In this document: positions 1-64,000 of the stretch, one piece after another
How positions within the stretch are numbered: the first letter of the stretch is position 1
Layout: the number at the start of each line of letters is the position of its first letter
Source: Fusarium oxysporum f. sp. lycopersici 4287
Taxonomy: Eukaryota; Ascomycota; Sordariomycetes; Hypocreales; Nectriaceae
Direction of reading: 5' to 3'
Assembly: GCF_000149955.1 (NCBI RefSeq)
Contig: NC_030990.1
Span: 1,116,001-1,180,000 of the forward strand
Length of the DNA: 64,000 nucleotides
Translations under genes and position numbers: made by a program
Notes under the pieces: generated by a model
The model's input: the letters and a program-made list of their open reading frames with translations, nothing else
Databases searched by the model: none
What the model was told of the DNA's origin: nothing

Positions 1-500
1 TCTTGCATGCTGGACGTCTTGGAATGGCAGAGAAATCTTCGAACTCGAATCTATCACGGCGAAAGGGTCGGTCTTGGGTTCGACGATCGTTGAAGATGTT
101 TCACTGGCGATGCTTCGTACACCGAGGGGAAAAGTCGCTCTTTGCAAGGCAGGCTGAGGCCATGGTGCTCGGAAAAGTTTGCCTTGACATCTTAGCTGCC
201 GTAGGCTGTGTGTAAATGTCGACATGATGGCCAATTCGGAGGATGGCCCCGTCGGTATCGTATCGGACCACGAGGTTCACTGACTGTCCAAAAAACTTCA
301 CGGGAATTCAAGGTCCATCACGGGCTAGCTGAGTCGGTGAGGTCACGTGGATAGGATGTCCGAATAGACTTATCTGTACGCCACATGTCTCACCCGCCAC
401 ACTGCATCACAGCCACTTCTTTCGCAGCTCGTTGCTCGGGCAGTAAGGCAGGACCCCACTAGCGCGGGGCAAGCAATTTGACACACTTATTAGAAAAAAA
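1..500. other. Intergenic start of window
   Basis: No gene is recognisable here. The short open frames overlap each other on both strands and have no protein-like composition. The region probably holds the distal promoter of the elongation factor gene that follows. Confidence 0.5.
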
Positions 501-593
501 CTTCCCCTCCCTCTTTTTTCTCCTCCTCATTCCTCCTTCGTCTCTTTGTCTGTCAACTTGTCTGTTCTCAGCTGCCTCAGCAAAGCAATCAAG
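501..593 (+). promoter_or_regulatory. Pyrimidine-rich leader before EF1-gamma
   Basis: A long C/T-dominated tract (about 501-554) lies just upstream of the ATG at 594. Such CT tracts mark the transcription start region of strongly expressed genes in filamentous fungi. The sequence between the tract and the ATG ends in a good start context (purine at -3). That it drives high expression is inferred from the family and the tract; no start site can be read directly. Confidence 0.45.
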
Positions 594-2257
594 ATGGCTT
601 TCGGAACTCTCTTCACCCGCGAGGTACATACTCTCGAGCATTGAAATTGAATCTGAATTTGCTGCAAGTGCAAACAAAGAGCGTCGTTACTGACTGGTCT
701 TGGTTCTTCCAGAACAACTGCCGTTCTACCGCCATACGCGCGGGCTGCTAAGGCGAACGACATCGAGCTCAACATCGTCGAGGCCGANNNNNNNNNNNNN
801 NNNNNNNNNNNNNNNNNNNNNNNNNNNNNNNNNNNNNNNNNNNNNNNNNNNNNNNNNNNNNNNNNNNNNNNNNNNNNNNNNNNNNNNNNNNNNNNNNNNN
901 NNNNNNNNNNNNNNNNNNNNNNNNNNNNNNNNNNNNNNNNNNNNNNNNNNNNNNNNNNNNNNNNNNNNNNNNNNNNNNNNNNNNNNNNNNNNNNNNNNNN
1001 NNNNNNNNNNNNNNNNNNNNNNNNNNNNNNNNNNNNNNNNNNNNNNNNNNNNNNNNNNNNNNNNNNNNNNNNNNNNNNNNNNNNNNNNNNNNNNNNNNNN
1101 NNNNNNNNNNNNNNNNNNNNNNNNNNNNNNNNNNNNNNNNNNNNNNNNNNNNNNNNNNNNNNCGCTATAGTCACCTCACAGAACGAGAAGACCACTCTTC
1201 TCGTTTAAGACCGAGCAGGAGTATGTCTATGTCTACGGCCCCTTGAGAAGTTCTCGTGCTAACCAACCATAGCTATGCTTCTATCCTGAAGTGGATGTCC
1301 TTCTTCAACTCTGAGGTCCTTCCCAGCCTCATCGCTTGGTTCGGTCCCCTCAAGGGCGACGCTCCCTACAACAAGAAGAACGTCGATGATGCCTCCAAGG
1401 CTTCCTTGAAGGCTTTCTCCGTGGTCGAGGAGCACCTCATCCGCAACACCTTCCTTGTTGGCGAGCGCATCACCCTTGCCGACCTCTTCGCTGCTGGCAT
1501 CGCTGTCCGTGGCTTCCAGTACTTCTTCGACAAGCAGTGGCGCGAGGAGAACCCCGCCGTCACTCGATGGTTCGAGACTGTCCGCGCTCAGCCCATCTTC
1601 GCTGAGGTTGCTGAGAAGGTTGAGCTCCTCGAGACTCCCGCTCTTACCAACACTCCCCCCAAGAAGCCTGAGCAGCCCAAGAAGGAGGCCAAGAAGGAGG
1701 TCAAGAAGGAAGCTGCCCCCGCCGCTGAGGCTGCTCCCGCTTCTGACGAGGCTCCTGCTGCCCCCAAGGCCAAGCACCCTCTTGAGGCTCTCGGCCGCCC
1801 CTCTTTCCCTCTCGATGAGTGGAAGCGCCAGTACTCCAACATCAAGGACCACAACGAGGCCATGAAGTACTTCTGGGACAACTTCAACTTCGAGGAGTAC
1901 TCCATCTGGAAGGTTGACTACAAGTACAACGAGGAGCTTACCCTCACCTTCATGTCCAACAACCTGATCGGTGGCTTCAACAACCGTCTTGAGGGTTCCC
2001 GCAAGTACATCTTCGGATGTGCTGCCGTCTACGGCGAGAACAACGACTCCGTCATCCAGGGTGCTTTCGTCATCCGAGGCCAGGAGCACGTTCCCGCCTT
2101 CGATGTCGCCCCCGATTGGGAGAGCTACAACTTCGAGAAGCTCGACCCCACCAACCCCGAGCACCGACAGTTCGTCGAGGATGCCTGGGGCTGGGAGAAG
2201 CCCATCACCGTCAACGGCAAGGAGTACAAGCTTGCTGACGGCAAGGTCTTCAAATAA
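594..2257 (+). CDS. CAM1: Elongation factor 1-gamma (eEF1Bgamma), interrupted by assembly gap
   Basis: Subunit of the eEF1B complex, which recharges eEF1A with GTP in translation elongation. Exon 1 (594-623) encodes MAFGTLFTRE. Intron 1 is 624-712. Exon 2 starts at 713 and runs into 375 N (788-1162), where most of the GST-like N domain is missing. Coding resumes at about 1163 and continues to 1220. Intron 2 is 1221-1272, and the last exon is 1273-2257. The visible part has the GST C-terminal domain, a Lys/Ala/Pro linker and the conserved EF1-gamma C-terminal domain ending ADGKVFK. One extra base shifts the frame on each side of the gap, near 747 (run of G) and near 1204 (run of T). An essential gene is unlikely to be broken, so these look like consensus errors at the gap edges. 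Expected full length is roughly 400 residues. Confidence 0.93.
788..1162. other. Scaffold gap, 375 N
   Basis: All bases are N. The gap removes part of the glutathione-S-transferase-like N-terminal domain of EF1-gamma and possibly an intron. The true length is unknown, because the N count may be an estimate. Confidence 0.99.
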
Positions 2258-2633
2258 ACAAATTAAAAAAAGGAAAAAGAAAACAAGAGCGATGATGATA
2301 ATGGCTTATGGTTAAATGGTTGGGGAGGGTAAATGAGTTTATGATATTTTATGCCTCATGAAGGCCCTGCCGGCTGGCAATTCCCTATGTAGTACCCAAA
2401 AGAACGAAGAGCTGTCTGTTACTTATAGACAATTGAAAGGATTTTTTTTTGTGAGATGAAGTTTGTGTCGCCTTTGGCAATGGCCATTTATGTTCTATCA
2501 TCAACATGCTATGAAGTTGTATCTTATGAGGCCTTGGGCCTCGGGTATCTCTGAATGAATCTAAAGCGTCTATGATATCCTGTGATTCATCTTATTCCTG
2601 ATACTTCCCACATTGGCGCAGGGTCAAACCTGA
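2258..2633. other. Convergent 3' region
   Basis: About 375 bp between the stop codons of EF1-gamma (plus) and the FCP1-like gene (minus). It holds A- and T-rich runs consistent with two facing 3' UTRs. No gene is seen. Confidence 0.6.
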
Positions 2634-3737
2634 CTAGGCTGCATCCTCTGGCAAGACATAAACTGGATCAAGCTTGAAAGGTGACTGTCTTACAAAGCGG
2701 CTGATATCCGCCTGGTAGGCCAGTTCATTCAGGTAATCGTGAACCTGGGGCAAGACATTGGGCATTTCCGTAGACAGTCCGGAGAACTCTGGAAGCGTAA
2801 GCGTGTTGAATGGTTCACTCCGGCCCTTCTCTAACGAGTCATCAACCAAAATAGTGTTGCTCTGATTCCAAAGACCTCCCTTATGAGCCTGGGGATGAGC
2901 AGCCCTCACCCGCGGATTAGTCCATACAGTCGTGAGGCGTTTGTAGACCTGCACTTTTGCGTTATAATCACCCTCCGAGAGACCAAAAGAATCACGACCC
3001 CAGACGACAAGAACCTGCTCACGCTGCTCAGGTGTGAGGAGCTGTTCAACCATCTTGTTGACGTTTTCAGGACGGGCTGAGGACCAAATCGCAACATGGA
3101 AAGCGTCGAGGCAGTATTTCATGAAGGTCTTTGCATGAGGTCGCTCGACGAAGTTGAAGGGCCGGCGTTTGTTGGGTCGATAGAGGAGAGTACCGTTGAG
3201 GTCCATTATAATGAGAATGCGACGCGGTTGAGGGAGTCGTTCGGGGCTGAGGTTTGCTTGGGCCATATATTGGGGCGTAGGTTCAGGAACACCACCAGAG
3301 GCTCTGCTTGGGATCTTGTGGGGCGATGAAGAGCGGCGTTGAGTTGGAGGGGCCTGGATCATTGCCTTGGGGCCTTTGGGGATTCTAAGAGGAGTTAGTA
3401 ACATGGTACGAAAAGACTGCATGCCATAGAGTTTAGGGGGCTCTCCATGCATCCTCAGGTGAATTCAGTCTTATTCCAGACCGGAATCCTAACTGATGGT
3501 CTATACACTTCCAAAGTCCTTCGGAGCTTTGGAATGCCGCCAGAAGCCTTATGAATATATGAGATAGATCTTCTGAACATACTTTGCGTCTGCAGCCGCT
3601 TTACTCTTCTTCTTGGGGCCTTTGGGCGCATTCTTGAGCGCATCACTCTGTCTCGGTTGCGCCAACGTGAGGCCCGGTATGTTCATCGGCCTGAATGACG
3701 ACCCATTCGGCACGACGGGCTCTTTATATCCTGTCAT
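2634..3737 (-). CDS. FCP1-homology (NIF) domain phosphatase of the HAD superfamily
   Basis: Predicted protein of 324 residues. Exon 1 is 3737-3583, the intron 3582-3454, and exon 2 3453-2634. The first exon encodes a Lys-rich stretch. Exon 2 carries a FCP1/SCP-type core. It begins with the catalytic motif DLNGTLL (DxDxT class with Asn in the middle position), followed by the sandwich elements AIWSSARPENV and a late NTILVDDS acidic motif. The family dephosphorylates Ser/Thr in proteins such as the RNA polymerase II tail; the substrate of this member cannot be read from sequence. The intron acceptor is GAG, a weak type, chosen because it alone keeps the frame. The start at 3737 is supported by good phase joining. 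Tim50 is the main alternative, but no transmembrane segment is visible. Confidence 0.8.
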
Positions 3738-4358
3738 GGCTGCAGCTGGGAGAAGGAAAGAAGCATCCTGGAGTGGTAAAGTGTGTGGTGCTGTGGAGTT
3801 GAATGGTAATGGAGAAATAAAGCTATAGTCAAAGAATCTATGAGCACGGGATGTACAAGAAAATGCAATATTGCGGGTTTTCACGAAACGGCGAGCGGTG
3901 CCCAGCATGGGGAAAGGAGGAAGAGAGGCGCAATTAAAGAAGAATGCGATTTGCGACACCAACGTTTGGCTTTTCTTAACTTTAGCGGCCGAAATCGCGG
4001 GGCAGCAGGGGGTGGGCCTAGGTCCATTTATGCGAATCATTAAATAGAGGGACCATGGCAGCATTTTTAGACTGACCATGTACTGTAATTACTGTGCTAT
4101 AAGAGGCTACTCAGGACTGCAGGACCTTATGGACTCTAGTATGTAGCAAGAATAACACTCGATCTTCTTAAGTCTTGATCTTGAGGTAGGGTTTAACCAG
4201 TGACCATCTCAGAACGTTCAATACGGTTATTCACTTACCGGGGCACTAAGATAAGACCTCTTCGTGGGGCTTATCAAAGCTGGAAAATAAAAAAGTTCCC
4301 AGCGCCGCTATGATCAAACATTGAAGAGCGCTTGTTTAATTACATACAGCAGCACAAC
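3738..4358. other. Divergent promoter region
   Basis: About 620 bp between the starts of the FCP1-like gene (minus) and RRP36 (plus). No further gene is seen, so it presumably contains both promoters. Confidence 0.5.
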
Positions 4359-5365
4359 ATGGCTTTCAAGCGAAAAACCTCATCGTCATTTGGACTGGAG
4401 AGAAGAGTGCGACCGAGGAGAGAGGATGAGTGGGTAGAAGAGCCAGAGAGTCAAGGTTCCTCAAGTGAGGACGATGATGAGGTTGAGGAGGAGGGTATTC
4501 GAGGCGTATCCGATGATGATGATGATGATGATGATGATGACGAGGGAGAGGAAGATCAAGAATCTGAAGAAGGGTCGGAAGATGAATCAGAGGTAAGGCC
4601 ATTAGGTCCCTCCTCGAAAACACAGTGCTGATTATAGAAAAGCCTGAGCAAGACACGCCAAAGATAGACCTCTCATCGGTCTCATTCGGAGCTCTCGCAA
4701 AAGCACAAGCATCACTGCCATCTGCTGGCCGCAAATCGAAATCGAAGAAATCGACCGATGAAGACGCTTCAAAAACAGAAACGCCAGCACCCAGGAAATC
4801 CACCAAATCAAAGGACGACCCCAAGCCCAAACGATCTTCCAAACACGCCCCCCAAGAACAAACCTCCAAAAAGCCCGTATCTCGCCGCCGTGAGATCCTC
4901 CCAGATAACCGGCGCCAATATCGCGATCCTCGCTTCGACCCCCTAGTAGGCCGCGTCGATGAAGAGAAAGCTAGCAAAGCATACGCCTTCCTCGACGAAT
5001 ACCGCGACAAGGAGATGGCCGACCTTCGCGCCCAGATCAAGAAGACCAAAGACTCCTACGAGAAGGACAATCTAAAGCGCCAACTCCAATCTATGGAATC
5101 TCGCAAGAAGGCCAACATGCGAAGACAGGAAGAGGAGAGATTGCTAAAGGACCATCGCCAGAAGGAGAAGGAGCTTGTGGCGCAGGGCAAGACGCCGTTC
5201 TACCTGAAGAAGAGCGAGCAGAAGAAGCAGTTGCTTGTTAATAGATATGAGGGTATGAGCAAGGGACAGGTTGATAGGGCGATTGAGAGGAAGAGGAAGA
5301 AGGTTGCTGGTAAGGAGAAGAAGGAGTTGGACTTTTTACAAAGAGGTTCTCGACCACGAGGATAA
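4359..5365 (+). CDS. RRP36: rRNA biogenesis protein RRP36
   Basis: Nucleolar component of the 90S/SSU processome, needed for early cleavages of pre-rRNA and 18S maturation. Exons 4359-4592 and 4643-5365 give 318 residues. The acceptor at 4641-4642 (AAG) keeps the frame; the nearer TAG at 4635-4637 would not. The N-terminal third is very acidic, with a run of ten Asp made by GAT repeats near 4510. The C-terminal half has the RRP36 signature: DPRFDPLVG, then AYAFLDEYRDKE and a long Lys/Arg/Glu helix with RKKANMRRQEEE. The tail is Lys/Arg-rich, typical of nucleolar proteins. The gene is head-to-head with the FCP1-like gene. Confidence 0.92.
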
Positions 5366-6593
5366 TCGAGTTACAAGATCAGAAAGTTTACATCAGTATA
5401 GCGATTGGGCTTACTATCTGAGTTGTGTAAAAGACCTACGATTGTTTCGGACAGGAGTTCATACACCATCGCTTTGACTCCATTTGTCCACCAACGCATA
5501 CGTCAAACATAGCGATATTGCATTTCAAAACATCTGCCTTAGTTTTTTACAAGCCACTTATGACTTAGATATGCATTTCAGCCCACCATAGCTTCTGAAC
5601 ATCCCTCCAACGGCCCAACCTTTCCCCTCAGTAAAAAGTTCACAGAAACAGCAAAAGAGAAAACATACAACAGCGAGGATTCGCTGGTCGTCACCGACCC
5701 AACTACTAGTTCGCCCCTTATCAGCTTATCTATGGGAGAGCGGACGGGATCCCGAGTTCTCTGATAGGTATGGTCGTATGTGATTGTCCTCGTTGCAATT
5801 CTCACTTAAAACAAGAGTCTGATGAGGCGGTTGGCAAACAAGGTGATCATATTAGTGAAAACAAACCCCCAGAGGGACCACCACCGTGTACAGGAATAGC
5901 ATAGCTTGGTAAATTAAAGGACTATGAAAGAGATTGGATATTTACTGGTTGAGCAATAGATGGATGAGCTAGGTCAAAATAGCAGACAAACATACGACAG
6001 CGGATATGTCCTAGCTGCCGCCAACGCAACTGCCAAGTCGCCTACTTATCTGACTTGGAAGGCTTCTCCCATATGAACTTTATCTGATACTTGACACATC
6101 ATTCTTGTTTGTCGTAATGGTTCTATCAACGAAGGACAACCCAAGAGGTCACAAACGGATATAGGGTAATGCAGCCACAACGTCAATTAACGGGTAACTA
6201 TGGGTCTACTGTTAAGATCCGTGATTGGCCCGATTGCCGTGCACATCATTGAAACGCAAGTGTAAGTGTGTAGAAGGATAGTAATCATGTGGTCAATTAA
6301 TCAAAGGAAGCCAATGACTACTTATTCAGATGAATGATATTGTATATCATATCGTATGTGCCTTGCCTCGGCCTCAACGTCATACTCATACTAAGTCATC
6401 TCTTGCCGGCCTAGAATAAAACAGGTATCTCATCACATTTATATCTCCGCCTTCTCTTAACGAGCCTGGTGATAATCACTTCAAGCTAGTCCTGAATAGT
6501 AATCAATATGTACTCCTTTGTTTAATATCCATTCTTGGTCCCATAAATCATTGCTCTAACACCGAATAGCCTGCATCTGCAAGAAAGGCGAGA
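5366..6593. other. Intergenic region containing a 5S rRNA gene
   Basis: 1.2 kb between RRP36 and GNT1. Apart from the 5S gene at 5663-5781, nothing coding is recognisable. The short ORFs in this stretch overlap the 5S gene or lack protein-like composition. Confidence 0.6.
5663..5781 (-). rRNA. 5S ribosomal RNA
   Basis: On the minus strand the gene starts ACATACGACCATACC and ends GCTGTTGTATGT, 119 nt, the standard fungal 5S ends. The internal control region GTTGGGTCGGTGACGACC is present. A TTTT pol III stop follows directly (5663-5660). It matches the second 5S gene of this window (62139-62257) at 109 of 119 positions by manual alignment. Two of the differences are base-pair-preserving changes in helices. 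A lone dispersed 5S gene is the usual arrangement in filamentous ascomycetes. Confidence 0.95.
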
Positions 6594-7738
6594 TCATTCC
6601 TCGTACTCTTCCTTGGGCAATATCACCTCGCTCAGCCCGCAAATTTCCTACATCTTGTTAGCTTCCAGCCAAGCAAATGACGGCCGAGAGAGATGTTTAC
6701 CTTCCGCTTCCGTTTGAAATCTGTATAGAAAGAGTTCCATATTATCCTTGCTGCGCAGTCCTCAGCGCCATCTGACAAAGTCGTGCAGTTGGGCTGCGAC
6801 TGGAGGCGAAGCTCCTCATCCGTTTCTATCCATGGCTTAGGAAGCGGCCAATCAGAAAAATGGACGAGTTTCGCTTCGTTATAGACAGTGGCGGGATCCC
6901 AAGGCTCAGTATCAGAGCCGAGATACCTCTTGTGATTATCTGCACGGAACTCACCCGTTAACAGATCATAGGGACGATGCGGGAGGACAAGGGCACTCTC
7001 GCGATACAGGTAGTTCACAATCTCCATATCGAAGTCGTTCTCAGAGGCAGAATCCACCTTGGCCATAATGCGAGCAAATTCTTTTTCAGAAGGTTGAATA
7101 AGTATCACCTGAGATGAGAGGATCTCCTTCTCGGGGAACAGCCAGTAGGCTCTTGGCATAGCTACTGGTGCTGGGGGCGAAAGAAATAGTTCATCCATGT
7201 CTTGTAAGAGCGTGGAATCAGAATCGATAGAAAGCACCCGGCTGTATTGAGTCTGATTAAAAGCGAGGAGCTTCGTGTAAGAATCGGCCCAGGTATCTAA
7301 AGACGGCACTAGTTAGCCTGGTTCGTGAATAAGAAGTATACCGAAATGGAGTAATGAGAGTATTCGTTTACCATCTTTATTGTCCTTGTGCTGAACTGTA
7401 ATGGGAACGAGCTTGACTCGATATTCATCGCGAGCTTTTATGAGCAATTGGGTATCCACAGAACTACCGTTATTTGCCTCGAACATGTGAGAAGGATACA
7501 TCATCACACGGTCGGCACGACTCGAAAGGCGATCCAACGATTCGAAGAACATGACTGAGTTACAGAGATAATCGCTATTGGTGACATATTGCGTGTAAGC
7601 GAAGCGCGACCAGTCGACCTCGATTGAGCCATGGAATTTCAATGGCTTCTCGGAAAGAAATCCGTTATTTGAGAGGACGAAGAGGACGAAGAAGGCAAAA
7701 GTGAGTCCTGCTGCCCATCGATATCGCCTTGATGCCAT
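6594..7738 (-). CDS. GNT1: GNT1-type Golgi N-acetylglucosaminyltransferase (GT8-like)
   Basis: Predicted 338 residues from exons 7738-7372, 7296-6701 and 6647-6594. Type II membrane protein: a short basic N-terminus is followed by a hydrophobic anchor (about residues 8-24). The lumenal part has the glycogenin/GT8-like fold, with the DxD metal/nucleotide-sugar motif in SIDSDSTLLQ, a MYPSHMF element and a C-terminal region ending near KEICG. In yeasts this family adds GlcNAc to N-linked glycans in the Golgi; the acceptor here is inferred. Start chosen at 7738, because the anchor follows directly. Upstream in-frame Mets at 7840 and 7786 would add residues before the anchor. The second intron (6700-6648) restores a conserved C-terminus that readthrough would lose. 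Confidence 0.82.
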
Positions 7739-9080
7739 GAAGCTTGGCGGGAATGGAGGTGTCAGTTCAGCTAATAGTTTTGCCATTTGTCTCGTAGGGC
7801 GCGATAGCTGAGTTGTAGAAGCCACTTGCAAGGCATTCAATGGGAGATTTTAATTATTGAGAAGCTGTATTGCGCGAATGAGCAAGTAAACGCTAAGTGC
7901 GATGAGACTGTATCCAGGTAGAGAGAGTGGTAGAAAGGAGCCAGTCCTTATAGAATTATACAGTATTGTCAAGTAGAATGAAGCTGAAGTCTAGATAATG
8001 AATGTTTAAAAAGGAAACGGGAAAAATGAAAAAGGGAGAATACGAGCAAACCAACAGAATCTGAGTGAAATCCAAAGCCAACTGCCGACCAACAGAACGA
8101 ATAAATGAATGCTTGCAGCATGGCACCTAATTTAGCAAAGACCCTGGGAAGACACTTTTGTCTAGGCGCTTAGATATGAATTAACCCTGCAAGATTTGTT
8201 ATACCTACTTAACCTGCCTAGTTGTGAGAAGAGACAATAAACGTTTCGCCAATCAGATGAAGCCCTTGGGCCCCGGTCGATATTTTTATTTGCGGTGTTT
8301 CAGGGATTAAGACGTCCTAACAACCAACACTCAATATTCTCTGTGTACCTGGTGTACATGGCGTGACTTATCACGTAAGGTACTTCATTCTAGACGGACA
8401 CACGACGCCTTCATTTTTTTGTCCTCATTTGGATCGCATATCCTCTCGGATAGGGAATATACGTTCGTGAAGTTGTTGCATGTTCGTTGTTCTGTCTATG
8501 CGCACTCTTAAGAATCCATAGCCATGACCTTCTAGGCCCAACAAACGATCATGATTATTCTGATCGCTCTGTTTCTAGAGAGCACAGAGCCTTGAGTTGA
8601 GAGAATTTTCCGGGCGCTCCAGAGATCATGTTTGCAGTATGCGTACTTCATTGTTGGTGACGCAGAGAGGCTTGCCAGGGCATGAAGACTTGTTGTTGGT
8701 GCAGTGAGTCTCCAAGGGGTAGAGACTTATTTTACATCCTTGGAAAAGCATCTATTGTATGCGTGTTGGTTGTGCTCTTACAGGCCAAGTGGGCTGAGTT
8801 GAGCTCGTGAATCCACCATTGGCCGAATCATGCTACAACTGGGATTCCTCATCCCAGGACTGAGGAATCAGGGTTAGGACAGTTGGGACAGCTGGGTCTT
8901 GTTTGAGTTCTTCATCGAGTCTGGTCTGCTCCCACCGCTTTGCACGTCTTCCTTTTCTCCCGACCTCCTTTCATAGGGCGCTCTGCATATCTAAATACCT
9001 CGGTTAGTCTTCTTACGCCCCTTTTATGGTTATTCATATCCTCTGTTCGTTCCTCGTCCTGTCTCAACAAACCTTTGACT
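7739..9080. other. Divergent intergenic region, 1.3 kb
   Basis: Lies between the starts of GNT1 (minus) and the pepsin-like gene (plus). No coding sequence, RNA gene or repeat was recognised. Confidence 0.5.
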
Positions 9081-10751
9081 ATGCTGGCAACCCTTATAAC
9101 ACTTACATTGGCATTGATAGCCACCATTTCGGCCGAAGTAACCCCCAGAGAGGTCAAATGGACGGACGATACGTTTGGACCGGACGGTCCTTGGCGTGCA
9201 GTCAGTATTCGGATGGGGAATGAAGAATCGTCAATAGGTCTATATCCTGGCAGCGCTTGGGAGTCGTGGTTGATCCAAGATCGATATTGCAGAAAGGGCA
9301 CATGCTTCGCGTCTAAAGCTGGTACCTACGACAACTCTTCCGGTACGCAAGGAGGTATTCAGATGCCTGCAGATCTCAGCGGCTTTATGCTTGGTTTGGA
9401 CTTGAAAGGCAATCCAGCAACTCGACATTTGGACCGTATGTGGTTGAACGGGGCTATAGTGGAAAACGTGAGCCTTGCTCTTTTGGAGTCTCAGAAGATC
9501 AAATATCCTGGCGGCCAGACATCGCCGTTCTTCGCTGGCTGTTTAAGTCTAGGTGGAAGGCGGGCTATAAACCAGAGCTTCTCCCAAGACGATGGTCCAG
9601 CCATCAACGCAAGTCTCGTGCCAGGCTGGATGTGGGAACACGAATGGACAAGATCGAGCTCTTTCGGCCTGCATATCGGATCGGTACAACCTGACATATC
9701 CGGGTCCTTATGGTTTGGAGGCTACGATCAGAACCGTGTTATCGGAGAAGTCCTCAATATGAACGGAGGTCCGAGAGACGGGATCACACTTCGAGATATC
9801 GGTATCGACGTTATAGGAACCAAGTCTCCTTTCGAGTTCGATTCGAAAGATGGCCTACTTGCCAACGGAAACTCCTCTATTGGAGGTAGCCTCAAAGTCT
9901 TGGTTGATGGCTGCTCGCCTTACTTTACGCTGCCCAGGTCGACCTGCGATAGCATCGCCGCCCATCTCCCTGTCAAATTCAACAAAGATCTTGGCCTATA
10001 CATATGGGATACGAAGTCAGACAGATATAAGGAAATTATCAACTCTGCCTCGGCCCTAAGCTTTTCATTCATCTCCAACTCAAACACTGATCCAATAAAG
10101 ATTCGTGTCCCTTTTATGCACCTCAATCTAACCCTCTCGGCACCTCTATCTGATAAACCAACGCCTTATTTCCCTTGCCACTCGAATGGAAAGGACCAGT
10201 ATGTTTTAGGCCGTGCATTTCTTCAAGACGCCTTTGTTGGGGCCAACTGGCACCCGGATATCGATACCTGGTGGTTAGCCCAAGCCCCAGGCCCCAATAT
10301 CCAGGCTACACCCAATGTTGTATCGATCGGAGAGAGAGACAAGACCGTGAGCAAGGGCGGGAATGATTGGAAGGTATCCTGGAGTGGAGTTTGGGATGAC
10401 CAAGAAGCACCGTCCAGTACCCCTACAGCGGATAGCACCGACAAAAAGGGAGACACAAAGGGGAACGAAGAGGGCAGCAAAGAGGACGACCAAGAGGATG
10501 ACAAGGTTGGAATGTCGGTTGGAGCCAAAGCTGGCATCGGTGCTGGTATTGCTGCCGCTGTCATAGCGGCCGGAGTGGGCGTCTTCTTGTGCTGGCGTCG
10601 ACGTCGGAATCAGCCCCAAGAGGAGTCGACTACAGAACCCGTGGCAACAGTTGATGAGTCAAAGTTACCATCGGTAGTTTTGTACCCTCAAGAATTGCCT
10701 AGCCAGGAAGTGCAGCCACCTTATTATCAAAGGTTTGAATTACCTTCCTGA
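9081..10751 (+). CDS. Membrane-anchored pepsin-like (family A1) protein, probably not catalytic
   Basis: Single-exon protein of 556 residues. It has a signal peptide (about residues 1-18), a pepsin-fold ectodomain to about residue 410, a low-complexity Ser/Thr/Asp/Glu/Lys stalk, one transmembrane helix (about 480-503) and a basic-start cytoplasmic tail. Fold marks include SGSLWFGGYDQNRV and YVLGRAFLQDAFVGANW. The first active-site loop, normally DTGS, reads YPGS. The second reads VDGCSPYFTLP, keeping Asp but not the DTG/DSG form. Several N-glycosylation sequons occur. The layout recalls yapsin-like surface proteases, but loss of the first Asp suggests a non-enzymatic binding or sensing role. 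Start chosen at 9081, because the signal peptide begins there. Confidence 0.83.
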   Translation: MLATLITLTLALIATISAEVTPREVKWTDDTFGPDGPWRAVSIRMGNEESSIGLYPGSAWESWLIQDRYCRKGTCFASKAGTYDNSSGTQGGIQMPADLSGFMLGLDLKGNPATRHLDRMWLNGAIVENVSLALLESQKIKYPGGQTSPFFAGCLSLGGRRAINQSFSQDDGPAINASLVPGWMWEHEWTRSSSFGLHIGSVQPDISGSLWFGGYDQNRVIGEVLNMNGGPRDGITLRDIGIDVIGTKSPFEFDSKDGLLANGNSSIGGSLKVLVDGCSPYFTLPRSTCDSIAAHLPVKFNKDLGLYIWDTKSDRYKEIINSASALSFSFISNSNTDPIKIRVPFMHLNLTLSAPLSDKPTPYFPCHSNGKDQYVLGRAFLQDAFVGANWHPDIDTWWLAQAPGPNIQATPNVVSIGERDKTVSKGGNDWKVSWSGVWDDQEAPSSTPTADSTDKKGDTKGNEEGSKEDDQEDDKVGMSVGAKAGIGAGIAAAVIAAGVGVFLCWRRRRNQPQEESTTEPVATVDESKLPSVVLYPQELPSQEVQPPYYQRFELPS

Positions 10752-11644
10752 ACCTGGGGCGGGTTCATTGGGCGTCTTGACTTTCTTGTTTGCTTGCTTG
10801 TTTATATCTTTTGCACAATATCTTAGCCATTATTCCCATATTAGATTTTGACCTTTGTCTCTTTGTCCTTCGGATACAGTATCAGGTCTTGTAATACCCA
10901 GAAGCGCTCACATTATGATACCTCATTATCCCTCTCATGACGTTACACTGTTTGCTCAGGTGATCATTGTCCCATCACATTTCCAAGGCCAACGAAACTC
11001 TTGTCACGGCCCTGAACGCGATGATTTCATAGACTTGTCATGCATGAGCCAAGGCATATGTCGTATTCCAATAGCGCTGCAGGCGTTAAGTCAAGCAAAA
11101 GCAGTACATCACATATCACTACTTAGGTATTGATTCCGCGCTTACCTCCTATCTTTAGTCTATATATAGAATAAGACAGAATACATCATTTTGTATCATC
11201 ACTAGTCATACGTAATTAGTCAATTGTAACAGTGACCCATCACGACAGCGTAGAGCCGCCAGCCTAGTACAAAGTTAACCCAGGTTCTATGACACATTAA
11301 TTTTTAATGGAAGCAAAAGAGAAAACTATGAATACCTGTGATTGACCCCTCCACGAGTTACACGGTGCCTCGTGCTCTCTTTCACAGTCTGGTGTGTGTT
11401 GTGTAAGTTGGCAGTTGAAGACGGCTGTTTTGCAAACTTAGTTGTCATGGCGTCCCTTCAAGTTGAGCCTCAACCAGGTACAGATGCTATTTGTCTCACC
11501 AGAGACTTTTGTTTGCAATAGCCAATAATCACTCTGCTGTCCCTACGAACCAAAGACCATGTATAAAACACTGCAGTATACTACTCACCCCCTCCCTGTT
11601 CGAGCTTTTCATTATCAGCTTTGTCTTCCACTCACTTGCCCAGC
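10752..11644. other. Intergenic region with possible orphan first exon
   Basis: About 0.9 kb. At 11448 an ATG opens a short frame (MASLQVEPQP) followed by a donor-like GTACAG. This could be a former first exon of the decarboxylase pseudogene that follows. Nothing else is recognisable. Confidence 0.35.
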
Positions 11645-12639
11645 ATGACAACCTCTTCTCCCCCACCTTTGAATGAACACTCCAGAACCACCAGAGATAA
11701 AGGCAAGGGCAGGACCAAACCGTTTTTTTGACGAGGTCGTTAGGCAGGGCGTCCTTTTTGAGACCGACAGCCCTGATTATCCAGAGGGCCAGAGCATCAT
11801 GCCACGTCAAGTCAGCGTCGACTCCATGCCAACGTCCGGCCTCACAGACGAACAACTTATCAATGAGTTTAAGTCTATTATTGCGAAGTATACTAACTCG
11901 AGGTCCCGAAACTTTTTGGGATTTCCTGGTGCTACTATGTGCCCTGCTGCACTTGGGGCAGCCCTCTTGATACCACTTCTAAACCAAAACATGGCGAACC
12001 CAGAGACTTGTCCGCCAGAAGCGACCCTTGTTGAGATGGAAGTCATACACTGGTTACGTGAGGCACTTGGCTATCCTGTACTTGGAACCTACACCAAAGC
12101 CATGGATATCGGCGGAGCCTTTACGCCTGGGGGATGTCTCTCAAATACTGTTGCGCTTTTGGCTGCGAGAGAAAAGGGGTTTCCCGGGTCACGCTTCGAG
12201 AGGCATTCCAGTGCTGCTGAGCAAGATCCGTGTGTTGGTACCAGATATGGCAGAGAATCACTCAATACGCGCAGCCATGGCCACGATATCACTTGGCGAG
12301 GAGAATATCATACCAGTTACCGTTGATGCTGAGTTTCATATGGATCAAGAAGCCTCAAGGCACATCATCGACCAAGAAAGGGGTCCAGGAAATACCATCA
12401 TGGTCTGTGTTGCATATGCAGGTGATCCAACGTGTTTGAAGATCGACGATTTACATGGTCTAGCGCAGATCCTTCAAGACAAAGATATCTGGCTTCACGT
12501 TGATGCCTGTCACGGCAGCCAACTTGCCTTCTCAAAACATCATCACTATAAGCTGCAAGGCATCGAAAAGGCAGACCCAATTACGATTGACCCGCAGCAA
12601 ACAATACTAGTTCCATATGACTGCTCTTTGGTCCTGTTC
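11645..12639 (+). pseudogene. Broken PLP-dependent (group II) decarboxylase
   Basis: Homology is clear to group II pyridoxal-phosphate decarboxylases (glutamate/tyrosine/aromatic amino acid type). Recognisable elements are FLGFPGATMCPAALGA, AFTPGGCLSNTVALLAA, AENHSIRAAMAT, a WLHVDACHGS block and PYDCSLVLF. The gene is disabled. The reading frame changes in the run of T near 11726 and again near 12177-12190. The motif that normally carries the PLP-binding lysine (DPHK) reads DPQQ. The gene stops at about 12639, roughly 120 or more residues short of a normal C-terminus. Beyond that point the plus-strand open frame is only the antisense of another gene fragment. Start is uncertain (11645, 11673 or an exon near 11448). 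Substrate cannot be assigned. Confidence 0.8.
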
Positions 12640-12861
12640 ATGATGCCGGTTGCTTCGATCAGGAATGATAGCCGCAACAGGGTCGATAAGGAGGTGATTG
12701 TCAAGCAAAAAGGTTGTACCACCTGGGAGGAACTTCTTGAGGTTTTGGAGGATGGTAAATATTCCTGTACCAGGGAAACCGTTGAGAATAACAATCTTGC
12801 CGGAGGGGTTCTGCTCAGGAAACTCAGGGTCTTGAAAGCGATGGTCTTGCAGAGTCGTCAT
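12637..12861 (-). pseudogene. Truncated P-loop kinase-like gene fragment
   Basis: On the minus strand a frame starting at 12861 reads like the N-terminal part of a fungal P-loop NTPase/kinase-like family. It has a beta strand KIVILNGFPGTG followed by a Walker A position, then LLDNHLLIDPVAAIIPDRS and HH. The Walker A lysine is replaced by Ile (GFPGTGIFT). The family similarity ends at about 12637, exactly where the decarboxylase similarity on the other strand begins, so the rest of the gene is absent. The frame stays open, but without the Walker A Lys and the rest of the fold it is unlikely to be active. Family assignment rests on motif recognition only. Confidence 0.55.
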
Positions 12862-12912
12862 ATTTTCGAGTACCGTCCTAGTTGAGAGTACTGAGTAATT
12901 TAGAAGTGGCAT

Positions 12913-13645
12913 GTGAGATTTGGTGGTGCTGATATGTACGAACAGATAAAATTTTCAGGCGGGCTATCTATTTACGTGAGTCACTGATATATGTTGTGCA
13001 TGTACCAAAGTTTGTAGATTGCGGTGTTACTACAGACTCAAAGTTTACCTTTCATCACTGTTTAACTTTACACAAACTTCCAGCGCTGGAACCTCTTACA
13101 CTCTTCCCATTAGATAGGCTATATCTATCTTCTGAACTATTACAATCGACCTTAGTGACACTACCAAAAAGTATCCGACACAAACAAAAGTTTGCAGATG
13201 GCGTTATCCTGTATCTAACTGCCTCACATAGCGGGTCTTATTTTCTACCCCCGCAGCCTGAAAACAGGTTGCCAGACTTGCATAATCCTGCGTTTCTGAT
13301 ACCTGTACGTCCAATGTGGTGTCCCTATCAACAATGCTGAGTTTGGACATCGGCCTAATGCCATGCTTTCTTACTCAAGTGATCATGCTCGTTTAGCCAC
13401 CATCAGCTAGTCAGGCAAGCTGTTACACTGAAAATTTATACTCACATTGCCAAACGCAAATAGAAGTAATGCATAGTATATCAATCACTCGTGGATCCCA
13501 CGTTCACCTCCCGCCGTCATTGCTTATATGAGAAAGCAGATGGGATTCGTATTACCCACGCCATGTAGTCGTACATGCTTGGGAAGGCTGAAACAAGGGC
13601 TCATTGCAACTATACCACGAGCAAAAGCAATGCGTAGACCATTAA
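12913..13645. other. Intergenic region
   Basis: About 0.7 kb between the pseudogene pair and the oxygenase-like gene. A plus-strand frame at 12996-13340 (114 codons) has no recognised domain and is not called. Confidence 0.45.
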
Positions 13646-16600
13646 CTAGTCACTCGTCAAGTCAATAACCTCTGCAGCATGCTCAATCCTGCGCTTTTCT
13701 CCCGTGGCTGGTCGGCGAGAAAAACTTGCCTGACCAGTCTGGCCAGTGCAGAGTTTCTCAATCTTTTCAAAATCCGAGCCGAGCAGCGTCTTGAGTTCGT
13801 CCCCTTTAAATCGACTGAACTGTTCAACAAGACAGACTCTCCATTTCTGCCAGTCCTGCCGCTTCACGTCCTGAAGTCGAGTTGTCTTGGTCACAACCAA
13901 GGTATTGGGGTTCGTATCCCGCCGTGTTTCGTGTTTGCACCCTATGCCTGCTCTGTCCACTTGTTGATGGATATGCTGACGACGTTTTTTGTTTATTGCG
14001 AATCTCCCAGTCATTTCTGTTGGGTGATTGAGAAAACCGTTCACCCACTCGCAGTCTCTACAGTCACACTGGACGCTTGGGAGTGACCAATCTGTAGGCC
14101 TAGCAGGCTGTGGGCCAAGACAAACATCAAGTACGGCCTGGACAACAGCCGAGAAGAATTTCTGACATGATGGGGTGCTAAGAGGTATAGAATACTCATG
14201 AAGAAGTGGAATGATTGAACGCAGAAAAGGCAGCCAGAGCAGGTAGAGCTCTGGTCGTGGGAGCTTGCTGGCTTGCAATGTGACTTTGACCAAAAATTGA
14301 TCCTTGAGATTATCCAACTCTGTGCTGACTTTGCAAAGCTTGGAGAAGAAGTCCTTCAAGGTCTCCCACGAGACTGCAGTCCCTATTTCACGTTTGGCTT
14401 GGGGCGGTACAGTTATCCAGGAGGGTCGACTTTTCTTTGCCTCCTCTTGGACAGCTTTTTCATCCCGCAGTAAAGTAAAGTCCTGTGAAGTGATCAAAAG
14501 CCGTGCCATAGTTCGGTAGAGCCGTATTCCTTCTTGGTGGGGAAGTTTGCCGTTGGTGCTCATGTTCATTAGTTGAGATAAGACCCTAAAGCCAAGTGCA
14601 GGAACTGAAAGCCTCTTCTCAAAAATGGGCACGACACTTTGCGTTCGTCAGCATCATAGACCCGACTAGGGGGTTGAAAGAACTCACCACTCCCTCAGGA
14701 ACAGGATGGGGTCGTCGAAGTATAGCGCCATAGAAATTATGGAGGATCCATCATGTCTTGTGACATCTCTAGGGCCGTCGCCTTCAACAAAGGCGTGCAA
14801 CATTTCACGAGTCCAGTCCATGATGGGCGCAGGCGTTGGAAGAGCATCGACGGCCAAGTCACGAGGTAGAGGAACCAAGTGAGAGATGGCTTGAAACTTG
14901 AGTCCTAGTTTATAAGGCTTAGTCAGTGCAACGGAGAGTCTGTTGTACGTTAACAAGGGATCTCAAACCATGCGTTGACCAAAACATACCCTCCTTTGAT
15001 CTTGCTGAACCTCTCCATAGCCTTGTCTTCCCCGTCAGGCTTGATCATCCACTGCCTAAGAGAGGTAAACACGTTCGATGGCAGGATTTTGAACAGCTTA
15101 GCTATAATTTCATCGACAAGCTGATACTCTCGATGCCGTAGGGCGGCATTGACGACATTTGGCAATACAGACGCGTCCTCCAATTCAGTTTCTCTGCTCT
15201 CCATGTAAAGCAGCCCTGGCTCAACAAGATCCAACATTGCAGTGAGCAGGTGTTCTTGCACACTTGGCTGTAAACATTGCTGGGCCAGGTAGTTGATTGG
15301 GGCTTGAGGAAAACTCTGGGGTGTTGCGCCATGATAAGAAGAGTCAGACTGAGTGAGGAAATCGACAAGCGACTCGTGAGGAGCGAGAGCCACAGCCTAT
15401 TCGAGCAATCAGAAATACTGAACGACGGGAGCAAAGAACGATACATACCCCTAGGCGATACCATTGAGTTGCCTGGGGACCCTGAATCACAAGTTAGTAA
15501 AACGAGGTTGGCAGCGATTCAATGGCGGGTCGATATATACATAGTTACCCATGTACCCTTCGTAATCTTCCTCACGAGGAGACATGTCTTCGAAAGCACA
15601 CGGGTCCGTGATATTCTTGTCGTCAATGGTCATCTGCCCCGCAACAACTTTACCTTGTAAATCTCTAACTGTCTTGAGCCTGTAATCTGTCTCCAGAACC
15701 TCGTCGAGATAATGGAATTCCCCGTCATCCTCATCATCGTACTCCCCCGTCGCACCGCGATAGTTATACTGCAAGTCTGAAGGATCAAATTCCACATTAC
15801 CCCTGTCCTCTTTCTCAAGTAATGCGAGAAAGATCGTGACAGGCAGTCCTTTACAGGCTTGTCGAAGAGCCGCGACCCTGGCTATGTCTGGCCCCTTAAG
15901 TGCCCGGTAAGAAATATTGTCTTCAGTATACTCGTGGTCCAGTACATGGTATACAAATGGGTTTTCCCGGGATGATGGATCCCGCGCAAGCCATCGTCTG
16001 ATGCAATGACGGAGTGGTCGGAGCTCAGATCGCTTGAGAGCAGCAGATGGACGCGGCAAAGATTGATCAATAGCAAGGTTGTAGGTCAGAACCCAACGAT
16101 AGCCCGAGGTGACGGGTAGGACCTCGTGATGCACATCCGAGTACCAGGCAGCACAGGAAGCCTCTTGCTTGGAAGAGCTGTACTTTACCTTCTCACCGCA
16201 GTGCTTGAGAACAACATCGCCACCAGTGTGCGGTGATGGCAGACTGACGACGAGTGTACCAAACATGCCTGGGATCTTTTCGGTGCTAATGGCATCATTA
16301 CTTGATTTTCATAACCATGGAAGCATGGAGACAAACTCAGTATGTGCCTTGAACATGGCACCTTTCTCGTAGAGCAGCATTTTGTAGAGCTCGGCACGAA
16401 TGGGCGTATTGATTCCCATCTTCTCAGCCACCATGTTGCACGTTTGTTTGAGAAGGCCGGGCCATTTCGACCAACCAATTGTGAATTGTGTTGGATCCAG
16501 CTCCCATGTATTTCGCACTGCAGTGTCGACAATAGTCTCGCTCCCTTTACCATAAGGTGCCTGGCGTGCCTGTGTGATAATCTGACGAGCATGAGCTTCA

Positions 16601-16851
16601 CTAAGCGGTAGGGGAATAGCTCCAACGCCATTCACAGATATGTCGAAACTAGAAGGAATATCCAATTTTGTATTGAATGCAAAACTACCCTCGGAGTTAA
16701 TGGCCTCAAGGAGCTTCATGAGATCAGTCGGGAAGTCCATTTTGAAGTCCAATGTGCTCAAGTCGCTGGCAACGCTTTGGTTGTCGTTGTCGTCATAATG
16801 GCCGGAGCCGGCGCCAGAGCCCGATGCACCACCAGCATGCACGGATGCCAT
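13646..16851 (-). CDS. Large 2-oxoglutarate/Fe(II) oxygenase-like protein
   Basis: Six exons give 980 residues: 16851-16337, 16285-15541, 15481-15449, 15396-14990, 14939-14688 and 14636-13646. All phases agree and the total length is divisible by three. The N-terminal third carries a prolyl-4-hydroxylase-like 2OG-Fe(II) domain. The first iron ligands (HTD, about residues 170-172) are created by joining exons 1 and 2; readthrough of the intron would give HTE and an early stop. GTLVVSLPSPHTGGDVV follows, and the distal block VHHEVLPVTSGYRWVLTYNL supplies the second His and the 2OG-binding Arg. The remaining 600 residues are helical with no recognised domain, plus a CDCRDCEW cysteine cluster. 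The extreme C-terminus, EVIDLTSD, resembles a SUMO-interacting motif. Substrate unknown; members are common in filamentous ascomycetes. Confidence 0.82.
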
Positions 16852-17339
16852 CTTCTTTGGAAGCTATTGCGGCCGTTGAAATGGTGAAATCAGATGGACG
16901 CGTCGCGCTTTGGCTTGAAAGTTACTTGATACGGTAAATGTGGGAGACTGGCCAATGACGTATAGGGATGTTCGGTATAAGTCGAATGAAGCCTCAATAA
17001 ACCTTGCATAACTCTTTGCTTTTTCGGTCGCATCAATGAAGAGAAGAACAGAGGTCAGACGCGACCAGTGATGAACTGGTTCAAACTTATGCTACAACTT
17101 TTGTGCTTTTTCATACTTGAAATGGGCCGTTCGAAGCTTCATTGCGCCATGACGTAAAAGTGAATGAGCAGGTACTTCCACGGTGTGAAGGGCTTGAGAA
17201 TGTGACGTAGCCAGTCGGGAATAAGTATAGTACAGATTGATTACCTTACTTGGCGACCTTTAACATCCATCCATTCAAACAGAACAAGAAAAAAGAGGTG
17301 TAACAGTCGTGAGCCGTAGAGATCAGAAACCTCCAGAAT
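16852..17339. other. Intergenic region
   Basis: About 490 bp upstream of the oxygenase-like gene, downstream of the secreted-protein gene. No coding or RNA feature recognised. Confidence 0.5.
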
Positions 17340-17994
17340 TCATATCAATTCTTTGAAGAATTTATCCAACTTTGCCTTTTCATCATCCTTGGACAGGAAA
17401 CTATTTTCATCTTTTGCACAATTCTCTTGCAGACACATGTACTTATTGGGGCCGATGTTTAGAGGCTTCTTAAACTCGAACATGGCGCTTATACCCGCCA
17501 GCTTGAGTCCGCATTCCGAGCAAAAGTCCCGTTCCTTTTTGTAAAATGCTTCAAGACCAAGCCCGCCCCTGCAAGAAAGTCAGCTTGATCAGCACATGGT
17601 TATCGAGACAAGCGGCCACTGACTCGTCGGCAACACAAAGATACTCCTGTGTCCCGAAAAGGGACAGGGCGTAATCTACTGTTGCGTCTAGCCCTAGAAG
17701 CCCTTCCAAAAGGTCTTCTTTGTAACAAGCTCTCGAAAAATCCAAAAAATATTGCCGAAGAGAAGAGCGGCATGACGATGAGCAGTATGATGCTGCTAGT
17801 GCTGGGTCCTTCAAATAAAGTCCGCTTTCTACCGAATCTCGACCGAGGACGAAAGGGCAGTCAATGTCTGTTGAGAGAGCTTGGCGACATTCTTCGTTAA
17901 CGGACTCGGGGATTGTGCCGTTCCATGGCTTGTAAGCGGTAGCTGAGTGAGTTGTGAGAGTGAAGACTATGGACGTGAAGATTGGGAATCGCAT
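17340..17994 (-). CDS. Small cysteine-rich secreted protein (effector-like)
   Basis: 199 residues from exons 17994-17624 and 17568-17340. The 55-bp intron (17623-17569) has a GTCAGT donor and a CAG acceptor and keeps the frame. The N-terminus is a signal peptide of about 20 residues (MRFPIFTSIVFTL..). The mature part has at least ten cysteines. Spacing such as YCSSSCRSSL with a downstream AC resembles cysteine blocks common in fungal secreted proteins, some of which flank LysM modules; no LysM is visible here. Small size, a signal peptide and many Cys fit a candidate effector or cell-wall protein, but function is not known. Start at 17994 is chosen because the signal peptide begins there; the longer frame from 18072 would bury it. 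Confidence 0.72.
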
Positions 17995-18233
17995 GGTTAC
18001 GAGTAATCGAGGAATAAGGAGAACGATTGACATATAAGAAGAGGGAATTGTGCTGAGAACGAGATCTCTCATGTGAGGTCAATGCATTGTTGGTCGAATG
18101 TCAAGATTACTGGATCGATCCACTCTTCATTTAAATTCTATACCAACGCTCCATGATGCTAACAACCAACAGCCAATACTCCATGCTCTCACAAACGCTA
18201 TAAAAAATCACAAAGAAATACGGAGTAGGCAGC

Positions 18234-18725
18234 CTAATCACCTCCTCCACCACCGCCTCCGCCTCCTCCACCATCACCACCACCGCCGCTGCTTCCACCA
18301 CTATCTCCTCCTCCGCTTCCTCCGCCCGAATTACTACATCCTCCTCCACTACTGCTGCCTCCATGATCTCCATGGCCTCCATAGCCATGACCGCCACTGC
18401 CTGAACCATCTTCTACTCCTCCCCATCCCCAATTCCCTCTATCCCTGTGCCCATGACCGTGACTGTTGCCAGCTGTGTCATCCGAGACTCCTCCATACAT
18501 GTTTCCAACGGGATAGTTTCCACCATCAGTGGTAGCTGGGACATGGTATCTTCCCCATGGAGGCCCAGCAGAGCTTGCCTTGTTTGTAGGTGTTTTCTGT
18601 ATATGTACTGGAGCTGTATAGGCGCGTCTTGGTATAGGTTCGTCAGGTGTTGGCTTTGACTTTTCAGTGTCTCTTTGCTTCTTCCGTCTTGGGAAATATT
18701 TGGTAAAAAGATCTTTAGGAGACAT
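18234..18725 (-). CDS. Glycine-rich low-complexity protein
   Basis: 163 residues, one exon. The N-terminal half is basic and Pro/Thr-rich (starts MSPKDLFTKYFPRRKKQ). The C-terminal 70 residues are dominated by Gly with Ser, His and Asp: HGHGHRDRGNWGWGG, then GGHGYGGHGDHGG and a terminal poly-Gly run ending in Asp. No signal peptide or catalytic motif. Gly/His-rich tails of this kind are disordered and may bind metals or other proteins; no function is assigned. The repetitive DNA (GGN codons) could also expand or contract, so the exact tail length may differ between strains. Confidence 0.6.
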   Translation of the reverse strand: MSPKDLFTKYFPRRKKQRDTEKSKPTPDEPIPRRAYTAPVHIQKTPTNKASSAGPPWGRYHVPATTDGGNYPVGNMYGGVSDDTAGNSHGHGHRDRGNWGWGGVEDGSGSGGHGYGGHGDHGGSSSGGGCSNSGGGSGGGDSGGSSGGGGDGGGGGGGGGGGD

Positions 18726-19914
18726 TGCAGTGGAATTGTGGTGATTGAGGACCAAAATATCGTATGAATTTGGGCGCGATGTTTGCCCTTTATACCTATC
18801 GAGACTCACTTACAAAACCGCCTCGGCTGTGTTGGTGCTAACTAAAATGGTATCCGTGGTGCCATCATCTTGACCTTCAGTCAAGTCGGGCGTCTTGCAG
18901 CCCATCTGACTCGGCTCAAACCGAACCGTCTTACGAGCTTCGAATATTCTAACCAAATGGAGAAAATAGCTTAAACAGAGCTTATGGTACTTTACTAATG
19001 CCTAAATGTTAGAAGTCGGTAAAGTAAGACATGCGATAGGATGAGACGAAGCTTATCCTTGTAATTTATGTATGCGCCGATATCGCTAATTCACGAGCTT
19101 GACTATGGAAGAACTTATAGGAGAGTCTCTTATTCTGTGAGCTATGTTCTGGGCTCTGTCCGTTCTTCTATAGTCAAGCTGAAAAGGACTCCACAGTTGA
19201 TACCATGAGCTTTATGGTCCGCCGTAGAGCCGTTAGATACCTCTCTCCACTTCTTACCGCCCGGCTGATATCGACTTCTTGCTCAGCCCCAGGCTCCTCG
19301 ATAAGCCAGACAAAAATGCCTGCTTTGGAAGAATGACGACACTTATTAGCTTGCTAGCGAGGCTGATTTCCTGGGTTGCGTAACGTGAAGAGAATGGTCA
19401 GTGTGGCCCGGGGCAGCTCGGCAGTTCGTTCATTGCCTTGCAAAGGTATAAGACACACACAAACTGCGATGCAAAGAACCTGAGTCTTGTACTGCAACAA
19501 CACCTGTTTATTACAAGATAACAGCAAAAGTTTTAGAATTAAACTTAGGACTGACGGTACGACCCAACTCCATTACAGTCGCTGCGATTGTTATTGGGCC
19601 ACAACTCTTCAATGCCATTGTATAGAATGTGGTTGGAATTATTTACTACTGTCCTTTTCTTAAGAATACACTTGGCCGGGGCATTGGCTGGCTTGGGTGG
19701 ATAAAAACAGCCTGCCGCCTTAAAATGTATCTGGCGAATTGCAGAAGCTGTTACCGGCATCTGTTTCCGTATAAAAACAAAATCATGGGCTGTTATTGGA
19801 AAGCGCCTTACACAGCCGAACCTGAACAGGATACCTAGGACCACTACCTGAAAGACTTCTTCGCACTCTCCAACCTCACCTCAACAACCAAGTTTACAGC
19901 TACAACATAACAAA
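18726..19914. other. Intergenic region, 1.2 kb
   Basis: Lies between the glycine-rich gene (minus) and the NLR-like gene (plus). No recognisable gene. It presumably contains both divergent promoters. Confidence 0.5.
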
Positions 19915-22900
19915 ATGAGTACTTTACCGGTACTTAATATATCAAGCATAATTTTCCGTTATTCTGGCCTTGTCGGAAATCTCATAGCTATCTCTTCAGC
20001 AGCCCGTGTTCCGCCAGGAAGTCCCCCCTTGCGGTATATATATGATCAACTCCTTGCGATCCAGTCGGAATTACAAGATGGCCTCCTTTCTTTACAGGAG
20101 GAAAGAGCCCTATCGGCTGACAGAAACTTTACTACGATACTAAAATGCGCGAGAGCGTGTGCAAGGGACTGTGGTACTCTTCTTAAGGCTGCCGAGACAA
20201 ATCTCGAGAGAGAGACTCAAAATGGGCAAGGGGGACAGTTCCTGCAGTTAGTTGATCAGCTGTTCGTGCCTTCATATTTTGGGAATCTTCAAGACTCGAT
20301 CAATGAGTATACTCGACCAAGTACTCGCCACTTGGCGAAGTGAGTCAAACCAGTCTTCATTCTATTGATCCATACTAACATGGATAGCAACATCATATGC
20401 CATGTGCATGACCAATTGAGAGACATTGAAAACCGGTTAAGCGTTTCTCTGGGATGCAATGCTTTTGAAGAGCTCCAAAGGTCCACAGGCCTTGTTGACG
20501 CTCAACTCGGCCAAATTCCTTGCGGAACAGAGGCTTGGGATGAAGTCTGTGACAGACTGCAACACATATTGTTCAAACTTTACCACCTACAGACAGCAGT
20601 CCCAATGTTATGCGCCCTCAACTATAGCGAGAGATCACTTCGCCAGAGTAGGATCTCGACAGCTCTTAAGGGAACGTTCTCCTGGGTCTTTCAAGAACAA
20701 ACAGACGATGTCATCAATGCTCAATCCTCGTTGCGTCGCTGGCTCACTTCAGATCAGAGCCTTTTTTGGGTCACAGGCAAATCATGTTCAGGGAAATCGA
20801 CATTGATGAAATTTGTTTCTGAACATCAGGATACCCGGACCTTACTGCAGAAATGGGCTGGGCATAGGGAGCTATTGATCGTCAATCACTACTTTGATGC
20901 TATGGGTCTACCAATCCAGAGATCATTTGAGGGACTTCTGAGATCCCTCGTATTTGGAATTCTCAGTGCAAAGCCAAGTCTCTTGAAGAATTCGCCGTCG
21001 AGTCTTGTTTCAGCATCGAGCGCCCTGCCGGCAACTTTCAAATTCGGACATATATTCAGCTCCATAACGAAGAATGCTGTTCCAGTCAAAATGTGTTTCT
21101 TTATCGATGGGCTGGATGAATATGAGGGAGATCATGCAAGGCTTTGTCAACTGATAGAAGATGTGGCAGCCCTCTCCTATGCCAAAATCATTGTCTCTAG
21201 CAGACCACGGGGTGCATTTGAGGATTCATTCGGTAGTTCTACTGAAACCACACTATCTCTGGAAGAGGTCAATCGAGGTGATATCAACAAATACATCAAA
21301 TTTCATTTGGAGGGAAGCCCTTTGCAAAAGAATAAGGACTGTTCGAAGTATAAGGATCTTGATCTCGAGTCCCTCAGTGCTCAAGCACAGGGGGACTTCC
21401 TCTGGGCTGTTTTGGTAACTCGTTTTCTCCTTGAGGATCCGTCTCCTTTGGCTGATGCCTACAACGGAGCAGAAAATGTTGAAGACATCCCCCACAACTT
21501 ATCAGGCCTAGCAAAGATTGTGGCAGAATCCCCGAACTTACAGTGTTATGGAAAAGCTGCTGAGTATCTGACAATCGCTCGCGAAGCAAAACGATGCCTA
21601 GCTGCCGAAATTCTCTTCTTTCACAACCTCGACTTTGCCAATGATATGTACGCTTTTATGACACCAACGGACCTTTTATCGCCCCATGACGAAGATACAA
21701 AAGAACTACATCACCAGATTCGTCGTGACATCATGCAGACATGTAGAGGACTGCTGGAAGTTGTCGATGGCCAAGTTGTCTTCGTGCATCGAGCTGTTTT
21801 GGAATTGATACATTCCGAAGAGTTTTGTAACTTCTTACTCACAAAGGTTCGGAAAGGGTTCGATTCTGATCTCTCAGTCTTCAAAGCATCCGTTTCTTGG
21901 TTCAAGCGCAAACGTTTCAGGAGCGGCGAATTCGTCGACTTACAGCCAGAGCCTGCAGCGGTCAGTTTAACATATGTACAGAGCCTTTCAAAGTTTCATA
22001 AGAAATTAGGGAGTACCTTGCCGGATTTTCAGGATACATTCAATCACCCAGTCGACGTTTACTGGATGACAAAGGCTGTCAACATCCGAGGAGGCTTTCA
22101 CAACGTATGCAAGCACGAAAGATGGCTGGATGTTATCAAAGACTTGGGATATAGCGACGATACTGCAGTATCAGTTTCAGACCCAGTCAAGAAGCTGTAT
22201 AAGCGATGGCTTCATCCATACGAAGAGCACCTGCACCGAAAGAAGCTAGAAGAACACGACCCTATGAAAGATATTGAAGACCTTGTTGAGAGCTTGAGGA
22301 AGTGTCTTGAATACGCACGACGTTGCGATCAAAAGGAAAATACTGTCGCCACGACTTGGGCACTCCTTGACAACGTTGAAGAAAGTCTGTTGTCCATGAC
22401 CGCGAGGAATCAATTCAACATATCGGATGTATCTATGGCAAGGGGCATTTACCGTCATCTTGTGATTGAATCCGGTATCCAGAGATACATCGCGAACAAA
22501 CTCTGGGTTGATCCAGGATATTGTGATAACAAATATTCACAGAAGTACCGATCACCTCTATGTTCTGCGCTTGGAGCGGCACCACATAACCTTCATCCTG
22601 CGCATCTAAGTCCAGAGTCTATGGATAGATCACTCTTCAAATCTCTTCTTGCTCTTGGGCATGAGCCAAATAAGTTTCACCATACAGGGGAGACACCCTG
22701 GGTGTCTTTTGTGAATACCCATATTCCTAACACATTGTCCAATTCACCCCCGGGGCTCAACAAGATAAACATCAATTTGATAAATGAGATATCTATTCTC
22801 ATGCTTGAACATGGGGCCAGGCCAGGGGATCATGTCGAACTTCTAGACAAGAAATCGAGGACGTGGAAAGTTCCAATTTGGTTCAAGTTCCTTATGCTGG

Positions 22901-25404
22901 CCCATTGGGTACCGGCTTTTCAACAAGCCACGTTCGAACGTGTTTTCAGCATGATGTTGGAGAGAACCCCAGATATTCCAGATTCCAGAGCTTTACTGGA
23001 ACTCAAATCTGATGGCGAAACATATGAATGGATTCCTTTTCCATTATGGACAATCTGTGCTGACAATTTTGCACTACCTAACATCTCAGATTCTAGCCCA
23101 TCTGATGCTGGGTTTGTATTCAGGATATTTGTAGGAAGCTGTGAAAAGAATCTGAATAACTTGGAAGTATCTGAAAGGTCTCGAAAATATCTTTCGAGTT
23201 ACTTCCTTCCAGACTACCCGGAGCTTGGAAGACAAATACTGATGCTCATTCCCGGAAGTGACTCTAGGACGATAGGTTTCACAACAATCACCTCGGTCAC
23301 GCGGGACGGAAACACAGAGAGCATTAGTGGTCGAAATTCTACGGTTGCGACTTCAATTGAGCTTCCAGAAGGTATCGAAGTTGAATCTCGTAAAGAAGGT
23401 GCAATGTGCAATGGTGCGAGAGCAGAGGTGGATGCAATCATTGACGAAGTTGGCTCGATTCAGTCAATTGACGAGGACATTCAGTCACACAACAGCAGCA
23501 TTGCACGAACTCCAGGTATCATCGCCGCTGAGCGCCAAATTGGTGACTTGCTTTCCCGGCATCCGGATCTCCGCTTTATCATTGATGTATCCTCAGAACT
23601 TATGCCAAAGGAGAGGCTCGAGCGCAATATTCGGAGATCACTCAAGCATTTGTATCTGAAACTCAGAGAACAGACGGAAAAGCACATCGAAATCCAGGTT
23701 TTGACAACTCGAATGCTTAAAGGGCGAGGTTCAAGGACTAGAATCTCAAAAAGAACTGTCGATGGCGAGTTAGCATCCCCATCTCCAAGGAATAGCAACG
23801 AAGAAGACGAAGAAATCCGGCCGAGCTTCCGGAAGGATCGAGCTTATCTCAACAATTGGATATTAAAAACGGAACTGTCTGCGAGACCAGATGAAAAGCC
23901 TCAGCAGCCAGCAGATGCGGCTGATGATACCAAGCTGACAGAAAGTGACGACGACATGTGTGAAGAAAGAGAGAGTGATTCAGAAGAATTCCAAGCAGTT
24001 CAAGTCGCAGAAGAATTTCTCATGAAGGGACCTCCTTTTCAGGCGTTCTTGGCACATCTTGGACTCTCATTATTACCTGATACTCTCAGACAGGTCATGC
24101 AATTAGCTGCCTGGGATACCATTGAACTGATCAATACTCCGGCTGAAGTTTCAATTTCTGATCAAATCAAAACTTCCGTGGAGAAGCTGACCGGCAGCCC
24201 CTGGGATTGGTGGCCACTCAAACCGCCGGAGGTACCTTTGCGAAGGGGCTATGTACGAATGAACTGGGCTTGCGTGAGTTACTACGAGTATAAGACACTT
24301 TCTATGTAACCTCCTGACTAGAAATAGCATTGCGGTAAGCCGTTTTGGGTACATATTACTTCTTCTCAGGCACAAATTATTGAGAGAATGGTCAAGAACC
24401 CCACCACGTTCGCTGAAGACCATTGCAAGGCCACTCATGCCAGGCGAAATACCTTCCAGAGGGTCACGGCATGGTTCAAATGGAACTCTGGAACCCTTTT
24501 GCCTGTTTCGACTCCAGTATCCCAAGATAGTCAACAACCGTCTGGTGTGGGCGGCAATAACCGAATCCAACAGGGGGTCGCTACTACAGAGCAGAACAAC
24601 ATCCCGCCAGTGACTATTGATGATTTAAGGATCTTATTTGGAGTACCAATGGGGCTTAAGACGCTACATGTGATCCCAATCCCGGTCAATCAACCAGACA
24701 GCAACGTTTTTCCACAATTGAAGGCTGAGTATAGAAGAATGCGAGGCCGATGGAGAGCTTGGTTCTCTTTCTGGCAGCTCAGTCACTGCAATTTCGTTAA
24801 GGTAGGTGCATGTTCCTATGAAGTTTACATTCTCATATGTCAAATGCTTCAAATTGATCTTCCAACACATATCAATAACATGTTCTGGTAATATCCATTG
24901 ACAATTCATTAGTTTGAGAGCATTGCCCGTAACATTGTTGTTGCTTGTGGCCAAGATCTGCCAAAAGCGAGCGACCTGGACTACGATTATACACCAAAGC
25001 CACCTCAAGCATCAATACCACCTGTTCATCCACATATCTTTGAAGCTGCATTCAACAGCTGCACTGGGGGTAAATGCCGAAACCCCTCTCCCTTTCACGA
25101 CTGCTATGAATTTGAAGAAACGACCTACATAAAGCGAATTCCGAAGAAAAAGACACCACTTTCTCCGGGAGCGATTGACATGCCTATTTGGGGGCTCGAG
25201 GCCCGGCATTGCATCTCGTGCTTTCACGTCATAATATACCACTTGCTTATTCTGGTTCCTCCTTTTGTGTTGTGGGGATGGTGGATGAGTAGGCATCCCG
25301 ATGACATACAGAGCGCATCTGTTCCCATGACTATTGTTTTGGCAATGATTTCTATGTTTTGGAGTGCTACTGGAATTATGAAGCAATTTCGTGGCGAGCC
25401 ATAG
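19915..25404 (+). CDS. NACHT-type STAND NTPase (NLR-like) with C-terminal membrane region
   Basis: Four exons (19915-20339, 20388-24273, 24328-24801, 24913-25404) give 1758 residues with all phases consistent. An N-terminal helical domain of about 140 residues starts with a hydrophobic stretch, as in fungal STAND N-terminal domains. The NACHT NTPase has Walker A GKSCSGKSTL (about 272-281), Walker B FFIDGLDEY (about 379) and the sensor-like IIVSSRP (about 409). A winged-helix-like region (AEILFFHNLDFAND to VFVHRAVLELIHS) follows. A long middle part has no clear repeats; an acidic stretch lies near 1300. The C-terminal module has an NWACHCG cysteine motif and two hydrophobic helices (about 1695-1718 and 1732-1750). 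Fungal proteins of this class act in non-self recognition and programmed cell death; the specific role here is inferred. Intron 1 has a perfect TACTAAC branch site. Confidence 0.85.
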
Positions 25405-25667
25405 TTCTATAGATGGGTAAATCTGAAGATCTATGCTGAACTTATGACTTACGGATATGAAAACACGGCTGCTGATGATGGAACTGTTTCATATAAGATA
25501 TCTACAGAGCATAGAGGACCCTGCTCTTAACCGAACGGGAGAATAGAAATTTATTGCATGCTATGTTCGAGCTGCAGCTACTACAAACTTGGCCCCTCCT
25601 GGATACTGTCCTTCTCGTTTGGAGAATGAGAATCGTAACAGATACGACTCAGACATGAACAAGATCA

Positions 25668-25757
25668 GGCCGCGTGGCCTAATGGCTAAGGCGCTAGATT
25701 TCGGTCTTCAGCAACTGATCCCTCTAGAGATTCCAGGTTCGACTCCTGGCGTGGTCG
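25668..25757 (+). tRNA. tRNA-Arg (anticodon TCG) with intron
   Basis: Acceptor stem GGCCGCG pairs with CGTGGTC, including two G.U pairs. The D arm, T arm (CCAGG TTCGACT CCTGG) and a 5-nt variable loop are normal. Anticodon stem CTAGA/TCTAG encloses TT-TCG-G. A 17-nt intron lies at the canonical position after base 37. The mature length is 73 nt with discriminator G. It reads CGA codons. Confidence 0.93.
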
Positions 25758-25869
25758 ATTGACACAGCTGATCCAGTTTCTTTTTGCGGTCCTCTGCTCC
25801 TGTAGGGAAGAGGAGCAATATATTTTTTTTTCACTTGATGCAAAATAAGAGATAGAATGAGCAAAAATG

Positions 25870-25943
25870 TGGTTCCGCCCGGGATCGAACCGGGGACCTT
25901 CTCGGTGTTAACGAGATGCCATAACCAACTAGACCACGGAACC
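25870..25943 (-). tRNA. tRNA-Val (anticodon AAC)
   Basis: 74 nt without intron. The acceptor stem is GGTTCCG/CGGAACC with discriminator A. The anticodon loop TTAACAC sits in stem TCTCG/CGAGA. T arm CCCGG TTCGATC CCGGG. It faces the Arg tRNA across 112 bp. Confidence 0.95.
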
Positions 25944-26154
25944 TGTGATCATCGAGATTAATCTCTTGGCGATTGCTGGTGGGGGCTTCACTATTGAGCT
26001 CCAAGTTCCCGATACCACCGTGTATTCGGAAAATAGGCAGACCATTTTGTTCACCTGGTAGTTAACATAGTCACTGATCCAATATTGAAGGAACATACGT
26101 CTATTCATACCCATACCATACGCCTGCCCATGATATTAGACGCCTCTCGTCTTA

Positions 26155-29100
26155 CTAAAACGAGTTACCAATGTCATCCCAATCAAAGTTATCCATGTCC
26201 TGAGTATCGAATCCTTCAAACATGGCAGCATCCCCTGAAGGATCCAAGCTTCCTCCATCATTGGCAGATCCAAGTCCCAGGTCAGATGGTACACCACCCA
26301 TACTGACATCAAGAGTCAAGTTATCGACAGACATATTGTCACCCTGGACACCTGAAGCCGCAGCAGCCATGGCATCTCCAAGTGCAGCGGTGTCACCATC
26401 GAGGTTGAGAGACATCTCTGCAGTTTGGAGAATTCCTGGAGGCTGGGGGATGATCATCTGTGCTTCGACACGACGATGTAGACGTACAACGATCTCAGCG
26501 AGTGCTGGGTCTTTCTTTTGGAGTTTCCTACAGCCTTCAGCTTCGACTTTGAGAAGGTCACGAAGACTACGCTGACGCTGGACCGGTGGAAGCATGTTTC
26601 CGTTTGCATCGACAACTGCAGGGGCATCTTTCGCAGCGTCAGGTGCACAGATCAACGAGATAGCCACGTCGTAGACAATACTGGCACTCCCAGCCTCTGT
26701 GTGTTGTCGAATCTCCTCCAAGATAACGTGCAATACTCGTTTGGGGCCCATTATCTTCAAAGCAGCCAAGATTTGTCGATGGGTATAAGAAGTCGGCATA
26801 CTGTTCATAGCGGGATGAATGCTCCAGTGGACAAGACCTTGGATGGTAAGTTTGATGGCACTAGAGAGACCAGTAGGAGGTGTAACAGTCCAAGACTCGA
26901 GCTCATTGAGGTCAGTCCCTCCTGTCCGGCGTGACAAGGGGATGCTATCCTTGAGAGTCCGCAAAAGAGGTTCAATGTCTTGATTCTTGGGATCTCGACG
27001 TTGGTATGTTCGTAAAGCATGCTCCAAAGGCTTTGCAATGAGGTTTTTGACGGATGAAAGCATTGTGCTTGCTTCTCCCGAGATGGAACTTGGAAGGAGG
27101 ATGAGCTGCAAAATCTTTATGATGGACTTTTGTTCCTTTTGGTCGATCCAGAGATAGTCCGCCAGGAATCTAATCGCCGGCACAAGAGATGGCAATAAGA
27201 AGGTATCCACAAGGTCTGCCTGGTTGTCAGTATAAATCGCTTAATTGGCAATGGCACTCACATTCTATGCCTCCCTTGAGGCTTTCGTCGTTGAGATAGC
27301 CATGCGTGTATGCAACCACAATGCTCTGGAATAGAGGCGCCACAACAAGATAAAACTCTTGCGGGGGGCAAGATGACATTAACTCGTCACCAAGGCCACC
27401 GGCCTCAGTATCAAATAGTCCATGAATCCATCCGTTGAGATGATCATTCTCCCTTTGAGTGAGCTCATTACATTGTCGTCCAATATGTCCCCTGCCAATA
27501 ATCTTAGCAACCCAAGAGTCAGGGCTGGCGATGCCAATGTCCACTGCGTTTAGGTTATACCGATAGGTGAAAGCCAAAACCAGCAGTAGAACGGCACCAA
27601 ACTCCTCGTACACAGGCTGATACTCTTCTTGATCATCTTCGTAACGCCAGTTATCAAGCAGTTGACACAGGGGTTCAAGGATGTTCGGAAGCTTCTCAAA
27701 CAGAAGAATGACGTCTAATGACTGTGGTTTTGCAGCAAGTTGACTGCATAATACTTTCAACGACATCGTTTCCTTACTATGACATGATTGCCGTAGCACC
27801 TATAGCTGTTAGAAGTAAACAATCGACGAATGAAGGCACTTACCTCAACAAGTGCTTGGCATACTGCACCGACATTGCCGTCCATCTTGTCGAGTTCCCG
27901 AACGAGCCCCTGAATCTTTTCGGTATCAGACAAACAGTCTTGCACAAGCTTATCTTTGGAATGCTTCTGTAAAGATGGTTCGTAGGAAAGAGATATTTCT
28001 CCCAAAATCCTCTCCACGTGCTCCCTTTGCACGAGGCCATGCAGTACACATGCAGCGCAAAACTCTTCCCTAATACTTTCCGTATAAGGGTTGTTGTTTC
28101 TAGACTCGTCAAACATGAGTGACGCCGTAGGAAACAGGCTTGTATCCACATGGCTCAGTGCCTCCGTGATGCAGAATTCAGCCGATGTGCCTGGGAAGCC
28201 AGGGGGCAACAGCTGATACAGAAGTATAGGAACTTTGTTGATCAAGAATGATCTCAAAAGATGGGCGTCTTTCTGTCCCTCATTGCGGAAAACCGCGTTG
28301 GCCAAGATATCAAACGACGCGAGAATCAGGTCGATGGCACTGGATTGAATATCTCCTTGATACTTGTTGCTCATGTATGAAAACAAAGCATGGTCATCTA
28401 AAAGAGGACGTGCAATAAGCTAACAAATTAGTATAGCCATAAACCCAGGGACATTAGTCTTACCGCAGCGTTTAGATAGATGTACAATCCTGCCCGAGTG
28501 TTGCTGACTGGAATCTCTGCTACAACAAAATTGTCCAGGCCAACAGCTGAATCCAGAAGTTCGTCCATAGCAGCATTAGTAGCTTGCTTCTTCTTATCGG
28601 CGGGATCAGAGCTGGCAAGGATCTCCGTTCGAAACTGCTCGAGCTTGTCTGTTATTTGCGGCACGAGCTGTAACGTTGGCACAAAGCTTGCCAAGCTTGC
28701 AGACATTTCTTTCCGGACGTCTGTACTAGTCAGCATGAGTACAATTGAGGGGCAATTGTATTACCTTTGGCAATTGGTTTGCTCACAGCTCCTACAAGGA
28801 TATCGTTCTCGCACATCCGCAGTAACAGTGCGACCAGAGCTGCCCTCGACGACTCCATCTCATCCCGTACCTGGGCTGTGTGCAATTGCTCAAGCATATC
28901 AGCTGCAAAAGCAGTAGTGAAAAGCACCATCAATTTAGAAATAATCCTTGTCATATCCAATGCCGTTTTTGAATCTCGTATGGCTTTGCCTTCTACTACG
29001 GACTTGGTAATCCCGTAGAAAAGTACCTCTTCAGCCCAGTAAGAGCTCTTCCATCGAGTAACCTGCTGTTTCTGTTCATCCTTTTCTTTATCATCGCTTT

Positions 29101-29461
29101 GTTCGGTCTCCTTTTCGGTCTCCTTGCCGTCATTGGCGTTCGGTTGTTGTGCATATGCATGTAAAGACGAGTATTTGTATAGCGCTTTCAGTATTGATGG
29201 TGCATCCACGTAGCCGAGCCTTGTGAGTACTTGTAAATATGGAGGGATTCGAGGGTCGAGACTATTATCGTTTGATGGTTGAGGACGAAGAAAGAAATCG
29301 GCGACGAGGGCGGGAGGTAGAGGATGTTGATCATGGACGAGTCGAACATAATTCTCGAACTTCTCTGTATCGAGACGTTGAGAGATACAGCGTGCGACGA
29401 ATTGAGACCAGTATTCTATGGCCGAGCGCATCGCTTCTGCGGCTGCTGCGCGAGAGTCCAT
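26155..29461 (-). CDS. MED5: Mediator complex subunit 5 (Nut1)
   Basis: Tail-module subunit of Mediator, which links activators and repressors to RNA polymerase II in the nucleus. Five exons (29461-28765, 28720-28464, 28419-27844, 27799-27262, 27215-26155) give 1042 residues, close to the usual size. The N-terminus has the family pattern: Trp-containing helix, ARCISQRL, HPLPPALVADFFLRP, DPRIPPYLQVL, and LKALYKYSS before a charged low-complexity loop. The rest is helical. The C-terminal tail is acidic and Met/Asp/Gly-rich, ending DNFDWDDIGNSF. All four introns are 44-46 bp, near the lower limit for splicing. The ATG at 29461 is chosen because conserved sequence begins there; the upstream ATG at 29521 lies in non-conserved sequence. 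Confidence 0.87.
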
Positions 29462-30029
29462 GGCGAAGGGATATTCGTATCGATGATTAAATGGTTGGTC
29501 GCGAGATCGATCGATGAACAAAGGAGCCTTGGATCGCGTCCATAAGGTGATCCTTCAGGAAAGACGCCCGTCTATTCAATTAGGCGTCAATATACCAAGA
29601 AATTCCAAAACAAATGTATTATAGTGGCGGAGATTTGCTCTCCCAGCGTCGGCGCATAAACTTATGTGGATGTAAAGCTTGAGCTGTCGCGGAGTCGATG
29701 GCCTTGGTGTTGACTTTGGTGGGACTCACTTTGGCGCGGATTTGTTCCGCGCTGAATAAGACTGGCAGGACCATCAACTTGGACAAATCCAATCGCCATA
29801 AACTACCAAAATATTAATAGAAATTACATTATTACTGAGTCTTTCATATTATGTTATTACTTCTGACTACCTTACCTATAAGTACCGCGTCCTAGAAGGC
29901 TAACAGTCGTTGAAAGGTGAATGCACATTAATGGGACCATTACCACTACCTTTATGGCTGAGATCTGTAGTTCATATACCACATATTGAGCTGCCCAAAT
30001 TCTATCCAGCAAAGCGGTTAATTCTGATC
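29462..30029. other. Intergenic region
   Basis: About 570 bp between the MED5 start and the 3' end of the short-chain dehydrogenase gene, both on the minus strand. No gene seen. Confidence 0.5.
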
Positions 30030-31092
30030 CTACACTTTCTTTGTTACGCCAGGCTCAATCTCTTCCAAAATACTAATCAACTCCTCCCAGACCTTTCTGC
30101 ACATATCCTCCCCCTCATCTCCCTGCATAATCTTGGGTAGTTCATGAAAAGCGCCATTAGACATAAACTTCCCGTTCAAACTCTCATCTGCAAACGCTCC
30201 AGCCAGTAAGGCACGGGATCCCACCTCCGGAGTTCGTCCAAAAAGTGCAAGAAGGCCTTTAAATATAAGATTGAATGGCCAGGGCGTGTTATCGAAGAGT
30301 GGTGTGCTACAGAAGCCAGGATGTACGCCGTTGACGACGATATAGCCTTTCCCAGATGCTTCAATAGCTTTGGCGAGTTGGGTCATGAATATGAGTTGAA
30401 CTAGTTTTGTCTTGCTGTAGTGTTCAAGGACGCTTGGCTGCTCATCAAGAGCTTTGATAAAATTTGGCTCTTGTACAGGAAGGCGGCCCTAGTATAGTCA
30501 GTGTATATTCATGGTCGTTCACGGAGGACTCACCTCAAATGCAGCGTCAGAAGACACAATCACAATGTGTGGAATAATGTTGAACCTGTTCGACGTCTGT
30601 CTCAAAGCAGGGAGAACAAGAAGCGTAAGTAGAGCCGTCGAGATAACATTGATGCTCATCATGGACTCATGACCTTCGATAAGCTCACGCTTAAAGACAA
30701 GAAGACCTGCATTGTTAATAAAGACGTCCAGTCGGTCTAACTTGTTGACACGATCTGCAAACTCGCGAATACTATCGTGTGACGCGAGATCCAAGTGCCA
30801 GACCTCGACGACATTTTGTTTTCCAGTTGTCTCTTCAATGTCTTTCTTTGCATGGTCACCTTTCTCAAGACTGCGACATGCAAGGATGACTTTAGCAGCA
30901 CTGAGTTGGGTAAAGTGTCGCGCTGCCTCGAGAGCAATCCCTTGGAAATTGTTAGAGGCAGGCAATGAAAGAAGTGAGGATTCAATTACCGCCGTTTCCG
31001 CCAGTGATGATGACTACTTTGTCTGTGCAATCTTCCTCTTGCGATGGTATTGTAGTGAATTTGCCATGGATCATATTCAACAAGAACGACAT
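30030..31092 (-). CDS. Short-chain dehydrogenase/reductase
   Basis: 322 residues from exons 31092-30990, 30940-30534 and 30488-30030. It is an NAD(P)-dependent oxidoreductase of the classical SDR fold. The dinucleotide-binding TGGNGGIALE loop (TGxxxGxG class, last Gly replaced by Ala) is split by intron 1. NNAG and the catalytic YSKTK with an upstream Ser (IVIVSSDAAFE) are present. HPGFCSTPLF follows, as in retinol-dehydrogenase/WW-oxidoreductase-like SDRs. The substrate cannot be told. The gene is followed on the left by MED5, with no sign of a metabolic cluster. Confidence 0.87.
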
Positions 31093-31625
31093 TTTGGTCA
31101 GTTGACGCTGATCGAAGCGAATGCCAAGACAAAACAAAATGAGAGTGTAGTTCAATTGGTTGATATTGGAGCCGATCGTATCTGTAAGTATGATGGATCG
31201 TTCTGTCAAATGAGATGATGAAGCAGTGAGATTCAGATGTTGCTGCTGACGAATTGTCTGACAGGTCAATTTCAGCCGAAGATTGGCTACATTGGTCCCC
31301 TGTCTGGACATAACCACTCACTGAACACAAGTTGCACCGTTACATGTTGCTAAATAAGGTAGTTTCTACTCTTTTGGGAGCCGAAAACAGGGTAGATTCG
31401 AGCTCTAGACATCTGTCATACTATATGAACAATATTCGCTTGATAGACAGCGCTTCAATGCTCAGCGATTGTTAACTGAATAAAGACTTCATCGCTGGCA
31501 ATCCATGGGTTACATTTTGTTTCAGTAATTATTAATTAAATATGAAATCTATAGAATGATAAAAACACAGGGGAATCTCAACACTAAACAAATACCTGGA
31601 TATCACAACACCTCAAGCAACAACC
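31093..31625. other. Intergenic region
   Basis: About 530 bp. It holds the promoter of the dehydrogenase gene and the 3' end of the flavoprotein gene. Nothing else recognised. Confidence 0.5.
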
Positions 31626-32798
31626 CTACTTCTCAAAAACCGTCATCATAGTCCTCTTACCAGCCGCCCAACCATCAGCATAATCAGTACCCAGATATCG
31701 TCCCTTGACCCACCAGATCATGATGCTAAACAGCTTCATGGTACCCATCTGGCCAGTCGCCCGGCTTCGACCAAGGGTCACAGCAAACATTGGCTTATTG
31801 GCAGGAGTATACTCAGGAATTTCGCCGCCATCGAGGTGAGTGGGAAGATTCTTGAAAAGATGTTGTGCCTGTTTGTCCGCCATGCCGAGCTGCGAGTTCT
31901 CGAGGTTGCCAGCATCTCCGATGACGAAGATGTTCTTTTGGCCCTCAACTTTAAGATGGGTGGTCTGCTTGACGTAGCCGTTGCTGTCGAGAAGGTTCTT
32001 GGGAACGAATTCGGTATTGGGAATGGTGCCAGTAGCAGGGAGATAAGCATTTGCGGTTATCTTCTTGGTCGTTCCGTCGGCGGAGCGAACCTCGAGGATG
32101 GTATCTGATCCTGAGGGTGTTGCACTGATGACAGTTGTCTTGGGCATTGTCTTGACCTTGAGCTTCTTGAGCTCCTTGAGGGTCTGCTTGCGAACTCCAT
32201 CTGTCGCGGGGGGCGCAAGAGGCAGATCGTCAGAGTAGATGAAGATAACCTCCTTGGTTCCGTGCTGAGAGTACTCAAAGCCGAGCTCACCGGCAGTCTC
32301 GGAGCCAGTAAGACCACCACCAGAAACAACAATAGTCTTGGCCTTGCTGATCTGATCTTGGATTTCATGCAACTTCGCCTTGGTAGCTTCAGTAGATCCG
32401 ATATCCTTCCAGATCAGACCATCCCTCGTTCTCGAGCCAGTAGCAATGACAAGAGTGTGGTAGTTGACCTCACGAACAGTAGCACTGCTGTTGAGCTCAA
32501 CACTGACAAGGTTGGAAGTAGTGTCAAGAGAAATAGCCTTGCCCTGAATCCACTCAAACTTGTCGGAAGGGTAAGTGCTGAAGGTAGGTTCCAAGGGAAT
32601 GATAACCTTGTCGTCGGAGATTTGGCCGGGGACGACGACACGAGGCATGGCGACAGGCCAGTGGAAGTGAGTATTGGGTGAAATGACGACCATCTTGAGA
32701 TCTTTGCGCTTCATGACTTGGTTGACCATTGTTTGACGGATCACCGGAAGGGCGGCAGGGCCTGCACCTAGGACCACGATGGTCTTGACGTCTGCCAT
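31626..32798 (-). CDS. AIF/FSP1-like FAD-dependent oxidoreductase
   Basis: 390 residues in one exon. Pyridine nucleotide-disulphide oxidoreductase fold: N-terminal FAD-binding IVVLGAGPAALPV, an ATGSRTR motif after the first Rossmann part, the NAD(P)H-binding IVVSGGGLTGSETAGE (about residue 160) and the second FAD motif IFVIGDAGNLE. It resembles AIFM2/FSP1 and fungal Aif1, which reduce quinones or act in oxidative stress and cell death. No N-terminal targeting helix is visible from the start at 32798. The in-frame upstream ATG at 32948 would add a stretch without conservation and is less likely. Confidence 0.85.
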   Translation of the reverse strand: MADVKTIVVLGAGPAALPVIRQTMVNQVMKRKDLKMVVISPNTHFHWPVAMPRVVVPGQISDDKVIIPLEPTFSTYPSDKFEWIQGKAISLDTTSNLVSVELNSSATVREVNYHTLVIATGSRTRDGLIWKDIGSTEATKAKLHEIQDQISKAKTIVVSGGGLTGSETAGELGFEYSQHGTKEVIFIYSDDLPLAPPATDGVRKQTLKELKKLKVKTMPKTTVISATPSGSDTILEVRSADGTTKKITANAYLPATGTIPNTEFVPKNLLDSNGYVKQTTHLKVEGQKNIFVIGDAGNLENSQLGMADKQAQHLFKNLPTHLDGGEIPEYTPANKPMFAVTLGRSRATGQMGTMKLFSIMIWWVKGRYLGTDYADGWAAGKRTMMTVFEK

Positions 32799-35700
32799 TG
32801 TGGTGGGATTGAGTTGTTGTTGTCGAGGAATTAGTTCTTTGTATAAAGATGCAATTGCAGTACTGCTTAAACGTAGTCGTAATGTGAGTGAAGATGCTTG
32901 ATTCAGAACAGGTCGTAACTCTCTACCTATATACAAAACGCAATCCAACTACCCTCCATCCCTTGCTTTCTCAGCGGATTAGAAACCAACAATTACCAGT
33001 TACCGCGCGCACAAGCCCCCGTGTGAAAAAACAATAAGGTTAAAAGGGCATTGCATTTCTGCCCCTGTTTAGATTAGAAAGACCAAAAGCCGCGCGCGCG
33101 GCAGATGTTGCGGAGCTGGTGCGAAATGATTGATAGACCCATAAATAAAGGCTGTTGACCAATAGCATTGCTTAACGCGGGTTCTCCCCTCTGCCGCCGG
33201 GGGGCTCGGAGACTTAAATGCGCTGTGGCTTTGGCTTTGTCAGTGGATTAGATAACTCGGCGACGGGTTCTATTAAGACGCCGAAAATATTGAATTTTAA
33301 TTATCGCGACAATGAGACAATCTGCATGTGTCACTCTGAAGCTCTGGTAAATATACCGTTGACATAGTTTCTATCGCAGCAAGTGAAAGTAATCAGCAAT
33401 TGAGACATGTATAGAGCGCTCAGAACCTTTACAGAACCTTGACAACTACAGAGAATGAGAGTTCTTCATCAATTAGATTTAGACCCTGCATGCTAAGTTC
33501 AAGTCGGTTGGCAGCTGGCGCACAGCCAATGAATGCCTAGGCCAAGGACCCTGGCTGCTGAACAGGGAAACTTGGCTTCATGGCCCACCTCATGCCAACA
33601 ACTTTAAATCAACAGACGAATAATAGCAATAAAACAATTCGTGATTGAATGCTGGATATCATATCAACCACGCTGGTGTTTAGTAGAGAGATATACCATA
33701 TAACTCCAAGAATTACAGTATTATTGGTAATCCAGTTCCTGAATTCCAAATGCGAACATATCATCGATGCTCTAGGTTAGGCGAGCCAATTTTCCAACAT
33801 CGTTTTGGTATCAACTCAAAATATCACCTATCAACAACATCCCCGTGATAGATATATTCAACATCTACTTTTAACCTACAGTCTGTGTTGCAATTATATA
33901 GCTGCGATGAATAGTGTATGGCTCTTATTGTCTCGTGGCCGTAGTTCCTTTTAGGCCAACAAACTTGACCAACTCTTGTGAACTTCAAGCGAATATCCAG
34001 CTAGAGATACTAAACATGTTATAATGTAGTGGATGATAGATGGAGCCAAGAGGAGCAATACTTCTTCATGAAGCTATCGACCTTGATAAGATCATCGAAC
34101 AAAATTGCACGTCATGATCGTGATCTCCTCACTCGTCAATTTCAATTGTCGTCATTTCCTCTCTTGTCCTGACGCTTATGAGGAGGTGTTGACGATTTGT
34201 TAATCTAGCATTGCCAGTCACTGTGGGTATAATGAAGATGCCGAGAAAGTCGCCACAGCTGTTCATCGAGATGGTTTTCGTTATAATACCCCCTATGACA
34301 ACAACAACCGTTATGGTACTTGATCTCGATGCTGCGCAATGACTTGTCATACCCTACAGCGTCACCAACCTAGTAAAGCGGCCCGAAAACAAATATCAGA
34401 ATGGAGATAATGTTATCGAGATCCTGTACAACGGCCGTGTATGGTGACGATGGGTTGCTGACTCTGTTCGATATGACCCATCTCAGCTTGCATGGCTAGC
34501 ATGGGTAACCCTCAACGTAATGCCAACTGAGATCACGTAGTAAAAGCAACCGAGTCGACACCACGGTGACATATCCCTTGTCCTTCTGCCGTCACGAACT
34601 GGTCGACAGGGGATACTGAAACTTTGTCGGGAAGAAAAAACCCCAGGGTGTGGTGGTGCGGCTCAAACGTCATACCCTGAGAGGCGCTGTAATATGATGC
34701 AAAACTTCGCCGCAAGGCAACCACTCCACCGTCGCTTTGACCGGGGATCGTAAGCAACATACCAAAGTGAGAATTGGCAGGCAGAAGTGATATGAAGTTA
34801 TTGTTTGTTGAGATTGCGTAGTTGATTACTCCTTATGGAGATAGGAGGGATTGGTAGAGGACTTCGAGGGAACTCCCAACTTTGTAGACCAACTATCTCA
34901 CGTGAATGACTTCCCTTCGCGATTTTTATGGCCACTGCCATGCGCACAGTCCATCCAATTGCAATTATCAGCTCGAGGAATTGATCAAGCCACCGGGCTA
35001 ATATCGAAACGTGCAATGGCTAGTATTCCTGACTGTTTCATCGGGGGCCATCTCAGGTCAACCAACCTGGAGCGGAGCCATCTTGCATCACATAAAACCT
35101 TATGTCATCTTTTCAGACGACGTCAAAACAAACATCAAAAGCAAGGATGCGGTGTGGGCTCTAGACGAGGGTCAGGGGACCCATTCAAGCTAGGAAAACA
35201 TCGATGGATCAAGGTTTAGAACGGCAAAAGAATCTCTCCAAGTGACAGAAGTTCTTTCGTAGGTGGCATTGATGATTTTCGTATCGACAAACAGAGTTGG
35301 AAATGCAGTGTCGTCATCACCTGCCACAACGGCTGATCAGAGGCGACAGTACTAAGGAGATGCCCTTTTCAGTATCGACTCTGCTGTAAGGGGTCCAAAG
35401 GGCTGAGATTTGGAGAGTGCCGTCCAGACCTCGAGATCACAGGCTTCTGTTTGGCCCAAAATCAAGGCCAAGAAGCCGTTTGGCAGCACAAGCTTGTGGG
35501 GCATAAAGTGAGGCTCTAAGAGAGGTTTTGACGTCTGTGACAAGCTGAAGATAGCTTCAGGCAAGGAACCAACAAAAAAGATTGACGTCGAACGCAGCCT
35601 TTTCGTTTGGCTGTCCCTGGTTGGCTAATGACGCAAATGGCATGGAATGTCGGTGATATCTCTAGCCTTGTGGGTTAAGGATAATCTCTGCAGCCCGCCG

Positions 35701-38464
35701 CTCTGGCCTGCTCATGACGCTGGTGCTCCCTAGACGTGCAGCGTATAACAGAGGCGAAACGGTGCTGAGGCGAGATATGACGGTGTACGGTAGCATTCTG
35801 CATCTTCCTCTCAGGAGCCTCAAATCAATCCTGGGAGTCTCCGTTTTCCCTTTTTCCTTTTCCTGTTGCGGAGAAAACGAAAATGACCCCTGTAAGAGGT
35901 GACATCAGCAAGCGACTCTTTAGCGTGGCGGCTGAGTGACCTCATTGGCGCACCTGGTTCCTGACAGAGGTCCATGCATGCCGTCATTGGCCCACTTGAC
36001 TCTCGACTACAATTTCCCCTTTCTCTACTGGTTGAGCGGCACAGCACACAGTGTTGAATCCTCGCCATGATGACTTGATACTGTGTTGACAATCCGACGT
36101 AATAGCAAATTTCTCTCCGTTTCTACACGACTTAGTCCGTTTCCGTGGCGGGTAAAGGAGTACCAGAATGCACAAGGGGTTGCACTCTTATTGAGTGCCG
36201 ACGTCAACAGATGATTCATACCGGGGTGTGTTCTACAACCTCTTGAAGATTCAGGGCCTTTCATGTGTGATCATATCTCATCTATTCGGTGTGATGTTCA
36301 CCGAGATAAAATCGGGGAAAGTGGGAATAACCTCGCTTCAAAAACTTTGTTTAGACATAGAGTAACATCTGCTGGTCATCAACAGAGCAAGGCTTTTCAA
36401 GGTTTTCGGTGCGTGATCAACCGGGTATGGGGAAATCAGCCGCCAAGAGGGAATTTGGGTTTTGGCCCATGGGATTGTCCCAGATTTCCCATAGTGTTGG
36501 GCCGATATTCCCGTCTAAATTCCCTCACTCAGAATGGATCCTGGATAGTGATGTGCGCCTCCCGAGAGCATATCGGACTCTCCCCACATTGATGCTACAT
36601 GTTTGAGCCTCAAAGATTATCTCTGCCATGAGACCCAATGAAATCTGAAACTTGTGGCTCTCGATATACGCCAGTGCTTGTCGACCTCGAGATCTCAGGC
36701 ACTTTGCTTGAGGCTTTTGTCAATTTGGAGTAATCCCGCTCTGATCTCTGGGACTAGCTCACTAGAGAGCTGCACCAGAGTCGGAAGAATGCCAGCCCGA
36801 GAGCTGCAGTGATGATCCCTGTAATTTGGCTCTTAAGGGTCCTGTCTTGGCAAAATAGTCCAGGGCCTGGGCGAACCGTTGCTGCGTTCAAACACGCACC
36901 CGCTCTATGAAGCTCGTGGTCCCTGGCGTGGTCTCATGGTCTCGGAGCTGAACAATCATTCAGTGGACTGTTGGGTAACAAGCGGGCGCAGTTTGCGGTA
37001 AACTTTGTTTCCTCAATGGCACAGGCTTCCATTTCGCATTGTCTCTTCGTAAGAGGGGTTATTTGTCGTAACAACACATGTTTCTCAGGCCATGATGCCT
37101 CCGCATGCATCATTGCCCCGTCTTTTGGCTTGAGCTTCGAGACATGACTTCCAATCACCCACCACCATAGTCGAGCAATGATGCACGAGATGACTTCAGT
37201 GCCGGGACCGGATCAGCAGGGTCTTTCTGTATTTGCGCTGTACCCCATGCCACTCACGATTGATGCGAGTTAAGCTCTTTGCATTGGTGCAGGGATTTGT
37301 TGATCAACAAAGAGCGGAGTGGAATACAGTAACGGTCGTACTGTAAATTATCTCATTCCTGCACGTAGCCTCACCTCTCGGAAGCTCTGAATGAAAAAAG
37401 TGGCGATAGGGACAGGACCCTGAACAATGGATTTGAGCGAATCATAGAAGACTTCGTCAGGGTGCAGGGATAAACCGACGATCTCTCCGAAGCTTACAGC
37501 GAGCTCCAGTAGGGAATCGTCAAGCTACGCCATTTACATGCGCTAGAGGACGTCTATCTCTGACGATCAGTCGCTCATGATGGCATTACATTGGCCTGAG
37601 CGGACTATTGAGCCCCTCTTTTTCGTTGTGCTCTAGGGACATTTCCCGCTTTCAGAAGAGGAGAGGAGAGGAGAGGTCAAGTTTGTCTTGTGCTTGTTGA
37701 TGGTATCACGGTTGGAAGATGTAAAAGAGTACTTGAGACCCTGACCCAAGTGATAGAATACTTGGACAAATTTGGAATAGTTTATAATAATTCATGAAGA
37801 TTACCGCTTTTTGTATAAGCTGAAGAGGATCATGAAGTACCTGACCTTCCTTATTTTCGCACCCTCATCAAAGGTCTCAGGTCTTTTGGCTTTCCTTGGG
37901 ACGGGTATGACATCCAGGCTATGAAGTGTGTGTGAGAGAGACAGACACAGAGAGGAAAAAGAAGGGTCCATCCATGATGATGATGGGCTACGGTGCCACT
38001 CGCACCACCACACACCCACTTACAGGCGCTAACATCGGATGCCACACCCCATTACACAAGACGAATCCACTGTGACTGCATTTTCAAGGGACCTGGGGGT
38101 GGAGACTTCAGGTCTGGTGGGCTTGGACTTTGGGCTTGGGCTTGCAGGTACCCAGCCCGCTCCGCTCCTCTCCTTCTCGGCACTGCTGATGTGCATTCTC
38201 GGGCTGTAGAGTTTGTGGTATAATAAGACCCTGACATCCCCTCTCGATTTTGCTTCTCATCATCAATCAATACAACAACAATCACAACAACTTCAGCTAC
38301 TCTTCAGCCTCATTTATAAACTCTCCCCTTTCAAGCCGGCGTTTACCACTAGCCTATTCAATTCAACAATTCGACTCACTTGCTTCAGTCGATAATTCAT
38401 CACTCATCACGCAACTCAACCTCGTCTCAATCCACTTACACAAACACCACAAAACACCTTCATC
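32799..38464. other. 5.7-kb stretch without recognisable genes
   Basis: By far the largest gap between genes here. Many short ORFs exist on both strands, none with a recognisable motif. Composition is not obviously AT-rich or transposon-like, and no terminal repeats were found by eye. Notable small elements are a 14-bp perfect palindrome of GC/CG steps at 33089-33102 and a short GGAGA repeat near 37657. The last 250 bp (38210-38464) look like a fungal 5' leader, rich in CAA and CT. The stretch may hold a long promoter, a leader with introns, or noncoding RNA for the small gene at 38465; none of these can be shown from sequence alone. Confidence 0.5.
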
Positions 38465-38674
38465 ATGCCCGCTCGATCAGACTACGGCTCCGTCTCCATG
38501 TCCATGTCTCCCCCTCCTCCTACAAACCTCTCAAGCTACTCCCGCTTCATGCACGACCACACAAAGCGTCAGATGGAGGCTTCCGGTGCTAGCCCACCCC
38601 CAACCAACGCTACTGCTCAGCGCGCCCGTTCGTCTGGCATGACAAACGGCCACACAAGCCCCAACTACTCATAA
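38465..38674 (+). CDS. Small Ser/Pro-rich protein of unknown function
   Basis: 69 residues, single exon, starting MPARSDYGSVSMSMSPPPPT with a YSRFMHDHTKRQMEA segment and a Ser/Thr/Asn-rich tail ending SPNYS. No signal peptide or membrane segment; likely disordered. The ATG has a good context (ATCATG after a long CA/CT-rich leader), and the frame is free of rare codons. I do not recognise the family. Its large upstream region would fit a gene under complex developmental control, which is inference. A chance ORF cannot be fully excluded. Confidence 0.5.
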   Translation: MPARSDYGSVSMSMSPPPPTNLSSYSRFMHDHTKRQMEASGASPPPTNATAQRARSSGMTNGHTSPNYS

Positions 38675-39213
38675 ATTATGACGAGAATACGGCAATTCTA
38701 GAACTCCACTCCTATCATGAGTTCTACTTTCACTTTTTTGTCGTTCTGCCTTGGCTGTTGGGGCATGACATCAATCGCGACGTCAATGGTGGCGAAGCTG
38801 CCCCAGCCCCTTCTGAGCCAGGGCCTCATCATCACACTTCTCTCATGAAACAACACATTATTTACGGCGTACTGGTGCCTAAAAAGTTCATTTTTATATG
38901 ACGAAATGGCCTATTTTCAAAGTTCTTTTCTTTACAAGCAAACACGACATGCAAGGCGTTTATGGTCGAGGGTTTATGAGTTGCGAGAGTAGCACTGTGA
39001 CATAGCGGGAACAGGGACACACAGACATTAGTGGAGGAAAGAGAATATAGCATTTAGCTATTTGCTACGACTAGCGGAATGATATATGAACGAATTATCT
39101 GATCAATACTTTTTCTCTTGATGTTGAATTGAACATAATGTGACCCTATGCTTGCGCCAAAATCCATGATCGTCATTACAATTAATTATTTAATTTTCCC
39201 TTTGTCCTTTCCC
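38675..39213. other. Convergent 3' region
   Basis: About 540 bp between the small gene's stop and the YJU2 stop on the other strand. No ORF of note; probably two 3' UTRs. Confidence 0.5.
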
Positions 39214-40071
39214 TCATGACGATTTCTTTTTGAGTCCCAGAGCAGCTGCATGGTCCTTCTTCTTCTTAACCGCCCTCTTAAAGGTTGGCGCTGGGGCTTG
39301 CGGCTCAATAGATGTTTCTTCTGGTTCGGCAACCTTCGCAGAGCTCTCTACCTGAGCTCGTGCCGCAGCGAATGCCGCCTTGGCAGCTTCTTCATCTTCC
39401 TTTTCCTGTCGTTCTCTCTCTTCGTCTTCTGTTCGTACGATAGTATCTACAAAATCCACACCTTCTTTCTCGGATCGGTTGATGCGAGCGTTTCTGTGTC
39501 GGATTTCGTCCAAGGCATCGGCAGCGGCCATTTCTCGTTGAGCATCCTGGTTCTTGGCTTCCAGCTCTTCCATCTTGTCCAATTCTTCCTCGCCCGCGGC
39601 TTCTGCTTCCTCTTTCTCCAACCTGTCCAGACGTTGTTCGACGCTCTCTTCCTCAGCCGCGCGATTCCTCCACGGCTCATTGTTCCTCACCGCTCCACTG
39701 ACAACAACGTAGTCTTGGTTCTTTGGGTCGGTCTTGATGATGATCTCCGAGCTGCAGGATGAACAACGGAAACTGAGCTTAACGATCTGTATTCCTAGGT
39801 ACTTTTCGTCCGGCGGAGTCTCCTTGCGAGCGTTCTTCTTCAAACCGCGATTTGAGAAGGCGCCGCATCGTGTGCATCGCATAGTAAACTAGAGAGGGGT
39901 ATTAGCTTTGGTTACTATCTTACAGGACTTTGGTGGGTCAAGACGTACTGGACACATTATGCGAACCTGCTGAATGCGAGGTCCAGCGTTCTTGGGACCA
40001 CGACGACGCTGAAGAGCGCTCGGGTCAAAGTCGGGAGGGTAGTATTTCTGTAGTACTTTGCGTTCCGACAT
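39214..40071 (-). CDS. YJU2: Splicing factor YJU2 (Cwc16 family)
   Basis: 265 residues from exons 40071-39949 and 39888-39214. It is an NTC-associated spliceosome factor that promotes the first catalytic step. The N-terminus MSERKVLQKYYPPDFDPS is near-invariant in the family. Two CxxC pairs (MRCTRCGAF and FRCSSCSSE) form the zinc site, with KKNARKE between them. The spliced junction gives MCPFTMRC, as expected. The C-terminal half is a charged coiled coil ending in Lys-rich sequence. The gene is head-to-head with KIN17. Confidence 0.95.
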
Positions 40072-40613
40072 CGTGGGCGAATTCGGAGAGTGGGTATTTC
40101 AAGTAAGGCTCAGTTATATGCGGAAGCGCGCTTGTAGATTAAAGTAGCTGGCGGTGGCAGAGCCAGATTCGTGCTGTGTGAATGATCGATCGTGAAGATT
40201 GAAGTTTTGGAGTTGAACAGTCGCAGAGTGTAGCTAATAATAGCGGGGCTAGCTGGCTGAATAATGCAAAGACAACCAATCAGCTCGTGTCGCGCTTCAG
40301 CGGGCTCCCAAGGTAAGGAAGTCATCCAAAGTCATCGTAAGCTGACCTAATTCATTTATGTCACTTAGGACCGAGGTCTCGAGTTTCTTGTCTTTTTAGC
40401 ATACCATAAATATCTCTCAGCGAGCGAAGACATCGATATCATGGATGGCTTTGCGGATACTTAAGTTAGTAAGCATAGTGCGCTGCGCCAATAAGCTTGC
40501 ATAATCTGGTACATGCAAGTCCCCACCTATATCTAGGCTCCACACTCTTAACATCCTATCCATCCACCAGCTCTTTACATGAGAATCTTCCTTCACCACA
40601 CATCATCGCCAAA
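40072..40613. promoter_or_regulatory. Shared divergent promoter YJU2/KIN17
   Basis: About 540 bp between two divergent start codons of nuclear RNA-processing genes. No gene inside. Joint regulation is plausible but not shown. Confidence 0.4.
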
Positions 40614-41766
40614 ATGCCAAAGGCCGAGGTCGGTTCAACGAAATACGTCGCAAACCGCATGAAGGCCAAGGGCCTTCAACGTTTGAGATGGTACTGTCAA
40701 GTTTGCGGTAAGTAAACGCTACGCTGTCTCATCATCGTGGTTTCAGCTCCTCTTATTCTCATAACAAATACTAACTGTTTCACAGAAAAGCAATGCAGAG
40801 ATGCAAATGGATTTAAACAGCATACGGTTTGGTCCAAATCCGAGATAAAGCAGTGAGCAAGCTAATCACTAACTATCATGGTAGATGTCGGAATCTCACG
40901 TTCGGCAAATGTTGCTTGTCGGCGAAGACCCCAAGAAATACATAAAATCGTACACGCAGCAGTTTCAGGCAGACTTTCTTCAGCTTCTCAGGACCGGTCA
41001 TGGTGAAAAGCCAGTACATATCAACCATTTTTATCAGGAGTACATACGAAACAAGGAACACGTACATATGAATTCTACCTCTTTTGCTAGCTTAACGGAA
41101 TTCGCGAAACATCTTGGCCGCGAGGGAATTTGCCGCGTCGAAGAAAACGATAAGGGTATTCACATAGCGTGGATAGACCGGTCTCCAGAAGCCCTAAGAC
41201 GACAGGAAGCATTAAGACGCAAAGAGGCCCAGGATCAAGGCAACGAGGAGATAGAACAGCGAATGATTCGGGAGCAGATTAAGCGAGCACAAGCTACCGC
41301 CGGCAGTCGGGAAGAGGAGAAAGAAGAGGACAATGAAGCTCGAGAGCTAAAGCGACAAGAAGGCGAGAAGATCAAGCTCTCATTTGGAGCGAAGCCAGCT
41401 GCTTCCGAAAAGAAGTCATCAGAGAGTCCGGTGCCAGATACAACAACTCCTGAAGCAGAATCTTCAAAGACAGCAGACACAAGTACGGACAAAGGCAAAG
41501 AGCCGGAAGCAGCGCCAGCAAAGCCCAGTGGATTTGGAGGTATCTCAATGAAGCTTGGCGGAAAGCCTCAGACCAAGAACGTTTTCGCCCAGGCCAAGAA
41601 GAACGCCTTCTCTTCAGGATCGAAGAAACCAGCCAAGATTGAACAGCCAAAGAAAATGAGCGAGGCTGAACGTATAATGAAGGAGGAGATGGAGAAGAAA
41701 CGATCAAGAGAGTCTGCTGGTTTCAGCTTTGGGATGGGCTCTGGTAAGAAGCAGAGAAATAACTGA
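40614..41766 (+). CDS. KIN17-like zinc-finger DNA/RNA-binding protein
   Basis: 338 residues from exons 40614-40707, 40786-40826 (41 nt) and 40885-41766. Nuclear protein linked to DNA replication, damage response and pre-mRNA processing. The N-terminus MPKAEVGSTKYVANRMKAKG is typical. A C2H2 zinc finger is assembled across three exons: WYCQVCEKQC, then GFKQHT and MSESHVRQM. A winged-helix-like Kin17 domain follows (FYQEYIRNKEHVHMNSTSFASL). The C-terminal half is a charged coiled coil, then a Lys/Ser-rich tail. The donor of intron 2 is GTTTGG, a weak site, but only it preserves the zinc finger. Confidence 0.92.
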
Positions 41767-42017
41767 TGATATTAGGGATTGTATATCAGCCTGGACCGGG
41801 TTACAAGAGTTATAGCAAATGGCAAGGGTTCAATTATGTTAAGCCCAATAATTGCATGGGGCGTTTTTGCTTTATTCTACCATAGATACCACAACGACAC
41901 TTTTTAAATGATCATATGCGATTTTCATAATCTTTACTCTTATGCCAGTCCCTCTAACGCCAGTTTCGCCAGAATCAGTAGAAGATATTATGCCAAGCCA
42001 GTTGAATGCATAGCGTT

Positions 42018-42502
42018 CTAAGCATCGTTCTCCGCCTCTGTGCCGTCACGTCTATAAGCCTAGTCAGTTCGGTCCATCCCAGCAGCATCTAAGTCCAACT
42101 TACGGAATGTACTGTATTCTATACTCGTCTTCCAGCGTCGATCGAATTTCATCGGGGAGTTGACCCGACACTTTGATGGCGTACATGCCAGGTACATAGT
42201 TGTCGAGGCGCTGGTACTTTGCGATCCATGATTTGGCCGGGTTTGCGAGGGTGATAACTCCCTCAAAGACTTGGGAGGTGCAGCTCTCGATCTGGTCTTG
42301 CGAGTGCTGAAGATGTAGGAATTCCTCGCAGTTAGGGCAGCCTTCGTCGCGGAAGCGCTATATTCGCATTATGTTAGTCTCGGGCTCGTGCTTGGCTTTC
42401 GCGATAGAGAGGACGTACGGCGTAGGTCATGACAATAGAGCAGACCATGCATGCCCGTAGGTAGCGCGCTTGGCCGGTGGAGACGTAGTTGGAAGACGAC
42501 AT
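42018..42502 (-). CDS. SPT4: Transcription elongation factor SPT4
   Basis: 123 residues from exons 42502-42419, 42357-42104 and 42051-42018. SPT4 pairs with SPT5 (DSIF) to support RNA polymerase II processivity. Features are [12 protein letters not shown] and GCPNCEEFL, the four zinc-binding Cys (CxxC...CxxC), followed by the NGN-contact region (YVPGMYAVKV, RDGTE). The last exon encodes only ten residues and lies beyond a 52-bp intron; without it the protein would lose its usual acidic C-terminal end. The length agrees with the family. Confidence 0.94.
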
Positions 42503-42859
42503 AGTTCGTGTTTCGTGGGAGACACCGTCGATAGTGTTTTGTTTCGGCGATCGGTCTTGGGAGAGTGGTTGTTGAAATGCTGAACAAGTTCGCGACAGAG
42601 GCGGCGATGAAGAGCTGTCATGCATTTAAGCGGTGTATGCAACAACTGCGATATCCACTTAAACTTGAATCTTTCATTGAAGATGGATAAACTTGACCAT
42701 CAACGAACCATCTTGTTATTTCTATTCAAAATGACGCCTTCTTTGCGGGAGCAGATCTCCAGATTGGATTTTCCGAGCTGATGGCTCATAAAGAAAGCGA
42801 AGAGTCCATCGCCAGATATAGAGACCAGTCTGTACGCGCTTGACGATTGGCCCAGACGT

Positions 42860-43174
42860 ATGCTGACAGGATCGCATAGGGGAGGGCGAGTCGCTCTTGA
42901 CAACCTTTCGCTAAAGAGCTACTGCACAACTGCTCTTCGTCGATGTCTGGGGATGGTAGGAACTGCAATTTCTATGGATATACTCAAAATCGAAGCCGAC
43001 CATGCCTGGGTCCGTATTCCAAGACCAGACCTTGGCTCCTTTGCGACGGCAATCACAGCATGGCAAGGCACAACCGATGATGGCGAGCAAGTAAGCCTAC
43101 AACTACGACAATGCTCAGACTGGCTAGGCGCCATGGTTGGAGCGGACGGACAAGATCGACTATGGAATGCTTGA
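42860..43174 (+). CDS. RNase P/MRP subunit POP8-like protein (5' end uncertain)
   Basis: The frame from the ATG at 42860 encodes 104 residues. It has a POP8-like core: LDNLSLKSYCTTALRRCLG, GTAISMDILKIE, AWVRIPRPDLGSFATAITAW and CSDWLGAMV. POP8 is a small protein subunit of nuclear RNase P and RNase MRP. The family normally starts about 30 residues earlier with a strand before this core. The same frame is open back to a TGA at 42775-42777, and beyond it to an ATG at 42685. Either an unrecognised intron removes the TGA, or the base sequence is in error, or translation starts at 42860. It lies divergent from SPT4 and convergent with PPT1. Confidence 0.6.
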   Translation: MLTGSHRGGRVALDNLSLKSYCTTALRRCLGMVGTAISMDILKIEADHAWVRIPRPDLGSFATAITAWQGTTDDGEQVSLQLRQCSDWLGAMVGADGQDRLWNA

Positions 43175-43375
43175 AGAGTGGCATTTTGTCATATTTATCA
43201 TCATTCAACTGGAACCTCATTTTATCATCTCATCTATCCGTAGATGGGGGTATAAATGTATGCATGTACATCACCCATCGGCCTACCCTGCAAATGCACC
43301 GTTTCCAGACGCCCGGGACCTGAATACATCGTGAAATCGCCGCCAGTTTCGCTTTCTAAAGGCTCTCCGTTTTTT

Positions 43376-45116
43376 CTACATCAGAGAAGACATGAGAGAG
43401 CTTTGCGCATATGCCTGGCAATTGATCAGTATTGGGGGTTTACGAGTAGGGCATCGAGGACCACTCACCATAGGCTTGATATCGGGATGAGGCACGGCAT
43501 CAAATTGCTCGTACTGGAGTTTGTAGTCGGGGCCAATGTTGATGTAGGCACCCCTGTTTTCTGTTGAGTCACAGTATCGAGGGGCAGAGAAGACTAAGGA
43601 AAGGTCAGCAAAAGTTCAACAAAGATACCCAGAGTAACTCACCGGTAATACAGCGGCCATCGTGCTGCACCTCATAACCGTCCATGCGAACCTCGTGACT
43701 TCGAATAACAGCCTCAAGACCGTTCTTCTCACAGAACTTCTTGGTGATGTCGGGACCGAACTGCATACCGACACCACGCTTGCTGGGTCCTCGGCCGTTC
43801 TCCTCCTGGGGGTCGGTCCAGAGCATTTCCATCATCAAACCAGCTTGACCGGGTTGTCGCTGGTTGTGTCGGTTGAGTTTTCGGATATCGTCAAGAGTGA
43901 CGCTGTCATCAGAGAAAAGACCTCCGTGAAGGACAAGGTACTTCTTGCCGATGAGAGTGGCCAGAGCAAGAGCAGAGAAGCTCTCAGAGAACAGCTTGAA
44001 GACCCTTCATACTCAATCAGTACCGTCACGTGGATACGTGGTTCGCAAAACTTACCGCTCATTATACTTGGCCTTGCACTCGCCCTCGAAACCGTACACA
44101 CGGTTCATGTCATCCGTTTCGTGGTTACCACGGTTCAAGAAGAACTGGTTAGGTCGCAGCCACTTGTAAGCATAGAGGAGCAGAGCGATCTCAGTCGACC
44201 AAGAACCTCGATCCACGAAATCACCGTTGAAAAGATACCAGTGCTTCTCGTCGGGGGTTCCGTTACGGCGGAACAACTCCATAAGATCGAAGTATTGACC
44301 TGAAGTGGCGAATTAGCTCGGCAAATCTCTGACCGACAAGTTTCCTTACCGTGAGTGTCACCACAGACAGTGAGCTTCACGTCGCTGGGAATCTCGACCT
44401 CAACCATGGTGGGCTCGTCGTATACGAGCTTCTTGACCGCGATGATGATTTGGTAGACGTATTTCCGGTGGATCTTTTTGCCCGTCTTGAAACGTTCAAT
44501 CATATCATCAATGAACTCTTGTGTCATCTCGTCGCCTAATCGCACACCATCATATCCTGGCTCAACCACCATGGAGTCCAGATCAAGACCCTCAGCCGCA
44601 GAAGGCTCATCGCCGACCTCGATTGCCGCAAAGAAGGCTAGCTGACGGACGATCTTTTTGCACTCCTCCAGCTTGAGTCTGGCATCTTTGTTGCTGGGAT
44701 CGAGAGACACACATGTCTTGAAGTCGTCAATGGCCTCCTTAGGTCGGAGGATCGCAGTCTTGGCCAGTCCTCGTCGGTAGTATGCCTAGCAAGGTCAACA
44801 TTTCAAAGCCTCTTCCTCCGGTTCGTTTGTGGTCTTGTGGCGAACCTTGACAAGTTTGGGGTTGAGCTCGATAGCCTTTGTAGCGTCGGCAATGGCATAA
44901 CCGTAAGCCTCGGTTTTGATGTATGCCTAGAGTACCAAGTCAGGAAAGGTTCTGGGGTTAAGATCGTGTGGTATATTGACGCACTTGGGCTCGGTTGGTG
45001 AAGAATGTAGGCTCCTTGTCGTTCAACTTAATAGCCTGGCTGTAAAAGTCTACGGCACTGGGATAATCTCCCGCTTGAAAGGCCTTGTTACCCTTGTTCT
45101 TGAGTTCGACAGCCAT
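43376..45116 (-). CDS. PPT1: Serine/threonine protein phosphatase 5 (PPT1)
   Basis: Seven exons (45116-44985, 44926-44846, 44785-44350, 44299-44056, 44004-43643, 43593-43469, 43414-43376) give 472 residues, the normal PP5 length. Three N-terminal TPR repeats (from NKGNKAFQAGDY) bind Hsp90. The PPP catalytic domain shows all signatures: CGDTHGQYFDL (split by an intron), GDFVDRGSWS, LNRGNHETDDMN and SAPRYCDSTENRGAY. The last 12 codons come from a 39-nt exon. PP5 dephosphorylates Hsp90 and its co-chaperones or clients in cytosol and nucleus. It shares a 1-kb divergent upstream region with ESS2. Confidence 0.96.
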
Positions 45117-46104
45117 TTTGCGAAGTCAGCGTTTGTTTGGCGAAGAAGTTCGCTGCACAGAAGGAGATCGAAGGGGGAGGAGGGGGAGGGGTTCTGTCGT
45201 TTGCGCCGAGCGCACCTACAACCGCTGAAGTCGGTCGCAAAGAGAGAAGAAGTGAATTTTGAAAGGAAGGATTCAGAAATAAGCTTGTGGAATGCTAAAG
45301 AAGCGAAATAATCTGCCAAAACGGCTTGGTTCCACAATGTGAGGAAGGGGGAAGAAGTTTTGGACGTTGATGGATGGCGGCTTTTCGGTGGAGTTTCTCC
45401 CCGCTGCCGGCGTCATGAAGACGAACCTAGAACGCCTGGCGGGGCGGGCTTAACGGGCAAGGCTTCAGGGCTTTCAACCTTTGTGATAGGTTAGAATGCC
45501 CCTGTAAGCGATCGCAGCTGGGCGCAAATCAGCAATGCCTAGCGTGACTACGCGCCTAAAGTTGGGGAATCTTTATCAATCGCCACCGACAGTGTGTGTT
45601 GCTGCATTGGAGCCTAGCCTCGGATGCGAAAGGGAACAGATGGTCTATTATTATTGTGCTACGTATCAGCAATCCAAGCCGAAGTTTTCGTACTTTTGAT
45701 CACCAGACTATTGTGGTACTCTTGAAGCTTAGAGTAATATATCGCTTACTTCCTACTACCTTAGGTAGGGAGTTAACGAAAGTTACCTACTTAGGTACTA
45801 GGTATTCAAAGGTCCCTTGGGTGGGTAAGAATGGTAGATATTACCATGCACAGCAATATTTGGGCTGCCTTGGCCAATCGGAGATCGGTTAGTTGCATAT
45901 CAAGATCTCGGCCCCACTTCTTCATTGTTGGAACCTCAGACAAAGTTATCACAGTCAACAGACAAACCAAACTCATATTTAAAAAGCACAACTCATAATA
46001 TTTAAAGCACGTCCAGCGACATCTCGTGGCCCGACAGCACGACGCGGCACTCATTGTGAACTGACCACGGCTGGTGCGCGCCTTGCGCCTAGATTTAGCC
46101 CATT
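45117..46104. promoter_or_regulatory. Divergent upstream region PPT1/ESS2
   Basis: About 1 kb between two divergent start codons. No gene recognised. Around 45765-45810 there are repeated short TACCTTAGGTA/TACTTAGGTA-like words of unknown meaning. Confidence 0.4.
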
Positions 46105-47457
46105 ATGGACTCATCAGGGTCAGGGACCTCAAATGCGCTGGTACGCAAGCGGACAGACACAGACTTGATGCCCCCGCCTCCTCAAGCCAAGAAGATAAAA
46201 CGACCCAAGAAGGTACTCGACGAAGATACCTACACAGAAGCACTGTCACAAATCATCGCCCGGGACTTCTTCCCAGGACTTCTACAAACTGAGATACAGC
46301 AAGAATACCTGGATGCGCTCGAGTCAAAGGATTCTGCCTGGATCTCAAGTGCAGGCCGAAGATTGCAACATGTTATGACACCAGGGCGCCGAAATGCACC
46401 TCTCTCATCACAGGCAAATTCTTTCACTGCTGGTGATCGGACACCTTCAACATATGGCGGTGATACGCCAGCTTCAGTTACCTCTAATGTTCCGGATCCG
46501 CAACCACGGCTAGGAGCCAACATGAGCCTGACAAAATTTCAAGATACTTACACGAGCGAGGATAATGAAAGCTTTTATAAGCTTGTTGACAAACAGAATC
46601 AGAAAAAGGCTGACAAATATGCCTGGCTTTGGCGCGGTAACAAACTACCGTCAAAGCAAATGATCAAACAGAAAGAGGTTGAGGATCGACTGAGCCAAAC
46701 CCGAAGCCTCATAGATGACGGATTCAAGAAGGATTTGCTGGCCATCAAGGACAAAGATGACCGTCCAGCTCGCCCAGATTCCTGGAATGCCAACCCTCGA
46801 AACAGTTTGATGTTCAGACCTGACGGGTTAGAGGATGGTGTCCTCACTGTTTCTCAGAAGGCCGAGGAATCTTCAAAGATGGCTCCAAAGTCAATAGTCT
46901 ACGAGAACACGAGAATGCCACAACCGCGCGTCACACCGAGGCCACCATCTCCGACCATGTCAGCGGTGCGAGACGCTATTGCCGGCAAGCCTCGGAAAGA
47001 TGACCGAGACTCCAGCATCGTTAGCGGAGGCGAGACACCAAGAGTTAATGGGTATGCTTTTGTGGACGACGAGGATGATGAAGATGAGCCAATCCTCCCT
47101 GCTCCTATTATCAATCTAGGCCCGGGAGATGCAGCTCCAAACCCTTTCCGCTTACAAGAGCAACGTGACAGAGAAAGTCTACACGAACGCATGGTGGAGA
47201 GGATATCTCAGTCGAAGAAGGAATCCTCAAGGAATGGACTTACAGGGAGAGTTGACAAGACGCCGGTTCCAAAGTTTCCGAGTAGTCCTCGGGTCAATGG
47301 TGGACTTACACCTGCAGCACAAAGGCTTTGGAGTAAGATTGGCACACCTGGACGTGGATCAAGTGGGAGCTCATTTGGAAATTCCAAGCCCATGACTCCC
47401 AGAGGATCACTTTTGAGATCAGTGAAGAGACCTGGCTCAACATCTGGAAAGAAGTAA
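46105..47457 (+). CDS. ESS2/DGCR14 family splicing-associated nuclear protein
   Basis: 450 residues in one exon. The family (ESS2 in animals, Bis1 in fission yeast) associates with the late spliceosome. Typical marks are VLDEDTYTEALSQIIARDFFPGL near the start, SLTKFQDTYTSEDNESFYKL, the KADKYAWLW block and RVNGYAFVDDE. The region PILPAPIINLGPGDAAPNPFRLQEQRDRE in the second half and a Lys/Arg/Ser/Gly-rich tail also fit. The start at 46105 precedes conserved sequence directly. The single long exon contrasts with the intron-rich neighbours. Confidence 0.9.
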   Translation: MDSSGSGTSNALVRKRTDTDLMPPPPQAKKIKRPKKVLDEDTYTEALSQIIARDFFPGLLQTEIQQEYLDALESKDSAWISSAGRRLQHVMTPGRRNAPLSSQANSFTAGDRTPSTYGGDTPASVTSNVPDPQPRLGANMSLTKFQDTYTSEDNESFYKLVDKQNQKKADKYAWLWRGNKLPSKQMIKQKEVEDRLSQTRSLIDDGFKKDLLAIKDKDDRPARPDSWNANPRNSLMFRPDGLEDGVLTVSQKAEESSKMAPKSIVYENTRMPQPRVTPRPPSPTMSAVRDAIAGKPRKDDRDSSIVSGGETPRVNGYAFVDDEDDEDEPILPAPIINLGPGDAAPNPFRLQEQRDRESLHERMVERISQSKKESSRNGLTGRVDKTPVPKFPSSPRVNGGLTPAAQRLWSKIGTPGRGSSGSSFGNSKPMTPRGSLLRSVKRPGSTSGKK

Positions 47458-47953
47458 CGGTTGAAATGAGATACCGCGGTGACAGGATTTGGGGCTTCTC
47501 TTACTCCTTCCATGTCTCCCGGAGTGCATTCATGGACTGACAATTGCTCCAATGTTTCATTGTTCTCACATGACCTGTCACTATCCTCGTCGTTTTTTAA
47601 TAGCATGGTGTTGTGTTGGCGCTACATACTTTTCACGATACCTGCCGCGGCTCAAAAGAGAAGCGCAACCATTCTGGATTATTTACAGGATAAAGCAAAT
47701 AGAATTAAAATTCAGATCAGCATCTTCTTACTTTGGCCGAATAATGTGTCTGGTTCCTACACCTCTCAGATGAGGCCATTTACAAGGAACCCGCTTAGTT
47801 GCATGACCCATCGATTAGATCATGGACTTTTTTCCATTGAACCTTGGAACCACCAACCCACCAAACCTAGCTGGCAGCCAACGCCAGCAAGCCAGACAAT
47901 ATCAATCACCTCCATTCAATGTGCTTCTGGCCCAAGGAGGCCGTATAAGCCCG
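47458..47953. other. Spacer between ESS2 and COQ8
   Basis: About 500 bp. An in-frame ATG at 47822 extends the COQ8 frame upstream, but no conserved coding sequence lies before 47954. Confidence 0.5.
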
Positions 47954-50134
47954 ATGAGGTTCGTCGACTTCGCAATTGACCTTGCGGCAGTGCTCAATGC
48001 CTCTCGAGGTGTCGCCGCTAAGCATGTCGCGCTCCGAGGTCGCCAGATCGATACCTACAGTCGAACTTCGAGTGTTGCCGCAGCATTGAGGAAGCGAAAT
48101 GCTCAAAGGAGCTCACCGACGGGGGAGAAAGCACAGAATGCTGCGGGCGCGAGCGATGAGGTTGTATACGAGCAAGCTGCACCGGCGGCACGAGAGAAGA
48201 AACCTATAACCGAGACACCGAAACAAAATGCTCCGCCTGAAGTGACGAGAACCGAAAGAGCACCCTTCAATAGCCCGATCCCCAATTTCAGACCGAGCCC
48301 ACAGCAACAGGCTACGTCGGAACCGGCGAAAGAGGATGATCTTGATCTACCACCTGGGATCGACGTCAATATCTTCCATACCGCGAGAGGTTCCAAAGTC
48401 CTCGACTCTCTACGAAAGCAAGGTCGACCTGGAGCACCTCCTGCACGCCCCGGAGTTGGGGGTCCTGTGAAGCCACATCCCATGCGAGACTGGCCTCCGC
48501 GCCCACCACCCCTCGAAGAGAGCTATGAGGAGGAGCCCGTAAAACCTCAAGAGCCTGTGTTCAAGCCAGTGGAACCCGTAGAGTCTGTAGAGCCAGCTGA
48601 GAAGGAACCCCTGGTCGAGAAGTTTGTGCAGAAGAAACAGTTGGAGGAGAAGCCCGTCGAGCAGAAACCGGTGGAGGAAGGCTCCGTGCCTGAACCAGAA
48701 AAGGCCACTCCGTTAGCCCCTACAGCCGACAAAAAGATCGACGAGGATGTCATTCAAGCTGCCAGAGAGATTGCTGGGGAGACAACAACGCCCTCAGAGA
48801 CACCCTATGCTTTACGAGAATCCAAGGTCCCCTCGTCTCGTATCAGCCGAATCTGGAACTATAGTGGCCTTGCAGCAGGTATGTTGGGAGGCGCCATGAC
48901 CGAAGGCTTCAGTCGAGCCTTTGGCGGTGGTGGCGAGGGATCTGTCCTCCTGAGCGAGAAGAACATGGAGCGTCTGGTTGCAAAGCTCTCGCGCATGCGT
49001 GGTGCTGCTTTGAAGCTTGGCCAGATGATGAGTTTCCAGGATACCAAGATGCTACCTGCCCCCATCCAACAGGTGCTCCAGCGTGTTCAGGATCGCGCTG
49101 ATTACATGCCTGCCTGGCAGCGTGATCGTGTATTAGTAGCAAACCTTGGTCCTGAGTGGAGAGAGCTCTTCAGCAATTTTGAGGAGAAGCCTATCGCTGC
49201 TGCTTCTATTGGGCAGGTTCACAAGGCCACATTAAAGAACGGCAAGCGAGTCGCTGTCAAGATCCAATTCCCTGGTGTTGCTGACTCGATCAACTCGGAC
49301 CTCGATAACCTAAGCATTCTCCTCACAGCCACCAAGCTACTCCCCAAAGGTCTATACCTCAACAAAACCATCGCCAATGCGCGATTAGAGCTTGGCTGGG
49401 AATGTGACTACGAGCGAGAGCTTCAGTGCGCTCAACGCTACAGGGAGCTTCTCGGGTCAAGCGAGAAGGATGTTTTTATGGTGCCAAATGTTTATCCTGA
49501 GGCATCGGGTAAGCAAGTCTTGACGATGGACTTCATGGATGGTATCGGCGTGACTCGCATCACCTCTTTTACCCAGGAGCAGCGTGACTGGATCGGTACA
49601 CAGATTCTTCGCCTCTGTCTCCGCGAGATCACCGAGTTCCGTTTCATGCAAACGGACCCAAACTGGACAAATTTCCTCTACAACGCAGATGTCAACAAGC
49701 TGGAGCTGCTCGATTTTGGCGCTTCTCGCGAATATCCTGACGAGTTCGTCACACAATATGTGCAACTTCTCGCTGCGGCTTCACGATCCGACAAGGCTGC
49801 TGTAAAGGAGTTGTCAGAGAGCTTAGGTTACCTGACCGGCCATGAGAGTCGCACCATGGTTGAGGCACATACAAAGTCTGTCCTTACACTCGCGGAGCCT
49901 TTCCTTGCTAGCGCGCCCGATATTTATGACTTTAAAGACCAGACTATCACAGAGCGTGTCAAAGCTCTCATCCCTGTTATGCTTCACGAGCGACTGGCAC
50001 CCCCACCAGAAGAGACATACAGTCTGCACCGAAAGCTTAGCGGTGCGTTCCTCCTGTGTGCCAAATTGGGTAGCAAGGTCCCTTGTAAGTCCATGTTTGA
50101 GGAGGCACTTGCCAAGGGGGGATATAGTAGGTGA
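47954..50134 (+). CDS. COQ8: COQ8/ABC1 atypical kinase (ubiquinone biosynthesis)
   Basis: 726 residues from the preferred start at 47954; an in-frame ATG at 47822 would give 770. COQ8 is a mitochondrial UbiB-family ATPase/kinase-like protein that supports the coenzyme Q biosynthetic complex. The N-terminus (AAVLNASRGVAAKHVALR) matches the family and may act in mitochondrial import. A long Pro/Glu-rich linker follows. The UbiB core has the KxGQ helix (MRGAALKLGQMMSFQD, about residue 353) and the Ala-rich nucleotide loop AAASIGQVH in place of a Gly-rich loop. VAVKIQFPGV carries the ATP Lys, and DPNWTNFLY and LLDFGASREY follow. Unusually for the area, it has no intron. Confidence 0.93.
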   Translation: MRFVDFAIDLAAVLNASRGVAAKHVALRGRQIDTYSRTSSVAAALRKRNAQRSSPTGEKAQNAAGASDEVVYEQAAPAAREKKPITETPKQNAPPEVTRTERAPFNSPIPNFRPSPQQQATSEPAKEDDLDLPPGIDVNIFHTARGSKVLDSLRKQGRPGAPPARPGVGGPVKPHPMRDWPPRPPPLEESYEEEPVKPQEPVFKPVEPVESVEPAEKEPLVEKFVQKKQLEEKPVEQKPVEEGSVPEPEKATPLAPTADKKIDEDVIQAAREIAGETTTPSETPYALRESKVPSSRISRIWNYSGLAAGMLGGAMTEGFSRAFGGGGEGSVLLSEKNMERLVAKLSRMRGAALKLGQMMSFQDTKMLPAPIQQVLQRVQDRADYMPAWQRDRVLVANLGPEWRELFSNFEEKPIAAASIGQVHKATLKNGKRVAVKIQFPGVADSINSDLDNLSILLTATKLLPKGLYLNKTIANARLELGWECDYERELQCAQRYRELLGSSEKDVFMVPNVYPEASGKQVLTMDFMDGIGVTRITSFTQEQRDWIGTQILRLCLREITEFRFMQTDPNWTNFLYNADVNKLELLDFGASREYPDEFVTQYVQLLAAASRSDKAAVKELSESLGYLTGHESRTMVEAHTKSVLTLAEPFLASAPDIYDFKDQTITERVKALIPVMLHERLAPPPEETYSLHRKLSGAFLLCAKLGSKVPCKSMFEEALAKGGYSR

Positions 50135-50762
50135 GAGTGACGGAGAGTCAAATGTAATTATGTACCATATAATCTCATGTGTAACATTATTTAGATGATA
50201 AAACGGTCGAGGGATGTAGAATAGAAAACGGGATTTCATGATAACAATGTCTCGTCCAGAGCACTCATTCCAATTATTATAAAAGTCAATTTGACAACTT
50301 ATTTGATGCTCATCAAGAGGCCGTGGACAGCGTCAAACTTGTCTGTGGATCGAAATGTCTTGTTCTAACCTCCAAGCCATTATGATTCGGACGATCGGAG
50401 ATGAACCGGTATCTCGAGTTCATGAGTCTAGATCTGGTGGGGCACTGAGAGTCATTATGAGATGCTTGAATCGTAAGGTCTATTTAGGTACAGAAAAGTT
50501 CCACTGAGAAGAGTTTTATAAAGACCATAGAGTATCTCTCGGTCCACAAAATTTAATTTATCTAAAAACTGGCTTGCAAAAAAACTGAGGGAAGCTTGCT
50601 GAAGGTTCAAGACAAAATACAAAAGGCATGTAAAACAAAGTATGCCGCTATCGCAAGCTTCTACCCCGCGCGAATACATAAACTGAAGGCCCACCCCGAT
50701 CTCTTCATAGTCATCAACCTTAACCTGCCTGCGAGCATTTTCCTGGACAACTTCAGTTCAAG
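50135..50762. other. Intergenic region
   Basis: About 630 bp between COQ8 and the NAD synthetase gene, both plus strand. Holds the 3' UTR of the first and the promoter of the second; no gene seen. Confidence 0.5.
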
Positions 50763-53721
50763 ATGGCGGATTTAATCACTTTGGCGACATGTTCTCTCAA
50801 TCAGTGGGTGTTGGATTGGGAGGGCAACTTGAAGAGAATTCGCAAGAGTATTATTCTGGCCAAGGAAGCTGGAGCTACGCTCAGAACGGGCCCTGAGCTC
50901 GAGATTACAGGCTATGGTTGGTAAGTCAGATTCTGGCCCAATTTGATAATTGATAATGAGTCTTTACTAATAAGTTGAATAGTCTTGACCATTTCCTTGA
51001 GGCTGATGTTTACGAGCATTCCTTGGAGTCACTCCTCGCAATCTTGACTGATACCGAACTCCATGGCATTCTCATCGACGTTGGTCTTCCTCTCATGCAC
51101 AGAGGATGTCGATACAACTGCCGTGCTATTATCTTGGATGGAAAACTGCTCTGCCTTCGCCCCAAAATCTATCTTGCCAACGATGGGTACGTTTTGCTGT
51201 CCATAGGCTAAATCGCCTGGCTGACTTGTTTGTATAGTAACTTCAGGGAGAACCGATTCTTCACTCCTTGGAACAGGCCAAGATATGTTGAGAAGTACAA
51301 CCTTCCTCCTGCTCTGCAGAAGCACCAGGGCGTTCGACAGGTTCCCATTGGTGATGTTGTTCTGTCCCTAAATGATACAACCGTCGCCGCCGAGACATGC
51401 GAGGAGCTCTTTACCCCCCAAGCACCTCACATTAACATGTATGTTTGAACCATCCTTGATCAAGAGGATTACCGAGCTATTGGACTTCTGACTTATGGCT
51501 GACTTCAATCCAGGGCTCTTAATGGCGTCGAAATCTTTACCAACTCCTCAGGCTCTCATCACACGCTAAGAAAGCTTGATGAGCGTATCGCTCTAATTTC
51601 TGAAGCAACTCGCAAGAGTGGTGGTGTATACCTTTATGCTAACCAGTCTGGTATTTTTCTCCAACAATCGCCTCAGTCTTGCTTTGTCTGACGATTCTCT
51701 AGGCTCTGATGGAGACAGGCTTCTCTACGATGGTGCATCCCTCATCATGGTCAATGGCTCAATCGTAGCTCAAGGCTCCCAGTTCAGCTTGGATGATGTC
51801 GAAGTTGTTACCGCAACCGTCGACCTTGAGGAAGTCCGCGCTTATAGATTCGCCCCATCTCGCAACTTCCAGGCTGTGCAAGCACCTGTGTATGAGAGAA
51901 TCGAAGTCGATTTCAGCCTAGGCCATGAGGATCTTGACCTCCTTCGTGCCCCAACAGCTCCTAGGCCAGCATGTTATCACGTCCCCGAGGAAGAAATTGT
52001 ACGTTCATCTGGCACACAGAACTCGGTTGGAGTAATTCGACTGACTTAGTGTTATATAGGCTCTTGGCCCGGCTTGCTGGCTTTGGGATTACCGTACGTC
52101 TGTCCTTGTCGCTCTGGCGGTCGGAGCTTGACCTCGACAGAGCTGAAAATACTAACTATTGAGCAGTGCGACGAAGCAGGGCATCTGGTTATCTGGTCCC
52201 CCTCTCAGGAGGTATCGACTCCTGTGCAACCGCTACCATTGTATTCAGCATGTGTAGACTTGTCGTTGAGGCTATCAAGGCTGGTAATGAGGAGGTCATC
52301 GAAGACGTCAAGAGAATTGCTGTGTACTCGGATAAGCTGCCTGAAACCCCTGAGGATTTCTGCAACCAGATCTTCCACACTGTTTATATGGGGATGGAGA
52401 AGCAGAGCAGCAAGGAGACTCGACAGCGCGCCAAGGACCTTGCCGAGCGTATCGGTAGTTACCACACTGACATGAACATTGACGATACCTTCCACGCTAC
52501 CAAGAACTTGCTCACTCAAGGCACGGGATTCGAGCCTAAATTCAAGGTTCATGGTGGATCAGCGACCGAAAACTGTACGTTCTTTTACTCCACACAATGT
52601 ATGCTAAACCCCTTTTAAGTGATATACTAACTCTTGCAGTGGCCCTTCAGAATATCCAGGCACGCAGCCGCATGGTCATCGCCTATTACTACGCTCAGAT
52701 GTTGCCAACAGTTCGACAGCGACCAGGAGGAGGAAGCCTGCTTGTTCTAGGATCCAGCAATGTTGACGAATGTCTCCGAGGATGTGAGTATGCCTTAAAG
52801 AAGGGTACTACGATGTTGGCTAACGATATCTTCCAGACCTCACAAAGTACGAGTAAGAGCTTCGCCCGTATACCCCTGATGTGAATCATGCTAATAGATG
52901 ACTTTTAGTTGCAGTAGTGCGGATTTGAACCCTCTAGGCGCTATTAGCAAAAGGGATCTCAAGAGTTTCATTTCATGGGCGGCCAAGAACTTCGACATGC
53001 CGATTTTGGAAGAGTTTATTCATGCTACACGTACGAAATCTATCACGCTGGTTGGGTCACGAGACGACTAACACCAACATAGCCACGGCTGAGCTAGAGC
53101 CTATCACCGAAAACTATGTTCAGTCAGACGAGAGTAAGTGATCATCTCCTGTTGTAAGTTAACTTATTGACGTAACCGCAGTTGATATGGGCATGACCTA
53201 TGACGAACTATCTCGTTTTGGAGTAAGTGAACCAGCTACGGACCAAAGCCAGTATTGTGATGAAACTGACACCTTGTTGCAGCGACTACGTAAGGAGAGT
53301 AAGTTAGGACCTTACGGCATGTTCCTACGACTTGTCGAAGAATGGGGCGGAGAGGGCAAACTGAGCCCACGAGAAATCGCCACCAAGGTGAAGCGTTTCT
53401 ACCATTTCCATTACATCAACCGGTAAGCAATATTCCTATTGAGAAATGGCTTTTTTACTAACAAGATGTAGCCACAAACAAGCTGTGGCAACACCAGCTG
53501 TTCATGTGTAAGCGGGCCTCTTGAATCATTCATTGCGTTGAAGATGTTGACTTTTACCCAGGGAAGATTACTCGCCCGACGACCACAGATTTGACCTTCG
53601 CCCTTTGTTCTACCCACCTGCCTTCCAAGGCTGGTCGTTCCAAAAGATTGACAAGCGGGTGGAGGCTATCGAGAAGGCTTTAGAGAAGAAGCAGAAGAAG
53701 GCTGAAGGCGGTTTGCAATAG
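50763..53721 (+). CDS. QNS1: Glutamine-dependent NAD+ synthetase
   Basis: Final step of NAD synthesis: amidates nicotinic acid adenine dinucleotide using ammonia from glutamine. Fifteen exons, 715 residues, the size of the yeast enzyme. The N-terminal nitrilase-type glutaminase domain has the catalytic Glu in [11 protein letters not shown], Lys in [12 protein letters not shown], and Cys expected downstream. The C-terminal synthetase has the P-loop [27 protein letters not shown] and [13 protein letters not shown], with a [13 protein letters not shown] block near the end. Exons include a 16-nt microexon (52837-52852) and a 34-nt exon (52060-52093). I traced all 14 introns, and the phases agree through the whole gene. 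The start [15 protein letters not shown] is canonical. Confidence 0.95.
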
Positions 53722-54453
53722 AGAATATGGATTAGAACCTTGGGAGTTAATTGAACAGCTGTACGAGATTTCTTTTTGTGCATGTGTATGAAATACCAAC
53801 TGCAGGATATTCAGCAGTAACGTACGAGATTTTAGATTTCGATTTGATATGAGAGACATCGATCTGGGGGCACACTTGATAGTCCCCGACTGGAGAGTTG
53901 CCCCCCAACACCAAAGCGAGTCATCGTAGATTGAAACCCCCATCTGGGAATACCTTCGCTGTATAGTACTCGCAGTCTGTTCTTGGAAACTGCATCGCGA
54001 ATACTTCGGATTCAAAGCGAGATATTATATAAACACTCGGACCAGCCTACGTACATTCACCCAGCTCTGAAATCATGGTACTCACTTAACAAAGAGAAAC
54101 GCTTTGTGTTTGTACCCAAGTCTACAGCTTGCTTGTCTTAGTTTCCTTTGCAGGGTACAGGGTGTATTTAACATATACACATTGTCAAAAGTAATAGCTC
54201 TATGTGTTTAGATAGGTATTAATGTCAAAGCGGACCGAAACTAGTGGCAGACGAAGGCTGGCAGCTGCCAACAGTTGCATGTAACTGCTCCCTCATGCAT
54301 CGTAGCACCCCTCATAAAATAATTGTACTTATCTGCAGCACTCGCACTTTTCTCTGAAATCCTCGACTTGCTGTCATCTTTTGATCTTCGTTTTATTGTT
54401 CCTAAGTGCGAATAAGGAAACCTGAATCATCTTGGAACCGAACCATCTGCGGC
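53722..54453. other. Intergenic region
   Basis: About 730 bp downstream of the NAD synthetase gene. No gene recognised. Confidence 0.5.
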
Positions 54454-54671
54454 ATGGTCGAAGCCCCTGAACTCGCCGTACGAGCTTTTCCATCCCTTTT
54501 GAGTATGGAGTCAAAAGTACGCAAATCTGCTGTTTTGGCCAAGATATCGATGATACTAACCTTTTGGCTCTCTTATAGACATTTCCGTACCAGTATGGGT
54601 CGTTCCGCGATTGCGATGAGATGTTCCAGACACAAGCGGAGGCCTCGACCCATCTGATAATATTCCATTAG
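54454..54671 (+). CDS. Possible two-exon small protein
   Basis: ATG at 54454 opens MVEAPELAVRAFPSLL. A 62-bp intron at 54517-54578 has a GTACGC donor, a GATACTAAC branch site and a TTATAG acceptor. Exon 2 ends at 54671, giving 51 residues. An alternative donor at 54478 also keeps the frame. The upstream sequence is CT-rich. The good splice signals argue for a transcript, but the peptide has no recognised domain and may be a chance frame or a gene remnant. Confidence 0.25.
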
Positions 54672-55958
54672 AAGGATTAATGGATCAGCGTGTTGTATGA
54701 CACGGACGTGGTTTTTCTTTATGGGAGTTCAGGGTTGTGTATGAAGAGGTTTCTTTTGTTTTGGCAGGGCTGGTTATTTATACTTGACTGCTGGTTTTTA
54801 ATTAATTACCTTAGTCTGAATGACATAGGCATGGTGTATAGAGTAACTAATACAAGAACATATTGAAACAGGGTTTCTTATCATATCCCTTTACGATAAC
54901 TTACTACTTGTCGATCTCGGTAGGCTACTTGGTTAGTGAGCAGAGTATCTATAAGTTACTGTTATAGCTACAGAAGAGTTCGACCATATAAAAAATGTAC
55001 TAGTGACCGGGCTGAGTAGAGCCTGGTACGGATGTAATGTAGTAGAAGTATAACACTGCTGCCAGGCGTCAAGACTCGACTCGATCAAAAGATGCAGAAC
55101 AGAGAGATATTAAATGACCATCTTTTCTTGTATGCATGACTTTACATGAGATTGCAACAGCAGAAAGTTCTATGAAGAAGCTTGTGAGATAGAGAAGACA
55201 AAGAGCAGTTTGGAATTCAAAGGTAGGAGCTCGACAAACTTAACTCGACAAAGCCCAAGCTCTTCAGTTGCACCCAGAACCGAAGTAATCAGAATGCAGA
55301 ACGCTCGCTCGGTCATGCGACCATTGGGACGGACGAGCAGTAACACGATTCCTGGCGGGTTCTCAGCCTGCATAGATAAACATGTGACCAGCTTGTGAAT
55401 AGGTCAATGCCAATTTGGAATTCTGCAGATGTTTGCTTGAGCTGGCAAAGGAACGAAGAGAGATGACGTTGACATTGCTAGCATCGTCGACCAAGCCATA
55501 GAGGGTCACAGCTTTCCTGTGACAAGCGATGAATCGAAAAAAGAAAGGGCATGCCGAGTTGAAAGATTGATCTCACATGTTTTCGTCAGAGAACCTCTGT
55601 TCATGACCTATGTGTCGGGAATGGCTCATCGCCTGAAGTCCACAAGTTGTATGTCAATGCTCGTATGACACAGATCCTTCACTGACACTCCTCAGACCAG
55701 ATTTTGAAAGCATATCGAGACAAGGCCTGTGCGAGGACCGACCAAGATCCTGATGGGTATGTTGATTGATGAAGTGCTTGTTTCCAAGCCAGGACGATCT
55801 GCCGATACAATCACACCGATTGAGGTGGCTCATAAATTTGGTCAGACTCAAGCTTATGTGCTATATCTAAGGCTTTCTCTTACATCTCAGTGCCGTTGAC
55901 TTCTTTAAATGTGTTTTCACTACCTCCGGCTAGACTCAGAGGCCAAGCTGAAAAAAGA
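54672..55958. other. Intergenic region, 1.3 kb
   Basis: No gene recognised. Short frames on both strands have no motif. It separates the core-gene block from the coiled-coil/patatin group. Confidence 0.5.
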
Positions 55959-57709
55959 CTATGACGCCTTGGAAAAGGGGAGTAGTCTTCTCATCTTGCC
56001 ACTTCTCGCCATCTTTTTTATCTCTTTCTCATTATTTCTCTTCAGTTTCCCAACGACCTCATCGTGATCCTTCTTTATGGCTTCAACCTCAGCCTCATGC
56101 TGTTGCTTCAACTAGACAAGATGTTAGTGTACTTGATGGGCTCAGAAAGAGAGCGAGTGGTACCTGGCCTGCAATAAGCTTTGCGCTTCCAGATTCGATT
56201 GCCTGTTGACGAGACCTTTGGATGGTGAAAAGTACATCTTCATGTGAGAAGCCTGTTTCATTTTGCTGAAAGCCTTTCATCATTGTCTGTTGAATCACCT
56301 TGGAGTAGATGAGTGACCAGTGTCCGATTTCGAGCGCACCTTGGCGCATCAACTGAATTTCGTTTAGAAAGTCCTATAAATATCAGTTCTGTATGCAGCT
56401 AAAGAGAATATGGGACAGCTTACCAATGTATCTCCAAAGGAAAGCCCTTCGGAAATTCCTGTGGCTATTTCCTTGGACTCGGAACAACTCTCGAGAAATG
56501 ATTGCATTTTGGCGAGCATCTCGTTGTGATGAATTGCAGCATTACGGAGACAATCTATAATCCCATGAAGTAGCAACTGAACGGGCTGCAAGACTTCAAT
56601 ACATTGTTTCTGTATCCGGCAGTCAGTATTGTGTAACTGGGATTGTAACAGGGGCATTGTACCAGTTCATTAGCTTGCGTCGAAAGCTTCTGAATGTCAA
56701 CCTCGGCCTCCTCCTTACGTCGCCTATACTCCTGACCTCTCTCAAGCTGATCTTGCATGTTTCTCTGCGCTGATTGGAGATCGTTGCTCGCCCAGAGGTT
56801 GAGTATCCACGTAGCGGCCATCTGACCTCCAGCCATCAGCATCTTTCCGCCGATGTCTGCAGAACCAGCAGACTGGATGATAGTTCCAATTTGATTTGTT
56901 AATTTGTTCTTTTGCCTGGAAAGATCCTCTCGCCGGGCTCGAGCGGCATCTTCGTTTGCCTGAGCCCTGTCTTGGTTGTAGATCTGGTCGTCTATCTCGG
57001 TCTTCAGAGTACCGATCTTTTTGTTTGTTGCGTTCTCTTCCTGGTTCATGATGTCTATTACCATTACTAAGACTGTACAGTTTGTAAGAATCCTGTGGTA
57101 ACTGACCTTTGGTCTTGCTGATACGACGACTGAATTCGTCAACGGAAGCACGCCAGGCTTGGAGACTTTTGTCAAGTTCATCGCATTGTTTTCTGCATAC
57201 TTCCGTTGCGTTTGTGAGCTTCCTGAGATGCCTATCGAAAGACGCTTTCTCGCCGGGAACACCAAAAGTACTTTGTAGTGCGTTCAGCTAGTAACCAAGA
57301 GGTTAGCATTAATACGCCATGAGCTGGTTCGTTACTCTTACCGTTCCCGTATCCTGTATCATGGACTTGGTCTTCATGTAGATACTGTAGAAAGCTCCAT
57401 GTGTTTCCACCAATTTGTCGAGCCCCATATGGCAATGCTCAGCCAGGGCTGTAGACAGATTATCGCTCCTGATGATAGTGTTGGCATTCAAGTTTCCGAG
57501 ACCAGAGTGCTTATTGACATGGACGAAGTTTCTTACCCTGGGAAGCCATCCGCGTCTACTAGAAAGACAGACGTGGCATTGCTTGTCGTAGAAATGTAGA
57601 GGCACAATTGAAGCTTCTGAGTAAGCAATTCGGCTCTGATCAAAGGCTCTAACAGATTATCACGAGGCCCTTGAGACATCTCGGCCGGGAACCGAACTAA
57701 GCTGCCCAT
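55959..57709 (-). CDS. Coiled-coil protein with central hydrophobic segment (A)
   Basis: Seven exons (57709-57537, 57468-57342, 57287-57107, 57054-56663, 56609-56424, 56373-56164, 56111-55959) give 473 residues. I traced all phases and the total is divisible by three. After about 100 residues the protein is almost entirely helical and heptad-like, rich in Gln, Lys, Glu and Asn. The coil is broken near residues 240-275 by a Gly/Ala/Met-rich hydrophobic stretch (GGKMLMAGGQMAA with ILNLW). It then resumes as a second coiled coil to a Lys/Arg-rich C-terminus. No signal peptide. The layout of two long coils around one membrane-compatible hairpin recalls alpha-helical pore formers of the ClyA/binary-toxin type, but no sequence homology is claimed. 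It is head-to-head with the second coiled-coil gene. Function unknown. Confidence 0.7.
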
Positions 57710-58299
57710 GTTGGAGCTGGCGATATCAGATGTTCCTAAGGGATTGAGTACAACAGACAGAAAGTTTAAAGGCGATTAAACATCCATCGATAGAATTTCA
57801 AAATCTAAAAGAAACAGCTTTATCCCAGAAGCACCGCGCCGACTGATCGACTGAAGAGGGGCTACCCATGTCCAAGAAGTACCTCAATGTATATGTGCCA
57901 ACGTTTCATCTGCACCTGTCCCTTACTAGGGAATTCCATATGCAAACTAAGGTCAGTTTCAACCCTCGCTGAGCCTATCCCCGCTCACGATAAAAGCCAA
58001 AGCTTCGTTCAGAGACAGGGGTCGACATATGCATGGTGGGCGCCCGCATTTTAGTTTTCAGCTCTTCCCAAAGGAGTACCTGATAGGTTATACAAGGACA
58101 CCATGCATGCGGCATTGTCGTGGTTGCTTGTAGGAGAGAGCCTGTCGAGTCTTAATAGTTCTTAATAGTGTATGGATTTATCAGGCTCGGCATCGCAGTT
58201 CAAGAATTGCCGAGTAGTTTCAACTCCTACCCTCAATCCTGGGATTGGATTCAATCCTGCAATTGTATCCCATTCTAAAATTTGGCCTCAATAACCATA
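57710..58299. promoter_or_regulatory. Divergent promoter of the coiled-coil pair
   Basis: 590 bp between the start codons at 57709 (minus) and 58300 (plus). No coding sequence. The head-to-head arrangement suggests shared control of both genes. Confidence 0.45.
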
Positions 58300-59587
58300 A
58301 TGTCAACCTCGGGAGGAATCTCATTATCCCAGTTCCAGGCTCGCTTGACTGTGCTGCAATCACAGCACCAGTCCCTCAAAGCAGCCGACTTAGAAATGCG
58401 AGCCACACAATCCGAACGATGCCGTTCTTCACTTGAGAAAGCCGTCAAGAGCCTATTCCAAGTCATAAATCTCGTTCGCAAACACGATAAACGTCTAGTT
58501 GCATGGCACGACCGCAGTCCACATCTCAAATCGGCTCTTCGTTTAATCGGCATTGATCGACGAACAGAACATACCGTGAACAAGACTACGGCGAAACTCA
58601 AGAATGGTGTACATAAAGTCGAGACACAGTTTGAATACGCCGGGCAAGTCATAGGAGAGAGTATCGATGATACTACACGCTTCCAGAAGGACTTTTCGCA
58701 AATTAGTCGGTCTGGAGTTGAGGAGAACCTTCAAGCTATGAGAGCTGCTGAAGCTGAGCTGAAGCAGGAGTTAGAGGACCTCAAATATCAGATCCAGAAT
58801 CAGGATGTTGAGTGTTCTGGGGCAATGGCAGAGTTGAGGCAGCAGATTCAACGGCTTGAGGAGCTCACGGCAGATCATGACTCTGCAAGAGCCTGGAAAA
58901 ATACCTGGGGAGCGGTGAGGATAGCGATCTGTGCTCAATAAATACTTGATCTCTTGCTAACTTTCCGGTCTTTAGGTCACGGTACTTGCTGCAGCGGGGG
59001 CTTTTGCAATGCCATTTGTTGGTATTTCGGTAGGAATAGTAGCCGGTGTCAAAACTCTGTAAGTCATGCAAACTACAGTCTATGGTCCCCGTTGACACAG
59101 TGATGCCACACGCAGTATGAATTCCGAACAGCAAGAAGCACTCAGGGTGCAAAAAGAACAACACGAGCTTCTTGTCCAAAGTCACGACTCAGAACTGAAA
59201 TCGCTTGAACTCCAAATGGCACAATCAGGCCGTCACCACGACAGTTGCGCCTATTACATGGATCAAATCAAGCAGATCCAAAGCGCAAACTTGACTATTC
59301 GTCAAGAATCAAGCAGAGCGTTCAAGACCCTTTGCGAAGTGCAGATGGCACTGGAGAAGGCGAGGCTCAACATCTTTGAGATATCACAGGAACTGCAGGA
59401 ATGTCAATATGAGAAGACTAGGCGCGGGATGGCGGCAAGATTGAATGGGATCTTGCAGAATATTCTGGAATTTCCTGCAAAGGCGAAGTTGAAGGCCGTT
59501 GATCAGAAGCTCATTGAGCAGGCTACGAGTGGGATAAGGGCTATTTCTGGTGCAACAGCTGAGGTTATGGCCATTGTGGGTGAGTAA
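58300..59587 (+). CDS. Coiled-coil protein with central hydrophobic segment (B)
   Basis: Three exons (58300-58914, 58976-59058, 59116-59587) give 389 residues. The first 205 residues form a long amphipathic coiled coil. An 83-nt exon then encodes nearly all of a hydrophobic Gly/Ala-rich segment, TVLAAAGAFAMPFVGISVG and onwards, able to span a membrane. A second coiled coil of about 155 residues follows, with a short hydrophobic Ala/Ile-rich end. No signal peptide. The same coil-hydrophobic-coil plan is found in its divergent neighbour, though the sequences are not obviously alike. The likely role, inferred only, is a membrane-inserting or membrane-tethering partner. The ATG at 58300 is used; the upstream in-frame TTG is not a start. 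Confidence 0.72.
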
Positions 59588-60074
59588 GACAATGGCCTGG
59601 TTCTAAACTCTCATCAATTGCACTTCTCGTGAGGAGTTCGAGTGAAACTGAAAGCTGTCTTAACATTTGTGTTTGTTTTCAAGTATGTCTGCCTGATCGG
59701 CACAAATGATACCCTATTGGAAAAGTAGCATCCTGTACCTTGCATGGGTGCTTGCACAACAGCCATGTCTCTCTATCTGATGAAACTAGGCTTGGATTGG
59801 TCTATCAGTCTCACGAGGTCTTCGAAGCCCCAGCCTGCTTTTCAGCGAGATCTTTGTCTTTGAAATGCCACTACATATTCATGTCGCTAGCATCTTCGAA
59901 GCCATAGCTGAATGCTGGCCCTCATAAAGGGCCAACAGCCAAAAATAGGAACTTGGCACAAGAGCATGCAAGACTTAAATCGGACTTTAATTTGGTACTG
60001 CAGTGCCCATTGATTTAGGCTTTTACCAGGGGCAGTATTGTCTATCAATCGCAAGATTGCGTTGCCAACTCAAA
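59588..60074. other. Spacer between coiled-coil gene B and the hydrolase-patatin gene
   Basis: About 490 bp, both flanking genes plus strand. Similar words CTTCGAAGCC occur at about 59820 and 59896. No gene seen. Confidence 0.45.
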
Positions 60075-62090
60075 ATGGCATCGTATAATGGTCGGACGAT
60101 CCATTCTCTTACAAAGGGGAACAACGCAACGGATCAAGCATCTGCAGAGTAAGCCGCACTCGATGTCATCAAACCACATGCTAACAAATTATTCTTAGTA
60201 TAATCGCTCTTCATGGTCTGGGAGGCGATTGGAATCGTACCTGGAGCTCGTTCGGATACTGCTGGCTCAAACACACTCTCGTACCCAAGTTCCCATCATG
60301 CAGAATCCTCTCTCTCAACTATCCAGATATGCTCTCTACTTTGTCAGCACACCCTCCTGACATAAACGGTCTGATTCAGGATATCCTCAGAGACCGCCGT
60401 CAAGAGAACCGCTCAAAGTCACCGATTATCTTCCTCGGCCATAGTTTTGGTGGCACTGTTCTCAAGCAGGTGTATGTTGCTACACACCCTTCCAACACAG
60501 ATGACCCAGACTACAAAGCCCTTCATACCCAGAGTCGTGGCTATGTGTTCTTTGGGACAATCCATAAAGACAGGGATATGAGTAGGGCTAAGCTTGAAGT
60601 CCCAGAGTTTTGGAGAGCTTTGAGTCGCGGAGCTTCAGGTACATTGGGCGGTCACTCTCATGAGTTGGAAAAGGCAATGTATACCACCTTTCGTGTTAAC
60701 CATGCATTTCGTCGTCTCGGTGGAGAGAACCTCCTCATCAATTGCTTCTATGAAACCAAGGGGCCCGGCGGACTGAGTGTCAGTGAATCTTGTCACTCAT
60801 GTTCCAGATCTGAAGCTAACATAAGCCCAGAGACGTGTTCTTATTACTCAGGAAGAGTCAACTCTGGTCGCCCGTCCTGTTCCTACCATGCCCTTGGATC
60901 TCGACCACCAGTCCCTCGTTTGCTTCAAAAGTCCACGAGATGAAAACCTCGTTCGTGTCCTCGACGCTCTCGATTCGTTCATGATTCGAGCTATGGACGT
61001 CGAAACTCGACTACATAGGTCGAGTGCTCCTGAATCTCGAGGTCTATGTCTTTTGTCACTTGATGGAGGTGGTGTCAAGGGATTATTTAGCATCATCATC
61101 ATTGATCGGCTGATGCAGGAGACACGACGCCTTGAAGGCCCTGGTGCAGGACATAAAAAGCCCTGCGACTATTTCGACCTTATTGGCGGCACAAGTACAG
61201 GAGGTTTGCTAGCAATCATGCTAGGTCGGCTTCAGATGGACACTCAGCTCTGTATTCAAGCTTACAAGTCTCTGTCCAAGGAAGTGTTTTCTAGGAAGTT
61301 CAAGGTGCCCTTCCTGGAGAACTTCCGCAAGGCCAGTAATGTTGCTCTAAGCTGGCCATGGTTTGATGGCGATAAACTCAAAGAAGCCGTTTGTCGTACC
61401 GTCAAAGAGAACCTTCTTCCCAGTGACTCGGCTATGCTGAGGCAAAGTGGCTGTACAGTGGAGGACCTAACTCTCATCACTGACATGAAGTCTGCCACGT
61501 ACTCTTTCGTCTGCGCCGTGCCTAAGTACGAGGAAAAGGTGAGACGAATTCGATCATATGAACCCCTCGACCAACAAACAAATGCTCCAGCTGAAAGGTT
61601 CAAGATCTGGGAAGCTGCACGAGCAACCTCAGCAGCGCCAATGTATTTCCCACACATAGAAGCAGGTGGCGTTTCTTACTTCGATGGTGGACTTGAGAGT
61701 AACAACCCCGTGATTGAAGTTATCGAAGAAGCCAAGCAAGAGTTCCCGGATGATAAGATCTCCACCGTGATTAGTGTTGGTACTGGTGCGTACCAAGCCT
61801 CAGACGCAAGCGCAGGACTTACGGGTCTCATGAACTACATGATCAACATGGCCACAAGCACAGAGAAGCATCACAAAGCTGTTCTGGAAGACCCGCGATT
61901 TGCAGATATCAGAAAGGAAGGGTACTTTCGACTCAACGGGACACTTGAACTTGGAGCCATTGACCTCGCCGCTGTGGAACGCATGGATGAGATTGAACGT
62001 CTGGCCGAGGCCTATCTGAGTTCCAATGAGGGTCAACAACAAATCGGCATGTGTGCTGAGCGTCTAGTTGAGAGGGCGAAGCACCAGTGA
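60075..62090 (+). CDS. Alpha/beta-hydrolase - patatin phospholipase fusion
   Basis: Exons 60075-60148, 60199-60778 and 60831-62090 give 637 residues with agreeing phases. Domain 1 (about 25-235) is an alpha/beta hydrolase: IIALHGLGGDWNRTW is the oxyanion region and LGHSFGGTVL the nucleophile elbow (Ser near 105). It resembles the lipase-like SesB-type domain found at the N-terminus of some fungal NLRs. Domain 2 (about 290-500) is a patatin-like phospholipase A with DGGGVKG (oxyanion), GGTSTGG (catalytic Ser near 339) and FDGGLESNNP (catalytic Asp near 502). Both active sites look intact. In fungal NLRs a patatin domain is usually followed by NB-ARC and TPR repeats; here the protein stops just after it. 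A split into two genes is possible if intron 2 (60779-60830) is not used. Confidence 0.82.
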
Positions 62091-62138
62091 GACTTGAACA
62101 AGGTCCAGATATAATCTGCATTTGGTTGCCTAGGTAGT

Positions 62139-62257
62139 ACATACGACCATACCTACCAGAAAATACGGGATCCCGTCCGCTCTCCCATAGTCAAGCTGGT
62201 AAGGGGCGGATTAGTAGTTGGGTCGGTGACGACCAGCGAATCCCCGCTGTTGTATGT
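62139..62257 (+). rRNA. 5S ribosomal RNA
   Basis: 119 nt from ACATACGACCATACC to GCTGTTGTATGT, with the internal control region GTTGGGTCGGTGACGACC. It begins 48 bp after the patatin stop codon, on the same strand. Ten differences from the minus-strand copy at 5663-5781 include two compensatory pairs: ACCAG/CTGGT versus ATCAG/CTGAT, and GCGG/CCGC versus GCGA/TCGC. This implies both copies keep the 5S fold. Confidence 0.95.
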
Positions 62258-62263
62258 TTTTTT
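62257..62263 (+). terminator. RNA polymerase III T-run terminator
   Basis: Seven consecutive T directly after the 5S gene, a standard pol III stop. Confidence 0.85.
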
Positions 62264-62573
62264 GCCGATTTATGTGGATGATGAAGCTATCGTGAGGCGA
62301 GATTTTTATGGTGGGTTTGTGGTGGGGCAGGTTGAGCCTGTATGTACAGCCTTGACTCAAATGCTCAATCCCTTCAACCATTAAAAGCACATTACCAAAT
62401 TCACTTTATTGCATAGTCTCCTAATAAAACACTGTTTGTGAAATAATTATCAGATGCTTTAATTTCTATCGTGGAAAAGACACTATTGCAACATGGATAT
62501 CATGAGACCTCTCTGAACCAAAGAAACACTCGCTAATGAGGTATAATACAAATAATACAAGCAGAGGCATGAA
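62264..62573. other. Spacer after 5S rRNA gene
   Basis: About 310 bp to the stop codon of the convergent gene. No feature recognised. Confidence 0.5.
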
Positions 62574-63383
62574 CTAAGCAGATGCTGCTACAGAAGCCGA
62601 AGCAGCCGACGAAGAAGATGCACCAGCAGTAGCATTATCTCTCTGGACCTTCTGCCAGATCGACATGCAGCTCATGACAGCCATCAACGCCCACAACTGG
62701 CCCAACTCGCCTGTAGCACCGCTTCCTCGGAACTGAAACTCTCCAACACCTGACAAACTCTTGAGACAGTTTGTGCTTCCCCAAACAGCAACAACCTCCT
62801 TGCCGTCGCTGGTGTAGCCTTCTCCATTGGTGCTACCATCGTGAAGATCTTCTTCACTGGAGGAGTACTCCTCTTTGGTGTTTGTGGTGCCGAGACGGAC
62901 GAGCTTGTATCCGCCCCAGCGTGATTGACCAACGCTCTTGACTTCAGCGCCTCGAGAGCGTCGCCATTCGAAACGCTCTACGTGCTGGTCTGGGCCATGG
63001 CCAACTTGAATAGCAAACCAGAAGCGTCCCTTCAGTCCTTTGGGACGACGGAGGATCTCCTCTTGAGGACCATTGCCGGAAAGTGAAGGCAATGTGACCA
63101 AATAATCATCGCGAAGGCTTGACTCCCTACCAGAAGCAGCCAGTGGTGGTGAGTCGATGGATGATCCGCTGTGGAGGATGATGTCGCCGTATAAGCCCTT
63201 GACGAAGTTGAGTGTGTACATAGGCTCGCCGTTGGGGCCACTGAGGAAAAGCTTCATGCGAGCGAAGCAGGCATATTTCCTCCAGCCTGATTCGTATGAC
63301 ACGCGGATTACGGGTGGGATTCCCTTTTCGATTCCGCCAGCTGAGAGCTGATGAGATTGAAGTGTTGAGTTTGAGTGACCCAT
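62574..63383 (-). CDS. Conserved fungal protein of unknown function
   Basis: 269 residues, one exon, start MGHSNSTLQSHQLSAGG at 63383. The middle has a beta-rich region with RFWFAIQVGHG, then VERFEWRRSRGAEV, WGGYKLVRLG and GKEVVAVWG. Near the C-terminus comes GELGQLWALMAVMSCMSIWQK, an amphipathic to weakly hydrophobic helix. The last 20 residues are Ala/Ser only. I recognise the layout as a common family of filamentous ascomycetes but know no function. The start gives a possible N-myristoylation context (MGHSNS), which is inference. In-frame sequence upstream of 63383 is not conserved-looking. Confidence 0.68.
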   Translation of the reverse strand: MGHSNSTLQSHQLSAGGIEKGIPPVIRVSYESGWRKYACFARMKLFLSGPNGEPMYTLNFVKGLYGDIILHSGSSIDSPPLAASGRESSLRDDYLVTLPSLSGNGPQEEILRRPKGLKGRFWFAIQVGHGPDQHVERFEWRRSRGAEVKSVGQSRWGGYKLVRLGTTNTKEEYSSSEEDLHDGSTNGEGYTSDGKEVVAVWGSTNCLKSLSGVGEFQFRGSGATGELGQLWALMAVMSCMSIWQKVQRDNATAGASSSSAASASVAASA

Positions 63384-64000
63384 TGTGAGATGTGTAACGT
63401 AAGAAGTTGGTTGATATAGAATGATGAAAGATGCGTTTGTGTAAAGTGTTCGTGATTTAAGTCTTTGTATTTGGCTGTCTTGTTCTCTTGTATTGATATC
63501 ATTTCTGTACCTTGGCAACTGCTTCATCTTATATATTCAGTAGCTGTGATCCTTCTCCTTGGAGGTGAGCGCTGCATTGCTACTGTTTACGGAAAAGATC
63601 TGCGGATCTCCACGCCGCTGAGGCACTGCCGCGGTCTTAGCTCGGTATTAGCGATTGGTTATGACGTTGTTAGGCGCCCTTGTAAGGCTGGCGGGTTGGT
63701 GAATTTCCCTTTAGGGCTTATATCCGGCGCTCAATCATCTCCAGAATGGGCTGTGAAGATGTCACGGATAGACGAGCATTGCGGCGCAATTCAAGCTTTG
63801 AGATACGTTATGCAAAAAAAGGGAAATTGTGGCAAGTAAGTCTGTAGTGATTGGCTTATCTTTTTGATGCAAGTTTGATTGTTACCCCAAGTGCACAGCC
63901 CTCCACTGGCAATGCCCAACGCTGGAGCTTTGATAAGAAGATCAGCGCCTTTTCAGAGACTTGAGGTTCATCGTAGCGGCGCATTCCAACATATACAGAT
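63384..64000. other. Intergenic end of window
   Basis: About 620 bp upstream of the last gene. A plus-strand frame at 63465-63839 has no recognisable motif. No gene called. Confidence 0.45.

Follow-up and report, generated by a model that had tools for sequence, protein, structure and literature searches.

Gene structure of the A/B/C locus

Within the 64,000-nucleotide stretch of Fusarium oxysporum f. sp. lycopersici 4287 DNA that was analysed (the window), three genes, here called A, B and C, lie close together. A and B are divergently transcribed, and C follows B in the same direction, with 487 bp between the stop codon of B and the start of C.

55959..57709, minus strand: gene A, 473 amino acids in 7 exons; gene model from the DNA
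57537-57709, 57342-57468, 57107-57287, 56663-57054, 56424-56609, 56164-56373 and 55959-56111, minus strand: exons of gene A
57710..58299: divergent intergenic region between A and B, 590 bp between the start codons
58300..59587, plus strand: gene B, 389 amino acids in 3 exons; gene model from the DNA
58300-58914, 58976-59058 and 59116-59587, plus strand: exons of gene B
60075..62090, plus strand: gene C, 637 amino acids in 3 exons; putative alpha/beta hydrolase plus patatin
60075-60148, 60199-60778 and 60831-62090, plus strand: exons of gene C

All ten introns (six in A, two in B and two in C) are of the GT-AG type and, by their coordinates, 50-68 nt long. The splicing of A is mirrored over its full length by a 473-residue protein of F. 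coicis (P0001, 94% identical), that of B by P0027 (residues 1-387, 99.5%) and P0012 (residues 1-388, 97.7%), and that of C by a 637-residue F. oxysporum cluster (P0011, 98%). Because the splicing of all three genes is matched by database proteins, their reading frames are not the product of chance. The exon-by-exon models thus bear out the tightly spaced block with intact frames through ten introns that a preliminary description of this DNA had proposed, and its statement that A and B lack a signal peptide agrees with our own inspection, in which none was noticed by eye. A variant of B with an alternative fourth exon extending to 59709 also retains an open reading frame. By position, the 590-bp stretch separating the starts of A and B is a possible shared promoter. 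An inverted repeat (55983-56006 / 59397-59420; 24 nt, 83%) has one arm in the coding sequence of A and the other in that of B; we take it to be a chance occurrence.

Enzyme C and its boundary with B

From its sequence, C looks clearly like a lipid hydrolase.

60437..60454, plus strand: alpha/beta-hydrolase nucleophile motif GHSFGG (C residues 105-110)
61053..61721, plus strand: patatin domain of C (residues 293-515; PF01734, E 4.8e-28)

The patatin profile PF01734 scores 99.1 bits against a cut-off of 27.7, and the patatin motifs are all present (DGGGVKG at residue 296, GTSTG at 338 and DGG at 503). The N-terminal half carries GHSFGG at residue 105, but reaches only 22.5 bits with Abhydrolase_6, below the cut-off of 26.3. 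Of the two lipid/ester-hydrolase domains previously attributed to C, the patatin domain is firmly recognised and the other is a candidate that carries the nucleophile motif. Action of C on membranes or lipids is likely. Across 51 relatives, the DGGG motif is kept in 50, the patatin GxSxG in 49, the Asp motif in 47 and the hydrolase motif in 29; 20 of the 22 proteins lacking the last are 369-440 residues long, the others being P0055 (485 residues) and P0057 (675 residues). Outside the Fusarium-named sequences and three near-identical proteins, the relatives share 36-51% identity, and B is attached to none of them. The organism's own genome yields 25 patatin/hydrolase matches to C, including the exons of C itself, and the others are more distant. 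Among the best 80 of 248 bacterial loci, found with two search patterns that were both taken from the patatin half, 78 matches start at residue 260 or later, one at 240 and one at 254. The hydrolase half is thus left uncovered by every one of them, and bacterial relatives of the whole of C were therefore rejected within this set.

Patatin and SesB-like hydrolase domains both occur as effector types in fungal NLRs, in agreement with the preliminary description, as far as the excerpts of two articles go (PMC9815663, PMC12881547). C itself was rejected as an NLR since no NACHT, NB-ARC or C-terminal repeats were found in it at E <= 5; a search of P0011 and P0026 at E <= 1 likewise gave none.

Where B ends and C begins deserves closer consideration, given the following feature.

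59580..59587, plus strand: stop codon of B, overlapping the splice-donor-like sequence GTGAGTAA

In 15 of the 18 Fusarium-named clusters of C, B forms the N-terminal part, and 13 of these 15 fusion models leave B directly after MA(I/V)V, that is, at 59580..59587. The donor-like GTGAGTAA at this stop codon keeps alive the reading that B and C are one gene, whose product of about 1000 residues would use an N-terminal coiled-coil/membrane anchor to place or restrain the double lipase, with A as a divergent partner. The fusion models disagree, however, on what follows B. Sorted by eye, their junctions fall into eight kinds: GGxNxTDQ (4 models), VAKLRYQF (2), ALHG (1), (G/E)DIIALHG (2), GGDWN (2), LQHCVDSE (1), EPELGL (1) and A(R/H)PPDING (2). 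Four models (P0022, P0025, P0027 and P0028) skip part of the hydrolase start, and the LQHCVDSE model (P0023) reads the first exon of C in another frame. Furthermore, the stand-alone 637-residue C clusters hold 47 and 58 members against 1-5 in the fused ones, and the start of C (MASYNG...IHS) resembles, by eye, that of a stand-alone Lecanora protein. We consider it more likely that B and C are two genes, and a single gene unlikely; the public annotation of a 'calcium-independent phospholipase' of about 1000 residues is probably a mis-fusion.

Coiled-coil proteins A and B

The preliminary description assigned A and B the same plan, and two features bear upon this.

56786..56890, minus strand: tip between the two predicted long helices of A (residues 216-250), Gly/Ala/Met-rich and weakly hydrophobic
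58976..59058, plus strand: exon 2 of B, coding for nearly the whole hydrophobic segment (residues 206-233)

Both are indeed coiled-coil proteins, but a membrane-grade segment is found in B only: the best 19-residue Kyte-Doolittle value is 2.02-2.14 in all 18 B sequences, against 0.89-1.08 in all eight A sequences. B thus passes from a coiled coil through a membrane-grade segment into a second coiled coil, an architecture expected of a ClyA-family member, and the tip of A shows no ClyA-type hydrophobic head or tongue in any of the eight sequences. That tip contains one to three charged residues, which in P0006 and P0007 include arginines, and is the least conserved block of A. Membrane or lipid action is fairly likely for B and uncertain for A.

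A and B were rejected as paralogues of one another, no homology being detectable (BLASTP E 4.1; hhalign probability 0.2). Neither reaches any cut-off in Pfam or NCBIfam, the weak sub-cut-off matches of A being mostly to coiled-coil families, and PHROGs gives no match to either better than E 0.019. No convincing link to PDB chains emerged (phmmer for both, hmmsearch for A), and in Pfam, NCBIfam and PDB together neither protein has a sequence match to curated pore-former families or solved chains. Paralogues in the same genome (61.2 Mb, 71 contigs) were rejected likewise: among the best candidates scored, all six matches to A fall on its own exons, as do three of the four matches to B, the fourth standing at E 2.7. 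Both genes look to be single-copy in this genome.

A different affinity for B was indicated by a PADLOC scan, in which the C-terminal (helix-paddle-helix) half of LeoBC, a bacterial dynamin-like protein according to an excerpt of its description (PMC4159319), matched B of the window at E 1.1e-4, P0009 at 1.2e-5 and P0026 at 7.2e-9. B could then be a GTPase-less relative of a LeoBC-type trunk and paddle, acting as a membrane tether or curvature protein and not as a pore former. An HMM of 13 LeoBC-like proteins, drawn from 20 loci (the others were dropped for length or coverage) that lie in 19 genomes out of 292 from the phylum to which an Okeania record belongs, gives every one of the 18 B sequences a higher score (3.8-19.2 bits) than any of 60 controls (A, reversed and shuffled sequences; best 1.7), and the best alignment keeps the order of helix, hydrophobic segment and helix. 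Over 2640 ORFs and their reversals, however, three reversed ORFs score 24.3, 16.6 and 11.4 bits, and a forward ORF without relation to B scores 13.2; in this wider set P0026 attains 19.2 bits and the other B sequences at most 11.4. Reversed B reaches another coiled-coil model, JetC, at E 2.5e-4. The PADLOC matches begin at profile positions 290-291, past the GTPase part, and a Pfam-type domain search matched no GTPase domain in B. Profiles of B retrieve nothing better than E 0.01 from 591 bacterial genomes, and a LeoBC search of the organism's own genome lists two GTPase-part matches but misses B, which is broken up into exons in that DNA. On these sequence comparisons a LeoBC origin is unproven and a weak rival, and we regard it as very improbable.

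Comparison of the predicted structures of both proteins with ClyA-type folds, a check put forward in the preliminary description, gave a tentative lead for A. A low-confidence model of an A orthologue has two helices of more than 100 residues each, a Gly/Ala-rich tip in mid-chain and flanking helices. Its best structural neighbours are AhlB, ClyA and AhlC, pore formers and not rods; in the Foldseek list AhlB and ClyA appear at E 4-6 only. This weak model suggests a ClyA/AhlB-like fold for A. The model of B, made from P0009 (32 N-terminal residues missing; two-sequence alignment), is likewise of low confidence (pLDDT 40.9, pTM 0.25), so that its matches, mainly over residues 250-357, mean little; no ClyA-family chain is among the 50 listed. 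The ClyA family includes less hydrophobic partner components, and the weakly hydrophobic tip of A therefore lowers the case for family membership and not for likeness. Known members share as little as 6-24% identity with one another, according to the consulted part of one source (PMC6602965).

Proposed joint function and known systems

Among the best 7,997 candidates, A matches seven clusters at E <= 1e-3, all from Fusarium (F. coicis, F. oxysporum, F. subglutinans, F. proliferatum, F. verticillioides, F. beomiforme and F. sp. DS 682), and the orthologues of C form 18 Fusarium-named clusters, the most distant being that of F. beomiforme (88%). As A and C were searched among these candidates, distant relatives may have been missed. 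B matches three clusters at E <= 1e-3, two of them named Fusarium, in addition to the 15 fused B-C models found via C. Named orthologues above 75% identity come from Fusarium only for all three proteins (for A and C, among the same candidates), and no C match between 51% and 88% is among those listed. The window proteins are 98-99.5% identical to F. oxysporum-named proteins (P0002 over aligned columns, P0027 and P0011), and identity between species is 80-99% for A and 87-100% for B. The species concerned belong to the oxysporum and fujikuroi complexes and their near relatives.

Conservation of the neighbourhood had also been proposed as a check, and adjacency is kept wherever contigs or locus tags are readable, in close Fusarium species only: A lies with B-C in F. 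coicis and F. beomiforme, and with B in F. sp. DS 682, from which no named C was seen among the listed matches. We regard the three-gene block as real, conserved and clade-specific. The common range of A, B and C, as far as sequence searches tell, fits a joint gain; between species so closely related, adjacency carries little weight.

That the three genes act together, for example in allorecognition, cell death or defence, had been the central suggestion of the preliminary description, and we find it partly supported. What we observe are the gene structures, the active-site motifs of C, the conserved hydrophobic segment of B, the shared range and the adjacency in readable relatives; the joint action itself we infer, and consider plausible but unproven. 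Tentatively, we propose that A, B and C may constitute a clade-specific, cytosolic, membrane-acting Fusarium module. C, as an acyl/ester hydrolase of two domains, would cleave membrane lipids; B would be its membrane-inserting partner by way of the ~28-residue hydrophobic segment between the coiled coils; and A, a soluble long-helix protein of ClyA/AhlC-like type, would assemble with B. Upon a trigger, the A+B pair would dock on or perforate a membrane, which C would then degrade or remodel, so that the membrane lyses locally, a compartment is damaged or the cell dies. The A-B-C interaction, the pore or docking activity, the trigger and the outcome are all putative.

It is also conceivable, and we hold this too as a tentative reading, that the three are neighbours of no joint function. 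C could be an enzyme of lipid signalling or turnover from a fungal hydrolase-patatin family, for instance one that supplies fatty acids for oxylipin formation, and A and B unrelated clade-specific coiled coils with scaffold, tether or cytoskeletal roles, their adjacency being ordinary synteny. Consistent with this, C has stand-alone full-length relatives (36-48% identical, 612-675 residues), including those of Lecanora helva and Vezdaea aestivalis; A and B lack detectable homology; and the comparison is limited to close Fusarium species, in which synteny is to be expected. PLP1 of Trichoderma, a patatin enzyme of a fungus, has a role in injury-induced oxylipin production and conidiation, according to an excerpt of the report (PMC10714772). 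Conversely, the close orthologues of all three are found in one and the same set of Fusarium groups, which looks like a joint gain, and the low-confidence model of A resembles pore formers, not rods.

For a membrane-acting module, it is tempting to go one step further and to envisage a eukaryotic intracellular two-component ClyA-type pore, in which A and B would be the components and C, encoded alongside, a two-domain lipase belonging to the system. Such a cell-death or defence cassette would couple perforation to lipid destruction, unlike fungal HeLo, gasdermin and NLR effectors; we judge it improbable. Literature on fungal ClyA-like proteins was not found among the titles and abstract starts of the top-ranked matches, and six locus tags, belonging to these genes or to their neighbours, retrieve no paper. 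The consulted portion of a review discusses pore formers of fungi, namely HeLo/HELL domains and gasdermins; the word ClyA is absent from that portion (PMC12881547). If true, a ClyA-type pair in Fusarium would be a new pore class for fungal cell biology, tied to patatin effectors. Even if there is no pore, A and B represent two unnamed, conserved, apparently single-copy coiled-coil families in a genus with crop pathogens.

Several known systems invite comparison (further sources, seen as excerpts: PMC6162564, PMC5935710). With the ClyA-family alpha-PFTs (ClyA; the tripartite AhlABC, Hbl and Nhe; the binary YaxAB/XaxAB), the locus shares the long-helix pair with mid-chain tip of the A model and two adjacently encoded candidate components. 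It differs in that A and B are fungal, intron-bearing, divergent genes and not an operon, with a lipase gene adjoining them, and in that the tip of A is barely hydrophobic, sequence matches are absent, and the model of A is of low confidence. LeoBC-type bacterial dynamin-like proteins resemble B in the order of helix, hydrophobic paddle and helix and in weak HMM similarity, yet B has no GTPase, and the best decoy scores higher. The patatin and SesB-like hydrolase NLRs of fungi, for example PLP-1 of N. crassa, a patatin NLR, contain the effector domain types seen in C; unlike them, C joins two such domains and has no NACHT, NB-ARC or repeats. Finally, fungal hydrolase-patatin enzymes such as P0032 of Lecanora helva (48% identity) have the domain order of C over nearly its full length, whereas A and B were found only in Fusarium.

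Public proteins spanning genes B and C

Fifteen public Fusarium proteins (P0012-P0014, P0016-P0018 and P0020-P0028) span both the coiled-coil gene B and the hydrolase-patatin gene C, several of them bearing the database name 'calcium-independent phospholipase'. The junctions between the B and C parts differ among these database proteins, which, judged by sequence, look like wrongly joined models of the two genes.

Flanks of the A-B-C module

Two genes lie to the left of the module:

window 46099-47454, +, ES2 nuclear protein (1.2e-119)
window 47819-50131, +, ABC1 atypical kinase (5.2e-69)

The presence of these neighbours suggests that the module resides in a core chromosome region. The 9.9 kb directly right of the window (L023, G000:C5:1180001-1189900) holds only one open frame of at least 170 aa, and GC is 40-41% in three of its nine 1-kb stretches.

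Other predicted genes

L024:5194-8224, +, two overlapping frames with Zn2Cys6 (1.1e-6) and fungal transcription-factor (1.2e-11) domains
window 25668-25757, +, tRNA-Val gene (tRNA prediction)
window 25869-25943, -, tRNA with an odd reading, its anticodon called as four bases (tRNA prediction)
window 20344-24306, +, stop-to-stop frame of 1321 codons with NPHP3_N and ARID/BRIGHT matches

The overlapping frames in DNA stretch L024 are probably a single spliced regulator gene, and the minus-strand tRNA may contain an intron unmodelled by the program. Within the 1321-codon frame, situated ~32 kb from the module, the NPHP3_N match (7.3e-18) marks an NLR-type NTPase region, the NACHT match being weak and under the NACHT cut-off; the same uninterrupted frame carries an ARID/BRIGHT DNA-binding domain (7.5e-16), in what looks, from domain matches, to be an unusual combination.
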